A DNA stretch of 64,000 bases from Candidatus Zixiibacteriota bacterium (lineage in GTDB: Bacteria > Desulfobacterota > Binatia > UBA9968): the NCBI GenBank assembly GCA_035574315.1, contig DATLYW010000038.1, forward strand, positions 1 through 64,000. Reading direction: 5' to 3'. Shown one piece after another: positions 1-64,000 of the stretch (positions are counted from its first letter, which is position 1; every line of letters begins with the position of its first letter). The notes below the pieces were generated by a model. It was given only the letters and a program-made list of their open reading frames with translations, had not been told where the DNA came from and did no database searches. A program made the position numbers and the translations under genes.

Positions 1-134
1 CCCAAGGATCGCTTCCCGACGCGCAAGCAGCCGAGCGTTTGCTGTTTGGGCTTTTGGTCAGCGGTCAGATCCATATGCGGCGCATCGATGGCTGGAGGGA
101 GCTGAATCAAGTCTCCATGTCGGTGGCGGCCTAA
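1..134 (+). pseudogene. C-terminal end of a transposase-like ORF (cut by window edge)
   Basis: An open frame enters from the left edge and stops at TAA 132-134. Its last residues include RLLFGLLVSGQIHMRRIDGW, which from memory resembles the C-terminal tail of some insertion-sequence transposases, possibly of the mutator/IS256 kind. The rest of the gene is outside the window, so neither integrity nor family can be judged. It lies only about 100 bases from a truncated CRISPR repeat, which fits an insertion next to or into the array. It could also be an unrelated protein terminus. Confidence 0.35.
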
Positions 135-235
135 GGGGGGGATGCTGGAGCCTTGGTGAAGCGAAGATCGTTCGTTATAAGCCAATTGTGGAACAAATTT
201 TTCAGGCATGGATACCGAAGGAACGAATTTCTACA
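135..235. other. AT-richer spacer between transposase-like ORF and CRISPR array
   Basis: This stretch is clearly more AT-rich than its surroundings. It could be the CRISPR leader (if the array is read on the plus strand) or the end of an insertion sequence. No inverted repeat or target-site duplication could be confirmed because only one side is visible. Confidence 0.4.
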
Positions 236-1749
236 GAAGTCGGGCCACAACCGATGAAGAGGGAACTGAAACCTAATCAGCCGTACATCACCGCAAAGTG
301 TCCCGTATGCGTTGAAACGATGATCCCGATGAAGAGGGAACTGAAACGGACGTACGGCACCGAGAACGCTTCGAGCACGCCAAGTTGAAACGATGATCCC
401 GATGAAGAGGGAACTGAAACGTCGATCGTGATCTCGGGCGGCACCGGCACCTCGAGTTGAAACGATGATCCCGATGAAGAGGGAACTGAAACGTGTCAAC
501 CTCTTCTACGCGCTCGAAGCTGATGCGGTTGAAACGATGATCCCGATGAAGAGGGAACTGAAACATTTCTGCGAGGGGAGCAAACGGTGGCCCGGAAAGG
601 TTGAAACGATGATCCCGATGAAGAGGGAACTGAAACGCTACATGGCCTCGGTGCTTGGAAGCGGTGATCCGCGTTGAAACGATGATCCCGATGAAGAGGG
701 AACTGAAACTGTACACGTCAATCGGCAGCGAAATGACCATAGTGGTTGAAACGATGATCCCGATGAAGAGGGAACTGAAACGCCGTATGTGCGTCTCTCA
801 CGTCGGAAGAGGCGCTATGTTGAAACGATGATCCCGATGAAGAGGGAACTGAAACTCGACCTTGATGAAACGGGCGTTGTAGCGAATCTTCAGCGTTGAA
901 ACGATGATCCCGATGAAGAGGGAACTGAAACCGAAAACGAAACGCCGGGAAGGTTGAGACTTTGGTGCTTGGTTGAAACGATGATCCCGATGAAGAGGGA
1001 ACTGAAACGCTTCTCAGGCGCGACAGCGCATCTCGGGCGTGGATGAGTTGAAACGATGATCCCGATGAAGAGGGAACTGAAACAGAAACACGAACACATG
1101 ATCCTGGCGCACTGGTTGACGAGTTGAAACGATGATCCCGATGAAGAGGGAACTGAAACGCGTATATACTCCGTGCAACGATGGCGGCCGGGTCGGTTGA
1201 AACGATGATCCCGATGAAGAGGGAACTGAAACACTGCAGAACCTGGCCCGCATCGGGATCTGAGGCGAAGGTTGAAACGATGATCCCGATGAAGAGGGAA
1301 CTGAAACCCCCTGTTGGCCTGGTCCATGGTGTCGATCACCAGCGTTGAAACGATGATCCCGATGAAGAGGGAACTGAAAGTCCTTTCCTTCTCCTGCCGG
1401 CATCCGGCCGGCGCGCCAGGTTGAAACGATGATCCCGATGAAGAGGGAACTGAAAGATGTATTCCGCTGCCAGGGTCGCAATGCGACCATCGTTGAAACG
1501 ATGATCCCGATGAAGAGGGAACTGAAACATATGGAGAAGCAGCTTGAAGACCTGCTGAAAACCGCGTTGAAACGATGATCCCGATGAAGAGGGAACTGAA
1601 ACTTGTTTCCTCCGAAAGTTAAGTCGCTCGCAGTGGGTGTTGAAACGATGATCCCGATGAAGAGGGAACTGAAACTTCTTGAAGATCTTGGCCAGGTTGT
1701 TCTGGACGCTGAGTTGAAACGATGATCCCGATGAAGAGGGAACTGAAAG
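236..1749. CRISPR. CRISPR array, 20 full 37-nt repeats plus one truncated repeat, 20 spacers
   Basis: Full repeats start at 311, 384, 456, 528, 600, 673, 745, 819, 895, 972, 1047, 1123, 1196, 1271, 1344, 1420, 1492, 1566, 1639 and 1713. On the plus strand the repeat begins GTTGAAACGATGATCC and ends GGGAACTGAAAC. Spacers are 35-40 nt and all differ. The leftmost copy keeps only its right part (251-272). The copies at 1344, 1420 and 1713 end in G instead of C. Orientation is unclear. The plus-strand end ACTGAAAC resembles the AUUGAAAC/G crRNA 5' handle of many type I and III systems, and the C/G variation at the last base fits that. Degeneration of the left copy instead suggests the trailer is on the left. 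No cas gene is in the window, so the type cannot be assigned. Confidence 0.98.
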
Positions 1750-1825
1750 CGGCGGAAGCCCACCGGCGGGACGGGCGTCGCCGTATAGCGTCTTTCGAGT
1801 CGGTTTCGACTGAAACGACTCGCGG

Positions 1826-2350
1826 TCACTTTCTCGGCAGGACCACGATGGTCGCCGCCATAGTCGGTGCGTGGTCCGAACAGGTCAAGTGGTAGATGCC
1901 AATTTTTTCTGCGACGAAGGAAAGACGGTATTCCCGTCCCCGATTCCATTTTGTCTCGGGGATCACTTCGCGCCCATCGGGGTCGTTGACCCGCACATGA
2001 TGCTCGTCTCCGTTGACGACGAACGCGGTCAGTCTGACGGTGTCGCCCTGTTGCACCGCCAGGCTGCTCGGAGCGAACATGTAGCTCGAGACCTCCCACC
2101 TTTTGGGATCGTTCTTGTCGGCCTGCCCGGGCGCCTTGAAGTCGTAACCTTTCGATAGATCCTTCGGATTGATGGAAGGTGGTTCGAGCTTGTCGGCCGA
2201 CGTTCCACCTTTGATCTCGATAGCTGCCATGAAGATCGTGTGGGTAGTGGGTCCGGAGGTCTGGCCGAGGACCTGGCGGGGAACAAGAAGGACCAGTAAA
2301 ACGAGAGCGGCATGCATCCCCGAGAAATTTAATGCCCGAGCGCTTTTCAT
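1826..2350 (-). CDS. Secreted cupredoxin-domain protein
   Basis: A 174-residue protein with a signal peptide (start MKSARALNF, hydrophobic ALVLLVLLVP core, cleavage near VLGQ). The C-terminal half has a cupredoxin-like pattern: GDTVRLTAFVVNGDEHHV followed by a C-x2-H-x3-M site (CSDHAPTM), as expected for a type 1 copper centre or a CuA-like fold in the periplasm. The start at 2350 is chosen because AGGAGGAGG lies a few bases upstream and the signal peptide begins there. The frame stays open upstream to 2590, but that part is a sigma-factor relic. It probably works as a small electron carrier or copper protein; the partner is unknown. Confidence 0.8.
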   Translation of the reverse strand: MKSARALNFSGMHAALVLLVLLVPRQVLGQTSGPTTHTIFMAAIEIKGGTSADKLEPPSINPKDLSKGYDFKAPGQADKNDPKRWEVSSYMFAPSSLAVQQGDTVRLTAFVVNGDEHHVRVNDPDGREVIPETKWNRGREYRLSFVAEKIGIYHLTCSDHAPTMAATIVVLPRK

Positions 2351-2440
2351 GTTACCTCCTCCTTTTCTTGTCAAGACGTTTTCCCTCTCACGTACAGGAG
2401 ACCAAACTCGATAACGTCCTCGATTCCGCCATCGGAGACC

Positions 2441-2554
2441 GAACGCACGCGGACGGCTCTCCTGGACCAGGTCCTCCGCATCGGCTCCACGCCCGATCAA
2501 ACGGGGGGCCGCCCGGCAGAGCAGATCCGGATTGGGCAGCGCGCAGGTTCTAAA
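2441..2554 (-). pseudogene. Relic of an ECF sigma factor (region 2 fragment)
   Basis: The frame upstream of the cupredoxin encodes about 38 residues that read like the start of an ECF sigma-70 factor: LLCRAAPRLIGRGADAEDLV followed by QESRPRAF, matching the usual pattern A-L-R-L-T-G-x-x-x-D-A-E-D-L-V-Q-E-x-x-x-R-A-F. Before and after this block the similarity stops, and no other frame continues it for a useful length. I read it as a decayed fragment, not a functional gene. Confidence 0.55.
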
Positions 2555-2641
2555 CCTCTTGTGCGAATCTTCCATGTTCCCTCGCGCCAATGGCGCTTCA
2601 ATGCCTCAGCATTTTGCTCCTGCCGTCATCGTAGATACAAA

Positions 2642-3658
2642 TTACCTCGAAAATATTCCCGGCGCCCTTCCGGGTTGCGCTGCGACCGAAAATCGAACCC
2701 GGCGCCTTCTCCTCCCGGCGAGACTGGCCGGGACACCTGCCTCGCAACCGCCGCCCGCGGCAGGCAGGCGGATCAAGAGGCGGGACGAAACGACGGCGAG
2801 CGCGATGAACAGGGTAGCGAGGAGCGCGAGGAGGTGGATCTGTTCGACCGGCCGCGGATACAAAGTTTCCCACGGCGGCACGCCGGCGAGATCGGTGCGG
2901 AACGTTCCCGAAGCGAAATCGTAGACGTACACGTTCTCCCAGTCGAAGCAGGCGACGGGGACCGCGAAGCGGACGTCGTCGCGCCGGGCCGTCGAAGGGA
3001 CTTCGCCCGCCTTGTAGATGCAGGTCTTGAACTCGAGAGCGACGTTGCGCACGCCGGTCCCGCCGACGAACGCTCCGGCGGGGTAGTCGGCGACGTAGAC
3101 GACCGGGATTTTCGGCTTTTCCGCCCCGTAGTATTTTTGCGTCCGTTGTTCGTAGGAGCCGGGCCGGTTCCACCGCAGAAGATGGAATCTGCCGTAGCGG
3201 GGGTCGCTGTTGTATGCGGGATCGGTATCCTGCGAGTCGATCACCCAGCGGGGGACGCAAAAAGGGATCTCTTCGCCGAAGCTGACGACGGTGTCGTCGA
3301 CGCGGCGGCGGATGCGACCGTCCGGACCCTTCGCGCTGTGGAAGACGCAGCCTTTCGTGAACTGGACGATCGCGTATTTCTCCAGCGCGGCCACCGAGTC
3401 GGTCTCGTACTCGGCGATTGCGCCTTTCCCGTACGTGGGGTGCGCGGGGTCGTCGGCGAACCAGACCTCGTATTCGGAGACCGTCAGCGAGAAGCGCTTG
3501 AGATCGCACGTTGCGGTGGCGCGGCAGTTGTGGTTGAGGAACGCCCGCTCGGTCCGCGACAGCGTGTGCACGTGTCCCTTGCCCGTGTAATCGGCGAAGC
3601 AGACCGCCGCCGAAACAACAACGAGCAGGACGAACGCGATGCCGATCGGCGTCTTCAT
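2642..3658 (-). CDS. Membrane-anchored protein of unknown function
   Basis: About 338 residues. The N-terminus (MKTPIGIAFVLLVVVSAAV) is a signal or anchor helix and a second membrane helix lies near the C-terminus (LLALLATLFIALAVVSSRLL). Between them is a soluble domain with several Cys (NHNCRATATC, KGCVFH, PFCVP) and many aromatic residues. This predicts a large extracytoplasmic domain followed by a membrane helix and an Arg-rich tail. I do not recognise the family. A TTG start 39 bases upstream at 3697 is possible, but the hydrophobic segment begins best at the ATG at 3658. It is transcribed on its own, divergently from the DOMON-like gene. Confidence 0.6.
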   Translation of the reverse strand: MKTPIGIAFVLLVVVSAAVCFADYTGKGHVHTLSRTERAFLNHNCRATATCDLKRFSLTVSEYEVWFADDPAHPTYGKGAIAEYETDSVAALEKYAIVQFTKGCVFHSAKGPDGRIRRRVDDTVVSFGEEIPFCVPRWVIDSQDTDPAYNSDPRYGRFHLLRWNRPGSYEQRTQKYYGAEKPKIPVVYVADYPAGAFVGGTGVRNVALEFKTCIYKAGEVPSTARRDDVRFAVPVACFDWENVYVYDFASGTFRTDLAGVPPWETLYPRPVEQIHLLALLATLFIALAVVSSRLLIRLPAAGGGCEAGVPASLAGRRRRRVRFSVAAQPGRAPGIFSR

Positions 3659-3786
3659 CCGGCGGAGCCAGCCTATCGATTTCCCGCCGGCTGTCAACGG
3701 GCGGACGAGCCGGGGGCGGACGCGGCTTGTGGATCGGCGGCGGGTGAAGTATCCTCACTGACGCGCCGTGACCGGCGCGCCAGCCC

Positions 3787-4404
3787 ATGTCGCGCGAAGC
3801 CCGCCGAGACAAGCCCGTCGTTACCGCAACGTCCGGGCGCATCGCGCCGAATCTCACGCGGTGCGGCGCGCGAACCGCGCTTCTCGCGCCTCATGGGGCG
3901 GGCGCCGGCGCGGCCGTGGAGGAGATCGAGTGCCGCGCCGAGCGAACGCCGGGCGGAGTTTCCGTGACTTACGAGGTCCGCGGCGACATCGAGCGGCTCG
4001 CGATCCCACCCCGCGCCCCCGCGGCGCGAAGAATCGACGGCCTGTGGGAGCACACCTGCTTTGAGGCGTTCGTCGCGGTCGAGGGGCTCGACGGATACAC
4101 CGAGCTCAATTTCTCGCCGTCCGGGGAATGGGCGGCGTATACGTTTGACGCCTATCGTGCCGGCCGTTCCCGTCTCGAAATCGCCGCCCCTGTCATCGCC
4201 GTGCTCGCGCGCCGCGACAGACTCGTCCTGAGCGCGGCCGTCGATCTTCCGGCTTTGCCGGTCGTGGCCGGCCGGCCGCTTCGACTCGGCCTCTGCGCGG
4301 TGATCGAGGACAAGGAAGGCTCGCTTTCCTACTGGGCGCTCGCGCACCCCTCGAAGCGGCCCGACTTTCACCATCCCGGCGGCTTTGTTCTGGCGCTCGC
4401 TTAG
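3787..4404 (+). CDS. DOMON-like domain protein
   Basis: A 205-residue protein with the signature blocks of the bacterial DOMON-like family: LWEHTCFEAFV, YTELNFSPSGEWAAYTFDAY near the middle, and a C-terminal SYWALAHPSKRPDFHH. DOMON folds bind haem or sugars in other proteins; for this stand-alone bacterial type no activity is established. No signal peptide is seen. The stop overlaps the ribosome-binding site of the following NamZ-like gene, so the two are probably cotranscribed, as this pair often is. The exact start is uncertain because the N-terminal 40 residues are poorly conserved. Confidence 0.75.
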   Translation: MSREARRDKPVVTATSGRIAPNLTRCGARTALLAPHGAGAGAAVEEIECRAERTPGGVSVTYEVRGDIERLAIPPRAPAARRIDGLWEHTCFEAFVAVEGLDGYTELNFSPSGEWAAYTFDAYRAGRSRLEIAAPVIAVLARRDRLVLSAAVDLPALPVVAGRPLRLGLCAVIEDKEGSLSYWALAHPSKRPDFHHPGGFVLALA

Positions 4405-4411
4405 GAGACGC

Positions 4412-5617
4412 ATGAGATTCGGTATCGATCGGCTGCTGGACGATCCGGCGCTGCAGAGGCGGCTGGCCGGCCGTCGCGTGGCGATGCTGGCCCATCCCGC
4501 TTCGGTCACCCGCGATCTCGCCCACTCTCTCGACGCTCTTGCGGCGCTTCCGGGCATCCGCGTCTGCGCCGCGTTCGGCCCGCAGCACGGCCTTCGCGGG
4601 GACAAGCAGGACAACATGATCGAATCGGAGGATTTCATCGACCCCGTGCACGGGATCCCGGTGTTCAGCCTGTACGGCAAGTCGCGGCGCCCGACGCCGG
4701 AGATGACCGACTGCTTCGACGTGCTTCTCGTCGATCTCCAGGACCTCGGCTGTCGCGTCTATACCTTCGTCACGACGCTGCGCTACGTGCTGGAAGCCGC
4801 GGCCGAGCGCGGCAAGGCGGTCTGGGTTCTCGACCGGCCCAATCCGATCGGGCGGGCAGTCGAGGGATTGCGGCTTCGATCGGGGTGGGAGAGCTTCGTG
4901 GGTGCGGGGGCGCTGCCGATGCGCCACGGGCTGACGCTGGGCGAGCTCGTGCGATGGTTCGTGGCCACGCTCCGTCTCGACGTCGAATGCGAGGTCGTCG
5001 CCATGGAGGGGTGGGAGCCACAACGGGCGCCCGGCTACGGCTGGCCGCTCGGCGAGCGCGCGTGGGTGAACCCGAGCCCGAACGCCCCCAATCTCTGGAT
5101 GGCGCGCTGCTACCCCGGAACCGTCATGCTGGAAGGGACGACGCTCTCCGAGGGCCGCGGCACGACGCGACCGCTCGAGCTCTTCGGCGCGCCGGACCTG
5201 GATCCGCGCGCGTTGCTCGCCAGGATGGCATCGCTGGCTCCGGGCTGGATGCGCGGCTGCAAGCTGCGCGCGTGCTGGTTCGAGCCCACGTTCCACAAGC
5301 ACGCCGGGCGGTTGTGCTCGGGGATTCAGATTCACGTCGAGGCCGACGCCTACGACCCCGGAGCGTTTCATCCGTGGCGCCTGATGGCGCTGGCGCTGAA
5401 GGCGCTGCGGGAGCTGCGCCCCGACTACGATCTCTGGCGCGATTTTGCGTACGAGTACGAACGCGACCGGCTCGCCATCGATCTCATCAACGGAACCGAC
5501 CTGCTGCGCCGGTGGGTGGACGACCCCGCCGCCCGGCCCGAGGACCTTGAGGCGCTCGCCGCCCCCGAAGAAAAGGCGTGGCGCGAGGAACGCGAAGCGG
5601 TGATGCTCTACCGGTAA
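4412..5617 (+). CDS. NamZ-like exo-beta-N-acetylmuramidase (DUF1343)
   Basis: A 401-residue member of the DUF1343 family, whose characterised member NamZ removes terminal N-acetylmuramic acid from peptidoglycan fragments. Visible family blocks are FGPQHGLRGDKQDNM, LLVDLQDLGCRVYTFVTTL, VLDRPNPIGR, NPSPNAPN, YPGTVMLEGTTLSEGRGT and CSGIQIHV. The start at 4412 has AGGAG inside the stop codon region of the preceding gene; an in-frame ATG at 4385 lies inside that gene and has no such site. No signal peptide follows this start, so it may act on recycled wall fragments in the cytoplasm, or the true export signal is missing. Confidence 0.85.
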   Translation: MRFGIDRLLDDPALQRRLAGRRVAMLAHPASVTRDLAHSLDALAALPGIRVCAAFGPQHGLRGDKQDNMIESEDFIDPVHGIPVFSLYGKSRRPTPEMTDCFDVLLVDLQDLGCRVYTFVTTLRYVLEAAAERGKAVWVLDRPNPIGRAVEGLRLRSGWESFVGAGALPMRHGLTLGELVRWFVATLRLDVECEVVAMEGWEPQRAPGYGWPLGERAWVNPSPNAPNLWMARCYPGTVMLEGTTLSEGRGTTRPLELFGAPDLDPRALLARMASLAPGWMRGCKLRACWFEPTFHKHAGRLCSGIQIHVEADAYDPGAFHPWRLMALALKALRELRPDYDLWRDFAYEYERDRLAIDLINGTDLLRRWVDDPAARPEDLEALAAPEEKAWREEREAVMLYR

Positions 5618-5790
5618 GCGGACGTCCAAGCCGTTCGACCGCTACGCTTCCTTCGAGCCGTTGCGACGCGGAGCGCGGCGCAAACGTCGGACATCGGACG
5701 CAGCACGCCGGACCTGCGCCGCCGGGCGGCACCGTGGAGCGGCAGAACGAAAACCGCGAATCGGAAACGGGGAATGTCTCCGGGGCCCGG

Positions 5791-6069
5791 TCAGGGCCGG
5801 GGCCGGTAGGCGAAGTCGGGGAACAGAGCGAAGAGCAGCAAAATCACGAACGCCAGCGGCACGAGCACGATCGCGTAAGTGATCGCCTTCTCGTACTTGA
5901 GGTGCATGTAGTCGCGGGCGACCAAGAGCGCCTTGACGAATGCAAGCATGAAGATCAGGGACAGGGCGGCGACCTTGGGCAGCACCCAGGCGGCCGCGAC
6001 CGAGACCGTGGCGAGCGCGAGCAGCCAGATCCAAATCGTGAGGTAGTGCCGGGTTTGTACGTCGCTCAT
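5791..6069 (-). CDS. coxD: Cytochrome c oxidase subunit IV (prokaryotic COX4 type)
   Basis: A 92-residue protein with three hydrophobic helices, typical of the small subunit IV of bacterial haem-copper oxidases; the ARDYMHLKYEKAITYAI block is characteristic. It is the last gene of the coxBACD operon and likely stabilises the enzyme in the cytoplasmic membrane. AGGAGAGG precedes the ATG, and the gene follows coxC by about ten bases. Confidence 0.85.
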   Translation of the reverse strand: MSDVQTRHYLTIWIWLLALATVSVAAAWVLPKVAALSLIFMLAFVKALLVARDYMHLKYEKAITYAIVLVPLAFVILLLFALFPDFAYRPRP

Positions 6070-6079
6070 TTTTCCTCTC

Positions 6080-6661
6080 CTAGGACAGGTAGATCAACGG
6101 GAACAGGAAGATCCAGACGATGTCCACGAAATGCCAGTAAAGCCCGGCGACCTCGACTCGATGCGGGTGGCGAGCGAGCCTCCCGCGCACGGCGTCGATC
6201 CACAGCGTCAGGTTGGCGACGATGCCCACCAGCACGTGCAGCGCGTGGAGCCCGGTCATGGCGTAATAGAACGACCAGAAGATGCCCGCGGCAGGCGTGA
6301 AGCCGTGGGCGATCTCGCCGCTGTACTCCAGAGCCTTGATGCCGAGAAAGCCCGCCCCGAGGAGGACGGTCGCTCCGAGGAAGAGCGACGCGCGCCCGAA
6401 GCTTCGGTCACGCGCGGCGGCGTGCGCCATGACGATCGTCATGCTGCTCGTGAGGAGCAAGAAAGTGTTGATGAGCGCGTAGCTGAAGTTCAGGTGACTC
6501 GCCGCCTCGGCCCACCCGGAGCTGCCCAGGCGGAGGACCACGTAGGAGGCGATCAGCCCGCCGAAGACGGGAATCTCGGAAGCCAGGAACCACCAGAGCC
6601 CGGTCTTCCCCGGGGGAGTGGCGGCTTCGACGAAAGGCGTCATGACATCGGTTTTGACCAC
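6080..6661 (-). CDS. coxC: Cytochrome c oxidase subunit III
   Basis: A 193-residue integral membrane protein with five predicted helices, the short form of subunit III without the two first helices. Family blocks are [36 protein letters not shown] and [20 protein letters not shown]. It starts at GTG 6661, six bases after AGGAGG, which itself overlaps the stop of coxA. It supports proton pumping by subunit I. Confidence 0.92.
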
Positions 6662-6671
6662 GTGCGACCTC

Positions 6672-8375
6672 CTAGCGAGCAGCGGCCCCAGCGTCGGCCA
6701 GCGGGCGGTCCTGCGGCAGCCAGTCGTCGCTCGCCCCCGGGACGCTGTACTCGTAGGGTCCGCGGTAGACGCTCGGGATCTTCTCGAAGTTTTCGTGAGG
6801 CGGCGGAGAGGCGGTTGCCCACTCGAGCGTGTTGGCTTTCCACGGGTTGCTCGCCGCCGCCTTGCCGCGCACGAGGCTCACGACGAAGTTCACGACGAAG
6901 ATGACCTGGGACAGGATGAGCACGGTCGCGGCGATCGTGATGAAGAGGTTCAGAGGCTCCAGGGGCTTGAGGAAGTCGTACTGCAACGGGTTGGCGATGC
7001 GGCGCATCATCCCTCCCAGCCCGAGCAGGTGCATGGGCCCGAAAACCAGGATGAAGCAGGCGAAGGTGAGCCAGAAGTGGATCTTGCCCAGCGTTTCGTT
7101 CATCATCCGGCCGAACATCTTCGGGAACCAGAAGTAGAGCCCCGCGAGACCGCCGAAGAAAACCGCGCTGATCAGCGTCGAGTGAAAATGGGCCACGACG
7201 AAATATGTGTCATGGATGTAGATATCGAACGGCGCCGAGCCGTTGAAGATGCCCGTGAGGCCCCCGAAGATGAAGACCCCCAGGGAGCCCACCGCGAACA
7301 GCATCGGCGTGGTGAACTGGATCGAGCCGCCCCACAGGGTCGCGATCATCGAGAAGACCACGAAAGAGAAGGGGACCGAGATGAGGATGGTGGTGACGCT
7401 GAACGGCATCGCCAGCCGAGGATCGAGGCCGCTGATGTACTGGTGGTGCGCCCAGACTACGAAGCTCAAAAAACCTGCGACCAGGCTCGCGTAGATGATG
7501 GGGCGGTAACCGAAGACCGGCTTGCGGCTGAAGACGCTCATCACGTCGAGGATGATGCCGAAGGCGGGCAGCAGGATGACGTAGACCTCCGGATGGCCGA
7601 AAAACCAGAACAGGTGCTGCCAGAGCAGCGGCTCCCCTCCTCCCTCCGGCAGATAGAACGTCGTGCCGGCAATGCGATCGAGCAGCAGCATCACGGCTCC
7701 CGCGATCAGCGGGCCCACGGAGATCATGAAGACGACCGCGGCGATGAGCTGCATCCAGACCAGCATCGGCAGGCGGAAGAACGTCATGCCGGGCGCCCGC
7801 AGGTTCATCACCGTGGTGAGAAAGTTGATGCCGCCGAGAAGGAACGACGCGAATTCCAGCGCCAGCGCGAGGATCCAGAGGTTGAGCCCCCAATCGACGC
7901 CCGTGTACTCCGGCTTGGCCGACAGCGGCGGGTATCCGGTCCATCCCGCCGAAGCCGGTCCGCCGGGAACGAAAATGGAGGCGAGCAGCGTGACGGAGGC
8001 GAGAAAGAAGACCCAGACGGAGAGCATGTTCAGGCGGGGAAAGGCCATGTCTCGCGCCCCGATCATCAGCGGGATCAGGAAATTGCCGAAGACGGCGAGC
8101 AGGAAGGGCATGGCGACGAAGAACACCATGATCGTTCCGTGCATCGTGACCAGGGCGTTGTAGACGTCCGGCGAGACGTATCCCCAGCCGGGAACCTCGG
8201 CTTCGGGGCGCGCCAGCTGCCACCGGATCAGATACGCGGTGGCGCCGCCGAACAGCCCCCAGAACATGGAAAGCGCCAGGTACTGCTTGGCGATGACTTT
8301 GTGGTCCGTGGAAAAGACGTAGCGGCGCAAGAAGCCGCTCGGCTCGGAATGTACGCTGTGGAAATCGCGGCTCAC
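6672..8375 (-). CDS. coxA: Cytochrome c oxidase subunit I (aa3 type)
   Basis: A 567-residue catalytic subunit carrying haem a and the haem a3-CuB site, reducing O2 to water with proton translocation. Visible motifs are [26 protein letters not shown] with a haem-ligand His, [19 protein letters not shown] (CuB His and the D-channel Glu of A1-type oxidases), [12 protein letters not shown] (CuB His pair) and [14 protein letters not shown] (haem ligands). The start is GTG 8375 with AGGAGG overlapping the coxB stop. No haem c domain is fused. Its presence shows oxygen respiration in an organism that otherwise encodes many anaerobic enzymes. Confidence 0.97.
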
Positions 8376-8388
8376 GTTCGACCGCCTC

Positions 8389-9087
8389 CTACCGCTGCTT
8401 TCGGGCCGCGAGCGCGTCGGTTTCCGCGAGCCGCTCGGCCAGCCATTTGTCGAAATCCTGCTGCGTGTGCACGTAGAGCATGCCCTTCATGCCCGAGTGG
8501 CCGAACCCGCACAGCTCCGCGCACGGAATCTCGTATTCCCCGGGTTGCGTCGCCTCGAACCAGACGGTGATCTGCCGACCCGGCACCACGTCCTGCTTCA
8601 GGCGCAGGTGGGGAAGGAAAAAACTGTGGATGACGTCTTTGGACGTGAGGACGACGTGGATCACCTTCCCGGCCGGCACGTGGAGGTTATTCTCCACGTG
8701 CAGGTCGTCGGGGGTGTCGAACGAACCGTCGCGGCCGGGAAAGGTGAACTCCCAGTTGAACTGCTTGCCGGTTCCCCGGACGACGAGGGCGGGCGGCGGG
8801 GGTTGCCCCTTGATTCGCGCCCAGACCTCCGCGCCGCGCAGGTCGAGAAAGACATCGAGGACGATCACGACGGCGACCGGCACCAGGACCCAGGAGAGCT
8901 GCTTCCAGCCGCTCCCGGTGACGTAGGCGGCGCGTCGGCCGACACGGCGTCGGAAGCGGAAAGCGAAATAGACGATCAGACCTTCGGTCAGAACGAACCA
9001 GGCGGCGGTCATGTAGAAGATCAGCCAGAAGATGCCGTCGACGTCGCCGCCGAAGGTCGACACGTTCCGAGGCAGCCAGCTCGACAT
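8389..9087 (-). CDS. coxB: Cytochrome c oxidase subunit II
   Basis: A 232-residue protein with two N-terminal membrane helices (residues about 15-40 and 65-85) and a periplasmic CuA domain. The CuA site is complete: HSFFLPHLRLKQDVVPG and CAELCGFGHSGM (C-x3-C-x3-H-x2-M). There is no C-terminal cytochrome c domain, so the electron donor must be a separate cytochrome or cupredoxin. The start at 9087 has AAGGAG nearby. It is the first gene of the coxBACD operon; the frame stays open far upstream into the next gene, but that part is antisense-like noise. Confidence 0.93.
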   Translation of the reverse strand: MSSWLPRNVSTFGGDVDGIFWLIFYMTAAWFVLTEGLIVYFAFRFRRRVGRRAAYVTGSGWKQLSWVLVPVAVVIVLDVFLDLRGAEVWARIKGQPPPPALVVRGTGKQFNWEFTFPGRDGSFDTPDDLHVENNLHVPAGKVIHVVLTSKDVIHSFFLPHLRLKQDVVPGRQITVWFEATQPGEYEIPCAELCGFGHSGMKGMLYVHTQQDFDKWLAERLAETDALAARKQR

Positions 9088-9125
9088 AAAGCCACTCCTT
9101 GTATCTCGATTGAGCGTTGCCGGGA

Positions 9126-10235
9126 TCAGGCGTTGCCGGCGGCCACCCAGGAACCGTCTTTGAAGATCGCCGCGAGGATTTTCGCGTCCTCGGGGCCGGG
9201 CAGGACCTCCTTCAGGTGGCGCTGATGCTCTTCCGGAGAAAGGAGCACGCCGTCGACGCTGTAAGGCTTGCCGGCGTACTCTCCGATCTCCCGGTTGAAC
9301 TTCAGGTCGGGCGGGCGCAGCCTGGGCTGGTCCGCGGGAACCCACTGGTTGAGTTGCTCGATGATCTGGCAATTCTCGCGGTAGTAAAGCTCGCGCGACT
9401 CCTCGTTCAGCCGGTCCAGGTCTTTCGGCGGAGCGGACGCCTCGGCCTCGTTGAAGCGTCCTTTGAAGCCCCAGCGGTAGAAGCGCGCCGCCGAGCCGGA
9501 ACGGTCCTTGCCGAGAAGGTCGTAGCCGGTGGACAGCCACTTGTTGAGGTACTTCTGCAGAATGGGAATCGGAACCTTCCCCGCCTTGACGACGCGCGCG
9601 AGCCCGGTCTGGCCGGTGAACAGATGGAAGGCCTCCTCCTTGAGCATCGGCCCCATGCTGCGCGACAGGGGAGCGAAGCTCGAGCGGCGCAGCATCGTGA
9701 GCTGGTACTTGCCGTCGCGATCGATGAAGCAGGTGTAGGTGAAGAAATCGATCCAGTTGTCCACGGGCTTGTTGAAGGCGCCGAGAAGCCGCGTGCCTTC
9801 GTAGGCCCTGCGCTCCAGCAGCTTGCGCGCCTCGAGCTTGCCGGAGTCGCCGAAATGGCTCACCAGGATGTGGCACATCTGCCAGCCGTGGCGCATCTCC
9901 TCCCGCATCACGCGCAGCAGACACTGGCGGTCGTAGTCGCTCGGAGCGGTGTCGACGAGCTTGCGCTGCTGCTCGGAAGAGGCGAATTCGGTGTCGCCCT
10001 GATAGTAGATCAGGTGAAGCAGCGCGTCGCGCATGTCCTGCGTCGGAATGTCGAGCACCTTGGAGAACTTCTTGCGCCCCTTGAACTCGCCGAATTCGAT
10101 CTCGTCGTGCGTTCCGCCGTCGTAAAAGGCGTCGAAGTTATAGTCCTTGATCAGGGAAGAATCGAAACCGATATCCTTCTGCCACTTGAAGAAGAGATCC
10201 TTCCAGTCGTCGAAAGTTGCGATCTTCTGCGCCAT
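9126..10235 (-). CDS. BoxB/PaaA-like di-iron oxygenase, orphan
   Basis: A 369-residue ferritin-fold oxygenase of the phenylacetyl-CoA/benzoyl-CoA epoxidase family. Similarity to BoxB is clear around MREEMRHGWQMCHILVSHFG, LLGAFNKPVDNWIDFFTYT and MGPMLKEEAFHLFTG; EExRH and EExFH supply di-iron ligands. BoxB proteins are usually about 470 residues, so this one is shorter. Neither a BoxA-type reductase nor a BoxC or ligase gene lies nearby, so the substrate is unknown. Two ATGs in tandem follow AGGAGG; the second (10235) has the better spacing. An exact sigma-54 promoter at 10435-10450 points at the gene with a leader of about 190 bases. It stands directly upstream of coxB. Confidence 0.75.
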   Translation of the reverse strand: MAQKIATFDDWKDLFFKWQKDIGFDSSLIKDYNFDAFYDGGTHDEIEFGEFKGRKKFSKVLDIPTQDMRDALLHLIYYQGDTEFASSEQQRKLVDTAPSDYDRQCLLRVMREEMRHGWQMCHILVSHFGDSGKLEARKLLERRAYEGTRLLGAFNKPVDNWIDFFTYTCFIDRDGKYQLTMLRRSSFAPLSRSMGPMLKEEAFHLFTGQTGLARVVKAGKVPIPILQKYLNKWLSTGYDLLGKDRSGSAARFYRWGFKGRFNEAEASAPPKDLDRLNEESRELYYRENCQIIEQLNQWVPADQPRLRPPDLKFNREIGEYAGKPYSVDGVLLSPEEHQRHLKEVLPGPEDAKILAAIFKDGSWVAAGNA

Positions 10236-10434
10236 CATGCCTCCTGGGGTAATCTTCGTGCCGGCTTTTCTCCCGGGCGTCCGGAAAATTTCAGACGGCA
10301 GTCCCGTGCAACGCGCCCCGGCGCGCGGCTGCGCCTGTGCGCCGACCGCGCGAGTCCGGGGGGATGCCGTTCCTCGATTTCACTGGACCTTGGGATGCCG
10401 CACCGAATGGATTGGCTTGTTGCGCGTCGATTTT

Positions 10435-10450
10435 CGCAAGAGGAATGCCA
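10435..10450 (-). promoter_or_regulatory. Sigma-54 (-24/-12) promoter, BoxB-like gene
   Basis: On the minus strand the sequence is TGGCA-TTCCTC-TTGCG, an exact match to TGGCA-N6-TTGC. It faces the di-iron oxygenase gene and possibly the cox operon behind it. Confidence 0.7.
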
Positions 10451-10510
10451 GCGAAGGGTCGTGGCAATCGGCGTGTAAAATCAGGCACTTGCTTCGCCCC
10501 GGCCGATGCG

Positions 10511-10532
10511 CCATTCCTATCGCTCGGAATGG
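10511..10532. promoter_or_regulatory. Inverted repeat, possible activator site
   Basis: CCATTCC and GGAATGG form a perfect 7-bp dyad with an 8-bp gap. Its distance upstream of the sigma-54 promoter is in the range used by enhancer-binding activators. Function is inferred from position only. Confidence 0.35.
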
Positions 10533-10651
10533 ATGCGACCTGTGTTCCTAAAATCTGGAATGAGGAGGCGCCGTAACGGAGCGCCTGCGGCAGGGGGGAA
10601 ACGTTTCGATCGCGGTGCGCGAAGCGGGCCTGGCCAGACCGCTGCGGCGTG

Positions 10652-11041
10652 CTACAGGTCGTAGACGGGCGTGTGGAGGGCGACGTGCTTGCCGAGCGCG
10701 ATCGCGTTGACGATGTCGGCGCGGCTCACGATGCCGAGAACCTGGCCGTTGCTCATGACGGGCAGGCGTTTGATCTTGTGAGTCGTCATCAGGCGCGCGA
10801 TCTCCTCCACGGGAGCGTCCGCCGGGACGCTGATGACCTTTCGGCTCATGATCTCGCGAACGCTCTTGCCCTTCTTCGAGACGATATCCGATTCGGAAAC
10901 CACGCCCACGATTTTGCCGGTCTTGTCGGTGACCGGCGCGCCGCTGATCTGGTTCTTGATCAAGATCATCGCGAGCTGCTTCACCGTCGTGGTGGGACTC
11001 ACGGTGATGACATCCCTGGTCATGATGTCCTTCGCAACCAT
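10652..11041 (-). CDS. CBS-domain protein (two CBS motifs)
   Basis: A 129-residue protein consisting of a CBS pair: VAKDIMTRDVITVSPTTTV to VGVVSESDIV, then VREIMSRKVISVPADAPV to LGIVSRADIV. Such stand-alone Bateman modules bind adenine nucleotides and report energy state; the partner is unknown. The start at 11041 has AGGAGG at a spacing of eight; an in-frame GTG at 11050 is too close to that site. It is the first of six CBS-containing genes in this window. Confidence 0.85.
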   Translation of the reverse strand: MVAKDIMTRDVITVSPTTTVKQLAMILIKNQISGAPVTDKTGKIVGVVSESDIVSKKGKSVREIMSRKVISVPADAPVEEIARLMTTHKIKRLPVMSNGQVLGIVSRADIVNAIALGKHVALHTPVYDL

Positions 11042-11142
11042 GCCGTGCACCTCCTTCGCGGCAGCCGCCTGCTTTCAGACGGTCACGGTCGCGGAACGCC
11101 GGCCGACGCCGGAACGCCGCTTCCCGCTCCCGCGGCGGCGTC

Positions 11143-12159
11143 TCAACCCAGCCCCTTTTCCGCCATCATCGCCGCCACGTCGCCGACGCGACAGCTGTAG
11201 CCCCATTCGTTGTCGTACCATGACAGGATTTTCGCCATCTTCCCGTCCAGAACCACGGTCGACAGGGCGTCCACTATCGAGGAAGCTGGATTACCACGGA
11301 AATCGCTCGAAACCAAGGGCTCGTTGCAGTACTCGAGTATCCCCCGCAAGCGGTTTTTCGAGGCCCGTTCGAGAGCGCCGTTGACGTCTTCCACGGATGC
11401 CGATTTCTTGAGATCGACCACGAGGTCGACCACGGAGACCGTGGAGGTCGGGACGCGCAGCGAAAGGCCGTGCAGCTTGCCTTTGAGCTCGGGCATCACC
11501 AGGCCGATCGCTCTGGCGGCCCCGGTGCTGGTCGGGACGATGTTCATCGCCGCCGCGCGGGCGCGCCGCAAATCCTTGTGCATCAGGTCGAGGATGCGCT
11601 GGTCGTTGGTGTAGGCGTGCGTCGTCGTCATCAGGCCGCGCTCGATGCCGAAAGTTTCGTGCAAAACCTTTGCCACCGGGGCTAGGCAGTTCGTGGTGCA
11701 CGAGGCATTGGAGACCACGTGGTGCTTGCGCGGGTTGTAATCGGAATCGTTGACGCCCAGGACGAGCGTGAGGTCCTCGTTGGTCGCGGGCGCCGTGATG
11801 ATCACTTTTTTGGCACCGGCTTCCAGATGCGCGCGGACCTGCGCTCCGTCGGTGAAGACCCCCGTCGACTCGACGACGATCTCGACGCCGAGCCGGCTCC
11901 ACGGCAGCCTCGACGGATCCTTCTGGTTGAGCACGGCGATGTTCCAGCCGTCGACCTTCAGCATTCCCTCGCCCACCTCGACGGGCCCGGGGTAGATGCC
12001 GTAGGTGGAATCGTAGCGGAACAGGTGCGCGTTGGTCTTGAGGTCTGCCATGTCGTTGATCGCCACCACCGTAAGCTCGTTCTTGTGACGCTGCAGCATC
12101 GCCCTGAGACTGAGGCGCCCGATCCGGCCGAATCCGTTGATCGCTACTTTGGTCGGCAT
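11143..12159 (-). CDS. gap: Glyceraldehyde-3-phosphate dehydrogenase, type I
   Basis: A 338-residue enzyme catalysing phosphorylating oxidation of glyceraldehyde-3-phosphate. The N-terminal Rossmann motif (INGFGRIGR), the catalytic [13 protein letters not shown] (active-site Cys), the substrate-binding PTSTGAA block and C-terminal [10 protein letters not shown] are all present. The length is normal. It follows the PPi-phosphofructokinase gene by 45 bases in the same direction, so two consecutive glycolytic enzymes are probably cotranscribed. Good ribosome-binding site (AGGAGG) before ATG 12159. Confidence 0.96.
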
Positions 12160-12204
12160 GGTTCCTCCTGAGTGGGAAGCGGTCGCCGCTCGCGAGGCGC
12201 CGCG

Positions 12205-13524
12205 CTAGGCGCCGCCGCGAAGCGTCGTCAGATAGCCAAATCGTTCCCTGAACTGTTCGGGCGTGCACGGGTTGCCGCCCGAGGCTGCCGCGCGGGCGAG
12301 AAGGCTCAGACGCTCGGGTTTTTCGAAGTCCTCCCGCTCCAGCCGGATCATGTACTCGCGGGCGATCTTGTACGACGGCTTGTCGATGTCGACGGCGCGG
12401 ATGCGCGATTTCCCGGTTGCCGGATCGAGCAGGCTCGCGAAGTCGAGGTACTCGAGCTGGCCGCCGATCAGGCAGACCAGCGCCCCGGTAAGCCGGGCCG
12501 CCGGACCGGTGGGATTGAGCAGAAACTCCACCGCGCCGTAGCCGAGCGCACGCACGTACTCGCAGTCGAACGCGATCGGCGGAGCGGAGCGCAGCTCATA
12601 GCCGATGTTCTTGTGAACCACCGTGATCGGCGTCCGCCGGGCGGCGAAGCGGCGCTCGATCAACGTCTTCAGGATATAGGCCAGGTCGACCTCCGCGAGG
12701 CGGAGGTGGCCGTAGTCGTCGTGCGCGATCCGTACCGCCTCGATACCGTTCAGCTCCTCGGGCGGCAGGCGCTCGAGCAGCCCCTCGGCGATGATCGCCA
12801 CGCCATCGGCCCGGTTCCACAGCGCCTTGCGCTTGAGGATCGCGCCTTCGAGGATGTCGCAAACGGTCTCCAGGTGAATCGGGCCCGTGAACTCCTCCGG
12901 AATGACGGTCAGCGTGGCGCCGGTGGACTTCCCGATGCCGAGCGCGAGGTGGCCGGCGGAACGTCCCATAACCACCACGAAGTACCAGCGGCCGGTGCTG
13001 CGCGAATCCTCCATCAGGTTCTGAACGATGGAGGAGCCGAGCTGGCGCGCGGTCTCGAAGCCGAAGGTCGGGATCTCCCCCGGCAGCGGGAGATCGTTGT
13101 CGATGGTCTTGGGAACGTGGCAGACCCGGATGCGCCCTCCGGCCTGCGCCGCGACCCGGCTCGCGGCGAACATCGTGTCGTCGCCGCCGATGGTGGCCAG
13201 ATAACCGATTCGGAGAGCGTCCAGGCTGGCGACGACCTGGCGAAGGTCCTCGTTTCGTTTGGTAGGATTGGCGCGCGAGGTGTTGAGGATCGATCCCCCC
13301 TGGAAATGAACCCGGGACACCTGCTCGTGGTCGAGCTCGCGGACGTGGCCGGTGTCTCCCGCCATCAGCCACTGGAAGCCGTCATAGATGCCGAGCACGG
13401 CGTGCCCGCGATTGCGCGCCTCGAGCGTCAGCGCGCTGATGACGCCGTTGATGCCCGGCGCCGGCCCTCCGCCCACCAGCACACCGACATTGGGGTTCTC
13501 GGGGGAACGGCTCATGGTCTCCAT
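12205..13524 (-). CDS. pfp: Pyrophosphate-dependent 6-phosphofructokinase
   Basis: A 439-residue PFK-family protein. Residues that set phosphoryl-donor specificity point to PPi: the nucleotide-loop motif is GGDDT (Asp in place of the Gly of ATP enzymes) and the catalytic block is PKTIDNDL (Lys in place of the Gly of ATP enzymes). MGRSAGHLAL is the fructose-6-phosphate loop. PPi-PFK is reversible and saves ATP, so with GAPDH this supports glycolysis and gluconeogenesis under low energy. The start at 13524 follows AGGAAGG; another in-frame ATG lies three codons later. Confidence 0.9.
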   Translation of the reverse strand: METMSRSPENPNVGVLVGGGPAPGINGVISALTLEARNRGHAVLGIYDGFQWLMAGDTGHVRELDHEQVSRVHFQGGSILNTSRANPTKRNEDLRQVVASLDALRIGYLATIGGDDTMFAASRVAAQAGGRIRVCHVPKTIDNDLPLPGEIPTFGFETARQLGSSIVQNLMEDSRSTGRWYFVVVMGRSAGHLALGIGKSTGATLTVIPEEFTGPIHLETVCDILEGAILKRKALWNRADGVAIIAEGLLERLPPEELNGIEAVRIAHDDYGHLRLAEVDLAYILKTLIERRFAARRTPITVVHKNIGYELRSAPPIAFDCEYVRALGYGAVEFLLNPTGPAARLTGALVCLIGGQLEYLDFASLLDPATGKSRIRAVDIDKPSYKIAREYMIRLEREDFEKPERLSLLARAAASGGNPCTPEQFRERFGYLTTLRGGA

Positions 13525-13715
13525 GAACCCTGCCTTCCTGCGGTCGCCCGCTGCCGCGAGAAACTATGAAAGCCTTCCCGGCCTTGCCTCCGCGCCCGGA
13601 GCCGGAATCGGCGAATGCTTTGCAGTCCTGCGAATTCCGCCTGTATTATTTTCACACCGGAGAAAAATTCCGGACCTCAGCCGTTTCCTTCCTTGATAAT
13701 GGATCTCTCGAGTCG

Positions 13716-13731
13716 TGGCATGTCCCTTGCT
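13716..13731 (+). promoter_or_regulatory. Sigma-54 promoter, ferritin-like operon
   Basis: TGGCA-TGTCCC-TTGCT, an exact -24/-12 match about 90 bases before the ATG at 13821. A short dyad (CCGGA, 7 bases, TCCGG) lies about 40 bases upstream at 13661-13677. Confidence 0.8.
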
Positions 13732-13820
13732 CGAAAGAACGTTGCGAGGCGGAAGAAAATCGCAGCTTCATTATAGGTCCGATTTGCCGCCGATCAAGGA
13801 CCGGACGAGGAGAAAAAAGT

Positions 13821-14327
13821 ATGGACGACATAGCCGTATTGTTCGGATTGGAAACCGCGACCGGCCAGCGCGGAGAGCTTTCCCCGATCGAGAGGTTGCT
13901 GAACGAGTTCGAGACCCATGAGTCCAGGGAAGAGGCTTCGATCAGCCATTACAAAAAGATCCTGGCCATGGCTCCCAACCCGGTGATCAAGTTCATTCTC
14001 CAGCTCATCATTTCGGACGAGGAAAAGCATCGCGCCGTGATCCACGCCATGATCAACACGCTCCGCGGCAGCATGCTCTGGAGCAAGCCGGAAGGAGCGC
14101 TCGATGGGGTGGCCGATCTCGGGGAACTGAACCATCAGCTGCGCTCGGTGACGGAGGATCTGATCGCCCTGGAGAAGGAGGGGGTCCGCGAATGCAAGGC
14201 TCTTGTAAAGGAAAGCAGCGGATACTATTATGGAATATTCAAGATCCTCTTGGAATCGATGATCCGGGACTCCGAAAAGCATATCGAGCTGCTCGAGTTC
14301 CTGCGCGAGCGGATGGGTGAGGCGTGA
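13821..14327 (+). CDS. Ferritin-like di-iron protein
   Basis: A 168-residue four-helix protein with two E-x2-H motifs (EEKHRAVIH in helix 2, SEKHIELLEF in helix 4) and acidic residues in helices 1 and 3 (ESREEASISHYKK, EKEGVRECK), the layout of a di-iron site. It may store or detoxify iron and peroxide. The start at 13821 has GAGGAG upstream; the frame is open further upstream but crosses the sigma-54 promoter. It overlaps the next gene by four bases (GTGA), suggesting translational coupling and a joint complex. Confidence 0.8.
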   Translation: MDDIAVLFGLETATGQRGELSPIERLLNEFETHESREEASISHYKKILAMAPNPVIKFILQLIISDEEKHRAVIHAMINTLRGSMLWSKPEGALDGVADLGELNHQLRSVTEDLIALEKEGVRECKALVKESSGYYYGIFKILLESMIRDSEKHIELLEFLRERMGEA

Positions 14328-14824
14328 CGGCGGAAGACCCGCTTGAGCTTTTCGAACGTTTTGCCGAGATCGAGCGGCTGGTCTCGAAGATCTATTTTCG
14401 CTTCTCCCACGTCTTTTTGAACCACCCGTTGCGCGACTTCTGGTGGAACATGGCGAAGGAGGAGGAGCAGCACGCGCTCATCTTGCTCGCCTGCAAGGAC
14501 GTGATCGCCAACTACGAGGAAGACCGGCTCGATCCGGACCTCTCCCGGGGCAAGGCGGAGGAGCTGAAGGCCCGTCTGCTCTCCTATCTCGAACGCGGGA
14601 CAGCGACTTTGGGGGTCGAAGAGAGCTTTCGCCTGGCCCTGGAGATCGAAAATTCCGAGATCGACGCGATTTACGGCAAGTTGCTTCAGCTCGGAGGGCC
14701 GCAAATCGCCAAGACCATGGAAAACCTGGGCGTTCCCGCGAGCGTTCAGCGGCAAAAGCTCAAGGCCGCCCTGCGGGAGTACTGCTCCGACCCGGACCTG
14801 CTCAAGGAGAGCGAAAGGCTTTAG
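14324..14824 (+). CDS. Rubrerythrin/ferritin-like protein
   Basis: A 166-residue helical protein starting at GTG in the stop of the previous gene. Helix 1 (FAEIERLVSKIYF), helix 2 with EEEQHALIL and helix 3 (ALEIENSEIDAIY) match the rubrerythrin core, but a second E-x2-H in helix 4 is not evident, so the metal site may be incomplete or completed by its partner. No rubredoxin domain. It probably forms a hetero-oligomer with the gene before it and is cotranscribed from the sigma-54 promoter at 13716. Confidence 0.75.
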   Translation: MTAEDPLELFERFAEIERLVSKIYFRFSHVFLNHPLRDFWWNMAKEEEQHALILLACKDVIANYEEDRLDPDLSRGKAEELKARLLSYLERGTATLGVEESFRLALEIENSEIDAIYGKLLQLGGPQIAKTMENLGVPASVQRQKLKAALREYCSDPDLLKESERL

Positions 14825-14900
14825 CCGAGCCCGAAGCGGGAGCCGCCGGGCGCTCGCGCTCTGCGGAGGCATGCCCGGGCCGGCGCCGACGTAAGGCAAG

Positions 14901-15845
<945 letters not shown>

Positions 15846-15989
15846 CTCAAGGTCCGCGTCCTTGGGTCCATGGTCCGGCATACCGGGGCCGGGGCCCTGG
15901 GTCCACCGATTCCACGAATCCGGGGTTGAAGCCCGGGGATTCGGGGCTCTCTCGCCCGACGTCAGGCGTTTTCCCCTGATCCGGGGCGC

Positions 15990-16005
15990 TGGCATCGCTG
16001 TTGCG
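15990..16005 (+). promoter_or_regulatory. Sigma-54 promoter, APH-AAA kinase
   Basis: TGGCA-TCGCTG-TTGCG, an exact -24/-12 match. The start codon chosen for the downstream gene (GTG 16031) lies 26 bases on. A TTG at 16001 inside the promoter cannot be the start. Confidence 0.75.
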
Positions 16006-16030
16006 AATCGGCCTTTCGGAGGCAACCGGC

Positions 16031-17620
16031 GTGGGAAACCCCGGGCTCAAGAAGGCGGCACAGAGCGACTCCGACCAGAAGTCGATCGTTGCGGCCATGA
16101 TGGAGCCGGGCTTCTATCCGAAGCGACCGGCCGAGGTCACACACAAGGAAACCCACATCTCGCACCTCTTCTTTGCCGGCGATCTGGTTTACAAGATAAA
16201 AAAAGCCGTTCGCTTTCCTTTTCTCGACTACTCCACCCTGGGAAAACGGCGCCGCTTCCTTTACGAAGAGTTGCGGCTCAACCGCAGACTCGCGCCGTCG
16301 GTCTACCTGACTATCGTACCGATCACGGCGACCCGAACGGGGTGGCGGCTGGGAGGCTCCGGTCCCGTCCGGGAATACGTTCTGGTCATGCGCCGGCTGC
16401 CGGAAAACCGCATGCTGCCGGCGTTGATCCAGTCGGGGGAGGCGACCCCCGGAATGATGCGCGAGCTGGCCGAGCTGCTGGCGGCGTTCCACAAGCAGGC
16501 CCCGCCGGCGCCGCCCGGGAGGACCGCGGACTATCCTGCGGCGGTGCGTGGCGCGTGGCTCGCCAACCTCGCGGACCTCGAGCCGTTCACCGGCTCTGTT
16601 CTCGGCAGGGATACGTGGGCCGGCCTCAAGGAGCTCGGGGAGGTTTTTGTCGACCGCCAACGCTCCTTGCTGGAGCGCCGGCACGCCGGCGGCTGGATCC
16701 GGGACGTGCATGGAGACCTGCACTGCGATCACGTCTGCTTCGCTCCCGAAGGCATTCAGGTCTTCGACTGCATCGAGTTCAGCCGCGATCTGCGCCGCTG
16801 TGATCTCGCCTCCGAAATCGCTTTCCTCGTGATGGATCTGGAGGTCCGGGGTGCCGGCGCGCTGGTCGAACCTTTTCTCTCCCGCTACCTTGAGCTGGTC
16901 GAAGACCGCGACATGCCCCGTCTGCTGCCGTTTTACAAGGCGTACCGGGCGCTGGTGCGGGGCAAGGTCGGAGCGCTGCGCGGCGCGGGCGACGTCGCCG
17001 CCCCCTACTTTCGTTTCGCCGCACGCTACGCGTGGGACGCGGTGAAACCGTTTCTGGTGGTGGTTTGCGGCCTCACGGGCTCGGGCAAATCCACGCTCGC
17101 CCGGGAGCTGGCGCAAAGGTTGGGGATGGAAGTGATCAGCTCGGACCGGGTTCGCAAGACGGCGGCAGGCGTCCCCGGAGCGCACACCGTGCCGTATGGC
17201 GAAGGTCTCTACAGCCCGGAGATGACGGAAAGGACATACGCCGAAATGGCGGCCGAGGCCGAAAGACGCATCGAGGAGGGAAGCGGCGCGATCCTGGACG
17301 CGACCTACATCAAACGATCGCACCGGGAAGAGATCAACCGGGTCGCGGCCCGGCACCGGACGCCAGTCTGCTTCATTCGATGCTTCGCGCCGGACGAGAG
17401 CGTTCAAGCGCGGCTGGCGGAACGCGCGGCGAAGGGCGGCGACTGGTCCGACGGACGGTGGGAAATATTCCTGCGGCAAAAAGAAGAGGCCGAGCCGTAC
17501 GCCGGGGAAGGGGAAAACCGGCTCGATCTCGATACCCGGGAGCCGCCCGACTCGCTGGCGGAGCGTTGCGAACGCTTCATCCGCGACTGCTTGAAGAAGG
17601 CGGCGCGCGAGCCGCGCTAG
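16031..17620 (+). CDS. Bifunctional phosphotransferase-fold / AAA_33 kinase protein
   Basis: A 529-residue fusion. The first 330 residues are an aminoglycoside-phosphotransferase-like kinase fold with catalytic loop VHGDLHCDHVCF and metal site FDCIEFS. The last 190 residues are a P-loop nucleoside-kinase-like domain with Walker A CGLTGSGKST and a DATYIKRSHREE segment. This arrangement is a known but functionally uncharacterised family; small-molecule phosphorylation is likely, drug resistance is not implied. The GTG start at 16031 has GGAGG at a spacing of eight and lies just after the sigma-54 promoter. It converges with the DksA-like gene. Confidence 0.85.
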   Translation: MGNPGLKKAAQSDSDQKSIVAAMMEPGFYPKRPAEVTHKETHISHLFFAGDLVYKIKKAVRFPFLDYSTLGKRRRFLYEELRLNRRLAPSVYLTIVPITATRTGWRLGGSGPVREYVLVMRRLPENRMLPALIQSGEATPGMMRELAELLAAFHKQAPPAPPGRTADYPAAVRGAWLANLADLEPFTGSVLGRDTWAGLKELGEVFVDRQRSLLERRHAGGWIRDVHGDLHCDHVCFAPEGIQVFDCIEFSRDLRRCDLASEIAFLVMDLEVRGAGALVEPFLSRYLELVEDRDMPRLLPFYKAYRALVRGKVGALRGAGDVAAPYFRFAARYAWDAVKPFLVVVCGLTGSGKSTLARELAQRLGMEVISSDRVRKTAAGVPGAHTVPYGEGLYSPEMTERTYAEMAAEAERRIEEGSGAILDATYIKRSHREEINRVAARHRTPVCFIRCFAPDESVQARLAERAAKGGDWSDGRWEIFLRQKEEAEPYAGEGENRLDLDTREPPDSLAERCERFIRDCLKKAAREPR

Positions 17621-17624
17621 AAAC

Positions 17625-17975
17625 TCAGCCGGCCTCGGCCCTACTGCGCCGGCGCTCGCAGAGAGCGCAGAGCTCGACGGCCGGCGTGTCCTCGAGACGT
17701 TCGGCGTCGAGCGGGCTGTGGCAGCTGGTGCATCGGCCGTAAAGCCCGGCCTCAACTCTCCCCATGGCCGCCTCCACTTCGGCGAGCTCCTCGTAATACC
17801 AGCCCGCGACGCGCTCCAACAGCCGGACCCGACTGCGGTAGGCGACCCGGTCCATCCACGGCGCGCTTTCGTCGAGCCGGCGGCGCTCGACCTTGAGATG
17901 CTCGACCGTCATCTCGATCTCTTTGCGGCGTTGACGGAGCCGATCGAAATAGATCGCATAGCCAGCTCGCGTCAT
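17625..17975 (-). CDS. DksA/TraR-type C4 zinc-finger protein
   Basis: A 116-residue protein: a coiled coil (residues about 10-75) followed by a C4 zinc finger, CTSC then CALC, embedded in YGRCTSCHSPLDAERL. This is the DksA/TraR fold, whose members enter the RNA polymerase secondary channel and change promoter response, in DksA together with ppGpp. The DksA acidic tip residues cannot be assigned with certainty, so polymerase binding is inferred. The start at 17975 has AGGAGG at a spacing of six. The longer frame upstream has no support. Confidence 0.8.
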   Translation of the reverse strand: MTRAGYAIYFDRLRQRRKEIEMTVEHLKVERRRLDESAPWMDRVAYRSRVRLLERVAGWYYEELAEVEAAMGRVEAGLYGRCTSCHSPLDAERLEDTPAVELCALCERRRSRAEAG

Positions 17976-18316
17976 GGAGATCCTCCTTTGGTTTTCGCAC
18001 GGGTGATCTGCCACTTCGCAGCCAGGAGAGCGGAACGCAGATCGACGCCGATTTTTGCAAGAGCACCCGCAATTTCGGTGCCATGGGCCAGCCGCGCGCT
18101 CTCGCCCGAAAAGCGCGTCTTTTCGAGGGAATTTCCAGGCAAACGAGGCTGGGCGCTGTCTTTCGTCTCCTGCTGAATCGTCAAGAGTGCCATGGACGGG
18201 AGCCGCGCGTTCCGGAAAATGCGAACGGACACGTTGGACCGAACGTTGCATGGGATCGCAGAGGACCGTTCTGCGCGGCGGGTGATCGCGCGACTCCACG
18301 GGCTTCGGAGGCCGAG
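17976..18316. other. Divergent intergenic region, DksA-like / multihaem cytochrome
   Basis: 341 bases without a gene. On the plus strand TGGAC-CGAACG-TTGCA (18235-18250) keeps the GG-N10-GC spacing of sigma-54 promoters but departs from consensus at -24, so it is only a weak candidate for the cytochrome gene. Confidence 0.4.
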
Positions 18317-19447
18317 ATGACTATCAAGATGGCGATCGAGATGATTATCCGGTTCCGCTCTCTGGGCGGTGCGCTGGCTTTCTGTGCAGCGGTTTTCTGG
18401 CCGTCGGCGGCGCCGACACAAACGACCGTGCTGCCGAAAGCGTGCGTCGCATGCCACGGCTCGGAGGCCCAATACCCCGTGCGCGGCGCGCGCACGCAGT
18501 ACCTGACCTCGGGCCATCGCACCATCGGCAACGCGTCCTATGCCAACGCCGACGATTGTCAGGCTTGCCATACGAACGAGGGGTTCATTCAAAAAGTCAA
18601 GACGGGCAAGGTCGAGGTCAAGAAGTTCGTCGCCAATCCATCCGAGATCGGTTGCGTCACGTGCCACGCGCCGCACGAGAAAGGAGATTTCTCGCTGCGC
18701 ACGGCGTCGCCGGTCGTCCTGGCAAACGGCGCGGTCTTCGATCGCGGCAGCGGGAACCTCTGCGCCAACTGTCATCGAGCGCGGCGCACCCCGAAGGAAG
18801 AGGTCCGGGCGCGCGCCATCCCTTCGGCCAGCTGGGGGCCGCACCACGGGCCTCAGGCGGACATGCTCCAGGGCACGAACGGCTACGAGTTCCCCGGCCG
18901 GAAGTATTCGAGCTCCGCCCATGCGGGGCTGCCCGGCGCCCAGTGTGTCACGTGCCACATGGCCCAGCCCGCGGGGCGTTATTCCCTGTCTCCGGCGATC
19001 GGCGGCCACAGTTTCAAGGTCGAAGGCGAAGTGCACGGCGCGCCGAAGCTCAACGCGGCCGGCTGTCTCAGCTCGGGCTGCCACGGAGAGATGAAGCAGG
19101 TGCCGGGAACGCTGTCGTTCGACCGGCGCGCGCCGGCGGATTACGACGGCGACGGCAGGACGGAGCCGATCCAGGACGAGATCCAGGGACTCTACGAGCG
19201 GCTGATCAACGACCGCGGCGCGGGTCTGCTGCAGACGATGAAGGACGCGCCCTACGACGCCAGGGGGAGGTTCGTGAACTCCAAAACCCAATACCCGCTC
19301 GAGGTGGTCGCGGCGCTCTACAATTACAAATTCGTGCAAGAAGATCGCAGCCGCGGGATTCACAACTCGACTTACGCAGTGCAGTTGCTGATGGACTCGA
19401 TCAAGGCTTTGGACAAGAGCTTCGACGATTCGACCAGACCGCGATAA
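18317..19447 (+). CDS. Secreted multihaem cytochrome c (six haem motifs)
   Basis: A 376-residue exported protein (hydrophobic segment about residues 10-30). Five C-x2-C-H haem motifs lie at residues about 43, 81, 113, 149 and 210 and one spaced-out C-x4-C-H motif (CLSSGCH) at about 250. Extra His residues (HRTIG, HHGPQ, HSFK, HGAPK) can serve as distal ligands. A periplasmic electron carrier or terminal reductase is likely; the C-terminal 110 residues carry no haem and are helical. It stands alone, upstream of a small unknown gene on the other strand. GGAGG precedes ATG 18317. Confidence 0.88.
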   Translation: MTIKMAIEMIIRFRSLGGALAFCAAVFWPSAAPTQTTVLPKACVACHGSEAQYPVRGARTQYLTSGHRTIGNASYANADDCQACHTNEGFIQKVKTGKVEVKKFVANPSEIGCVTCHAPHEKGDFSLRTASPVVLANGAVFDRGSGNLCANCHRARRTPKEEVRARAIPSASWGPHHGPQADMLQGTNGYEFPGRKYSSSAHAGLPGAQCVTCHMAQPAGRYSLSPAIGGHSFKVEGEVHGAPKLNAAGCLSSGCHGEMKQVPGTLSFDRRAPADYDGDGRTEPIQDEIQGLYERLINDRGAGLLQTMKDAPYDARGRFVNSKTQYPLEVVAALYNYKFVQEDRSRGIHNSTYAVQLLMDSIKALDKSFDDSTRPR

Positions 19448-19469
19448 GACGCGGCGGTGGGGACGCGGG

Positions 19470-19736
19470 TCACTCGATATCGGCGACTTTGCGGATGCCG
19501 TCGCCCCAATCCTCGACCCGGAAATCCTTGAAAGGGATCACGATCGGCTCTTTTTCCTCGATCGAGATCATGCGCTTGCGGTATTCGATCAGGAAGGAGA
19601 TTTTCAGGATCAATGCGTCGTCGCGGATGTCGAGCAGCGAAACCTTCTCCTCGATGTAAGAGTACTCCCTGTTCTGGATGATCTGCTTCACCCGCTCGCG
19701 GTTGAGGACTTCTTTTTCTCCCAGGAAACCGGCCAT
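19470..19736 (-). CDS. Small hypothetical protein (88 aa)
   Basis: A short soluble protein, mixed helix and strand by eye, with EEKVSLLDIRDDALILKISFL in the middle (first part EEKVSLLDIRDD). No family recognised. AAGGAGG lies at good spacing before ATG 19736, and codon use matches neighbours, so I consider it real. It lies 30 bases downstream of the two CBS genes and is likely their operon partner. Confidence 0.6.
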   Translation of the reverse strand: MAGFLGEKEVLNRERVKQIIQNREYSYIEEKVSLLDIRDDALILKISFLIEYRKRMISIEEKEPIVIPFKDFRVEDWGDGIRKVADIE

Positions 19737-19766
19737 TCTCCCTCCTTCGCCGCGCGCGGGCGCGAG

Positions 19767-20201
19767 CTACAGCTCTTCGACGTACCGGAGGATATCGGTG
19801 GTGGTGACGAGCCCGATGAGCGTTCCCTCGTCCATCACGGGAACGCAACCGATCTTTTTTTCCGCCATCAGCCGGGCCGCGTCCTTGATCGGGGTGTCGG
19901 GGCGCACGGTTATGACGTTTTTCTTCATCACGTCCTTGATCCGCACGGTTTTCAGCAGGGCGCTCCTGCTCCGGGGTTTCAGGCCGAAGATCGCCGAAGC
20001 CGCCGCTCCCAGGAGATCGCGGCTGCTCAACAGCCCGACCAGCCGGCCTTCTTCGACTATCGGGATGTGGCGTATCCGCCCGAGCGAGATCAGATCGCTG
20101 GCGAGATCGAGCGTGTCCTCGGGCCGGAGCGTCACGGGCGAGCCCATCATGATTTCCCGGACGACTCTTGCTCTTCCGTTCTTCATCGGATTCTCCGTCA
20201 T
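19767..20201 (-). CDS. CBS-domain protein (two CBS motifs)
   Basis: A 144-residue Bateman module: VREIMMGSPVTLRPEDTLDL to LVGLLSSRDLL, then IKDVMKKNVITVRPDTPIKD to LIGLVTTTDIL. The ATG at 20201 overlaps the stop of the upstream CBS gene by four bases (ATGA), which decides the start over the ATG at 20186. The pair is translated in a coupled way and likely forms a heterodimer that senses adenine nucleotides. Confidence 0.85.
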   Translation of the reverse strand: MTENPMKNGRARVVREIMMGSPVTLRPEDTLDLASDLISLGRIRHIPIVEEGRLVGLLSSRDLLGAAASAIFGLKPRSRSALLKTVRIKDVMKKNVITVRPDTPIKDAARLMAEKKIGCVPVMDEGTLIGLVTTTDILRYVEEL

Positions 20202-20638
20202 TCTTCTTCCTGGATAAGGTCGAGAAAACAACGCAGCAGGTCCCAATAGGTGACGATCCCCACGAGCCCCTCGACGTCGTCCACCACGGGCACGCCGCCG
20301 ATCTTTTCCTCGACGAACAGCTCCAGGGCGTCGAGCAGCTCGTCGTCGGGGGAAAGCGTCAGCGGCTCTGTGGTCATGATCTCCCGGACTTCCGTGTTCA
20401 ACGCCTGCTCCCTGGCCTCCGGGCTGGCCAGGAGCGTGTTGCTCAGGAACGACCGGACGTCGCGGTCGGTGACGATGCCGACCAGCTCGTTGCCCTGCGT
20501 CACGGGAAGCTGGCGGATCCTGTTGGTGTTCATCAGCTCCTCGGCCTGGCCCACCGTATCCGTCGGCGCCACCGTGAGCGGTTCGGGGGTCATGACGTCG
20601 GCGACTTTCATCCTGGCGTATTCGCGCGCACCTGGCAT
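20198..20638 (-). CDS. CBS-domain protein (two CBS motifs)
   Basis: A 146-residue CBS pair: VADVMTPEPLTVAPTDTV to LVGIVTDRDVR and VREIMTTEPLTLSPDDEL to LVGIVTYWDLL. AGGAGG precedes ATG 20638 at a spacing of seven. It is first in a three-gene operon (this, the second CBS gene, the 88-residue gene) with a sigma-54-like promoter at 20674-20689. Confidence 0.85.
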   Translation of the reverse strand: MPGAREYARMKVADVMTPEPLTVAPTDTVGQAEELMNTNRIRQLPVTQGNELVGIVTDRDVRSFLSNTLLASPEAREQALNTEVREIMTTEPLTLSPDDELLDALELFVEEKIGGVPVVDDVEGLVGIVTYWDLLRCFLDLIQEEE

Positions 20639-20673
20639 GAACCGGCCTCCTGATTGGTGCTGTCACTCGCTTG

Positions 20674-20689
20674 TGCAGCGATTGTGCCA
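20674..20689 (-). promoter_or_regulatory. Sigma-54-like promoter, CBS operon
   Basis: Minus strand TGGCA-CAATCG-CTGCA: exact -24 element, -12 element CTGC instead of TTGC with the essential GC kept. About 37 bases before the start codon. Confidence 0.6.
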
Positions 20690-20821
20690 ACGGCGGGAAA
20701 AGATTTGCTTTTTAGTTTCCGGCGTCCTCGATGTTCCCGTGTGATCCCGCCTTTTGCACTCGTGCGAAATTACGGCCTCGATTCCCCACCGCTGCGAAAA
20801 CAGACGCCCGCACGAGTTTCC

Positions 20822-21646
20822 TCAATGCTCCGAGCCGCGAACCGGACGGCGGTAAATGAGGTAATAGACGAGGGCGACCATGACGCCGCCGCCAAAAACG
20901 TTTCCGAGCGTGACGGGGGCTAGGTTGTCAAGCAGGCCGGACCACGAGAGCTGCTGTCCGGCCGGTGCCGGGTAGCGGTCGCACAGGAGGATCCCCAGCG
21001 GTATGAAGTACATGTTGGCCACGCTGTGTTCGAAGCCCGCGGCGACGAACGCCGAGATCGGGAACAGGATGGCGAGAATCTTGTCGGCGACGCCGCGCCC
21101 CGCCAGCGCGAGCCAGACCGCCAGACACACCAGCACATTGCAGAGGATCCCTTTGAAAAAAGCCTCCCAGAAGGGCAGCGCCGTCTTGGCCGCGGCGATC
21201 TTCACGGCGTTGGCTCCGACGGCTCCGTCGTTCATCGTCCCGTGGTTCGACAACACGGTGAGGAGCACGAGGCCGAGCGCGCCGACGAAGTTCGCGATGA
21301 AAACCACCGCCCAGTTCCGCAACAGCTCCCCGGCGCCGATGCGACCGGCGGCCCAGGCCATGACCAGCAGGTTGTTGCCGGTGAAAAGCTCCGCCCCCGC
21401 GACAACGACGAGAATCAATCCCAGGGAAAAGCTCGCGCCGCCGAGGAGCCGGCCCGCGGTGAAGCCCAGGCGCTCGTCGCTCGTGAGCAGCGTGAAATAG
21501 AGCGCGCCGAGGCCGATGAATCCGCCCGCCAGGACGCCGAGCGTGATTTGCGAAAAAAGCGGCAGGCGGGCCTTGGCTACTCCGACGTTCTCGACGCGCT
21601 CGGCGATTTCCTTGGGCGAGTAAGCATCAAGCCCGTACAGTTCCAT
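20822..21646 (-). CDS. Formate/nitrite transporter family channel
   Basis: A 274-residue membrane protein with six helices of the FNT family (FocA, NirC, HSC). The central conserved block FEHSVANMYFIPLG carries the pore His; GAELFTGNN and LGNVFGGG are the re-entrant loop motifs. It conducts formate, nitrite or hydrosulfide; sequence alone does not separate these, and no pyruvate formate-lyase or nitrite reductase gene is nearby. Start at 21646 is preceded by a weak ribosome-binding site. Confidence 0.9.
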   Translation of the reverse strand: MELYGLDAYSPKEIAERVENVGVAKARLPLFSQITLGVLAGGFIGLGALYFTLLTSDERLGFTAGRLLGGASFSLGLILVVVAGAELFTGNNLLVMAWAAGRIGAGELLRNWAVVFIANFVGALGLVLLTVLSNHGTMNDGAVGANAVKIAAAKTALPFWEAFFKGILCNVLVCLAVWLALAGRGVADKILAILFPISAFVAAGFEHSVANMYFIPLGILLCDRYPAPAGQQLSWSGLLDNLAPVTLGNVFGGGVMVALVYYLIYRRPVRGSEH

Positions 21647-21742
21647 TTCGACCTCCAGGGTTCGACGCTGCGGCTTCGCGCCGACAGCGGTACGGAGAGA
21701 GTATTGTCAAACGACCTGACCTTTCAACCTCGCTTCTTGTCG

Positions 21743-21867
21743 CTTCGCTCCCGTTCAAGCGGTTCAAGCGCTTCGCTCGGTTCAAGTCGTTTGGCGCGGG
21801 GAGGCGCCCGGGGCGCGCTCGTGCCGGTCTTCGGTCTGTAACCAAGGTTGCTTCGCTCCGTTCAAGC
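21743..21867. repeat. Three short direct repeats in intergenic DNA
   Basis: CTTCGCTCNGTTCAAG-type units at about 21743-21758, 21771-21785 and 21851-21866 with one-base differences. They have no obvious coding role. Confidence 0.6.
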
Positions 21868-22047
21868 CGTCAGAGCGGTTGGACCGAGGGCCGGGAGGGA
21901 GAGGGACACGAACGAGAACGTGAAACCGGAAACGGGGAAGCGGGAACTCAAACCCGAGTTGTTCTCACTGTCGGGAAAGAAAATCGGGCGTTTCCCAGTT
22001 GTGCGAAAACCCGAAAGGAAACTCCCGTGATTTTGCAGCCGAAGGTT

Positions 22048-22063
22048 GGGCATGACTTTTGCC
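22048..22063 (+). promoter_or_regulatory. Sigma-54-like promoter, uspA-type gene
   Basis: GGGCA-TGACTT-TTGCC: one mismatch at the first base of the -24 box, exact -12. The start codon is 28 bases downstream at 22091. Confidence 0.6.
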
Positions 22064-22090
22064 CATTTCTCGGGGCAGACGGGAGGCTTT

Positions 22091-22558
22091 ATGAGAAAAA
22101 TCAAGAAAATCCTCGCGCCGACCGATCTGTCCGAGTTCTCGCAGGTCGGCCTCCGTTACGCGTTCGAATCGGCTCATGCTCTGGGAGCGGAGCTCACGGT
22201 GCTGCACGTCATCGCGGTGGGGGAAGACTGGTTCGCGCCGTACCAGGATTACGCGCCGGTCCGCGATCTGCTCGAAGAGCGCAAGCGGATGCTCGATAAA
22301 TTTCTGCGCGATTCGTTCCCCCAGCTCATGAACCTGGTGGAGGTGCGGCAAGTCGTCGAGATCGGCGCGCCGCATACCAACATCGTTCAGCTGGCGGAGC
22401 GCGAGGGGATCGACATGATCGTGATGTCGACGCACGGCAGGACGGGTCTGGACCACTTCCTCATGGGCAGCGTGACGGAAAAGGTGATGGCTCGAGCTTC
22501 CTGCCCCGTGCTGGCGATCCCGCCCGCGGAACGGGCCAGGATGGCGAAGGCTGCCTAG
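22091..22558 (+). CDS. Universal stress protein (UspA family)
   Basis: A 155-residue single-domain Usp. The ATP-binding signature G-x2-G-x9-G-S is intact (STHGRTGLDHFLMGSVTEKV), and the N-terminal KILAPTDLSEFS is typical. The start at 22091 has GGGAGG before it; the open frame from 22046 passes through the promoter. Followed by a strong hairpin at 22575-22608. Confidence 0.92.
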   Translation: MRKIKKILAPTDLSEFSQVGLRYAFESAHALGAELTVLHVIAVGEDWFAPYQDYAPVRDLLEERKRMLDKFLRDSFPQLMNLVEVRQVVEIGAPHTNIVQLAEREGIDMIVMSTHGRTGLDHFLMGSVTEKVMARASCPVLAIPPAERARMAKAA

Positions 22559-22574
22559 AGCCAACCCCCTCCCC

Positions 22575-22608
22575 GGGCGTCCGGGCAAAAGGTATCGCCC
22601 GGACGCCC
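22575..22608 (+). terminator. Strong hairpin, possible terminator
   Basis: A perfect 12-bp inverted repeat (GGGCGTCCGGGC and its complement) with a 10-base loop, 17 bases after the Usp stop. There is no clear T-run after it, so it may act as a transcript-stabilising or Rho-assisted element instead. Confidence 0.55.
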
Positions 22609-22770
22609 CCTTCGCCGCACCCGGTCCGTCGCCGCAGAGCGTATTGCTTCGCGGCCGATTTCATCGTAATAACCCCCGAAACCTGATCGTGTCCTTGGCG
22701 GGTCGAAAGAGCCATTCTCGCTCGAGGAGGGGTTTTGGAAGGTTTCGCAGCCGAGAGGAAAGGCGGATAA

Positions 22771-23652
22771 ATGGACATCAGGAACATTCTTTGGGCGAGC
22801 GACGGCTCGAAGGAATCGCGCGCCGCGCTGGAGTGGGCCGAGCTTCTCGCGGCGCGGTTCGGCGCAAGGGTGACGGCGCTGAGCGTCATCGAGACGCCGG
22901 ACTTCAGGACGCTGAAGGTGCCCCAGGATCTCCGACGCGAGCTGTCGGTGGTCGATGCGGAGATGGAACGGGCGGAGAGCCGGCGGCTCAAACGGATCAC
23001 CGCCGCCCTCGCCGAGAAGGGCGTGGTTGCGGAGGCGTGCGTTGCCAAGGGTTTTCCGTACGCGGAGATTCTGAAGGCGGCCCAACGGAACGTGGATCTC
23101 ATCGCCATGGGCAAGCGCGGCTTGAACCTGTGGGGGCGCATGCTGCTGGGGAGCACGACCATGCGGGTGGTGCGCGAGGCCCGCGTCCCGGTTCTCACGG
23201 TGAAGGCAGCCGCCGGGAAACCCTCTCTGGGGAAGATCGTCGTTCCCACGAGCTTTTGCGAGAACGACGTTACCGCGCTCGCGTGGGCCCTGACGGTGGC
23301 GCGGAAATTCCACGCCACCGTGACGCTGCTGCATGTCATCGAGGCGCACAGGTCCTACGACTCCGTCGAGGGCGGGATCATGGGAAGGCTCAGGAGCGCC
23401 GCAAACCAAGAGCTCGCGGCCCTGCGCGAAAGGATTCCCCGCAGTCAACGCAAGGGGATCGCGCTGGTGGAAAGGGTGATCGCCTTTCCCAGAGCCTGGT
23501 CCGGCATCGTTACCTTCGTCGGGGAGCAAGGGGCCGACCTCATCGTGATGAGCACGCATGCGCGCGCCGGCGTGTCGCGGCTGGTGCTGGGGAGCGTGGC
23601 GGAAGGCGTGGTCCGGGAAGCTCCGTGCCCCGTGGTCACGGTTCGGCCGTAG
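22771..23652 (+). CDS. Tandem universal stress protein (two Usp domains)
   Basis: A 293-residue protein with two Usp domains (about residues 1-145 and 150-293). Domain 1 ends MGKRGLNLWGRMLLGSTTMR and domain 2 MSTHARAGVSRLVLGSVAEG. Domain 2 has Ala where the first Gly of the ATP motif usually lies, domain 1 keeps K-R-G; nucleotide binding may differ between the halves. It overlaps the 3' end of the convergent cDPG-synthetase-like gene by 17 bases. Confidence 0.9.
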   Translation: MDIRNILWASDGSKESRAALEWAELLAARFGARVTALSVIETPDFRTLKVPQDLRRELSVVDAEMERAESRRLKRITAALAEKGVVAEACVAKGFPYAEILKAAQRNVDLIAMGKRGLNLWGRMLLGSTTMRVVREARVPVLTVKAAAGKPSLGKIVVPTSFCENDVTALAWALTVARKFHATVTLLHVIEAHRSYDSVEGGIMGRLRSAANQELAALRERIPRSQRKGIALVERVIAFPRAWSGIVTFVGEQGADLIVMSTHARAGVSRLVLGSVAEGVVREAPCPVVTVRP

Positions 23653-25024
23653 CCGGCTTTTTCGCCGGGACGCGCCCTTCGATAAAGCCCGCGACGACCT
23701 CTTCGAGATCGGGACGGCCGATCTCTTCGAGCCGGTAAACCGCCCGGCAATGCGGGCGCGGCAGCGCGATGAGACGCGAGAGGTCGATGGGCGTCGCCAC
23801 AAGGATGACGTCGCAGTCCACGGCGGCGATCGTCGCCGCCAGGTCGCTCAGCTGGGCCGGGAAATATCCCATCGCGGGCAGCGCCCGCTCCACCCACGGA
23901 TAACGGAGGTAGGTTTCCGCAAGGCTGCCGCGCGCAGCCGGGCGCGGGTCGACGATCTCGGCGGCCCCGTAGCGGTGCGCGGCGATGGTGCCGGAGCCGT
24001 AAGCCATCTCGCCGTGGGTGAGCGTCGGACCGTCCTCGATCACGAGCACCCTGCGGCCGCGGAGCAGCTCGGGACGATCGACCGTGATCGCCGAGCGCGC
24101 CTGCACGACGAGCGCCGTCGGATTGACCTGGGCGATGTTGGCCATAACCTGCTGCACGCCTCCTGGCGGAGCGGAGTCGATCTTGTTGATGACGACGACA
24201 TGCGCCCGTCGCAGATTGGTTTCCCCCGGATGGTAGAGCAGCTCGTGGCCCGGCCGGTGGGGGTCGACGAGCACGATCTCCAGGTCGGGGCGGAAAAACG
24301 ACCAGTCGTTGTTGCCGCCGTCCCAGAGCAGAAAGTCTGCTTCCGCCTGCGCCGCGGCGAGGATGCGGGCATAATCGACGCCGGCAAAAACCACGGTCCC
24401 CTCGGCGATGTGCTGCTCGTATTCCTCGCGCTCCTCGATCGTGCATTGCTGGCGGTCGCAGTCGGCAAGCGACGCGAAGCGCTGAACGGCTTGCCGCTCC
24501 AGATCGCCGTAGGGCATCGGGTGACGCACCACCACGGGACGCAGCCCGCGGCTTTTGAGAATCGCGGCGATCCGTCGCACCACCGCGTTCTTGCCGCAGC
24601 CGGTGCGCACGGCGCAGACCGATATCACCGGGCGCGACGACTTCAGGAAGCTTCGCGCGGGTCCGATGAAGCGGAAATCGGCTCCGCAGGCGAGCGCCCG
24701 GGAGGCAAGGTGCATGACGGCGACGTGGGAGAGATCGCTGTAGGCGAGGACTACCTCGTCGGCGGCGAGAGCAGCGATGAGCTGTTCGAGCCGTGCTTCG
24801 GGGTGGATGGGGATTCCGTCCGGGTAGAGAGGGCCGCTCAGCGAAGGGGGGTAGACGCGGTTCTCGATCCCGGGAATCTGGGCGGCTGTGAAGGCGACGA
24901 CGCGGTAGCGCGGGTTTTCGCGGAAACAGGTGTTGAAAACATGGAAGTCCCGGCCGGCGGCGCCCAGGATGATGACGCGCCGCGGCCCTCCAGGCTCCGG
25001 AAATTCGCTGCGATCGGCCGACAT
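23636..25024 (-). CDS. Cyclic 2,3-diphosphoglycerate synthetase-like GTPase/ATPase
   Basis: A 462-residue protein whose N-terminus (RVIILGAAGRDFHVFNTCF) is a Rossmann-type segment and whose centre has a P-loop (CAVRTGCGKNAVVRR) followed by LLWDGGNNDWSFF and VVVINKID, a GTPase-like NKxD. This organisation matches proteins annotated as cyclic 2,3-diphosphoglycerate synthetase, known from methanogens but also common in bacteria where their product is not established. The start at 25024 follows AAGGAG. A sigma-54-like promoter at 25068-25083 faces it. The neighbouring divergent gene is acetate kinase, which links it to energy or phosphate metabolism. Confidence 0.8.
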   Translation of the reverse strand: MSADRSEFPEPGGPRRVIILGAAGRDFHVFNTCFRENPRYRVVAFTAAQIPGIENRVYPPSLSGPLYPDGIPIHPEARLEQLIAALAADEVVLAYSDLSHVAVMHLASRALACGADFRFIGPARSFLKSSRPVISVCAVRTGCGKNAVVRRIAAILKSRGLRPVVVRHPMPYGDLERQAVQRFASLADCDRQQCTIEEREEYEQHIAEGTVVFAGVDYARILAAAQAEADFLLWDGGNNDWSFFRPDLEIVLVDPHRPGHELLYHPGETNLRRAHVVVINKIDSAPPGGVQQVMANIAQVNPTALVVQARSAITVDRPELLRGRRVLVIEDGPTLTHGEMAYGSGTIAAHRYGAAEIVDPRPAARGSLAETYLRYPWVERALPAMGYFPAQLSDLAATIAAVDCDVILVATPIDLSRLIALPRPHCRAVYRLEEIGRPDLEEVVAGFIEGRVPAKKPATAEP

Positions 25025-25067
25025 ACCGTTTGCTCCTTGTGGGTTCTTCAGCCCGGGGAGGGTTTCG

Positions 25068-25083
25068 AGCAAGATGCGTGCCT
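25068..25083 (-). promoter_or_regulatory. Sigma-54-like promoter, cDPG-synthetase-like gene
   Basis: Minus strand AGGCA-CGCATC-TTGCT: one mismatch in the -24 box, exact -12. About 45 bases before ATG 25024. Confidence 0.6.
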
Positions 25084-25150
25084 CCGGCGCTCGAGCCCGT
25101 ATCGGAGCGGGACGGGCCGCCGAAGACCGTGAACCGGCAGCCGGGACCCC

Positions 25151-25166
25151 TGGCACAGAGTGTGCG
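25151..25166 (+). promoter_or_regulatory. Sigma-54-like promoter, ackA
   Basis: TGGCA-CAGAGT-GTGCG: exact -24 box, -12 GTGC with GC in place. It lies back to back with the minus-strand promoter at 25068, so the two divergent genes may share one activator site. Confidence 0.55.
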
Positions 25167-25228
25167 TTCTCGCCAAGCTTGCGAGACGCCGAAGGAGAGC
25201 GAGACAGTCGGGGTCGGTCGATGGCGCG

Positions 25229-26446
25229 ATGAAGGTTCTGGTCCTCAACTGCGGCAGTTCGACGATCAAGTTCCAGCTGATCGAGCTCGAAGGCGGCGAT
25301 CCGGACGGCCTCCAGCGAAAGCTGGCTCGCGGGATCGTCGACCGTATCGGCGCCGAGGCGCGCTACCGTTTCGAGGCGGTCGGGGTGCCGGCCGAAGAGG
25401 GACCGGCGGGCACCGCCGGATACGAGGCGGCGACGCGCATGGTCTTCGACTGGGTCAGCCGCCGCTGGAACGGCTTCGACGCAGTGGGCCATCGCGTGGT
25501 CCACGGCGGCGAGCGCTTCACGTCGGCGGTGCGGATCGACGACGGCGTCGTCGCCGCGCTCGACGAGCTCTGCGAGCTCGCCCCGCTGCACAATCCGGCG
25601 AGCGTCGCCGCGATCCGGTTCGCCCGCTCGTATCTGGGCGGCTCGCTGCCGATGGTCGCGGCTTTCGATACCTCGTTTCACCACACGATCCCGGGCTTCG
25701 CCGCGGCGTACGCGCTGCCGCGGGATCTCGCCGCAAGGCATCGCGTCAGGCGTTACGGCTTTCACGGGCTCGCGCACCAGTACTCCGCGCAGCGCTACGC
25801 CGAGCTGACGGGCACTCCGGCGGACCGGGTCGACATCGTGACCCTGCATCTGGGCAACGGTTGCTCGGCCTGCGCGATCCGCGGCGGCAAATCGGTCGAG
25901 ACCTCCATGGGCTTCACGCCGCTGGAAGGGCTGATCATGGGAACGCGCAGCGGCGACCTCGATCCGGCCCTGGTGGGTTACCTCGCGCGCAAGGAAAAAA
26001 CCGGCGTCGACGAAATCGAGAGAATCTTGAACCACGAGTCCGGCCTCCGCGGCCTCTCCGGTTTTTCCTCCGACATGCGCGACCTCGCCGCGCGCTACGA
26101 CGACGACCCCCGTGCGCGCCTTGCGGTGGATGCCTTCTGCCACCGCGCGCGAAAGTACCTCGGCGCGTATCTCGCCGTAGTCGGCGGAGCACGGGCCGTG
26201 GTTTTCAGCGGCGGCATCGGCGAGAACGCTCCACTGGTGCGCGCCAGAATCTGCGCCGGAATGGAGTGGTGCGGGTTGAAGCTCGACGAGGCGGCGAACG
26301 CCGAGCTCCGGGCGACCGACAGCCGCATCTCCGCCGTGGAGAGCGCACTGTCGGTCTACGTCGTGCACACGGACGAAGAGCGGATCATCGCGCGAGAGAC
26401 CACACGGCTTCTGGCTTCTGAAAATCCCGGTTCCGGCGGTGCGTAG
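25229..26446 (+). CDS. ackA: Acetate kinase
   Basis: A 405-residue enzyme making ATP from acetyl phosphate. Motifs present: N-terminal VLNCGSSTIKFQL (phosphate loop), GHRVVHGGERF, FDTSFHHTIP, RRYGFHGLAHQY, LHLGNGCSACAI, GTRSGDLDP and FSGGIGENA. No phosphotransacetylase gene lies next to it, which is unusual since ackA is normally paired with pta. Acetyl phosphate could come from elsewhere. The ribosome-binding site is weak. A stand-alone ackA beside CBS, Usp and cDPG genes suggests use in anaerobic energy supply. Confidence 0.93.
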   Translation: MKVLVLNCGSSTIKFQLIELEGGDPDGLQRKLARGIVDRIGAEARYRFEAVGVPAEEGPAGTAGYEAATRMVFDWVSRRWNGFDAVGHRVVHGGERFTSAVRIDDGVVAALDELCELAPLHNPASVAAIRFARSYLGGSLPMVAAFDTSFHHTIPGFAAAYALPRDLAARHRVRRYGFHGLAHQYSAQRYAELTGTPADRVDIVTLHLGNGCSACAIRGGKSVETSMGFTPLEGLIMGTRSGDLDPALVGYLARKEKTGVDEIERILNHESGLRGLSGFSSDMRDLAARYDDDPRARLAVDAFCHRARKYLGAYLAVVGGARAVVFSGGIGENAPLVRARICAGMEWCGLKLDEAANAELRATDSRISAVESALSVYVVHTDEERIIARETTRLLASENPGSGGA

Positions 26447-26561
26447 AGGCCGGCGAGCCGTGACGCAAAGCGGCGGTTCGAAAGCTCGGCGGAAAAAACC
26501 AGGAAGCAGAAACCGGAAACGTTCGATCTTCGGGCGTCGTTCTTTCCGCGGGACGTCCCCG

Positions 26562-27041
26562 TCAGACGTAACCTTTCCGGTCCGCGAGCCTGCGGTACCA
26601 CTCGGGCAGCTCGTAACTGTCGACGCGGTACTGAGGGCGATATCCCTTGATGTCGAGAATCGGCGTGCCGTCGAACAGGTCCAGGCCCCGAACGAACAGG
26701 CGGCGACCCTCGCGCCGGAGGAAACGAAGGAGCGTGAGCCCGATCGGGTTGGGACGGGTGGGGGAGTCGAGCGCGAAAACGCCGAGCAGCGGCAGCTCCT
26801 CGAGCTTGAAGCCCCGCCTCAGCAGACCCCTCGGCTTTACCTGCAGGGGCCCGATCTGCTCCGGGCGCAGGCGGTGGAAGTAAGCGATCACGAAAAGATG
26901 CGAGTAGCCGTCGATTCCTTCGAGGCCGGCCTCGAACTCGGGAAAGATTTCCAGGTCGCCAGCAACGTCCGTCTGCTCCCGGACGGCGTTTTCGCCACCC
27001 TCGGCGTGAACGACTCCGATGGGTTTGAAGACGATCTCCAT
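26562..27041 (-). CDS. TrmO/TsaA-family tRNA methyltransferase-like protein
   Basis: A 159-residue single-domain protein of the YaeB/TsaA/TrmO family: FKPIGVVHAEG at the start, DSPTRPNPIGLTLLRFL (the RPNP core) and LFDGTPILDIKGY near the end. TrmO methylates N6-threonylcarbamoyladenosine in tRNA using SAM; short archaeal-like members may have other substrates. It ends convergently to ackA. The start at 27041 is chosen for the family N-terminus; GAAGGG lies upstream. Confidence 0.85.
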   Translation of the reverse strand: MEIVFKPIGVVHAEGGENAVREQTDVAGDLEIFPEFEAGLEGIDGYSHLFVIAYFHRLRPEQIGPLQVKPRGLLRRGFKLEELPLLGVFALDSPTRPNPIGLTLLRFLRREGRRLFVRGLDLFDGTPILDIKGYRPQYRVDSYELPEWYRRLADRKGYV

Positions 27042-27238
27042 GACGGTCCCTTCTGTTCTTTGCACTCGGCGCCCGTGAGCTACGCACGCTTCGTGCCACC
27101 CGAGGAGCTTTACGCCGGAGCCTGCCGGCTTCCCTCTCGGAATGGGGCAAGCTTTGCAAGCCTGCGATGCCCGAGTCGCGTTTTTCGCATGGGCGGGAAA
27201 GACGCCGCTGGAGCAGCATCACCGGCGCTGACCAGGGG

Positions 27239-27254
27239 TGGTATGGGTCTTGCT
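27239..27254 (+). promoter_or_regulatory. Sigma-54-like promoter, five-gene operon
   Basis: TGGTA-TGGGTC-TTGCT: one mismatch in the -24 box, exact -12, correct GG-N10-GC spacing; 28 bases before ATG 27282. Confidence 0.6.
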
Positions 27255-27281
27255 CCAAGTCTCGGATGAAGGGAGCAAGCC

Positions 27282-28241
27282 ATGCAATCCAGAAGCGAGA
27301 ACGTGTCACTCGCGGAGCACCGAGACGACCTGATCCGGAAGTACTGGGCGGGTGACATGGCGCGAAAGGTCTACCTGGTGCGCAGGCAGAGGAAAGCGAT
27401 CCTCGAGAACTGCCGCCGAATCGCGGTCGTGGGAGCGAGCAGCGATCCCGAGAGCGAGAGCTTCACGGCGATCGAAAAGCTCCTCGGGCTGGGGTTGGAA
27501 GTTATCCCGGTGTTCCCGGGACGCGAAAGCTTTCTCGGGCTGCGCTGCTTCGCGCGGCTCAGCGATATTCCGGGACAGATCGACATCGTTCAGGTTTACC
27601 CGGGACCCGGAGTCGACCTCGTGGCGCTGGCGCGCGAGGCGGTTGCAAAGCAGGTGGTGACGTTCTGGATCGAAGGAAAGGTCGCCGCATCCGAAGAGGT
27701 CGAGAACATCCTGGCCGACGGCCGCGTTCAGCTCGTGGAGTACGAGAGCCTGGTGTCCGAGTATGTCAAGCACGCTCCGTTCGCCCCGGGACCGTCGCTG
27801 CGGGCCCGCAAAGAGCGGAAAATGACGCGCGTGCGGGAGCGGATGACCCGCAATCCGGCCACGGTGCGGCCGGATGACTCGTTGAAAGACGCCGCGTGGA
27901 AGATGGAGAAAGGCCGGTTCCGCCACCTGCCGGTCGTCGACGATACGGGCAAGCTCATCGGAATGTTGAGCGACCGCGACATCCGGCTGATCCGTCCTTC
28001 CCTCGCCTTCGTCTCGAAGGAAGACGCGATGGTCCAGCTGTGGTCGATCACGGTGCAGCAGGCCGCGGTCTTCGATCCGATCAAAGTGAGGCCGGAAACG
28101 ACGCTCAAGGAGGCCGCCGACCTCATGCTGCGCTGGCAGGTCGGCGGCCTGCCCGTCGTCGACGAGCAGGACAAGGTCGTCGGCATCATCACCTATACCG
28201 ACATCCTGCGCGAGTTCGTCGGGCGCGAGGAGTCCGTGTAG
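27282..28241 (+). CDS. CoA-binding domain plus two CBS domains
   Basis: A 319-residue fusion: a CoA-binding Rossmann domain of the YccU type (residues about 35-165, RRIAVVGASSDPESESF and KQVVTFWIEG) followed by a CBS pair (VRERMTRNPATVRPDDSL to LIGMLSDRDIR and FDPIKVRPETTLKEAADL to VVGIITYTDIL). It is first in a five-gene operon with two OsmC genes, a small membrane selenoprotein candidate and a cation transporter. A regulator that reads both acyl-CoA and adenylate state is a reasonable inference. Confidence 0.88.
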   Translation: MQSRSENVSLAEHRDDLIRKYWAGDMARKVYLVRRQRKAILENCRRIAVVGASSDPESESFTAIEKLLGLGLEVIPVFPGRESFLGLRCFARLSDIPGQIDIVQVYPGPGVDLVALAREAVAKQVVTFWIEGKVAASEEVENILADGRVQLVEYESLVSEYVKHAPFAPGPSLRARKERKMTRVRERMTRNPATVRPDDSLKDAAWKMEKGRFRHLPVVDDTGKLIGMLSDRDIRLIRPSLAFVSKEDAMVQLWSITVQQAAVFDPIKVRPETTLKEAADLMLRWQVGGLPVVDEQDKVVGIITYTDILREFVGREESV

Positions 28242-28260
28242 GTCGGGATCCGGGGGCGCG

Positions 28261-28731
28261 ATGGCCGAAGCGCAACAATTCCATTACGAGATCGAGGTGA
28301 TCTGGAACGGGGAGGCGGCGAGCGAGATCCGCGCTTCGGGACGACCGGAGATCCCGGTGGGCGCGCCCCCGGAGTTCCGGGGGACCGAAGGAAGGTGGTC
28401 GCCCGAGCACCTGTTCGCGGCCGCGGCGGCGACGTGCTTCATGTTGACCTTCCTCGCCGTGGCGAAAAGCGCACGGCTCGCGGTCTTGGATTATTCCGCA
28501 TCGGCGCGAGCGAAGCTCGAGAAAATATCGGCAGGGCGCTTCGAGATAACGGAGATCGCGATCCGGCCGAGAATCGTCGTCGGCACGGCCGAGGACATGG
28601 GGCGCGTTCCGCGCCTCCTCGAGAAGACCAAGCAGCGCTGCTTCATCACGAACTCGATCAAGAGCAGGGTGGTTGTCGAGCCGGAGGTGTTTCACCGACG
28701 GACGCCTGCGGTTCCCTGCCCGCCGGGGTAG
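28261..28731 (+). CDS. OsmC-family peroxiredoxin-like protein
   Basis: A 156-residue OsmC-fold protein. The two family Cys are present, one in AAAATCFMLTFLA and one in KQRCFITNSIKS, at the spacing of OsmC/Ohr thiol peroxidases. It would reduce organic peroxides using a dithiol donor. The gene starts 20 bases after the CoA/CBS gene in the same operon; a second OsmC gene lies at 29916. The product likely works with the small membrane protein just downstream. Confidence 0.85.
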   Translation: MAEAQQFHYEIEVIWNGEAASEIRASGRPEIPVGAPPEFRGTEGRWSPEHLFAAAAATCFMLTFLAVAKSARLAVLDYSASARAKLEKISAGRFEITEIAIRPRIVVGTAEDMGRVPRLLEKTKQRCFITNSIKSRVVVEPEVFHRRTPAVPCPPG

Positions 28732-28777
28732 CTGCGTTCCGCCGCAAGCCGCCGTCCCTGCGCAGGAGCCCGAAGCC

Positions 28778-28966
28778 GTGTTCGACTGGTTCTGGTTCGT
28801 TCTCGTCGTGGTCGTCTACGTGGCGTCGATGCGCTGGGTGCTGCCCCGCCTCGGCGTGCCGACCTGAATGGCGGGATCTTGCGGCGTCGGGTCGCGACGC
28901 CGTCCGGACGGCGGGGGAAGCCCCGAGGCGGCGAACAACCGGGAGCGCCGCAGCTCGATTCCATGA
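28778..28966 (+). CDS. Small membrane selenoprotein candidate (UGA at 28865 read as Sec)
   Basis: A 62-residue frame starting at GTG 28778, ten bases after AGGAG. It encodes one membrane helix (DWFWFVLVVVVYVASMRW), then LPRLGVPT, an in-frame TGA at codon 30, then MAGSCGVGS and a polar tail. If TGA is selenocysteine the motif is Sec-x3-S-C-type (UMAGSC), a redox pair at the membrane surface. Three facts favour this: a hairpin 13 bases after the TGA with a GGUCG loop; the extended frame ends at TGA 28964-28966, overlapping the ATG of the next gene by four bases; and that gene lacks its own good ribosome-binding site. Alternative: a 29-residue helix that simply stops at 28867. No selA, selB or selD in the window. 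Confidence 0.6.
28881..28903 (+). promoter_or_regulatory. SECIS-like hairpin after TGA 28865
   Basis: GCGGCGTC pairs with GACGCCGT (eight pairs, one G-U) around the loop GGGTCGC; closing G-C leaves a GGUCG loop, similar to the GGUC apical loop of the E. coli fdhF element. The loop begins 21-22 nt after the UGA. A palindrome immediately after (about 28899-28912) could compete. Confidence 0.5.
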
Positions 28967-29889
28967 GCCGGACGAACCTCGGGCGATTCGCATGGCTGTC
29001 GATCGGGGCGGCGCTGGCCACGATCGCGCTCAAAGGCCTGGCGTACTGGCTAACGGGCTCGGTCGGGCTCTTGTCCGACGCGCTCGAGTCCTTCGTCAAT
29101 CTGGCGGCGGCGACCCTGGCGCTCGCCGCTCTGTCGATCGCGGCATGGCCTCCCGACGAGATGCACGCATTCGGCTATAGCAAGGCCGAATATTTTGCCA
29201 GCGGCGTGGAGGGATTGTTGATCGTCCTCGCCGCATCCGGCATCGTGTGGACCGCCTTGCCGCGCCTGATCGCTCCAAGACCGCTGCAACAGGTCGGGAT
29301 CGGGCTGGCGATATCGGCGCTGGCGGCGGCTCTGAATTTCGTCGTTGCCCGCCGCCTGCTCAAGGCAGGCGAGCAGCACCGGTCGATCACGCTCGAAGCC
29401 GACGCCCATCACCTGATGACCGACGTCTGGACCTCCGTGGGCATCATCGCAGGGATCGGCGTCGTCGCGCTCACCGGATGGACGCGGCTCGATCCGCTCA
29501 TCGCTCTGGCGGTCGCCGGCCACATCTTGTGGATCGGGGGACAGCTGCTGCAGCGCTCGGTTTTCGGTCTGCTGGACAGAGCCTTGCCCACGGCCGAGCA
29601 AGGTGTCATCAAGGACGTGCTGAGCCGCTACGAGAGCCAGGGGATCCAGTATCACGCGTTGCGCACCCGGCGGGCGGGGAGGCGGTCGTTCATCTCGCTG
29701 CACGTGCTCGTGCCGCGCGACTGGAGCGTGCAGCGCGGCCATGATCTGCTCGAGGATCTCGAGTACGATATCCGGGCGGCGATTCCAGGAGCGACGGTTT
29801 TCACGCACCTGGAGCCGATCGGCGACCCGGCCGCCTGGAAAGATGTCACGCTGGATCGCACGGAGCGGCCCGAAGCCGGGCGCCGCTGA
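28963..29889 (+). CDS. Cation diffusion facilitator (metal efflux)
   Basis: A 308-residue transporter with six helices and a C-terminal cytosolic domain. Metal-site motifs are LLSDALESFVN in helix 2 and LEADAHHLMTDVWTS in helix 5, as in FieF-type Zn/Fe/Cd antiporters. ATG 28963 overlaps the stop of the upstream selenoprotein candidate (ATGA). Within the operon it may remove metals released or sensed by the redox proteins; that link is inference. Confidence 0.9.
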   Translation: MSRTNLGRFAWLSIGAALATIALKGLAYWLTGSVGLLSDALESFVNLAAATLALAALSIAAWPPDEMHAFGYSKAEYFASGVEGLLIVLAASGIVWTALPRLIAPRPLQQVGIGLAISALAAALNFVVARRLLKAGEQHRSITLEADAHHLMTDVWTSVGIIAGIGVVALTGWTRLDPLIALAVAGHILWIGGQLLQRSVFGLLDRALPTAEQGVIKDVLSRYESQGIQYHALRTRRAGRRSFISLHVLVPRDWSVQRGHDLLEDLEYDIRAAIPGATVFTHLEPIGDPAAWKDVTLDRTERPEAGRR

Positions 29890-29915
29890 GCGGGACGGTG
29901 CCGGAAGGAGAAGCG

Positions 29916-30371
29916 ATGGAAGCGAAGGTTCGGGGGTACACGTATCGGAGCGCTGTCCGCTGGACGGGGGAAAAGCGCGGGGTCTGCACGACGGCCGGCA
30001 AGCCGTCGATCGAGGTCGCAACCCCGCCGGAGTTCAAGGGACACCCGGGGATCTGGTCGCCCGAGGATCTTTTCGTCAGCTCCGTCAACGCGTGCGTGAT
30101 GATGACGTTTCTCAGTTTCGCTGAAAGGGCCGGCTTGCCGCTGGCGGGGTACGAGAGCGAGGCCGAAGGAAAGCTCGAGTTCGTCGACGGAGGCTTTCAG
30201 TTCACCGCGGTGACCGTGAAGCCACGCGTGTTGCTGCGGGCGGGCGCGGACCCCGGCAAGGCGCGCGAGCTCATGGACCGGGCGGAGAAGTATTGCCTGG
30301 TTTCGCGCTCGGTCAAGAGCCGGGTCTCGGTCGAGGCCAGCATCGAGGAAGGCACGCCCGGCGCAGCGTAG
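29916..30371 (+). CDS. OsmC-family protein (second copy)
   Basis: A 151-residue OsmC-fold protein, about a third identical by eye to the copy at 28261. The family Cys are in SVNACVMMTFLSF and EKYCLVSRSVKS. GGAAGGAG precedes ATG 29916; the upstream in-frame start at 29898 lacks a site. It is the last gene of the five-gene operon; two OsmC paralogs in one operon suggest different peroxide substrates. Confidence 0.85.
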   Translation: MEAKVRGYTYRSAVRWTGEKRGVCTTAGKPSIEVATPPEFKGHPGIWSPEDLFVSSVNACVMMTFLSFAERAGLPLAGYESEAEGKLEFVDGGFQFTAVTVKPRVLLRAGADPGKARELMDRAEKYCLVSRSVKSRVSVEASIEEGTPGAA

Positions 30372-30447
30372 GCGCGGCAGGCCCGACGCGCGATCCCCTT
30401 GACCCGGCGCGAACCGGAGTCGTCCGCAGCGCTCCGGCGCCCGTCGG

Positions 30448-33400
30448 CTACGCCTTCAGCAGTTTCACCTTCGTGTCGTAGAAAACCGCGCTCCCGCCGG
30501 TCAGGTCGGAAAGGCAGGTGTTCTTGATGTGCGGATCGACGCGGAAAGCGGCGTTGGCGTGGATTCCCTTGTTACGGCGCGGGTCGCCAGGGATTATTTT
30601 CCCGTCTATGACGATATCCTGTGCCCCGTAAGCCCAGTGGCCGAACCCGAGGCCGAAAGCGATGACGCCCGGGCGGATACCCTGAAGCACCTTGACCCTG
30701 CCGATCATCGGGATCCTCTTGCCGTTCTTCAGATCCCAGACTCCTTCCGGGTTGGTCGCGGAAACGATTATCGCGCGCGAACCGTCCTTGAATCCCAGAC
30801 GCTGCGCGTCTCGGGCGTTCACGAGGATGGAGTTCTCGGGGAGAAGAGCCAGCAGCCAGTAGTCAGCGACGGTACGCGATTTGGTTTGTGCTATCTCCCG
30901 GTAGGTGATCAGGTGCAGGTCGTAGCCGTCTTTTTCGTCCCGTATAGGCCTCCCCAACGCGTCGGACGGCGCCGGGATATAAGTCGCGATGCCCGAATAG
31001 TTCTTTCCGGTCATCGAATTCTTCGTCCTTGCCGTTTTCTCCTGGTACAGGTTGATGAGCGTGCCGTACCGGTTCTTGAGGAGCGCGCCCTCGTAGCCGC
31101 TTGGAAAATCGTCGAAACGACCGCCGCGGTTGAGGACGTAAACCACCTTGCGCCACCACGCGCCGGCGATTTTCTCCCACCTCGCCGGATCGAAAACGTT
31201 TCGGGGCAGGTGGCGGCGAGCGTCGAGGAAGAGCTTCATCTCCTTTTCATCAGCGTCCGGGACCTCCTGGCCTGGTTTGTCCCCGGCGGCGAGGTTGGCC
31301 ACCATGCGGACATAGAGATCCTCCGGGCGCTTGAAATCCTTCCCTTCGCCGAATCCGCCAGGTCCGAACCCCGGCAGATTCATCCTTTCGGCGATCGCGA
31401 GCAGCGTCGCTTCCAGGCTGAGCGGCATCTCTTCACCGAACACTTTGACGGTCTCCGTCAGCGGCGCGATCACCGGCTGGCGCACGGGTTGAACCTTCCA
31501 AGGCATACTGGGGTGAGAGCCGGCCATCTCCCAGCGCTCGAGGTAGCTCAAATCGGGGAAGACGTAGTCGGCGTACATGGAGGTCTCCCCGACGACGATG
31601 TCGCTGGCAATGAACAGCGGAACTTTTTTCACGTCGCTCAAAATCTCGATGTTGGTGTGCCCGGCCGGCAAGGAGTAAACCGGCGTGCCCATGTAAAGGA
31701 ACAGCGCCTTGATCGGATAAGGATAGGCATCTCCGGCCGAAGGGACCACCTCCTGGTAGATGTCGCTGGAGAGCGGAAACCACGGGCGCCGGGCCGGATA
31801 GCCCTCGAAGATCGTCGTATCTTCGTACCTGGCGTTCGCTCGAATCAGATCGATGCCGAACGGGATCGTCTTGCCGCTCGTGAGTTTGCCGATGGGATAA
31901 GGCTGCGCCCACTTCCCTTCGCTGCCGTCAGGCAGCTTGCCCGAAAAGGTCCTGCCGCCGCCGGCGTCGAAGGTCGATGCCTGGCACATTCCCCCGCGCC
32001 AGTCATAGTTGCCGATCAGCAGGTTCAGCGTGAACCAGGCAAAGACGTTGTAAAAACCGTTCGTGTGCTGGGACGCGCCACGGTGGACATCGGCCGCGGC
32101 TTTTTTCCCGTGGCTGGTGAACTCCCTGGCCAGGGCCTCGATATCGGACGCCTTGATGCCGGAAATCTCCGCCCATTCCTCGACGCTCTTGCCCGACGCC
32201 TGCTCCCAGAGAACCTGCAGTCCGCTTTTTACCTTGGTGCCGCGGATCTCGGTATCGACGAGCAGGTCGCCCTCGACCGGATTTTTCTCGTCGTAAGCGT
32301 CGAATGCCACCGCCTTGCCGCCCGAAAGGACCACGAACGGATCGAGCTCGCAGCTCTTTTCCGTGCCGCTTTCCTTGTCCGTCCAGATCTTCTTGATCTT
32401 CGGTAGCCCGATTTCCGATCCGCGCAGGAAAGCGCCCGGGCTTCCGTCTTTCTCGATCTTGACGAGCCACGAGGCGTTGCACCAGTTCGGCTCTCCGTCG
32501 GCTTTCGCGGCGGCCTTGTTGGCGTTCTTCAAATATTTCTCGTCATAGCGCCTGTTTTCGATGACCCAGCGGATCATCGCCAGCGCCATCGCGCCTTCCG
32601 TGCCGGGCTTGATCGGTATCCACTTCCACGCCTTGGCGGCGGCCTTGCTGAACCGAGGATCGACCACGGCGATTTTCAGCCTGCCGTGCTCCAGACCATT
32701 CGTGATTCTTCCCGCGCGATTGGTCGGGCCGTAGTTGCCCTCGAACGGGGACGCGCCGACGAAGATGATGAACTCGCTGTTTTCCGTATCCGCCTGCCAG
32801 TAGAATTTCTTGCCGCCGGTCCACTTGTACTTCAGCTCCTTTTCATCCAGCAGGTACTGTTCGCTCATCGCCTTGCCGGTGAAATAGAGGGAGCCCTGGC
32901 AGACGGTCGTATGGCCGTGCGCGTTGACCGTGCCGAAGGAATCCTTCGCGAAGCGGCTCACCAGATCGCCCCGTCCGCCTTTGAGCCGGCCCCACATGAA
33001 GACGAACTGGTTGTTCTTCGGCCCGAGATCCGGATGGTCGGGATCGATCAGGAGATCAAGGCGATTCTTGTGCTTTGCCTGGAACTCGGCGACGGTCATC
33101 TCCTTTTTCCAGATCTTCGCCACGTCGGCGGACATCTCCTTCGCGAGCTGCGCGTCGGTCAAGGCCCGGATGGCGCGCAGGCCTTCCACGTTGCGGTTTT
33201 CCTCACCGGGAACGTTCTTGAACAGCAGCCCGCCGTCGACGATTTCCCGGATGGCCTGCTCGAAGGAGATGCTCACCCACTTCCCCTCGCCGCGTCGGCC
33301 CGCCCGCTTGAGCACCTTTCGAATGCGGTACGGGTCGTAGGCGCTCTGAATCCCCGCCTGTCCTTTGGGGCAGAGGACCCCGTCGACAGCGGCGGTCTGA

Positions 33401-33744
33401 AACGGCGAGCTTTTGTACGAGAGGTGCGGTGTCAGGTTCCAGGGACTGAGCGGGTTGCCGTCGATCTTGGCGGCCACGCCGTTTTGGATTTTCACCTTGA
33501 TGCCGCACTGGGTGTTGCACTGCTGGCAGACCGAGTAGAGTATCCGGTCCGGCCTGGCGAGCGCGTAGTCGCCCCGCGGCGCGAGATCGGCGGCTTTGCC
33601 TTCAGGGGCGTCCTTGAACAACCCCGGCACTCCGCCGGCCAGCGCTGCGCTGCCGCCCACCAAAGCGGCGGTCTTCAAAAAATCTCTGCGGCTCCGGCCG
33701 GGCCTTCCAGCCTCGGCCGGGCTCGATTCGTTCGATCGGCCCAT
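30448..33744 (-). CDS. Molybdopterin oxidoreductase, tetrathionate-reductase-like catalytic subunit
   Basis: A 1098-residue exported Mo/W-bisMGD enzyme. A Tat signal (SRRDFLK, residues 18-24) is followed by a 4Fe-4S site C-x2-C-x3-C (residues 73-80) with a fourth Cys in [18 protein letters not shown] supplies the Cys likely to bind Mo; [15 protein letters not shown] and the C-terminal GFGHWAYG block are typical of the long TtrA/PsrA/PhsA-like enzymes. Tetrathionate reductase fits best by size, by the order FeS - NrfD - Mo subunit and by Tat signals on both soluble subunits, but polysulfide or another sulfur compound is possible. ATG 33744 overlaps the stop of the NrfD gene by one base (TGATG). 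Confidence 0.85.
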
Positions 33745-34916
33745 CACGCTGCTCTCCCTTCTTTCGCTCCCGCAAAGCGTGCTCCAGTAGGCGCCGGCCC
33801 GCGGAGAAACGGCAGATACTCGACGGCGAGCACGAACAGCAACGCCGCCGCCGCGATCGCTCCGATCGCCATCAGCCACTCCATGACGCTCGGAAAATAA
33901 GCCACCGACAGCCGGTTGTGAACGAACGCCTCGGGGAGGGCGCGGAATTCCGGTACCGCCAGCCCCGGAAGCACGATGTTTTGCTTCGTCCCGGCGTAGC
34001 CGATGCCGATCAGGAAGCCTGCCAAAGCGAAGTTGAAAGGCCTGAGGCCCCACGACGGAATCAGCAGGATCGCCGGTAGGAGGAACCCGATGAAAAGCTG
34101 AACGATCCAGAAAACCCACCAGTAAGGGCCGAAGGCAACGAGGTGGTGAGCCTCGATGACCGCGGGTGTGCCGGCATATTGAGTGATCGAGTACTCGGAA
34201 AACTCGATGAGCACGTTGACTGCGAGGAGGCCGAGAATGAGATAGCGCAAAAACCCGACGGCGTCCCAATGATCGCGATCCTCCGGCCACTTGCGGAACA
34301 AGGTGAGGGTGAACGCCACGACCGCGACTCCGGCCAGCAGCGCGGAAAAAAGAAAGCGAATCGGCAGGAGCCCCGAACTCCAGTAAGGCCTGGCCCCCAG
34401 GACGCCGAAAAGCGCGCCTTCCCCGCCACCGAACGTGATGACCAGGAAGAATCCCAGAACGGACAGGGGCTTCAGCCAGCGGGATCGGCCTTTAGCCAGC
34501 GCGAGCAGCATGACCAGGAGCACCAGGATGAAAGCGGTGTAGACCCAGACCATCGCGGCAAGAATCGAACCGGGGTTCGGCTGAAGATAAAGCTTCCAGA
34601 AACGTTCCATATGGCCCAGGTCCGCAAGAACCAGGAGCAGGCCCGCACCCAGGGTGAACAGAGAAACGGGCAATGCGTAAAGGCTCGCGCGCCGTAGACA
34701 GGAGATCCCCAATCCATGATGGAGGAAAACGAGCAAGAAAGCGCCGCCGGAGATACCGACCATGTAAATGTACAGGCCGACCCACAGCCCCCACGGGATG
34801 TAGCTCCCGAAGTTGAGATTCGCTTTGCCATGGGCCAGCCGATCCCAGGCGCCGACCGCCCCCAGCAAGACCATGACCGCCAGGACCGGGATGAGAATTT
34901 TGGATGCTTTCAGCAT
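33744..34916 (-). CDS. NrfD/TtrC-like quinone-interacting membrane subunit
   Basis: A 390-residue protein with eight to ten membrane helices of the NrfD/PsrC family. It passes electrons between membrane quinone and the FeS subunit on the outer face. Blocks such as [16 protein letters not shown] and [14 protein letters not shown] are typical. The start at 34916 has AGGAGG upstream. It lies between the FeS and Mo subunits in one operon. Confidence 0.88.
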
Positions 34917-34927
34917 GGCTGGCCTCC

Positions 34928-35782
34928 TCAGACCAGGTAGTAAACGCGCGGCTTGGTGCCGAGCTCTTCCTTCAAGCGCATCGCGTTGGGCCTGGCGATC
35001 AGCTCGGAGACGAGACTTTCCGGGTCGTTGGCGTCGCCGAAGTATGTGGCATAGCCGATGCAGGTCGTCACGCACGCCGGAAGCATTCCGGCGTCGAGGC
35101 GATGAATACAAAAGTGGCACTTCCTCGCGTTGCCGACAGGGGACTTGTCCTGTTCCCGTGGCCACTCTCTCCCATATTCGTGGCTGGGCAGCTTCTCGTA
35201 GGGTTCCGCCCGCGGTGTGCCGCTCGTGTAGAACTCGCCGAAGTCCGCCGTGCGTGCGCCGTAAGGGCAAGCCGGCAGGCAATAGCGGCAGCCGATGCAC
35301 TGTTCGTAGTTGATTTCGACGATTCCGTCGGGTCTCTTGTAGGTCGCCTTCACGGGGCAAACAGGCACACAGGGAGGGTTGTCGCACTGGTTGCAAAGCC
35401 TGGGTAAGAAACGGCGGCCGACGTTCGGATATTCGCCGACCTCCTCTTCCATTACCGGGCGATAGACCACGCCCGGCGGCAGCTTGTTTTCCGCCACACA
35501 GCCTATGGTGCAGGCCGAGCAGCCGACGCATTTGCGCAGATCGATGACCATGACCCATCGACGCTTCTCGACCGGCTTGGCGAGGGCCCGGCGCAACTCT
35601 CCCTGCATGCGCAGGATCATGCTTTCGCCATCGGGAAGCTCCTCGAGGGGTTTCGGCGAATCGGCGGCGTCGACGGTCTCCGGCCTGGTCGCCAGCGCCA
35701 CCGCAGCCGTGGCGCCGCCGACTAACAGCTTGAGAAAGTCCCGGCGCTCGTGCTTCTCAACGTGTTCGCTTGGCTCGTTCAT
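34928..35782 (-). CDS. TtrB-like four-cluster ferredoxin subunit
   Basis: A 284-residue Tat-exported FeS protein ([11 protein letters not shown] near residue 14). Sixteen Cys form four 4Fe-4S sites: [40 protein letters not shown] and CHFC...C...C. It relays electrons between the NrfD subunit and the Mo subunit. First gene of the operon; AAGGA precedes ATG 35782. The upstream extension to 35836 lacks a ribosome-binding site. Confidence 0.88.
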
Positions 35783-36238
35783 GGGTTGTCCTTGTTTTTC
35801 GGCTGTTCTCGCGCAGTGCGCGCAGCGAGGTGCCATTTCGGACGGACGTCATTTGGAGATCGGTTGGCGCCGAGACGCAATTCCGGGGCCAGGAAACAGG
35901 TGAGGGAGGGAGGCCGGCAGCGGGCCTTTCCCTGCGGGAATCGCCGAGAATGTCCCGAGGAGTTTTTTTACTGCGATTTACGAAACATAGCGGTGCGACC
36001 GCGCTGTCGAGTCGCACCGCAAGCATGTTGTCGGCGCGGCTGCAAGAAGCGATTTTTCTTTGCGCTCCTGCAAACCACGCCTTCTAGAATTTCCAGTTGT
36101 TAAGAAAATCAAGCATGCGCAGCATGTAGAAAATTCGGTTTTCTCTTTCCCGTTTCCCGGAACGTTTTGAGTTTTCGAACACTGGCATGGCCGTTGCTCT
36201 TCGCACCCGATCAGCAGGAGAAAGCGGAGGTGAAAGAG
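35783..36238. other. Divergent intergenic region, Ttr-like operon / secreted protein
   Basis: About 455 bases without a gene. The plus-strand sigma-54 promoter at 36183-36198 is the only element I can name; the middle is AT-rich with short T and A runs. Nothing clear for the minus-strand operon. Confidence 0.5.
36183..36198 (+). promoter_or_regulatory. Sigma-54 promoter, secreted OB-like gene
   Basis: TGGCA-TGGCCG-TTGCT, exact -24/-12 match, 41 bases before ATG 36239. Confidence 0.75.
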
Positions 36239-36694
36239 ATGAAGGTTCTCGTCTCCATTGCAGCCATGGCGTTTTTGTTCACCGCGGCCGATTCCTACGC
36301 GCAGCGCCGTCCCGGCATGGCCTGGCGCGGCAGCGGGGGGTGGGGTCCGGGAAGCTCGTACAACCGCCTGTACGACCAGAAAAACGTCGAGACTGTCAGC
36401 GGTGAGGTAGTGGCGGTAGAGCGCATCACGCCGGGGAAAGGGATGTCGGCGGGCGTCCATCTCAGAGTGAAAACGGACAAGGAGACGATCTCGGTTCACT
36501 TGGGACCGAGCTGGTATCTCGAAAATCAGGACGTAAGAATCGAACCCAAGGACCAGGTCGAGGTGAAGGGCTCCAGGATTACCTTCGGCGGCAAGCCGGC
36601 TATCATCGCGGCCGAAGTGAAAAAGGGCGACGACGTACTGAGGCTGCGGGACGACTCAGGCTTTCCGGTCTGGAGCGGCTGGCGGCGCCGTTAG
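36239..36694 (+). CDS. Secreted protein with OB-like beta domain
   Basis: A 151-residue exported protein: signal peptide MKVLVSIAAMAFLFTAADSYA, then a Gly-rich linker and a beta-rich domain (VSGEVVAVERITPG, GVHLRVKTDKETISVHLGPS, DQVEVKGSRITFGGKPAI, AAEVKKGDDVLRLRDD). This pattern recurs in uncharacterised secreted proteins and suggests an OB fold; ligand unknown. GGAGG is eight bases before ATG 36239. It has its own exact sigma-54 promoter and is followed by the permease pair, so an envelope role in the same response is possible. Confidence 0.7.
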   Translation: MKVLVSIAAMAFLFTAADSYAQRRPGMAWRGSGGWGPGSSYNRLYDQKNVETVSGEVVAVERITPGKGMSAGVHLRVKTDKETISVHLGPSWYLENQDVRIEPKDQVEVKGSRITFGGKPAIIAAEVKKGDDVLRLRDDSGFPVWSGWRRR

Positions 36695-36851
36695 ACCGGC
36701 CGTTCGAGGTTACCGGTCCGCAGGGCCATCTTCCTGATCCGCTCGAAACGAAGCAAAGCAGATGAATGGCCCGAAGCAGCTTGGAGTTCTTTTTCGCCCG
36801 AGCTTTTGAACGAACCATTCCCGGCCCGACACGGGGAAGGAGGAAACCGGG

Positions 36852-37376
36852 ATGATGAGCTGGTTGAGAAGAGAGGAGTGGCCGTGGTGGCAGGCTGGAC
36901 TTCTGCTGGGGCTGCTCAACATGGCGGCGTTCTACACCGCCGACTACTATCTCTCGGTGTCGACAACCTTTTCGCGCGCCGCGGGCATGATCGTGGGGCT
37001 TGTGGCGCCCGACCACGTGGCCGCAAACGCGTACTGGCAGAAGGTCAAGCCGATCGTGGACTGGCAGTTCATGCTGGTCCTCGGAATTCCCATCGGGGCT
37101 TATCTGGCCGCGCGGTTGAGCCGCCGAGCCGTCGAGTTCTCTGCGGCGCTTCCCGAGATGTGGGTGAGCCGGTTCGGCGAGAGCAACGCGCAGCGCTGGG
37201 GCATCGGCATTCTCGGCGGCGTTCTGGTCGGCTTCGGCGCGCGCCTCGCCGACGGCTGAACCAGCGGCCACGCCCTCAGTGGAGGGCTTCAGTTGGCGGT
37301 CAGCAGCTGGCTTTTCCTCATAGCGATGATGGCTTCGGGGACGCTGATGGCGCGATGGATCTTCAGGAGGGTTTGA
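36852..37376 (+). CDS. Half-size YeeE/YedE permease, selenoprotein candidate (Sec at UGA 37257)
   Basis: A 174-residue membrane protein of the YeeE/YedE (TsuA, PmpA) family. The frame reads GVLVGFGARLADG-TGA-TSGHALSGGLQLAVSSW, where the family has G-C-TSGH; the in-frame TGA thus replaces the conserved, functionally essential Cys. After it the protein continues for 38 residues of typical helix and ends at TGA 37374, one base before the next ATG. A 6-bp hairpin (GCCCTC, AGTG, GAGGGC) begins 12 bases after the TGA. AAGGAGG lies before ATG 36852. YeeE/YedE proteins import thiosulfate or related sulfur species through Cys-mediated contacts. A nonsense mutation is the alternative, but the same event in the partner gene makes that unlikely. 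Confidence 0.8.
37272..37287 (+). promoter_or_regulatory. SECIS-like hairpin after TGA 37257
   Basis: Perfect 6-bp stem GCCCTC/GAGGGC with tetraloop AGTG; the loop starts 18 nt after the UGA and has G as its second base, as in the bacterial SECIS consensus. Confidence 0.6.
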
Positions 37377-37377
37377 C

Positions 37378-37950
37378 ATGGGTCCTCTGGAAATCACCGG
37401 GCCGGCAAGGCTGGCTCTCGGGCTCGTTACGGGAATCCTGTTCGGGTTCATCCTGCAAAAAGGTCAGGTGACCCGTTATCAGAAGATCGTCTCGTTCTTC
37501 CGCTGGAGCGACCTTACCGTCCAGAAGGTGATGTTCGCGGCGATCCTCTCCGGCATGGTCGGCGTTTACGCGCTGCACGCGCTGGGGATGGTGAACCTGC
37601 ACATCAAACCGACGCTTCTCGCCGCGAACGTTCTCGGCGGTCTGATCTTCGGCGCCGGCATGCTGCTGCTCGGCTTTTGACCCGGCACCTGCGCTGCGGC
37701 CTTCGGTGAAGGCCGTCTGGACGGCTTGTTGCGCGGCGTGCTCGGGATCCTGATCGGCGCCGGGCTTTATGCCGAGGTCTATCCGTACATCGAAAGCAAC
37801 CTGTTGAAAGTCGGCGACTACGGGAAGCTGACGATTCCCGCCTTGCTGGGCGTCGAACCGTGGATTGTGATCGCCGTCATCGTCGTTGTCGGAGGCGCCG
37901 CGGTCCTCTGGATGGACCGCGTCGATCCGGCCAAGAGAGCCAGCCGCTGA
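37378..37950 (+). CDS. Half-size YeeE/YedE permease (PmpB/DUF6691-like), selenoprotein candidate (Sec at UGA 37678)
   Basis: A 190-residue membrane protein, second half of the YeeE/YedE pair. The frame reads IFGAGMLLLGF-TGA-PGTCAAAFGEG, where the family has G-Y-C-PGT; TGA again stands in for the conserved Cys. A further 89 residues of normal family sequence follow (GLLRGVLGILIGAGLYAEVY, then a last helix) to TGA 37948. A 9-bp hairpin with a GGT loop follows the TGA. AGGAGG within the end of the previous gene gives a spacing of seven before ATG 37378. Together the halves would make a full permease with two Sec in the substrate path, suited to polarised sulfur or selenium substrates. Confidence 0.82.
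37696..37716 (+). promoter_or_regulatory. SECIS-like hairpin after TGA 37678
   Basis: GCGGCCTTC pairs with GAAGGCCGT (nine pairs, one G-U) with loop GGT, starting 24 nt after the UGA. GGU in the loop matches the E. coli selB-binding loop. Confidence 0.65.
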
Positions 37951-38142
37951 GGGTGGCTCGGGCGGCGACGCGGTCTTGAAAGGTTCACGGGCCGCGCCCG
38001 TTGTCCGCAGTCCCTGCTCGAGGGAAGCGCCGTCCGTTGAATGACGGCGGCGCTTCTTGTCATTTTTGCAACTGCATGGCGCAGTTTTTCCGAGAGGCGC
38101 GAACGATCCGGCGAAGCCCCTCGAAAAACCGTCTTTATATCC

Positions 38143-38158
38143 TGGCAGCCGGCTTGCG
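38143..38158 (+). promoter_or_regulatory. Sigma-54 promoter, pyruvate:ferredoxin oxidoreductase operon
   Basis: TGGCA-GCCGGC-TTGCG, exact -24/-12 match, 33 bases before ATG 38191. Confidence 0.75.
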
Positions 38159-38190
38159 AGTGCAACCATCGTGGGCAACAGAGGTCGCAC

Positions 38191-38439
38191 ATGAGGAACC
38201 TGGACCCCGAGCTTACGAAGATGTCCGGCGAAACCGAACCGGGCGAGGAGCCTCCGGCTCCGGTCGTGGATGCGACTCCGGCGAGAAAGCCCGAGGCGGC
38301 CGATCCCGGGGGCCTCTTGCCGCCTGCGGGCGGCGGGATGATGGCGGTGATCGACGAGCGGGGCCAGATGATTCCCGTCGTCACTCACGTCGATCTGTTG
38401 CGTGCGCTCAAGAACGTATGGAAGGGCGAACTGACCTAG
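38191..38439 (+). CDS. Small hypothetical protein leading the POR operon (82 aa)
   Basis: An 82-residue soluble protein, Pro- and Glu-rich in its first half, then GGGMMAVIDERGQMIPVVTH and DLLRALKNVWKGELT. No family recognised. It begins just after the sigma-54 promoter and overlaps the next gene by 22 bases, so coupling with the oxidoreductase is likely. An assembly or regulatory role is conceivable but unsupported. Confidence 0.6.
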   Translation: MRNLDPELTKMSGETEPGEEPPAPVVDATPARKPEAADPGGLLPPAGGGMMAVIDERGQMIPVVTHVDLLRALKNVWKGELT

Positions 38440-40382
38440 GCGGCGCGGGCTTCCCGTTCCCCGGAATCCGTGCCACGGCCGACGGCTCCGAGGCCGTGGT
38501 ATGGGTGGAGACGCATATCACTCAGGGCGCCTGCGCCTATCCGATCACGCCGTCGACGAACATGGGAGGCGGCTACCAGATGGCGGTCGCCAACGGCCAG
38601 AAAAACCTCTGGGGCGAGCGCCTGGTCTTTCTCGAGCTGGAGTCCGAGCACAGCTCGGCGAGCACCTGCGAGGGGTTCGCGCTCGCGGGCGGGCGGGTCT
38701 CGAACTTCACTTCGGGGCAGGGACTGATCCTGATGAAGGAGGTTCTCTACGTGATCGCGGGCAAGCGGCTGCCCGTGGTCTTCCACATCGGCGCGCGCGC
38801 GCTCACCTCGCAGGGACTGAACATCCACGCCGGCCATGACGACGTCATGGGCGTCGCCGATTGCGGCTGGGGGATGGTGTTCGCGCGCAACGTCCAGGAA
38901 GCCGCCGATCTCGCGCTGATCTCGCGGCGCGTCGCCGAGGAATCCGAAACCCCCTTCTTCAACGTCCAGGACGGTTTCCTGACCACGCACACGATCGAGA
39001 CGGTGCGCTTGCCGGAGCCCGAGCTGATGAAGCGCTTCGTCGGCGACCCCAACAACGAGCACCGGCTGCGCAATCTGATGGATCCGGCGCGGCCGATCAT
39101 GAGCGGAGTGGTGCAGAACCAGGACAGCTACATGAAGGGCAAGATCGCGCAGCGCTACTTCTACGATCGGGTCGCGCCGATCATGCGCCGCGTCGCCGGC
39201 GAGTTCCACGCGCTCACGGGACGGCGCTACGGCATGGTCGACGGCTGGGGGCTGGAGGACGCCGAGGTGGCGATCGTCGCCATGGGCAGCCTGTGCGAGA
39301 CCGCGACGGCGACCGCGAAGTATCTGCGCCGCCACGAGGGCGTCAAGGTGGGGACGCTGCACATCACGAGCTTCCGTCCGTTTCCCGGGCCCGCCGTGGT
39401 CGAGGCCCTCAGGGGCGTCAAGGCGCTTGCGGTGATAGAGCGCATGGACAACCCGCTCGCGCAATCGAACCCGCTCGCGGCCGAGATCAAGGCGGCGTTC
39501 GCGGACGCCCTCTCGGGCGCGCCCGGTTATCCCCGGATCGAGCGCATGCCGGCGGTGTACGGCGGATCGGCCGGCCTGGGGAGCCGTGACGTGCGCCCCG
39601 GCGATTTCGTCGCGGTCGTGGATCATCTGCGCTCCGGCGTGGAGCGGCGTTTCTTCGTTCTCGGCGTGCGCCACGAGCTGGCGCTTCCGGCCGGGCGCGA
39701 GCCCGACGTCAGGCCCAAAGGCGCCTTCTCGATGCGGGGCCACTCCGTCGGCGGCTACGGCTCGGTGACGACCAACAAGGTGATCGCGACGATCGTCGGC
39801 GATCTCTTCGGCCTGTACGTCCAGGCCTACCCGATGTACGGCTCGGAGAAAAAGGGGCTGCCCACGACTTACTTTCTCACGGTGGCGGAGGAGCCGGTGA
39901 GCGCCCACGCCGAGCTCAGGCACGTCGACTTCGTTCCGCTGAACAACGTCAACGCCTTCAACGTGGGCGATCCCCTGAGCGGGCTGGTGCCGGGAGGCGC
40001 GGTGTTTCTCCAGCATCCGAGCCGCGACCCCGCGCAAATCTGGAGGTCGATTCCACCCGCGGCGCGGGAATTCATCCGCCGCAACCGGATCCGCGTGCTG
40101 GCGCTCGACGCGGCCCGCGTGGCGCAGGAGATCTCGAGCCAGCCGCAGCTCGCGCAGCGAATGCAGGGAATCGTGCTCCTCGGCGTGTTCCTGCGGGTCG
40201 CGCCCTTCGTGGCGGCGCGGGGCTTGGGCGACGAGGAGGTTTACGCCGCGGTCGAGCGGTCGCTCAGGAAATTTTTCGGCAAGCGCGGAGAGAAGGTCGT
40301 GCAGGAGAACCTGCTCGCGGTCAAGCGGGGCAGGGACGAGGTCCTGGAGATCGGCGCCGAGCTGATCTCGGCGGCGGCCTAG
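38418..40382 (+). CDS. Pyruvate:ferredoxin oxidoreductase, alpha-gamma fusion
   Basis: A 654-residue 2-oxoacid:ferredoxin oxidoreductase chain. Residues about 20-400 are the alpha part (GACAYPITPSTNMG, ELESEHSSASTCEGFALAGG, TSGQGLILMKEVLY, HAGHDDVMGVADCGWGM); from about residue 415 the gamma part follows (FSMRGHSVGGYGSVTTNKVI). The beta and ferredoxin parts are in the gene at 40823. The enzyme makes acetyl-CoA, CO2 and reduced ferredoxin from pyruvate. The start inside the preceding gene has no good ribosome-binding site and is chosen because no later start leaves the alpha domain intact. Confidence 0.9.
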   Translation: MEGRTDLGGAGFPFPGIRATADGSEAVVWVETHITQGACAYPITPSTNMGGGYQMAVANGQKNLWGERLVFLELESEHSSASTCEGFALAGGRVSNFTSGQGLILMKEVLYVIAGKRLPVVFHIGARALTSQGLNIHAGHDDVMGVADCGWGMVFARNVQEAADLALISRRVAEESETPFFNVQDGFLTTHTIETVRLPEPELMKRFVGDPNNEHRLRNLMDPARPIMSGVVQNQDSYMKGKIAQRYFYDRVAPIMRRVAGEFHALTGRRYGMVDGWGLEDAEVAIVAMGSLCETATATAKYLRRHEGVKVGTLHITSFRPFPGPAVVEALRGVKALAVIERMDNPLAQSNPLAAEIKAAFADALSGAPGYPRIERMPAVYGGSAGLGSRDVRPGDFVAVVDHLRSGVERRFFVLGVRHELALPAGREPDVRPKGAFSMRGHSVGGYGSVTTNKVIATIVGDLFGLYVQAYPMYGSEKKGLPTTYFLTVAEEPVSAHAELRHVDFVPLNNVNAFNVGDPLSGLVPGGAVFLQHPSRDPAQIWRSIPPAAREFIRRNRIRVLALDAARVAQEISSQPQLAQRMQGIVLLGVFLRVAPFVAARGLGDEEVYAAVERSLRKFFGKRGEKVVQENLLAVKRGRDEVLEIGAELISAAA

Positions 40383-40390
40383 GGGGGACG

Positions 40391-40795
40391 ATGAGCGGCG
40401 CGAGAGTGCGGGACTGGATGCATGCAGGCGTGGAAACGTGCGGTCTCGAGACGCCGATCGAGCGGGTGGCCGCCGTGATGGACGCCAAGGATATCAGCGC
40501 CCTGATCGTGACCGACGCACAGGGCGACGTCGCCGGGGTGATCTCCCGCACGGACCTGGTGAATGCCCGCTTCGTCCAGCCCTATCTGAAACACTGGCGC
40601 GGGATGACGGCGGAGCATCTGATGACGAAGCCGGCGATCACCATCGGACCCGACGCCACCATCGAAGAAGCGGCGCGGGTCCTCGCCGATCGGCGCATCC
40701 ACCGGCTGGTCGTGGTCGAGGAGTCGTCCGGTCACGTCCGCGCGATCGGCGTTCTGTCCGTCACGGATCTGGCCAGGCGCGTGGCCGAGGAGTGA
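40391..40795 (+). CDS. CBS-domain protein within the POR operon
   Basis: A 134-residue CBS pair (VRDWMHAGVETCGLETPIER to VAGVISRTDLV; MTAEHLMTKPAITIGPDATI to AIGVLSVTDLA). It lies between the two oxidoreductase genes with 8 and 27 bases of spacing, so it is clearly in the operon and may adjust the enzyme to adenylate state. GGGGGG precedes the ATG. Confidence 0.85.
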   Translation: MSGARVRDWMHAGVETCGLETPIERVAAVMDAKDISALIVTDAQGDVAGVISRTDLVNARFVQPYLKHWRGMTAEHLMTKPAITIGPDATIEEAARVLADRRIHRLVVVEESSGHVRAIGVLSVTDLARRVAEE

Positions 40796-40822
40796 GGCAG
40801 GATTTCCCCGGCGGAGGATTGC

Positions 40823-42517
40823 ATGACAACGGAGCCGGAAGCGGTTTTCAATCCGCTCGAAGCGGAGGCGCAGGAAGAGGTTGCCGTCCCCGGCATCAAG
40901 CCGGCGGGAACGGCGATGGAAACCCATGAGGCGACGTACGCCGACTCGCGGGTGATCGAGCTCGATCTCGACCGCTACGTGGACGATTTCAACCGGCGGG
41001 TGATCGGCGCGTACCAGGAAGGACGGGGCTCGGCCGAGCTTCCCGCCGATCTCGGCGTGGCGCGCAGCTTGATCCCGCCGGGGACCGGGGCGCTGCGCGA
41101 TTTCAGCTATATCGCGCCGGAGATTCCGCGATTCATCCGGGAGAGGTGCGTCGGTTGCATGACGTGCGTCACCGAGTGTCCCGACACGGCGATTCTCGCG
41201 AAGGCGGTTCCCGCTTCCGCCGTGGAGCAGGCGCTGCAGCGGATCGAGGACCCGGCGGAGCGGGAATGGACCGCCTCGCACTGGGCGCGCACGCGCAAGT
41301 ACTACGACGTGCCGGAGAAAAAGGGCGACGAGGGGGCGCTTTTCGGGATCTTCATCGACCCGACGAAGTGCAAGGGCTGCGCCGAGTGCGTGCAGGTGTG
41401 CGAGGCGCTCGATTACCGCGCCCTCGAGATGGTCCCCAAGGACTCGGGCTCCCTGCCGCGCTACCGGGCGGCGTTCAACTTCTTCCGCACGATCGGACCG
41501 ACGCCGAGAAAATACATCAACGAACGGGCGCTCGCCGATTTCATGCTCGACGAGGAGTCGTCGCTGCTGTACGTCGGCGGCGCCGGCTCGTGCATGGGAT
41601 GCGGCGAGGCGACGGCGATCCGCATGATGCTCGCGGCGACCGGATTCGTCCACAAGCCGGAGAACATCGGCATCGTGGCCGCCACGGGATGCAACACCGT
41701 GTACGGCTCCACCTATCCCTACAACCCCTATCTCGTGCCGTGGACCAACTCGCTGTTCGAGAACGCGCCGGCGGACGCCATGGGCATTCGGGCGCGCTGG
41801 AACCAGCTCGGGTGGGAGTACAAGAAGCTCTGGGTGATCGGCGGCGACGGCGCGATGTACGACATCGGCTTCCAGAGTCTCAGCCGCATGCTGACCAGCG
41901 GCATGGATATCAACGTTCTGGTGCTCGACACCCAGGTCTACTCGAACACCGGCGGCCAGGCCTCGACCGCGTCGTTTCCGGCCCAGGACGCCAAAATGGC
42001 GGCCTTCGGCGCCGCGCAGCGCGGCAAGCGAGAGCGGCGCAAGGAGCTCGCCGAGATCTGCCTCGTGCATCCCGACGTTTACGTGGCGCAGACCACCGCC
42101 GCCCACATCAACCACTTCTACAGAGCGGTGATGGAGGCGAACGAGTATCCGGGGCCTGCGGTGATCAACGTCTACACCACCTGCCAGCCCGAGCACGGGG
42201 TGCCGGACTGCAATTCCGCGCGCCAGGCGAAGCTCGCCGTGGAGTCGCGCGCCTTTCCGCTTTTCATCTACGACCCGCGCAAGGGCGAGAAAATCCGGGA
42301 GCGGTTGAGCCTGGTCGGAAACCCGGCGCAAAAGGAGGACTGGTGGACGCCGCCCCGGAGCGAGAAGCCGCTCACTTTCCTCGACTTCGCACGCACGGAA
42401 GGGCGGTTCGCCAAGCACTGGGACAGCGAAGGAAATCCCTCGCCGGAGCTGCTCGAAGCCCAGGCGGAGCGGCTGCGGAACTGGCGCATGCTGCAGGAGC
42501 TGGCCGGGCTGCGCTGA
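40823..42517 (+). CDS. Pyruvate:ferredoxin oxidoreductase, ferredoxin-beta fusion
   Basis: A 564-residue chain: an N-terminal extension, two 4Fe-4S sites (CVGCMTCVTECP and CKGCAECVQVCE, residues about 112-200), then the TPP-binding beta domain with SCMGCGEATAIRMM (third cluster and TPP Glu), GCNTVYGSTYPYN, GGDGAMYDIGFQSLSRML and YSNTGGQAS. It completes the enzyme begun at 38418. GGAGG before ATG 40823. The split alpha-gamma plus delta-beta arrangement differs from the usual one-chain bacterial enzyme. Confidence 0.92.
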   Translation: MTTEPEAVFNPLEAEAQEEVAVPGIKPAGTAMETHEATYADSRVIELDLDRYVDDFNRRVIGAYQEGRGSAELPADLGVARSLIPPGTGALRDFSYIAPEIPRFIRERCVGCMTCVTECPDTAILAKAVPASAVEQALQRIEDPAEREWTASHWARTRKYYDVPEKKGDEGALFGIFIDPTKCKGCAECVQVCEALDYRALEMVPKDSGSLPRYRAAFNFFRTIGPTPRKYINERALADFMLDEESSLLYVGGAGSCMGCGEATAIRMMLAATGFVHKPENIGIVAATGCNTVYGSTYPYNPYLVPWTNSLFENAPADAMGIRARWNQLGWEYKKLWVIGGDGAMYDIGFQSLSRMLTSGMDINVLVLDTQVYSNTGGQASTASFPAQDAKMAAFGAAQRGKRERRKELAEICLVHPDVYVAQTTAAHINHFYRAVMEANEYPGPAVINVYTTCQPEHGVPDCNSARQAKLAVESRAFPLFIYDPRKGEKIRERLSLVGNPAQKEDWWTPPRSEKPLTFLDFARTEGRFAKHWDSEGNPSPELLEAQAERLRNWRMLQELAGLR

Positions 42518-42545
42518 GGCGAAGGGAAGCGAGCGGACGGAGACG

Positions 42546-42977
42546 ATGAGAAGGGCCCCCACCTATCTCGTACCGATCGATTTCTCCCCGAATTCGGAAA
42601 AGGCGCTCGACTACGCGCTCTCGATGGCGCGCGAGCGGGGCGCCAAGGTGGTCGTGCTTCACGTCGTCCAGGGGGAGCTCGTCTACCCGCCGATGGGCGG
42701 GACCTTCGACTTCTACGGCCTGCTCGAGCGCGACGCCCGCGAGAGCTTCAGGCGGCTCGCGGCGCGCAAGCGCCTGGCGCCCGACGACTGCCGATTCGTG
42801 CTCGTGCGCGGCACCGACTTCGCCCGGGTCATCGCCGAGCAGGCGAGAAAGCTGCGGGCCGAGCTGATCATCATGGGAAGCCACGGCCGGACCGGCTTGC
42901 AGCGGCTGATGCTCGGGAGCGTCGCCGAGCGCACGCTCCGCTACGCGCGCTGCCCGGTGCTCGTCGTCAAGCGCTGA
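42546..42977 (+). CDS. Universal stress protein (UspA family)
   Basis: A 143-residue Usp with the intact ATP motif (GSHGRTGLQRLMLGSVAERT). It follows the oxidoreductase gene by 28 bases and closes the operon, tying a Usp directly to pyruvate oxidation. Convergent with the TSUP gene. Confidence 0.92.
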   Translation: MRRAPTYLVPIDFSPNSEKALDYALSMARERGAKVVVLHVVQGELVYPPMGGTFDFYGLLERDARESFRRLAARKRLAPDDCRFVLVRGTDFARVIAEQARKLRAELIIMGSHGRTGLQRLMLGSVAERTLRYARCPVLVVKR

Positions 42978-42986
42978 GGGGTCTCG

Positions 42987-43790
42987 CTAGAGCGCCGCCA
43001 CGATCAGCCGCGCGCCGACCAGGGCGAGGGCCGCCGAGAGGCTGCGGATGATCCAGTCGGCGTGGATGCGCTGCGACAGGCGGGCGCCGAACTGCGCTCC
43101 CAGGACGGCGCCGACCGAGAGCGCGAGGACGCGGCGGATCCCCTGCTGGAAGAGCCCCGCCAGGACATGGGTGGCGCTGCCGGTGAGCGCCGTGATCGTG
43201 AGAACGAACAACGACGTGGCGGTCGCGACGTGGACGGGAAAGCCCAGCAGGTAGACGAGCGCGGGCACGTAGAGAAAGCCGCCGCCGATTCCCAGGAAGC
43301 TGGACAGGAAACCAAACACCGTGCTCAAGGCCGCCCCCAGGGCCAGCGTTGCGGGCCTCATGTCGGCGATCGCGCCCGCCCGGGGCTGGGCTTGCGCGAT
43401 CCGCGCGGCCGCTCTTTTCCCCGTGCTGGCGGCGGAGAGGACCGCGACCAGAACCAGCAGCGAGCCGAAAAGAAGGTCGAACCAGCTCCGGCCGACCGCC
43501 GTGGTCGCCAGCGCCCCGGCGACCGCGCCCGGCATCGTCGCCAGCGCGAAGATCAGGCCCGAGCTGTAGGCGATGCGCTTCGATCTCGCGTATACCAGCG
43601 TGCCCGAGAGGGCGTTGAAAAAGACCACCGCGAGGGAGATGCTGGTGATCGTTTCCGGCGGGTCGTCCGGGTAGAGGAGAAGGAGGGCCGGAGCCAGCAC
43701 GAATCCGCCTCCGGCCCCGATCAGGGCGCCGTAGCCCCCCGCGAAAAATCCCAGCGGCACCAGAGAAAGCAACTCCCAGTACGAGGCCAT
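42987..43790 (-). CDS. TSUP (TauE/SafE) family permease
   Basis: A 267-residue membrane protein with eight helices in two repeats, typical of TauE/SafE exporters: GALIGAGGGFVLAPALLLLY in the first half and SSFLGIGGGFLYVPALVYLL in the second. Substrates in the family are sulfite, sulfoacetate and similar anions. Given the thiosulfate-permease-like and tetrathionate-reductase-like genes, sulfur oxyanion export is a sensible guess. Ribosome-binding site weak. Confidence 0.88.
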   Translation of the reverse strand: MASYWELLSLVPLGFFAGGYGALIGAGGGFVLAPALLLLYPDDPPETITSISLAVVFFNALSGTLVYARSKRIAYSSGLIFALATMPGAVAGALATTAVGRSWFDLLFGSLLVLVAVLSAASTGKRAAARIAQAQPRAGAIADMRPATLALGAALSTVFGFLSSFLGIGGGFLYVPALVYLLGFPVHVATATSLFVLTITALTGSATHVLAGLFQQGIRRVLALSVGAVLGAQFGARLSQRIHADWIIRSLSAALALVGARLIVAAL

Positions 43791-43839
43791 CCGCTTTTTT
43801 TAACACAGGGGCGCTCCGGTGTATACGGTTTCGGGCTGG

Positions 43840-46569
43840 CTAGGCCGAGACGCGGATTCTCGCGTCCACGACCAGACACCCCCGCCCGGGCGGGAGGGCG
43901 ATCACGGGGTTCAGGTCGAGCTCCGCGATCTCCGGAACCTCTTCGACCAGCCGCGAAACGCGCAGCAGGAGCTCCTCGAGGGCGGCGATGTCCGCAGGCG
44001 GATGGCCGCGATAGCCCTGGAGCAGCCGAAAGCCGCGGATGGCGCGCACCATTTCGCTGGCGTCGCGATCCGTGATCGGCGTGAGGCGGAAGCAGACGTC
44101 CTTCAGAATCTCGACGTGGATGCCGCCGAGGCCGAATGCGAGGAGCGGGCCGAACAGCGGGTCCTGGGAGACCCCGATCATGACCTCGACGCCTCCGGTA
44201 ATCATCGGCTGGATGAGAACGCCGTCCATTGCGTCGAGCTTTTTGCTCGCCGCTAGGCGATCCCGCAGGTCGTCGAAGGCGGCGCGGACGGCGGGCGCGT
44301 CCCGGAGATTCAAATAGACGCCGCCGACCTCGGTCTTGTGGACGATCGTGCGGGAGGCGAGCTTGAGCGCGACCGGGAACCCGATCTCGGCGGCGACGCG
44401 CTCGGCCTCCTCGGCGTCCCGGGCGATCGCCCCGGGGGAGAGAGGCAGCCTCAGGGCCGCGAGCACCGCTCGGGTCTCTTCGGCCGAGAGCCAGCAGGGC
44501 CCGCCGCGCCCCGCCGCGCTCCGGCAAACGCGCTGCGCCTCCCGCGGATCGATGTCCTCGAAATCGGGAATCACGCCTTCGGGCTGGCGGCGCCATTCGG
44601 AGTATTTGGCGAGCCGCCCGAGTGCCCGGGCGGCGTTCTCAGGGAACGGATAGTTCGGCAGCCGCTCGCCGTCCATGGAGAGCGGCCGGCGGCGGATCTC
44701 CTCGCCCATCACGCAGGCGAGGACGGTTTTGCCGGCGCCCTTGCCGGCGCGACTCTCGCGCACGCCGGCACAGATGGCCGCGGTGATCGACTCCAGCGAG
44801 GCGAGGCCGGCGTCGATCGTGAGCACGATCAAAGCGTCGATCTCCTCGGCGCCCAACAGGATCTCGGTCGCCTTGCGAAACTCCTCGGCCCCGGCCGACG
44901 CGATCATGTCGACCGGATTGGCCACGGCGGCGGTGGGCGGAAGGAAGCTGGCGAGCCGCTCGCGTGTCGCCGGCTGCAGGGGCTCGACGGCGAGCCCGTT
45001 CGCTTCGCAGCTGTCGGCGCAAAGGATTCCAAGCCCTCCGGCGTTGGTGAGGATCCCGACGCGGCGGCCGGGCGGCAGCGGCTGAGCGTCGAGCGCCGCG
45101 GCGACGTCGAACATCTCGTCGATGGTGTCGACGCGGATCACGCCCGCCTGATGGCAGAGAGCGTCGACGGCGACCTCGCTGGCGGCCAGGGCGGCCGTGT
45201 GTGAGCTGGCGGCGCGGAGCCCGGCGCCGGTTCTGCCGGCCTTCAACGCGACGATCGGCTTGTGGCGCCCCACCCGCCGGGCGATGCGGGCGAACCGGCG
45301 CGGGTTGCCGAACGATTCGAGGTAAAGCAGGATCACCGCGGTCTGGGGATCCTCGTCCCAGTACTGGAGCAGGTCGTTGCCGGAAACGTCCGCCTTGTTG
45401 CCCACGCTGATGAACTTGGAGAGCCCGAGGCCGCGCTCGCGCGCCAGCGTGATGATGGCGAGGCCGAGCGCGCCGCTCTGCGAGGAGAAAGCCACGCGGC
45501 CGGCGGGCGGGAAGATGGGCGAGAACGACGCGTTGAGACGCACGGCGGGATCGGTGTTCATCAGCCCGAGGCAGTTCGGGCCGACCAGGCGCATGCCGTA
45601 GCCGCGGACCTTTTCGACGAGCTGCTCCTGGAGGCGGGCGCCCTCGCGGCCGATCTCGGCGAAGCCGGCGCTGATCACCAGCGCCGCCCTGACGCCGCGG
45701 GCGGCGCAGTCGTCGATCACGCCGAGCACGGCTTGGGCCGGCACCGTGATGATCGCGAGGTCGGGGGCTTCGGGCAGCTCTCGAACCGACGGGTAGACCT
45801 TGCGCGACCCGATGAAGTCGGCGGTGGGGTTCACCAGGTAGACCGAGCCCCGGAAGCCCGCGGCCTCGATCGCCTTGAGGATCCGGTCCCCGATCGACCC
45901 GGGCTTGCGCGAGGCGCCGACGAGCACCACCGAGCGCGGCTGGAAGAACGGCCGGAGCGACGCCGTGGTCGAGACCCGGTCGCGCAGCTCCGCGCGCATG
46001 ACGCTGGTCTCGGTCGGGACGAGCGAGAGATCGATCTCGACGTAGCCCTGGTCCATGCGGGTGCGGCACTCGAATCCCGAGTCGCGGAAAACGTCCAGCA
46101 TCGCCTTGTTCTCGTGCATCGTGACGGCCCAGAGGCGGCGAAACCCGTTCGCCGCCGCGAGAAGCGCGAGCCGCTCGAGCAGGAGCGAGCCGATCCCCTT
46201 TCCCTGCAGGCGGTCGTCGACCGCCATCGCGACCTCTGCGGTCGCCTCGTCGCGAGCGGCATAGGTGCCCGCTGCGACGATCCTTTGCCGGTCGCCGGCC
46301 GCTCGCGTGACCACCAGCGTAAGGCGCTTGTCGGGAGCCGAGTTGTCGCAAAAGGTCTCGATGACTTTCTCCGCCGGCTCGGAGGCCGAAAAGAAGCGAT
46401 AAACTCTCGAGCGGTTGGAGAGGCCGGCGAAGAATTCGGCGAGACCGGGCTTGTCCTCGGGACGGGCGATGCGCAGTGAAGCCGTGGTGCCGTCCCGCAG
46501 GATCAGTCGGCCGCCTTCCGGGGCATCCTGGGAAGGGACCGGAACATAGCGGGGGCGCAGGGGACGCAT
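43840..46569 (-). CDS. GNAT acetyltransferase fused to ADP-forming acyl-CoA synthetase
   Basis: A 909-residue fusion. Residues about 25-190 are a GNAT domain (AVDDRLQGKGIGSLLLERLA). Residues about 210-660 are the CoA-binding and ligase alpha region (VVLVGASRKPGSIGD, LVGPNCLGLMN, FSSQSGALG, SSHTAALAAS with the phospho-His). Residues 690-905 are the ATP-grasp beta region (VALKLASRTIVHKTEVGGVYLNL, ELDLNPVIALPPG). In enterobacterial Pat the GNAT is C-terminal; here it is N-terminal. The product may make ATP from acetyl-CoA, acetylate proteins, or both. Start at 46569 has a weak site. Confidence 0.9.
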   Translation of the reverse strand: MRPLRPRYVPVPSQDAPEGGRLILRDGTTASLRIARPEDKPGLAEFFAGLSNRSRVYRFFSASEPAEKVIETFCDNSAPDKRLTLVVTRAAGDRQRIVAAGTYAARDEATAEVAMAVDDRLQGKGIGSLLLERLALLAAANGFRRLWAVTMHENKAMLDVFRDSGFECRTRMDQGYVEIDLSLVPTETSVMRAELRDRVSTTASLRPFFQPRSVVLVGASRKPGSIGDRILKAIEAAGFRGSVYLVNPTADFIGSRKVYPSVRELPEAPDLAIITVPAQAVLGVIDDCAARGVRAALVISAGFAEIGREGARLQEQLVEKVRGYGMRLVGPNCLGLMNTDPAVRLNASFSPIFPPAGRVAFSSQSGALGLAIITLARERGLGLSKFISVGNKADVSGNDLLQYWDEDPQTAVILLYLESFGNPRRFARIARRVGRHKPIVALKAGRTGAGLRAASSHTAALAASEVAVDALCHQAGVIRVDTIDEMFDVAAALDAQPLPPGRRVGILTNAGGLGILCADSCEANGLAVEPLQPATRERLASFLPPTAAVANPVDMIASAGAEEFRKATEILLGAEEIDALIVLTIDAGLASLESITAAICAGVRESRAGKGAGKTVLACVMGEEIRRRPLSMDGERLPNYPFPENAARALGRLAKYSEWRRQPEGVIPDFEDIDPREAQRVCRSAAGRGGPCWLSAEETRAVLAALRLPLSPGAIARDAEEAERVAAEIGFPVALKLASRTIVHKTEVGGVYLNLRDAPAVRAAFDDLRDRLAASKKLDAMDGVLIQPMITGGVEVMIGVSQDPLFGPLLAFGLGGIHVEILKDVCFRLTPITDRDASEMVRAIRGFRLLQGYRGHPPADIAALEELLLRVSRLVEEVPEIAELDLNPVIALPPGRGCLVVDARIRVSA

Positions 46570-46682
46570 GAGATTCAGTCTCGCCGATTGCGTCGAGTTT
46601 CAACCGGTGACAGGTCCAGAGTCCAAGGTCCCGGGTCCGAGTTTGAAAACACGAGACTGTGGCGGTTGGACTCCAGACCCGA

Positions 46683-49139
46683 TCAAGCCTGCTTGCTTTC
46701 GGTTTCGGCTTCGCCGTCGTGCCCGGCGACGAACCGCTTCAAGCCGACCGCCATCTCCCTCAGCCGGGCGCTCGTGCGCCGATTGACCTCGTCGGCGCCT
46801 TCGGGTCCCATCCCCGTGAGGACGGCCAGCCCCTCGTCCACGGTGCGCACCGGGTAGATGTGAAAACGCCCCTCCGCGACCGCGGCTACCACGTCCGCGC
46901 GCAGAACGAGATGGCGCACGTTGGCCTCGGGGATGATCACTCCCTGCCTGCCGGTCAGGCCCACGACCCGGCAGACGTCGTAAAAGCCTTCGATCTTCTC
47001 GTTGGCCCCCCCGATCGCCTGTACTTCCCCCCACTGGTTGACCGAACCCGTGACGGCGATGTCCTGGCGCAAGGGCACGCCGGAGAGGCGCGACAGGAGC
47101 GCGTAGAGCTCGGTCGAGGAGGCGCTGTCCCCCTCGACGCCGGAGTAGGACTGCTCGAAGCAAAGGCTCGCCGAAAGCGTCAGCGGTTGCTCCTGGCCGA
47201 AGCGGTTGCGCAGGTAACCGGCGAGGATCAGCACGCCCTTGTCGTGGATGCTGCCGCTCAGGCGCGACTCGCGCTCGATATTGATGATGCCGGCCTGGCC
47301 CATGCCGACGCTGGCGGTGACGCGACTCGGCCGGCCGAAAGCGTACTCGCCGATCTCCACCACGGACAGCCCGTTGATCTGGCCGATTTTCTTTCCGTCG
47401 ATGTCGACCAGAATGGTGCCGTTGGCGATCAGCTCGCGGATGCGTTCCTCCAGGCGGTTGGAGCGGAAGATCCGGCTCTGGATCGCCTGTTCCACGTCCC
47501 GCGTCGACACCAGCTGCCGGTCCTCCTTGCGGGCCCAGAAGGCGGCCTCGCGGACCAGGTCGGTCACGTGGGCGCGCGACGCCAGCACCTTGCCGCGGTC
47601 GCCGGCCGCGCGGGAGCCGAACTCGATCAGCCGCTCGACCGCGCCGCGGTCCAGGTGGGGCAGCCCTTCTTCCCGGCAGAGGTCGGCGGCCCATTGCGCG
47701 TAGGCGAGCTGGTGGTCGGGATCGCGCTCCATGATCGGGTCGAAATCGGCCCTCACCTTGAAGATCTCGTGGAACTCCTCGTCCCAGTTGTACAGGAGGT
47801 GGTAGAGAAAGGAGCTGCCGAGGACGATGACCTTGGTGTTGACCTCGACCGGCTCGGGCTTCAGCCCCGAGGCGGAAAACAGGGCGAACGGCTCGTAGGT
47901 TTCCATCTCGATGCGGCCGCTCCGCAGCGTGCGCTTGAGCACTTTCCAGACCGCGGGCTCCATCAGCGCGTCCTCGAGGCTGAAGATCAGATAGCCTCCG
48001 TGCGCGCGCAGGAACGAGCCGGACTTGATGCGGGTGAAGTTGGTCACCACGCGGCCGAAGCGGTCGACCACGCGCTCGATCGTGCCGAACAGGTTGAGAT
48101 ACGTGGGCGCGCTCTCGACGATGACCGGAGCCCCCCGCGTCGCGCCGTTGTCCACGACGACGTTGACCTCGTATTCCAGAAACGGGTCGCGCTCGCGCGG
48201 CAGGGGGAGGAATGGCAGCGGGATGATCGAAACCGGCGATTCCTTGAATTCGTCGAGGTTGTTGAGGGCGTGCTCCTCGACCTCGCGGAGGTAGAGGTCC
48301 ACTTCCTCGTTCTGGATCTCGTCGCGAATGCGCGACAGGATCGGGCGCAACAGGCGCTCGCAGAAACGGCGCTCGACTTCGCGGATGTCGTCTTCCATTT
48401 CGCGCATCAGCTCCTGCTGCTTGCGCGCCAGCCGCTCCATTTCCGCCGCCAGCTCCTGTTGCTGGCGTTCGACCTCGCGCCGCTCCTCGTCCGAGAGCTC
48501 GGCGTAGTCCTGCGGTTTCTGCAGGGGCTTCCCGCGGACCAGGGGGACGAAGTAGAGGTGCCCGCGCGGGCCGGGCTGGATGACGAATCCCTTCGAGCGC
48601 GCCAGCTCGGCGAACTGCTCGTTCAGCTCCTGGGCGCGGTTGGTGTACTTCTCGGTGAGCAGCGACTTTTCCTTGTCGAAGGCCTCCTGGCGAAAGGCCT
48701 TGGGCACCTCTTCCCGGAGCGTCTTTACCAGGTCCCGCATCAACAGCTTGAGGCGGTTCCCCTGGCCGGGCTTGAGGTAGATCGCCCGCGGCTCGTCGGG
48801 TTGCTTGAAGTTGTGGACATAAACCCAGTCTCCTGGGGTGGGCGCCTTGCCCGCACGCTCGGCCACCCAGCGCTTGAGAGGCTCCAGCTTGTCCGCACCG
48901 GCAAGGCCGGAGACGAAGATGTTGTAACCGGTCGCCGAAACGCCGAGACCCAGCTCCAGAGCGGCGAGCGCCCGGTCCTGCCCCACGAACGCGGCGGCCG
49001 GCCCCATCTCGCTCGTCGAAGCGAAGTCGAGCTTCATGTCGGCCACGAATCTGAGCTCCTCGGCCGTAAGCTCCCGCGGCTCCGGGCGTCCGCTCGACAT
49101 CCAGCTCGGTTCTGAAGGGGTACTCGTTGCTTTGCTCAT
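46683..49139 (-). CDS. Lon-like (LonC/LonB-type) protease, degenerate Walker A
   Basis: An 818-residue member of the Lon-related family with an N-terminal AAA-like region, a coiled-coil middle (EERREVERQQQELAAEMERL) and a C-terminal Lon protease domain. The catalytic Ser-Lys dyad is present (VEGDSASSTELYALL, GGANEKIEGFYDVC). The P-loop position reads GLAGADKL (residues 78-85), which lacks the G-K-T/S of a normal Walker A, so ATP hydrolysis may be lost or altered. ATG 49139 overlaps the Hsp20 stop by four bases (ATGA). An Hsp20-protease operon fits protein quality control. Confidence 0.88.
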   Translation of the reverse strand: MSKATSTPSEPSWMSSGRPEPRELTAEELRFVADMKLDFASTSEMGPAAAFVGQDRALAALELGLGVSATGYNIFVSGLAGADKLEPLKRWVAERAGKAPTPGDWVYVHNFKQPDEPRAIYLKPGQGNRLKLLMRDLVKTLREEVPKAFRQEAFDKEKSLLTEKYTNRAQELNEQFAELARSKGFVIQPGPRGHLYFVPLVRGKPLQKPQDYAELSDEERREVERQQQELAAEMERLARKQQELMREMEDDIREVERRFCERLLRPILSRIRDEIQNEEVDLYLREVEEHALNNLDEFKESPVSIIPLPFLPLPRERDPFLEYEVNVVVDNGATRGAPVIVESAPTYLNLFGTIERVVDRFGRVVTNFTRIKSGSFLRAHGGYLIFSLEDALMEPAVWKVLKRTLRSGRIEMETYEPFALFSASGLKPEPVEVNTKVIVLGSSFLYHLLYNWDEEFHEIFKVRADFDPIMERDPDHQLAYAQWAADLCREEGLPHLDRGAVERLIEFGSRAAGDRGKVLASRAHVTDLVREAAFWARKEDRQLVSTRDVEQAIQSRIFRSNRLEERIRELIANGTILVDIDGKKIGQINGLSVVEIGEYAFGRPSRVTASVGMGQAGIINIERESRLSGSIHDKGVLILAGYLRNRFGQEQPLTLSASLCFEQSYSGVEGDSASSTELYALLSRLSGVPLRQDIAVTGSVNQWGEVQAIGGANEKIEGFYDVCRVVGLTGRQGVIIPEANVRHLVLRADVVAAVAEGRFHIYPVRTVDEGLAVLTGMGPEGADEVNRRTSARLREMAVGLKRFVAGHDGEAETESKQA

Positions 49140-49561
49140 GCCTGATCCTTTTTACGCCGGGCCTTGGGTAAGGTAATGCGCAGCACTCCGTCCTTGAACT
49201 CGGCCTCGATACCGTCGCGGTCGACCGACTCCGGGAGCCGGATCCGCCGCATGAAATAGCCGGAAGAACGCTCCATCGCGTGGAACCGCCCGCTCTGGCG
49301 ACTCGTCTCCAGCGACCTCCATCCCTGAAGGACCAGGTCGCCGTCCTCCACCTCCACCTTGACGTCGCCGGCTTTGACGCCGGGGAGATCGGCTTCGAGA
49401 ACGAACGCGGCTGCCGTTTCGAAGAGGTCGACCGACGGCTGCCAACCTCGTATCTCGCGGCAGAATCCCCAGGGGCGGTGGATCATCTCGTCGAACAAGC
49501 GCTCCACCTCCTGCGAGACGTGCATCGGAAACGAGACGGGCTCGTTACGCTTCTTTGCCAT
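49136..49561 (-). CDS. Small heat-shock protein Hsp20
   Basis: A 141-residue alpha-crystallin protein: WQPSVDLFETAAAFVLEADL, LPGVKAGDVKVEVEDGDLVL and EAEFKDGVLRITLPK. It binds unfolding proteins without ATP. It lies in a DUF2934-Hsp20-Lon operon driven by an exact sigma-54 promoter, overlapping its neighbours on both sides (17 and 4 bases). Confidence 0.93.
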   Translation of the reverse strand: MAKKRNEPVSFPMHVSQEVERLFDEMIHRPWGFCREIRGWQPSVDLFETAAAFVLEADLPGVKAGDVKVEVEDGDLVLQGWRSLETSRQSGRFHAMERSSGYFMRRIRLPESVDRDGIEAEFKDGVLRITLPKARRKKDQA

Positions 49562-49823
49562 CGCCCGAATCTCCGGACCGCGAACGCGCGAAACGCGCGA
49601 GGACGATTCTTTCCGCTTCGAGCCAGTCGTCCAGGTCGTGACCGTGCTGTTTACCGCGGCTCAAATAGATCTCGTAAGCGAGCCGGGCGATGAGCGGCCG
49701 AAGGTCGGCGCGAGGAGGCGAGGAAGGAAGCGGCTCTTGTTCCACCACCCCGGGCAGGCCACGAAGACTCTGATCTCCGACGGTCGCCTCCGGCGGGTAT
49801 TCGCCGTTATCGTTCTGGGTCAT
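49545..49823 (-). CDS. DUF2934-domain small protein
   Basis: A 92-residue protein ending with the DUF2934 pattern LAYEIYLSRGKQHGHDLDDW plus LEAERI. Function of the family is unknown; members often neighbour Hsp20, as here. The start at 49823 is chosen because GGGGAAAG lies upstream and the promoter at 49873-49888 excludes the earlier start at 49877. Confidence 0.75.
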   Translation of the reverse strand: MTQNDNGEYPPEATVGDQSLRGLPGVVEQEPLPSSPPRADLRPLIARLAYEIYLSRGKQHGHDLDDWLEAERIVLARFARSRSGDSGDGKEA

Positions 49824-49872
49824 GGCTTTCCCCGATTCACGAACGAACGCAAGCGTTTGTTGCGGAAACATT

Positions 49873-49888
49873 CGCAACCATTATGCCA
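49873..49888 (-). promoter_or_regulatory. Sigma-54 promoter, DUF2934-Hsp20-Lon operon
   Basis: Minus strand TGGCA-TAATGG-TTGCG, exact match, 50 bases before ATG 49823. Confidence 0.8.
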
Positions 49889-50015
49889 GGACAGCCGCTC
49901 GACACTCGCGATTTTCCGGGGCTTTTGCCGCTGAATTCTGGCTCGTTCCCGCCGGTGCAAAGACCCGGCCGGGCGGGCCGCAGAGATGAGAAGACAGAGC
50001 CTTGGAAATGTTTCG

Positions 50016-50031
50016 TGGCATAGCGCTTGCA
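50016..50031 (+). promoter_or_regulatory. Sigma-54 promoter, small HTH-like gene
   Basis: TGGCA-TAGCGC-TTGCA, a full match to the extended consensus, 27 bases before ATG 50058. It is divergent to the promoter at 49873 (128 bases apart), so one activator site could serve both. Confidence 0.85.
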
Positions 50032-50057
50032 GTCCACTCACTCAGAAGGAGCGATCG

Positions 50058-50420
50058 ATGAGCGAGATCTATCCGGCTTTGCCGGAAGACACCGGCCTTG
50101 CCGAAGAATATTTCGACACGCTACGCCGGGCCCAGTACCTGGAGCCGGAAAAGGCCCTGCTTCATGCGATTCTCAAGGACGCCATCGACGCTTATCTCAA
50201 GTGCAGCTCGGCGCGCGACCGCGCCGGGAAAGAGCGCTTCGCCGAAGCGGAACGGTGGATCATGGACACTTCCGACACCTGGATCTTCTCTTTCCAGAAC
50301 GTCTGCGAGCTGCTCGGTCTCGATCCCGGGTACATCCGGCGCGGTCTGCGGGAGCTCAAAGAAAAGCCCCTGGAGAAAAGAAAGCGCCGTCGAAAGTGGG
50401 CTGAGGGCCCGGGACAATAG
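50058..50420 (+). CDS. Small helix-turn-helix-like protein
   Basis: A 120-residue mostly helical protein. The segment FQNVCELLGLDPGYIRRGLR near the C-terminus looks like a DNA-binding helix-turn-helix, followed by a strongly basic tail (KRKRRRKW). No named family recognised; similar short proteins are common in deltaproteobacterial-type genomes. AAGGAG precedes ATG 50058. As a sigma-54-driven possible DNA-binding protein it may regulate other genes here. Confidence 0.7.
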   Translation: MSEIYPALPEDTGLAEEYFDTLRRAQYLEPEKALLHAILKDAIDAYLKCSSARDRAGKERFAEAERWIMDTSDTWIFSFQNVCELLGLDPGYIRRGLRELKEKPLEKRKRRRKWAEGPGQ

Positions 50421-50590
50421 GAGTCCCGGATTTCCGGTTCCCGGTTTTCACTTCCCGCTGTTGAGCCTGCGACCTGATTCGCGGCGACACGGCTGGCCCG
50501 GCGCGCGCCAGCGTTATACTCCGCCTGCATAGTTTCGAGCTCACCGATAAACCGCCACCGCATCGCGGGTTTCCCAGGCTTCGAGCCGCC

Positions 50591-51214
50591 TCATCGGGCG
50601 GCGATGCGGACCGTGCTCGCCTGCGGCCCTTTCTCTCCCGGCTCCTCGTGAAAGTAGACGGGCGTGCCGACCTTCAGCCGGTCGAACCCCGGAGGCAGGA
50701 CCGAGTTTCTGTGAAAGTAGATCTCGCGCCCGTCGGCGGACTCCAGAAAACCGTAATCTTCTTCGGGGAAGAGCTTCACGACCACCGCGCGGGGCGGCGG
50801 CTCGTGGCGCTTGACCTTTCCCCGCTGCCGCCGGGCGAAGTCCTGGAGCTTGCGCGCGGCGGCATTGAACGCGTCGCGAATCGCCACGTACGGATCTTCG
50901 TGCGCCGCCTCCCGGGTCGGCTCGCGGCATTCGGCGAGCTCCTTTTCCGGCGGCTCGAGAGGCTCGGGCTTTTCGGCCTCGAGGTGGGTGGGCTCTCTGT
51001 TGACGACCAGCTCTCCCCCGGGAACGGTGAGGTCGATGCGCACCAGGTAGGCTTTGCCCTTGTGGTGACGGCGGTGCGGCGCCTCGACAACGACGCGGCA
51101 TCCCATGATCCTGTCGTAAAAAGATTCGAGCTTTGCAGCTTTCTCCCTTATGTGGCTCTCGATCGCCTCCGAAGGAGGCATGTTGCGGAAGGTGATCTGC
51201 AAAGGAATTTTCAT
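50591..51214 (-). CDS. Ribosome hibernation factor (HPF/RaiA) with C-terminal cold-shock domain
   Basis: A 207-residue fusion. The first 75 residues are an HPF/RaiA domain (LQITFRNMPPSEAIESHIRE, CRVVVEAPHRRHHKG, VRIDLTVPG), a Pro/Glu-rich linker follows, an AFNAAARKLQDFARRQRG helix completes the RaiA fold, and residues about 145-205 are an S1/cold-shock-like domain (VVVKLFPEEDYGFLESADGREIYFHRNSV). It inactivates ribosomes under stress; the cold-shock domain may bind RNA. The start at 51214 follows GGGGGGAAGAAG. An exact sigma-54 promoter lies upstream. Confidence 0.9.
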   Translation of the reverse strand: MKIPLQITFRNMPPSEAIESHIREKAAKLESFYDRIMGCRVVVEAPHRRHHKGKAYLVRIDLTVPGGELVVNREPTHLEAEKPEPLEPPEKELAECREPTREAAHEDPYVAIRDAFNAAARKLQDFARRQRGKVKRHEPPPRAVVVKLFPEEDYGFLESADGREIYFHRNSVLPPGFDRLKVGTPVYFHEEPGEKGPQASTVRIAAR

Positions 51215-51248
51215 CTTCTTCCCCCCGGTTGTATCTGCCCGAAAAACC

Positions 51249-51264
51249 GGCAAGAGACGTGCCA
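51249..51264 (-). promoter_or_regulatory. Sigma-54 promoter, HPF-cold-shock gene
   Basis: Minus strand TGGCA-CGTCTC-TTGCC, exact match, about 36 bases before ATG 51214. Confidence 0.8.
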
Positions 51265-51464
51265 GCGACAGCTCCCGGGAACTTGGAGCAAGTGTTTGAA
51301 ATCGCGCAGCCGGTGTGCTCCCGGCACTACCGGGCAGCACTCCATTCTCATCGCTGAGAAGGGGAGACGCAAAGCTTCGCAGAGCTGCGCACAACGAGCT
51401 CTCTTCGACCTGTCTGCCGCGGGCCCGGTAAGCGAAAAATCGGCCATGCCCGGCCGTTCGAAGC

Positions 51465-51480
51465 AGGCATGATTATTGCC
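51465..51480 (+). promoter_or_regulatory. Sigma-54-like promoter, ybaK-type gene
   Basis: AGGCA-TGATTA-TTGCC, one mismatch in the -24 box, exact -12; 48 bases before ATG 51528. Confidence 0.65.
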
Positions 51481-51527
51481 GCTCATCCCGGGTATCGTTC
51501 AGAAAAACCGAAGGAAGGAGATTTGGT

Positions 51528-52013
51528 ATGCCGATCCTAAAGAAACTGAAGGATTTCCTGGACGAAGCGAAGGTCTCGTACGAGGTCTACAACCACCCGC
51601 TTGCGTACACGGCTCAGGAGATTGCGGCAAAGCAGCACTTTTCCGGAGATCAGATGGCCAAGGTCGTGATGCTGAAAGCCGACGGCGAGCTGGTGATGGC
51701 GGTGATCATGGGGAGCCAAAAAGTCAGCCTGAGCACGGCGCGTGAAAGCCTGGGCGCGCGCGAGGTGCAGCTGGCCACGGAAGACGAATTCGCGTCGCGC
51801 TTCCCCAACTGCGAGATCGGCGCGATGCCCCCGTTCGGCAATCTTTTCGGCATCCCGGTCTACGTCGACCCGGCCCTCCAAGAGGACGAGTTCATCTACT
51901 TCAACGCGGGAAACCACGTCCAGACGGTGAGGATGAGATACAAGGATTTCGAGAGCCTGGTCCATCCGAAAATCGTTCGCCTGACAGAGCCCCGCAAGCG
52001 CAAGGCCGCCTAG
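51528..52013 (+). CDS. YbaK/EbsC-family aminoacyl-tRNA deacylase
   Basis: A 161-residue editing-domain protein. Family residues are AYTAQEIAAKQHFSGDQMAK (with the catalytic-site Lys), VMLKADGELVMAVI and GAMPPFGNLFG. These proteins hydrolyse mischarged tRNA such as Cys-tRNA-Pro or Ala-tRNA-Pro. GGAAGGAG precedes the ATG. A possible Sec- or Cys-tRNA editing link to selenoproteins is speculation. Confidence 0.9.
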   Translation: MPILKKLKDFLDEAKVSYEVYNHPLAYTAQEIAAKQHFSGDQMAKVVMLKADGELVMAVIMGSQKVSLSTARESLGAREVQLATEDEFASRFPNCEIGAMPPFGNLFGIPVYVDPALQEDEFIYFNAGNHVQTVRMRYKDFESLVHPKIVRLTEPRKRKAA

Positions 52014-52036
52014 TTTCTCTCCGCCACGGGATTCGA

Positions 52037-53770
52037 GTGTACTGCCGCGTCATAGCATGCGACTTCGACGGCACCGGAGCCACCGACGGACGGCTCGCTC
52101 CGGAGCTGCTCGCCGCCCTCGAAGCCGCGCGGATGCAGGGGGTCGCGAGAATCCTCGTCACCGGGCGGGTCCTCGAGGAGATCGAGAGCGCGTGCGAGCA
52201 GACGTTACCCTTCGACGCGGTCGTCGCCGAAAACGGCGCGATCGTGTGGCTCTGCCGCCAGCAGCGCACGATTCAGCTGGGAGAGCCGCCGCCGGACCGC
52301 TTTCTGGGCCAGCTCAGAGCCAGGGGGGTGCCGTTCCACACCGGGACGGTCATCGTCGGCACGTGGGAGCACCACACAACCCAGCTTCTCGATCTCATCC
52401 GCCGCTTCGGCCTGGACGGGCAGCTCATCTTCAATCGCGGCGCGCTCATGCTGCTCCCGAGCGGCGTCAATAAGGCGGTCGGCGTGCGGCGCGCGCTCGA
52501 AGAGCTGGCGCGTTCGGAGCACAACCTGATCGCGTTCGGTGATGCGGAAAACGACATCCCGTTGCTGCTGGCGGCGGAGCTGGGGGTGGCGGCGCGCGGC
52601 GCGGTTGCCTCGGTCACGGCGATGGCGGACGACCACCTCTCGCAACCGGGAGGAGCCGGAGTGGCGTTTTATATCCGCCGCCTGTTGAGCAACGGATGCA
52701 CGGCGCCCACGCCCCGGCGCCACCGCATCGCCATCGGCAACACGCCGGACGGCGATCCGGTCCTCTTTCCCGCTTCGGGCGTGAACATGGTGATCAGCGG
52801 CGATCCCCGGTCGGGAAAGTCGTGGCTGGCCGGGCTGCTGGCGGAGCGTCTGATCGAGCGGGATTACCGGCTCTGCGTCATCGATCCGGAAGGCGATTAT
52901 CTCGCGCTCGGGCAGCTCGGGAAGGTGCTGACCCTGGGGCGCGAGCTGCCGCTCCCTGCGGCGGCGGCGATCCCGAAGGTCCTGGCGCACCAGCGTTTGA
53001 GCGTCGTCGTCAACCTCTCGGCGCTGCCGCTGCGCGAGCAGCAGAAATACGTCGAGGAGCTGCTCGGCGCGCTCGCGGCCGCCCGCGAAACGACAGGCGT
53101 TCCACACTGGGTGTTGATCGACGAGGCGCATTACTTCTTCGCGGACGGCGGCTGCTCGCGGCAGCTTTCGAGCCGGACGGGGAACTTCATCCTCGCGACC
53201 TACCGGCCGAGTCAGCTGTCCGACGAGGTCTACGCCGGGGTCGGAGCGCACGCCGTTACGGGATCGAAGATCGAGGACGAGCGCTACTTCCTCACCAAGG
53301 TTCTTCAAGCGTGCGCCCCTCGGGAAATCGACGCGCGGGCCGCGCTCGCCGCCGTCACCCCCGGGCGCGTGGGGTTGCTGCTGCAGGATGCGGACGGCCC
53401 TCGCTGGCAGGTGTTCCAGCCGGCCGACCGGGTGACCGTCCACGCCCACCACGGGCGGAAGTACGCCGATACGCGACTACCGGACGAGAAGGCCTTCCGT
53501 TTTCTCTACAACGACGAGCCTCTCGTCGCTCACAACATGCTGGAATTCTACAAGGCGATCCAGAAAGCGTCGCCCGCTTCTTTGCGGCACCATCTCCTCG
53601 CGGGCGATTTCTCGCGGTGGATCGCCGGCGTTCTCGGCGACGAGCAGCTCGCTCACGGGCTGCGCAAGCTCGAACGGATGGCGCCGGCGGGTGCGATTCC
53701 CGACCGCGAGGAGATTCTCGCCCACATCGACGACTACTACCTCATCGGCGAAGAGCAGGAGCCGGGGTGA
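52037..53770 (+). CDS. HAD phosphatase - HerA-like ATPase - C-terminal DUF5752-like fusion
   Basis: A 577-residue three-part protein. Residues 1-215 form a Cof-type HAD phosphatase (DFDGT at 9-13, GDAEND at 168-173). Residues about 230-480 form a HerA/DUF87-like ATPase (Walker A SGDPRSGKS at 254-262, Walker B WVLIDEAHYF near 360). The last 90 residues (FRFLYNDEPLVAHNMLEFY, LLAGDFSRWIAGVLGDEQL) resemble a helical DUF5752-like domain. Joining a small-molecule phosphatase to a HerA-type ATPase is unusual and the job is unknown. It begins at GTG 52037, 24 bases after the YbaK gene, probably in its operon. Confidence 0.82.
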   Translation: MYCRVIACDFDGTGATDGRLAPELLAALEAARMQGVARILVTGRVLEEIESACEQTLPFDAVVAENGAIVWLCRQQRTIQLGEPPPDRFLGQLRARGVPFHTGTVIVGTWEHHTTQLLDLIRRFGLDGQLIFNRGALMLLPSGVNKAVGVRRALEELARSEHNLIAFGDAENDIPLLLAAELGVAARGAVASVTAMADDHLSQPGGAGVAFYIRRLLSNGCTAPTPRRHRIAIGNTPDGDPVLFPASGVNMVISGDPRSGKSWLAGLLAERLIERDYRLCVIDPEGDYLALGQLGKVLTLGRELPLPAAAAIPKVLAHQRLSVVVNLSALPLREQQKYVEELLGALAAARETTGVPHWVLIDEAHYFFADGGCSRQLSSRTGNFILATYRPSQLSDEVYAGVGAHAVTGSKIEDERYFLTKVLQACAPREIDARAALAAVTPGRVGLLLQDADGPRWQVFQPADRVTVHAHHGRKYADTRLPDEKAFRFLYNDEPLVAHNMLEFYKAIQKASPASLRHHLLAGDFSRWIAGVLGDEQLAHGLRKLERMAPAGAIPDREEILAHIDDYYLIGEEQEPG

Positions 53771-53777
53771 GGCCGCG

Positions 53778-54212
53778 TCAGCGGCTCTGGGGAATGACCT
53801 CGGTAAAGCCCGCGATCGACACCGTGGTCGAGTAGGTGCCGTTGGACCGCCTGGGCAGCGGCGGGTCCGGCGCGACGTTGAAGCGCGCGGTCCCTCCCGG
53901 CTTGATCTCGTCGGGCACCGTGTAGTAGACGGCCGTGCCCGGGTCGTCCTTGCCGGGTTTGAACTCGTTGGCCCAAAGCCACGTGTGGCGGATGAGCAGC
54001 TCGACCCCCCGCACCGTGTGCGGCGAGCGATTGCGAATCTCGCCGGAAACCGTCCCGTCGCGAACGCTCAAGTTCTCGATCGTCACGATGCGCCGGGCAT
54101 CCTCGTGGGAGCGCACCGCCTGCGCAACGGCTGTTGCGGGGTTGGCGGCGAGCAGCAGCGCGGTCAAGCCGATTCCCGTAAAGGCGTTCGGCCTGGAAAG
54201 CTTCGCGATCAT
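53778..54212 (-). CDS. Secreted protein, FxLYD-like beta domain
   Basis: A 144-residue exported protein: signal segment ALLLAANPATAVA, then VTIENLSVRDGTVSGEIRNR, VRGVELLIRHTWLWANEFKP and KPGGTARFNVAPDP, a beta-sandwich pattern like FxLYD domains that stabilise envelope proteins. Function unknown. AAGGAGG precedes ATG 54212. It ends seven bases from the HAD-HerA stop (convergent). Confidence 0.7.
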   Translation of the reverse strand: MIAKLSRPNAFTGIGLTALLLAANPATAVAQAVRSHEDARRIVTIENLSVRDGTVSGEIRNRSPHTVRGVELLIRHTWLWANEFKPGKDDPGTAVYYTVPDEIKPGGTARFNVAPDPPLPRRSNGTYSTTVSIAGFTEVIPQSR

Positions 54213-54230
54213 GGCGTTTCCTCCTTGCGC

Positions 54231-55238
54231 TTATTTGCAGCCGGCGAGCAGGCGTGCATCGGGGCCGGCGCGGCGGCTCGCCGCCGCCCGCGCCAAGTCG
54301 GTCTCGCGCCGCCGCAGCACGTCCAGGGCGCGTGCAATCCGCTCCGCGGAGCCCCAGTCGCTCCAGCACACGCCCCGAACCGGCAGCACCGAGACGAAAT
54401 CCGGATACCGGACCGCGATCGGCTCCATGATGCCTCTGGAGAAGTTGACCGGTTGCAGCGAGCGGTAAACGTCCTCGACGACCGCGGCCTCGTGCGGCGT
54501 GCCGATGGCGCGCGCAATCCGCAGAAACGCGCGATGGAGCGCCGGCTGCACTCTTTTCACCATGCTCAGCAGCGCCTTGATGTCACATACCATAGTCATC
54601 GTATTCCACAAAGCCCCGGAGCGCATCAGCTCTGCGGCGGTCCGCCGATCGGGTTTTTCGATGAAGCCGCTGACCTTGCGGATCTCCGCCGAGCGCAGGC
54701 CCATCGAGCGCTCCCCGGGAACGATATAACCGTAGTCGGTTTCCGGCTCGTCCGGGACGACCGCGAGGAGCACCAGCCGTCGAGGGTGGTCCCGCACCGC
54801 CTCCACCGCCTGCTCGACGCAGGCCATGAACCGATCCTCCTCGAGAACGAAATGGTCGGAAGGAAAAATCGCCGCCACCGTCGCGCCGTGTCTCTCGGAA
54901 AGGTAAACGAGCGGCAGGAGAACCCCGGCTCCGGTCTCCCTGTTTTCGGGCTGGACGATGACGGTCTCCGGCGGCCGGGAGGCGAGCTGGCGCGGGACTT
55001 CCGGATAGCGGAGATGGCTTCGTCCGATGACAGTGAAGAGGCGCCGCGCCGGAACGAGCCTTTCGGCGCGTGAAAACGTATGTTCGAGCATCGAGCGCCG
55101 GCCCGTGAAAGCGACATACTGCTTCGGCAGCGAGGTTCCGCTAAGCGCGCGAACGTAGCCCTGCAGGCGAACCCCCTCGCCGCCCGCCAGCACGACTCCG
55201 TATACCGCTTGCGACCCGTCTCCGATTGTGCCGGACAT
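54231..55238 (-). CDS. Mannose-1-phosphate guanylyltransferase-like nucleotidyltransferase
   Basis: A 335-residue sugar nucleotidyltransferase. Motifs are VVLAGGEGVRLQGYVRALSG (nucleotide loop, with an insertion), LPKQYVAF, QPENRETGAGVLLPL, IFPSDHFVLEEDRF, GFIEKPDRR and LWNTMTMV. The pattern fits ManC-type GMPs, but the signature loop departs from the usual GGxGxRLWPLSR, so nucleotide preference is uncertain. It supplies activated sugar for polysaccharide synthesis. GGGAGG before ATG 55238. Confidence 0.82.
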   Translation of the reverse strand: MSGTIGDGSQAVYGVVLAGGEGVRLQGYVRALSGTSLPKQYVAFTGRRSMLEHTFSRAERLVPARRLFTVIGRSHLRYPEVPRQLASRPPETVIVQPENRETGAGVLLPLVYLSERHGATVAAIFPSDHFVLEEDRFMACVEQAVEAVRDHPRRLVLLAVVPDEPETDYGYIVPGERSMGLRSAEIRKVSGFIEKPDRRTAAELMRSGALWNTMTMVCDIKALLSMVKRVQPALHRAFLRIARAIGTPHEAAVVEDVYRSLQPVNFSRGIMEPIAVRYPDFVSVLPVRGVCWSDWGSAERIARALDVLRRRETDLARAAASRRAGPDARLLAGCK

Positions 55239-55695
55239 GGTGGGCCTCCCGGCCGTTCACGCTAACAGTCTCTGGTTTCCAGTTCGCAGCTTCCGGGTCT
55301 TGTTAAACGATGAACTTTCAACCGCCGTCAGGCGGAGGTTTCGGCCCGAGCAGCTACAAAGATCCTTCACGCTGCGGTGCCCGCGCTCTCCAGGTCTCGG
55401 CCCACCTCCGATCTATCAACGAACTTCTCAGTGCGCAATTGCCTTCTTGGTGATTCACGGCAAACATCGCACGGATCGGACTGGTGAGACCGTGGGCGAC
55501 GCTACGCAAGGACCGTGCCTTCCGGAAAGCCGTGAGCAGTTCAGGCATGGACCATCGGGTCCTTTGCAGCCTTGCCACCGAAAGCTCCCCGGGCTTTTCA
55601 TCCCTGATAATCCGGCGGGCAACAGGAGAGCGGAAAGAAAGCGTTTGGCTCCTCGGGCCGGCACGTCGTTTGCCTTCTCCATGGGCGGAGGGCCG
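55239..55695. other. Intergenic region, about 457 bases
   Basis: Upstream of the small secreted gene. Open frames here are short and lack support. A sigma-54-like element (CGGCA-CGTCGT-TTGCC, 55659-55674) has one mismatch in the -24 box but would place the transcript start only about 11 bases before the ATG, so I hold it weakly. Confidence 0.5.
55659..55674 (+). promoter_or_regulatory. Weak sigma-54-like element
   Basis: CGGCA-CGTCGT-TTGCC with GG-N10-GC spacing; one mismatch at the first -24 base and an unusually short leader. Low confidence. Confidence 0.35.
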
Positions 55696-56094
55696 ATGAA
55701 AAAAACAGCGGCCGTAATCGCCGCGATCCTGGCCGTTCTCGTTCTCTGCGGCCAGGCGGCAGCCGAACCCCTCAAGGCCGGGAAAAACCTCCGCCGCGAG
55801 CCCATTCTCCTGCCGGATTCCACGCCCGACAAAGAGCGTTTGTTGCGCGTCGACTGGCTGATCGTTGCGGACGAGGAGGGAGACGTCGGAATCCTGATAT
55901 TGTATGATGATGCGCGCAGCTCCATCAAAGTCGACTACATCGAGTTCTATGACCTTACGGGCGATCTGCTCGCGATCAGCTGGATCGACGGGCTCGGCAT
56001 CTGTCAGGTGGCGGTGGAGGTCGGCCTGCTCGACGAGGAAGATCCCGGCATCGAGGGGGTGCTCGTCACCATGACCGGGGGCGACCCGCTCTAG
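55696..56094 (+). CDS. Small secreted protein of unknown function
   Basis: A 132-residue protein with a clear signal peptide (MKKTAAVIAAILAVLVLCGQ then AAAEP) and an acidic mature part (VDWLIVADEEGDVGILILYD, WIDGLGICQVAVEVGLLDEE). No family recognised. GGAGG lies at good spacing before ATG 55696. Its relation to the neighbouring acyl-CoA ligase is unclear. Confidence 0.65.
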   Translation: MKKTAAVIAAILAVLVLCGQAAAEPLKAGKNLRREPILLPDSTPDKERLLRVDWLIVADEEGDVGILILYDDARSSIKVDYIEFYDLTGDLLAISWIDGLGICQVAVEVGLLDEEDPGIEGVLVTMTGGDPL

Positions 56095-56110
56095 CCCGCT
56101 TCGCGAACCG

Positions 56111-57961
56111 ATGACCGGGGAGTCTGGCGTGAAGGACCCGAGCCTAGCCGCCATGTTTTGCCGGCAGGCCCGCCGCTACGGCCGAAAGACACTCTATCGC
56201 TTCGCCGAGGGGGGCGAGTGGCGGTCGCTTTCCTGGGAGGAGGCCATCCAGCGCGTTCGGGAGATCGCCCTCGGGCTCCATTCTCTGGGGGTCGAGCGCG
56301 GGGCGCGCGTGGCGATCTTTTCGAACAACCGGCCGGAATGGAATCTCGTCGACTGGGCCAACATCTGCGTCGGCGCGCTGACGGTTCCAGTCTACTCCAC
56401 GAGTCCCCGGGCCCAGGTCCTGCACATCCTCAGCCACTGCGAGCCTTCCGTTCTCTTCGTCGAGTCGCGCGAGGCGTTGCGGCGCCTGGACCCTTTTCCC
56501 GGCTCGCTCGGACGAATCCGCCGGATCGTGTTGAGCGGCGGCGAGGAGGGCGGAGCGGGCGAAGGGACGATGACCCTCGCAGAGCTGTCTTCCCGCGGCC
56601 GGGCCTGCGAGCGCGAGCATCCGGAGACGTTCGACCGGCTCGTCGAGGTCCTGGGGCCGAGCGACGATCTCACGATCATTTACACGTCGGGAACCACGGG
56701 AGATCCCAAGGGAGTGCTCACCACTCACGGCCACTACCTCTTCGTCATCGACGCGGTCGATCAGGTGCTGCCGTCGACCGACGAGGACGTGACCCTGCAC
56801 TTTCTGCCGTCAGCGCACTCCTTCGGCCGCCTGGAGCATTTCATGGCCGTGGCCAAGGGATGGACGGTAGCCTACGCCCGGTCGATCGAGACCGTGAGCC
56901 GGGACCTGCGGTCGGTCCGGCCGACGGTGTTTTTTTCCGTCCCGAGGATCTACGAGATCGCCTACCACCGGATCCGTTCCCGGGTGGAGCGCTCCGGCTG
57001 GGCGCGGCGGTTTCTCTTCGACCGCGCCCTGGCCATAGGCCGGGAGTGGAGCCGGCGCAAGCGCGCGGGCGCCGAGCCCGGCCTCGTCCTGGAGGCGGCG
57101 ATGGCTCTTACGAGGCGGCTCGCGTTCTCCGAAATCCATGCCGCGTTCGGGGGGCGGTTGAGGGTCGCGATCTCGGGCGGAGCCCCTCTCCCTGCGGAGA
57201 TCGCCGAGTTTTTCCATGCGATCGGCCTGGTGCTGCTCGAGGGTTACGGGCTCACGGAAACATCGACGGTGACGCACGTCAACCGACCGAATCGCTGCCG
57301 GATCGGAACCGTGGGGCTTCCGTTGCCGGGGATCGAGTGTCGCATCGCGGAAGACGGCGAGATCCTGCTGCGCGGCCCCAACATCTTCAAGGCCTACTAC
57401 CGCGATTTCATCGCGACCGAGGAGGCGGTCGACCGCGAGGGATGGTTTCACACCGGCGATGTCGGCTCCGTGGACGAGGAGGGCTTCCTCAGGATCACCG
57501 ATCGGAAGAAAGATCTGATCGTGACGTCGGCGGGAAAGAAGGTGGCGCCGCAGAAAATCGAGAACCTTCTCAGGACCGATCCCATGATCAGCCAGGCGAT
57601 GGTGGTCGGCGGCGGACAGCGGCCGCTGATGGCCCTGGTGACCGTGAACTCCGAGCGGGCGCGCGAGCTGGCGGCGGAGCAGGGCGTCGATCTGGGGGGC
57701 GAGGTTGCGTCGCATCCGTGGGTGCAGGCGCGCGTCAAGGAGATCGTCCGGGAGAAGAACAGGGAGCTTGCGCCGTTCGAGGCGGTTCGGCAGGTGTGGG
57801 TCCTCGGCCGCGAGCTGAGCGTCGACGAGGGCGAGCTGACGGCGACGATGAAGCTGCGCCGCCAGGTCATCATGGAACGGTACAAAGAGCTGATCGACGA
57901 ACTGTACGGCGACGCCAAGAAGAGGCGGTCGTCGGCGACCGAGGAGACGACGGGGGTATAG
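56111..57961 (+). CDS. Long-chain acyl-CoA synthetase (AMP-forming)
   Basis: A 616-residue ANL-family enzyme. Visible motifs are the P-loop IIYTSGTTGDPKGVL, FFSVPRIYE, LLEGYGLTETS, FHTGDVGSVDEEGFLRITDR and the linker RKKDLIVTSAGKKVAPQKIE. This is the long-chain FadD15/FAA type. GTG 56129 with GGGGAG six bases before it is an alternative and perhaps better start. It activates fatty acids for beta-oxidation or lipid synthesis. Confidence 0.92.
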   Translation: MTGESGVKDPSLAAMFCRQARRYGRKTLYRFAEGGEWRSLSWEEAIQRVREIALGLHSLGVERGARVAIFSNNRPEWNLVDWANICVGALTVPVYSTSPRAQVLHILSHCEPSVLFVESREALRRLDPFPGSLGRIRRIVLSGGEEGGAGEGTMTLAELSSRGRACEREHPETFDRLVEVLGPSDDLTIIYTSGTTGDPKGVLTTHGHYLFVIDAVDQVLPSTDEDVTLHFLPSAHSFGRLEHFMAVAKGWTVAYARSIETVSRDLRSVRPTVFFSVPRIYEIAYHRIRSRVERSGWARRFLFDRALAIGREWSRRKRAGAEPGLVLEAAMALTRRLAFSEIHAAFGGRLRVAISGGAPLPAEIAEFFHAIGLVLLEGYGLTETSTVTHVNRPNRCRIGTVGLPLPGIECRIAEDGEILLRGPNIFKAYYRDFIATEEAVDREGWFHTGDVGSVDEEGFLRITDRKKDLIVTSAGKKVAPQKIENLLRTDPMISQAMVVGGGQRPLMALVTVNSERARELAAEQGVDLGGEVASHPWVQARVKEIVREKNRELAPFEAVRQVWVLGRELSVDEGELTATMKLRRQVIMERYKELIDELYGDAKKRRSSATEETTGV

Positions 57962-57982
57962 GGCCGGGCCCGCCCGCGGGGG

Positions 57983-60049
57983 TCAGGCTTCGGTCTCGGG
58001 TATCCGCTTGATTTCCTCCAGCCACACCGTCGCTTCGCTGTCGCTGGGCGCGCGGTAGTCGCCGCGCGGCGACAGCGAGCCGCCGGAGCCGACCTTGGGG
58101 GCGTTGGGAATGCAGCTCCTCTTGAACTGGCTCACCTGGAAGAAACGCCAGGCGAACACGGAAAGCCACCGCTTGATCTCGGCGATGCCGTACTGGCGGC
58201 GTTTCTCCTCCGGAATATCGGGCCACGCTCCGAGCGTCCGGTCTCTCCAGGCGCAATAGGAGAGAAAAGCGATCTTCGTGGGCAGGTAACCGAAACGGGT
58301 CGTGTAGTAGAGCGTGAAGTCCTGAAGCTCGTAAGGGCCCACGATCTCCTCGGTTCTCTGGCTCGGTTGCTCGCCGTCGGGATCTCCCGGCACCAGCTCC
58401 GGGCTGAACTCGGTGTCGAGGATCGAGCGCAGGATGATACTGGTTTCCTTTCCCAGCAGATCGGTGTCGGCGACCCAGCGGATGAGGAACTGAATCAGCG
58501 TTTTCGGGACGCTCGCGTTGACGCTGTAGTGCGACATGTGATCGCCGACGCCGTACGTGCACCAGCCGAGGGCGAGCTCGCTGAGATCGCTGGTTCCCAG
58601 CACCAGCCCGTGGTGCAGGTTGGCGAGGCGGAAGAGATGGCTGGTCCGCTCGCCCGCCTGCACGTTCTCGAAGGTGATGTCGTAGACCGGCTCGCCGCGG
58701 GCGTAAGGATGACCGATATCGCGCAGCATCTGCTCGCAGCTCGGCCGGATGTCGAGCTCGCTCGCCGTGCAGCCGACCGCCTCCATCAGCGCCTTGGCGT
58801 TGGCCAGGGTCCGGCGGCTCGTGGCAAAGCCCGGCATCGCATAACCGAGGATGTTCGAGCGCGGCAGGCTCAGGACGTCGAACGCCCGCGCCGCCACGAT
58901 GAGCGCGTGGGTCGAGTCGAGTCCGCCCGAGACGCCGATCACCACCTTGGAAATGCCCGAGCTCCGCAGCCGCTTCACCAGCCCCTGGACCTGGATGTTG
59001 TAGGCTTCGTAGCAGCGGCGGTCCCGCAGCGCCCGCTCCGAGGGCACGTACGGGAAGCGGCCGATCCGGCGCTCGCAGAGCAGGCGCTCGGTGCGAGGCA
59101 AATTGAGATCGAAGCCCACCTTGCGGAAGCGCCTGAGCTCCTCGCGATGGCGCTGCATGCTCTGGCCGAAGCTGTTCTGGCGCATGCGCTCCTGCGAGAG
59201 GCGCTCGAGGTCCAGCTCCGCGACGACCAGCTGGGAGTCGTAGTGGAAGCGCTCCGATTCGGCGAGCAGGGCGCCGTTCTCGTAAACGATCGCGTGGCCG
59301 TCCCATGCCAGGTCGGTGGTCGACTCGCCGGTCCCGGCCGCGGTGTAGAGGTAGGCCGCGAGGCAGCGCGCCGACTGGTTCGCCACCAGGCTGTGGCGGT
59401 ATTCGTCCTTGCCGAGCGTGATGTTGGATGCCGAGAGGTTGAGGATCACGGTGGCGCCGGCGAGCGCGGCCCAGCACGAAGGCGGCAGCGGTACCCAGAG
59501 ATCCTCGCAGATCTCCACGAAGAAGGTAAACCGCCTTTCCTGCTCGCATTGAAAGAGCAGGTGCTCCCCGAAGGGAATCTCCCGCTGGCCGAGAAGGTCG
59601 ATCGAGGTGCTCCGGGCCGCGGCCGCGGGGGCGAACTGCCGGTACTCGTAGAACTCGCGGTAGTTCGGCAGGAAGGTTTTGGGGACGACTCCCAGGATCT
59701 TCCCGCGGCGCAGGACGACAGCGCAGTTGAACAGCAAATGGTCGACCTGGAGCGGCAGCCCCACCACCGCGATCAGCTCGAGGCCTTCCGAGGCCTTGAG
59801 GACGTCGCCCAGCGCCGCGAGCGAACCGTCGAGCAGAGCCCGTTGGTGAAAGAGGTCCTCGCACGAGTAGGCGGACAGTCCCAGCTCCGGGAAGAGCGCC
59901 AGAACCGCCCGGCGGTGTTCGGCCGCGTGCATCAACTCGATCGTCCGGGAGCCGTTGTAGGCCGGGTCCGCCACCCGAAGCTCGGGAACTCCGACCGCCG
60001 CCCGGACAAAGCCGTGATTGTAAAGATTGAAGAATTCCCCGTCCTTCAT
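57983..60049 (-). CDS. nadE: Glutamine-dependent NAD+ synthetase
   Basis: A 688-residue enzyme with an N-terminal CN-hydrolase glutaminase domain ([14 protein letters not shown] with the active Glu, [13 protein letters not shown] with the Lys, [12 protein letters not shown] with the Cys) and a C-terminal NAD synthetase domain ([19 protein letters not shown]-loop, [20 protein letters not shown]). It makes NAD from deamido-NAD, ATP and glutamine. This long form resembles the actinobacterial/eukaryotic type. The ribosome-binding site is weak. Confidence 0.95.
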
Positions 60050-60166
60050 GCCAGTCAGCCGCTACCGCCGCGCTCGCCCGCTGCTCCTCCCCGGAGGCCG
60101 GCTTTCGTCGCCGGGCTTTTCGATCGAAATATCGCCGATTTCACGCCGTTGAGCAAACGGTCCCCG

Positions 60167-61912
60167 CTACTCGGCGCACTCCCGGCAATCGTGCCGCACC
60201 CCTTCCTGGACCAGGGAAAGGGCCTGACCCGGTCGGGAGCCGTAGCGGTAGATCGTGACCCCTTTCAACCGGAGCTGGCGCGCGAGAAGGAAGACTTCCC
60301 GGACCGCCGCGGGAGGCGCGTCGCGCGGGAGATTGACCGTCTTCGAGACGGCGGCGTCAACGTGTTTCTGGAAAGCCGCCTGCATCTGGAGGTGCCACCG
60401 GGGCGCGATCTCCAGGGCGATGGGAAAGCGTCGCCGCAGCTCGGCCGGAAGGTATTCCAGGTCACGGATCGAACCCCGCTCGCGAACCTCTTCGAGGGCT
60501 CGCTCGCCGTCGGGGCCCAGCCGTTCCAGCTCCTCGCGCAGCAGCGGATTGATCTCCGCGGCGAACTGCGTCCCGAGAATGCGGCGCGAAAAGGCCAGGG
60601 CGAAAAACGGCTCGATGGCCGCGGAAGTTCCGGCGATCAAGCTGATGGTGCCGGTGGGCGCAACGCAGGTGACCGTGGCGTTGCGAAGCGCCGTGAACCC
60701 CCGGGCGGGCCAGACGCTTTGCGAAAACGCCGGAAACGAGCCGCGCCGCTCGCCGAGAGCGGCCGAGCAACGGCGTGCCTCCGCCGTAAGAAACTCCGCG
60801 ATCTTTTCCGCCAGCAGCTCGGCTTCGCCGGAGTCGTAAGCGATCCCGAGGCGCGCAAACAGGTTGGCGAGGCCCATGACCCCGAGCCCGATCTTGCGCG
60901 TGCGGCGGGTGGCGGCTTCGATTTCCGGAAACGGGTAGCTGTTCGCCTCGATCACGTTGTCGAGGAACACCACCCCGTCGTGGACGGCCTCGCGCAAGGC
61001 CGACCAGTCGATCTCGCCGCCCGCCAGGAACGCCGGCAGGTTAAGCGATCCGAGCGTGCAGGACTCGTAGGGAAGGAGCGGCTGCTCGCCGCACGGATTC
61101 GTGCTTTCGATCCGTCCCAGCGCGGGCGTCGGGTTGTGAGCATTGATCTCGTCCAGGAACAGCAGCCCCGGGTCTCCCGTGGCCCATGCCGCCGCGCAGA
61201 TCTTTTCCAGAAGCGCTTCCGGCCGGACGGCGGAGACCTCACGCCCGGTTCTGGGGTTGCGCAGCGCGAACGGCTCGCGGCGCTCGAGCGCTTCGAAAAA
61301 GGCATCGGTCACGCCCACCGAGAGATTGAAGTTCTCCAGCCTCCCCGGCTTTAGTTTCGCTTCGACGAACTCCTCGATGTCCGGATGATCGATGCGGAGC
61401 ACCGCCATGTTGGCTCCGCGCCGCCTTCCCCCTTCGCGGATCACCGCCGTGGTGAGGTCGAATATGTCCATGAAGGAGAGGGGACCCGAGGTTATGCCTC
61501 CGGTCGAGCGAACACGGTCGCGCCGCGGGCGCAGGGAGCTGAAGGAAAAACCGGTGCCGCCGCCGGATTGGTGGATGCGCGCCATGCGGCCGAGGGTCGT
61601 GAAGATCGATTCGAGGTTGTCCTCGATCGGAAGGACGAAGCAGGCCGCGAGCTGTCCGTCGGCCAGGCCGGCGTTCATCAGGGTGGGCGAGTTGGGTAAA
61701 AACTCCAGCCGGCGCATGCGCCCGAAGAACCGTTCCTCCCAGTACCGCTCATCCTCGCCGAAGAGTCCGGCGGGGGCGGCGATGGCACGGGCCACTCGCT
61801 CCATCATCGCTTCCGGCGATTCGATCACCTGGCCCGTCTCGTCCCGGCGAAGATAGCGCTGGCGCAGGACTTCGAGGGCGGCCTCCGAGAACGCGAGGCG
61901 GTCTTCTTTCAT
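60167..61912 (-). CDS. nrdJ: Adenosylcobalamin-dependent (class II) ribonucleoside reductase
   Basis: A 581-residue class II RNR, short form. Signature blocks are NPCGEQPLLPYESCTLGSLN (radical Cys and active-site Glu in N-x-C-x-E), ESTNPC upstream, and TGTISLIAGTSAAIEPFFAL. The C-terminal CRECAE is the redox-active Cys pair. Class II enzymes work with or without oxygen, matching this organism's mixed metabolism, and imply cobalamin supply. The start at 61912 has AGGAG; the open frame extends further up but without support. Confidence 0.95.
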   Translation of the reverse strand: MKEDRLAFSEAALEVLRQRYLRRDETGQVIESPEAMMERVARAIAAPAGLFGEDERYWEERFFGRMRRLEFLPNSPTLMNAGLADGQLAACFVLPIEDNLESIFTTLGRMARIHQSGGGTGFSFSSLRPRRDRVRSTGGITSGPLSFMDIFDLTTAVIREGGRRRGANMAVLRIDHPDIEEFVEAKLKPGRLENFNLSVGVTDAFFEALERREPFALRNPRTGREVSAVRPEALLEKICAAAWATGDPGLLFLDEINAHNPTPALGRIESTNPCGEQPLLPYESCTLGSLNLPAFLAGGEIDWSALREAVHDGVVFLDNVIEANSYPFPEIEAATRRTRKIGLGVMGLANLFARLGIAYDSGEAELLAEKIAEFLTAEARRCSAALGERRGSFPAFSQSVWPARGFTALRNATVTCVAPTGTISLIAGTSAAIEPFFALAFSRRILGTQFAAEINPLLREELERLGPDGERALEEVRERGSIRDLEYLPAELRRRFPIALEIAPRWHLQMQAAFQKHVDAAVSKTVNLPRDAPPAAVREVFLLARQLRLKGVTIYRYGSRPGQALSLVQEGVRHDCRECAE

Positions 61913-62146
61913 GGGCGCTCCTGGTTCGCAACACGCATTTTTCGTGCCTGGAGCACGGCGGGATCGGGTTTTCGATGGAGGCCTTTTTCGTTGTTGAGAA
62001 CAGGCGGCGGCGAAATTGGCGCCCGCGGGAAGGAGTATGGGCCGGGTGGAGTCATTGCCGGCTTGGCGCCGCCGGTTTTTCAACCCCGGAGGATGGCTCG
62101 GGCTTTGCGTTGCCTCGATCGAGAAAAACCGGTCCGGAGGCGTTCG

Positions 62147-62629
62147 ATGGGCGGCGACTGGAAACAATGGTGGCGCCGGTTTCTCAGCCTGTCAACCGGC
62201 AGATACCGGAGGGCGCGCGAGCTTCTCAAACAGCGTTACCTCGAGGAGCTTCGCCACGCCGAGCGCCTCCGCGAGCATGCCGCAAGGATGCAGTACCCGC
62301 AATTTCGCCAGAAGCTGCTCGACATAGCTGCCGAGGAAACGAAACACGCCGAGTGGATCGCGGCGCGGATCAGGCTCTTGGGCGGTGAGCCCCCGCCGTT
62401 CAAGCCGCCGCCGGTGAGCGGGCGGAACAGCTGGCAATACCTGCTGTTGGACCTCGAAGAGGAAGGACGCTGCGGCGCGCGGCTTCAGGACGAGATCCGG
62501 ACCCTGGAGCCGGAGCTGCCCGAAATCGGTGGGCTTCTCGATCGAATCCGGAAGGACGACGAGAAACACCGGCAGGAGATCCGGGAAATGTTGATGCGCA
62601 GCGATCCTCAGGCGCTCTGGCCGGCTTGA
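62147..62629 (+). CDS. Ferritin-like di-iron protein
   Basis: A 160-residue four-helix protein: EELRHAERL in helix 1, AAEETKHAEWI (E-x2-H) in helix 2, LLDLEEEGRCGARL in helix 3 and DDEKHRQEI (E-x2-H) in helix 4, a complete di-iron ligand set. Third ferritin-like gene in the window. The N-terminal 20 residues are basic and Trp-rich (DWKQWWRRF), possibly membrane-contacting. GGAGG precedes ATG 62147 at a spacing of six. Confidence 0.8.
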   Translation: MGGDWKQWWRRFLSLSTGRYRRARELLKQRYLEELRHAERLREHAARMQYPQFRQKLLDIAAEETKHAEWIAARIRLLGGEPPPFKPPPVSGRNSWQYLLLDLEEEGRCGARLQDEIRTLEPELPEIGGLLDRIRKDDEKHRQEIREMLMRSDPQALWPA

Positions 62630-62643
62630 GCGGCGCAAGGGTC

Positions 62644-63342
62644 TCAGGCCTGCCGCTTGACGCCGAGATAGCGCTTGAACCAATTCGCCGCCAGCCGGGC
62701 CACTTCCTGGAGCGCGCCCGGCTCCTCGAACAGGTGGGTCGCGCCCGGGACGACCGCCAGCCGCTTCTCGCCCGCAAGCTCGGCGTAGGCCCTGCGATTG
62801 AGCTCCAGAACGACCTCGTCGAGCGCGCCGACGATCAGCAGGGTGGGCGCTTGCACCCGCTTGAGCGCCGGCATCACCAGATCGGGCCGGCCCCCGCGCG
62901 AGACCACGGCGCCGATCGCCGCGCCGAAAGTCGCCGCGGCGTTCAGCGCGGCCGCAGCTCCCGTGCTGGCGCCGAAATAGCCGATATCCAGCGCCTTGGT
63001 TTCGGGCTCGTCCATCAGCCACTGCGTGGCCCGCTCCAGGCGCCAGGTCAACAGCTCGATGTCGAAGCGGGTTTCGTAGCTGCGGTCTTCCTCTCTCGTG
63101 AGCAGATCCATCAGCAAGGTCCCGAGACCCTCCGCGCGCAGACGCTCGGCGACGAACTTGTTTCTGGGGCTGTGCCGGCTGCTGCCGCTGCCGTGCGCAA
63201 ACGCCACGATCCCGGCGGCCCGCGGCGGAATCGCGATCTCGCATTCGAGCTCGACGCCGTTCGCGGGGATGAACGAGATTCTGTGGACGGAACGGGAATC
63301 TTCTTCCGTGATCGCCGCCATTCGGCCCGCCTCCTGACTCAT
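62644..63342 (-). CDS. Dienelactone-hydrolase-like alpha/beta hydrolase
   Basis: A 232-residue alpha/beta-hydrolase. Nucleophile elbow GASTGAAA, acid in GALDEVVLE and His in PGATHLFEEPG form the triad; FAHGSGSS is the oxyanion strand. The family cleaves lactones, esters or thioesters; the substrate is unknown. ATG 63342 overlaps the stop of the upstream CBS gene by four bases. Confidence 0.88.
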   Translation of the reverse strand: MSQEAGRMAAITEEDSRSVHRISFIPANGVELECEIAIPPRAAGIVAFAHGSGSSRHSPRNKFVAERLRAEGLGTLLMDLLTREEDRSYETRFDIELLTWRLERATQWLMDEPETKALDIGYFGASTGAAAALNAAATFGAAIGAVVSRGGRPDLVMPALKRVQAPTLLIVGALDEVVLELNRRAYAELAGEKRLAVVPGATHLFEEPGALQEVARLAANWFKRYLGVKRQA

Positions 63343-63767
63343 TCTCCGCCGCCCGGAAGCTCTCCGGAAACGGCCTCTCCGATCTCCGACAGCTCGCCGC
63401 CCAGAATCCCGAGCACGTCGTCGAGCGTCGCGATGCCGAGGATCGTGTCGAAGCCGTCGACGATGGGGATGCGGCGCACGTGATAGGCGCGCATCAGCGT
63501 CGTCAGGTGGCGCGGATCCCTTTCGACCGAGATCCTCACCGGGTCGGGGGTCATGACCTCGGCCACGGTCGTGGCGGCGGGGTCGCGGCGCTCACCGGCG
63601 ACCTTGAGCGCGATGTCCCTGTCGGTCAGGATCCCGTGCAGCTTGCCGTCGCGCTCCACGATGAGGCAGCCCACGTTGGCGCGCTTCAGGATCGCGCAGG
63701 CCTCGAGGACCGTGCTCTCGGGGGATATCTTGAGGACCGGTTTCCGGCAGAAATCTCGCAGCGACAT
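63339..63767 (-). CDS. CBS-domain protein (two CBS motifs)
   Basis: A 142-residue CBS pair: LRDFCRKPVLKISPESTVLE to LHGILTDRDIA and VAEVMTPDPVRISVERDPRH to ILGIATLDDVLG. It is coupled to the downstream hydrolase and lies next to a CBS/ACT gene, so three linked genes respond to small-molecule levels. Confidence 0.87.
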   Translation of the reverse strand: MSLRDFCRKPVLKISPESTVLEACAILKRANVGCLIVERDGKLHGILTDRDIALKVAGERRDPAATTVAEVMTPDPVRISVERDPRHLTTLMRAYHVRRIPIVDGFDTILGIATLDDVLGILGGELSEIGEAVSGELPGGGE

Positions 63768-63791
63768 GGCTCCCTTCCTGCGGACCCGGCA

Positions 63792-64000
63792 TCAATCCGC
63801 GAGCGCGTGGACGCCGAGCACGTCGAAGCCTCCGGCGCGCAGCGCCTGCGCGATTTTCTCCGGGTCGCCGCCGACCACGCGGAGATAGCAAACCGGATTT
63901 TCCCCGAGCTTTTCCCGGTACGTCCCCACGCCGAGAATCTCTCCGCCTTCCCCCGACACGATCCTGGAGGCCTCGGTCAGACCGTGCTCCTCGCCCTCGA
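63792..64000 (-). CDS. C-terminal part of a CBS/ACT-type protein (cut by window edge)
   Basis: The minus-strand frame entering at 64000 ends at TGA 63792-63794. The 68 residues shown (GLTEASRIVSGEGGEILGVG, PVCYLRVVGGDPEKIAQALR, GFDVLGVHAL) have the beta-alpha-beta pattern of an ACT domain, and such tails follow a CBS pair in known proteins. The N-terminal part is outside the window. It would be the first gene of the CBS-hydrolase operon. Confidence 0.6.
   Translation of the reverse strand, partial: EGEEHGLTEASRIVSGEGGEILGVGTYREKLGENPVCYLRVVGGDPEKIAQALRAGGFDVLGVHALAD

Follow-up and report, generated by a model that had tools for sequence, protein, structure and literature searches.

In-frame UGA codons, probably read as selenocysteine, at the two presumed relay positions of a split YeeE/YedE-family permease

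The window analysed here is a single stretch of 64,000 nucleotides from the genome referred to below as G000. Two adjacent genes on its forward strand are, judged by their sequences, the halves of a split YeeE/YedE-family permease of the PmpA plus PmpB type, also known as YedE1E2 (Table 1). Half 1 is 174 amino acids long with a selenocysteine (Sec) counted at position 136, and its stop codon (37374-37376) lies one base ahead of the ATG of half 2 at 37378. Half 2 is 190 amino acids long with a Sec counted at position 101, and is terminated by a TGA at 37948-37950. In profile searches both halves matched PF04143 (Sulf_transp) well above the cut-off of 27 bits, half 2 with 61.7 bits. A genome search found no further PF04143 match in G000, so there is no spare Cys-containing copy of either half. 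Half 2 had originally been labelled a DUF6691-type protein. That label is not borne out, as PF20398 gives it 21 bits against a gathering cut-off of 27 and had no match in a search of the whole genome; the proper family is PF04143. AlphaFold models of each half, built on six-sequence alignments, were too poor to use (mean pLDDT 47 and 43).

Table 1. Features of the permease locus and its surroundings (positions in the window)
Feature	Position	Strand	Basis
Divergent TtrABC-like operon	30448..35782	-	best match TtrA 452 bits, below equivalog cut-off
Molybdopterin oxidoreductase of the TtrABC-like operon	30448-33744	-	
NrfD of the TtrABC-like operon	33744-34916	-	
4Fe-4S protein of the TtrABC-like operon	34928-35782	-	
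Small exported protein, remote MamS-like C-terminal region	36242..36694	+	25 bits, far below cut-off; start estimated
Half 1, PmpA/YedE1-like permease half (C-terminal half of YeeE)	36852..37376	+	PF04143 86.5 bits; alignment to StYeeE 238-331
UGA probably read as selenocysteine 136 in GUTSG, equivalent to StYeeE Cys293	37257..37259	+	alignment; known GUxSG motif
Putative SECIS apical hairpin of half 1, GCCCTC-AGTG-GAGGGC	37272..37287	+	published constraints; synonymous conservation
Half 2, PmpB/YedE2-like permease half (N-terminal half of YeeE)	37378..37950	+	PF04143; alignment to StYeeE; purifying selection
UGA probably read as selenocysteine 101, equivalent to StYeeE Cys91	37678..37680	+	ungapped alignment to 6LEO residue 91; TGY/TGA in all relatives
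Putative SECIS apical hairpin of half 2	37696..37716	+	fits published bacterial SECIS constraints; synonymous conservation G000/G140 only

Direct reading of the window shows that codon 101 of half 2 is an in-frame TGA, and confirms exactly the predicted IFGAGMLLLGF-U-PGTCAAAFGEG as well as the 89 residues of family sequence beyond the UGA. Half 2 was aligned to residues 4-177 of StYeeE, the YeeE of Spirochaeta thermophila. The alignment places U101 on Cys91, without gaps at this site, and U136 of half 1 on Cys293. Together with the survey of relatives described below, it shows a single conserved Cys or Sec in each half, at the position of Cys293 in half 1 and of Cys91 in half 2. The GUTSG of half 1 conforms to GUxSG, the known motif of YeeE/YedE selenoproteins (PMC13188914). 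The motif of half 2 is GFUPGT, which does not conform to it.

The neighbourhood supports a sulfur role for the permease pair. Upstream lies the divergent TtrABC-like operon, whose scores fall far short of the equivalog cut-offs for tetrathionate, thiosulfate, arsenate and selenate reductases. In two other genomes that carry the permease pair (G220 and G260) it is flanked by NrfD on one side and a rhodanese on the other, and in G137 the pair is followed by a rhodanese. The gene of the small exported protein is a conserved neighbour upstream of half 1 in the relatives G140 and G127, and this protein may stand outside the permease system.

The machinery for Sec insertion is present in G000. Profile searches found SelA with 597 bits and SelB with 400 bits, and a tRNA-Sec with the anticodon TCA lies about 17 kb from selA, selB and selD on the same contig (C33). 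The selD gene (C33:71937-72863) adjoins selA and selB and contains one in-frame TGA of its own, so that SelD of G000 appears to be itself a selenoprotein (VKAAGUAAKL). Co-occurrence with SelA was not a discriminating test, since 75 of 80 genomes have SelA above the cut-off whether they carry Cys or Sec. A SelA search of two genomes with UGA in half 1 (G214 and G409, 98-99% complete) gave no match.

The codon at each site was followed through the phylum. Among members of the same family as G000, G140 has UGA at both sites, G127 (half 2 78% identical) and G136 have Cys codons at both, and G137 combines a Cys-containing half 1 with a half 2 that has UGA. A search of 395 genomes of the phylum with the pattern G-[FY]-UGA-P-G-T returned 83 sites, four of them in half-2 genes (G000, G306, G185 and G220); the remaining 79 were not half-permeases. 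G306, G185 and G220 belong to another family and all have Cys in half 1. With a seventh case in G260, five genomes beyond G000 and G140 have UGA at the half-2 site. A half-1 profile search of the same 395-genome set found UGA in half 1 to be common in the phylum. Over about 100 loci for each half, the half-1 site is 43 times TGA and 56 times TGY, the half-2 site 7 times TGA and 91 times TGY, and neither is ever anything else. No relative thus has TAA, TAG or an unrelated codon at these positions. The TAA/TAG flags raised inside genes by the genome search were gene ends and did not concern the Cys site. The original prediction had argued from the use of TGA, never TAA or TAG. The pattern itself extends to all of these loci, yet it carries little weight alone: of the three stop codons, only TGA lies a single base away from TGC and TGT.

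All four combinations of Cys and Sec exist among 98 pairs: 51 Cys/Cys, 40 Sec/Cys, 5 Cys/Sec and 2 Sec/Sec, counts that are not prevalences because TGA-bearing loci were fetched preferentially. The two Sec/Sec pairs are those of G000 and its relative G140. On a tree of 97 pairs, made by a quick method and with some long branches, the half-1 state changed at least 11 times and the half-2 state at least 5 times. Because UGA recurs in G140 and in five further genomes and is replaced by Cys in G127, a chance origin is unlikely, and this is better evidence than the hairpin described below. A selenenylsulfide pair had also been suggested for the U-P-G-T-C of half 2. It is not a general property, as, of the Sec forms, only those of G000 and G140 have Cys four positions after the Sec. 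The residue there is Ala in G137 and Ser in G220, G306, G185 and G260, and the U101-C105 pair was discarded as a conserved feature.

Downstream of the half-2 UGA, purifying selection on the sequence is strong (dN/dS 0.05-0.07). Between G000 and G140 the dN/dS of half 2 is 0.030 before the UGA and 0.048 after it. Between G000 and G127 the values are 0.058 and 0.067, and the longer tail, which varies more, has 0.146. The results for half 1 are similar, although its synonymous sites are saturated in one comparison. Within the group of G220, G306 and G185, the dN/dS after the half-2 UGA is 0.17-0.31, above the 0.03-0.05 found before it but still below 1. Elsewhere in the roughly 200 half-permease genes, in-frame stops were found only twice. 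One is in half 1 of G127 (L027), where TAG replaces a Trp codon at aligned codon 11; the gene may start further downstream, be broken or have been misassembled. The other is a TGA at a non-Cys position, aligned residue 54, in half 2 of G283 (L165, contig C85). It belongs to a Cys/Cys second copy of the pair; a Sec/Cys pair of this genome lies about 5 kb from it. In half 2 of G140 (L028/L010), similarity is lost after residue 147 and the frame ends about 40 residues early as compared with G000 and G127, through a frameshift, an assembly error or a real shortening.

Both UGAs are followed by hairpins that satisfy the published bSECIS model, each with a folding energy of about -18 kcal/mol. The half-2 hairpin is exactly as predicted, with GCGGCCTTC (37696-37704) pairing over 9 bp with GAAGGCCGT (37708-37716) around the loop GGT (GGU in the RNA; 37705-37707), and the spacing of 24 nt from UGA to loop is also as described. 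The half-1 hairpin has 6 bp and the loop AGUG, 18 nt downstream of the UGA. For calibration, a half-2-type hairpin was defined by at least 9 uninterrupted pairs, a G in the first two loop bases and a spacing of 16-37 nt. Such a hairpin follows 1.5% of all 1473 TGA trinucleotides in this window. A stem of at least 6 bp follows 18% of them, and a stem of the half-1 type is thus common by itself. The need to encode the peptide AFGEG accounts for part of the half-2 hairpin, and a 5-bp version of it is retained in the relative G127, which has Cys. In the survey as a whole, TGA is followed by longer stems than TGY (p = 2.6e-5 for half 1 and 0.038 for half 2, uncorrected for relatedness). Folding energy alone was rejected as a discriminator, as it did not separate TGA from TGY contexts.

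Synonymous sites bear on the same question. Over the 36 nt (12 codons) that follow each UGA, G000 and G140 use the identical synonymous codon at 20 of 23 comparable codons, whereas over the rest of the genes they do so at 94 of 220 (p = 3.8e-5 by Fisher's test; taken singly, p = 0.002 for half 1 and 0.006 for half 2). The same codons compared between G000 and the Cys/Cys genome G127 show no excess (11 of 23 identical, p = 0.63). A synonymous freeze limited to the Sec genomes is what is expected from an in-frame SECIS and not from coding constraint alone.

These observations support the main claim of the original prediction, a Sec at the conserved Cys of a PmpB-type half that is paired with a Sec-containing half 1, and the UGA at 37678-37680 very probably encodes selenocysteine in a PmpAB-type permease. 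If the UGA were a true stop, half 2 would be a pseudogene or a truncated protein of 100 residues. UGA does end genes elsewhere in G000, both permease halves among them, and the change from TGC or TGT to TGA is a one-step nonsense mutation. We nevertheless regard this as very improbable given the low downstream dN/dS, the synonymous freeze, the recurrence of TGA at this codon in G140, G137, G220, G306, G185 and G260 and the near absence of in-frame stops elsewhere in the half-permease genes. The chance that the codon is an assembly or sequencing artefact is next to negligible; G000 is a draft genome in 53 contigs, but the same codon recurs in independently assembled genomes that represent several families of the phylum, and two such UGAs stand within one operon. 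A reassignment or suppression of UGA as Cys or Trp would agree with the Cys found at this site in relatives. It is nonetheless extremely improbable, because the genome has the full Sec machinery including a tRNA-Sec with the anticodon TCA, TGA ends both genes normally and the RNA-level constraint downstream fits a SECIS.

A different alternative accepts the Sec pair and concerns the substrate. The permease may import selenium species such as selenosulfate or perselenide, with the Sec pair matched to the substrate and tied to the selenium supply. YedE-like proteins have been linked to selenium metabolism (PMC11582611, on M. maripaludis), and the NCBIfam families YedE/FdhT and seleno_YedE appear as weak matches. 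These matches are, however, far below their cut-offs, the sel genes are on another contig, the neighbours are sulfur genes of the TtrABC, NrfD and rhodanese types, and close Cys/Cys relatives share the same gene arrangement. We therefore consider selenium import unlikely.

A role in sulfur transport is favored by comparison with the characterised systems. PmpA/PmpB of Serratia and YedE1E2 of Cupriavidus pinatubonensis are likewise two adjacent half-permeases with one conserved Cys position each. Their halves have four helices, and a zero-valent sulfur transporter has been described (PMC10812762, PMC11582611). PmpB retains the Cys91 equivalent and PmpA the Cys293 equivalent, and a heterodimer has been proposed (PMC11582611). 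CpYedE1E2 is active only with both halves together, and Ser in place of either conserved Cys abolishes the uptake of zero-valent sulfur (PMC10812762). Taken with the alignment, these cysteine data suggest that a PmpAB-type transporter has just two relay residues and that the UGAs stand at both of them. The G000 pair differs from both systems in that both Cys are replaced by Sec and in having TtrABC-like reductase neighbours instead of PDO/ArsR genes. TsuA/YeeE of S. thermophila (6LEO, 8K1R) belongs to the same family by sequence, but consists of a single full-length chain that contains three cysteines and has a TusA-like partner (YeeD), whereas G000 has two chains. In StYeeE, Cys293, Cys91 and Cys22 are in line across the membrane and a thiosulfate relay has been proposed (PMC11073785). 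The third relay residue, Cys22, has no equivalent in the aligned G000 pair, as in PmpAB generally.

For the Sec/Sec pair we consider a relay-import mechanism reasonably likely. Sec would be put in at each UGA by SelA, SelB, SelD and tRNA-Sec by way of the hairpin just downstream, and the two halves would join as one transporter, a heterodimer by analogy with the characterised relatives. Sec136 of half 1, at the Cys293 position, would act as the outer acceptor and Sec101 of half 2, at the Cys91 position, as the inner one. A sulfane-sulfur species or thiosulfate would be handed from Sec136 to Sec101, with the selenol replacing the thiol as carrier. Compared with a thiol, Sec in general attacks faster, is released more easily and has a lower pKa. 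The relay and the direction of import are modelled on the characterised relatives. The substrate, perhaps thiosulfate or polysulfide made or used by the TtrABC/Psr-like reductase, is suggested by the neighbours alone, and any one substrate is less probable than the mechanism as such. A search of the G000 genome (98.6% complete) for the TusA/SirA family (PF01206) gave no match. Because TsuA-type uptake needs a TusA-family partner, thiosulfate import of the E. coli type is doubtful, and another cytoplasmic acceptor would therefore be required.

The half-1 Sec, in GUxSG, is of a known selenoprotein type. Half 1 resembles the YeeE/YedE family selenoprotein (PF04143, WP_012471001.1; PMC13188914), being a split half with Sec in GUTSG, and the Sec/Cys arrangement is common in the phylum (40 of the 98 pairs). 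In the catalogue of PMC13188914 there is one Sec per protein, at GUxSG, and neither the UPGT Sec nor a double-Sec pair is found there. We found no description of either in the openly accessible papers searched, and the half-2 Sec and the double Sec seem to be previously undescribed. The chances are about even that the pair forms an all-Sec relay, with one Sec in each half of a heterodimer and a chalcogen passed from selenol to selenol across the membrane, and that gain or loss of the half-2 Sec occurred on several occasions and independently of half 1.

A second Sec site, UPGT at the Cys91 position, would thus be added to the YeeE/YedE family, in which the two presumed sulfur-relay cysteines have apparently been swapped for Sec separately and, in one lineage, together. 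As a rule Sec is retained only at chemically active residues, and these swaps therefore favor a direct reaction of both relay residues with the substrate over a mere lining of its path. Standard annotation would truncate both halves at the UGA. Read through, the loci provide natural Cys/Cys, Sec/Cys, Cys/Sec and Sec/Sec variants with which the relay model may be tested.
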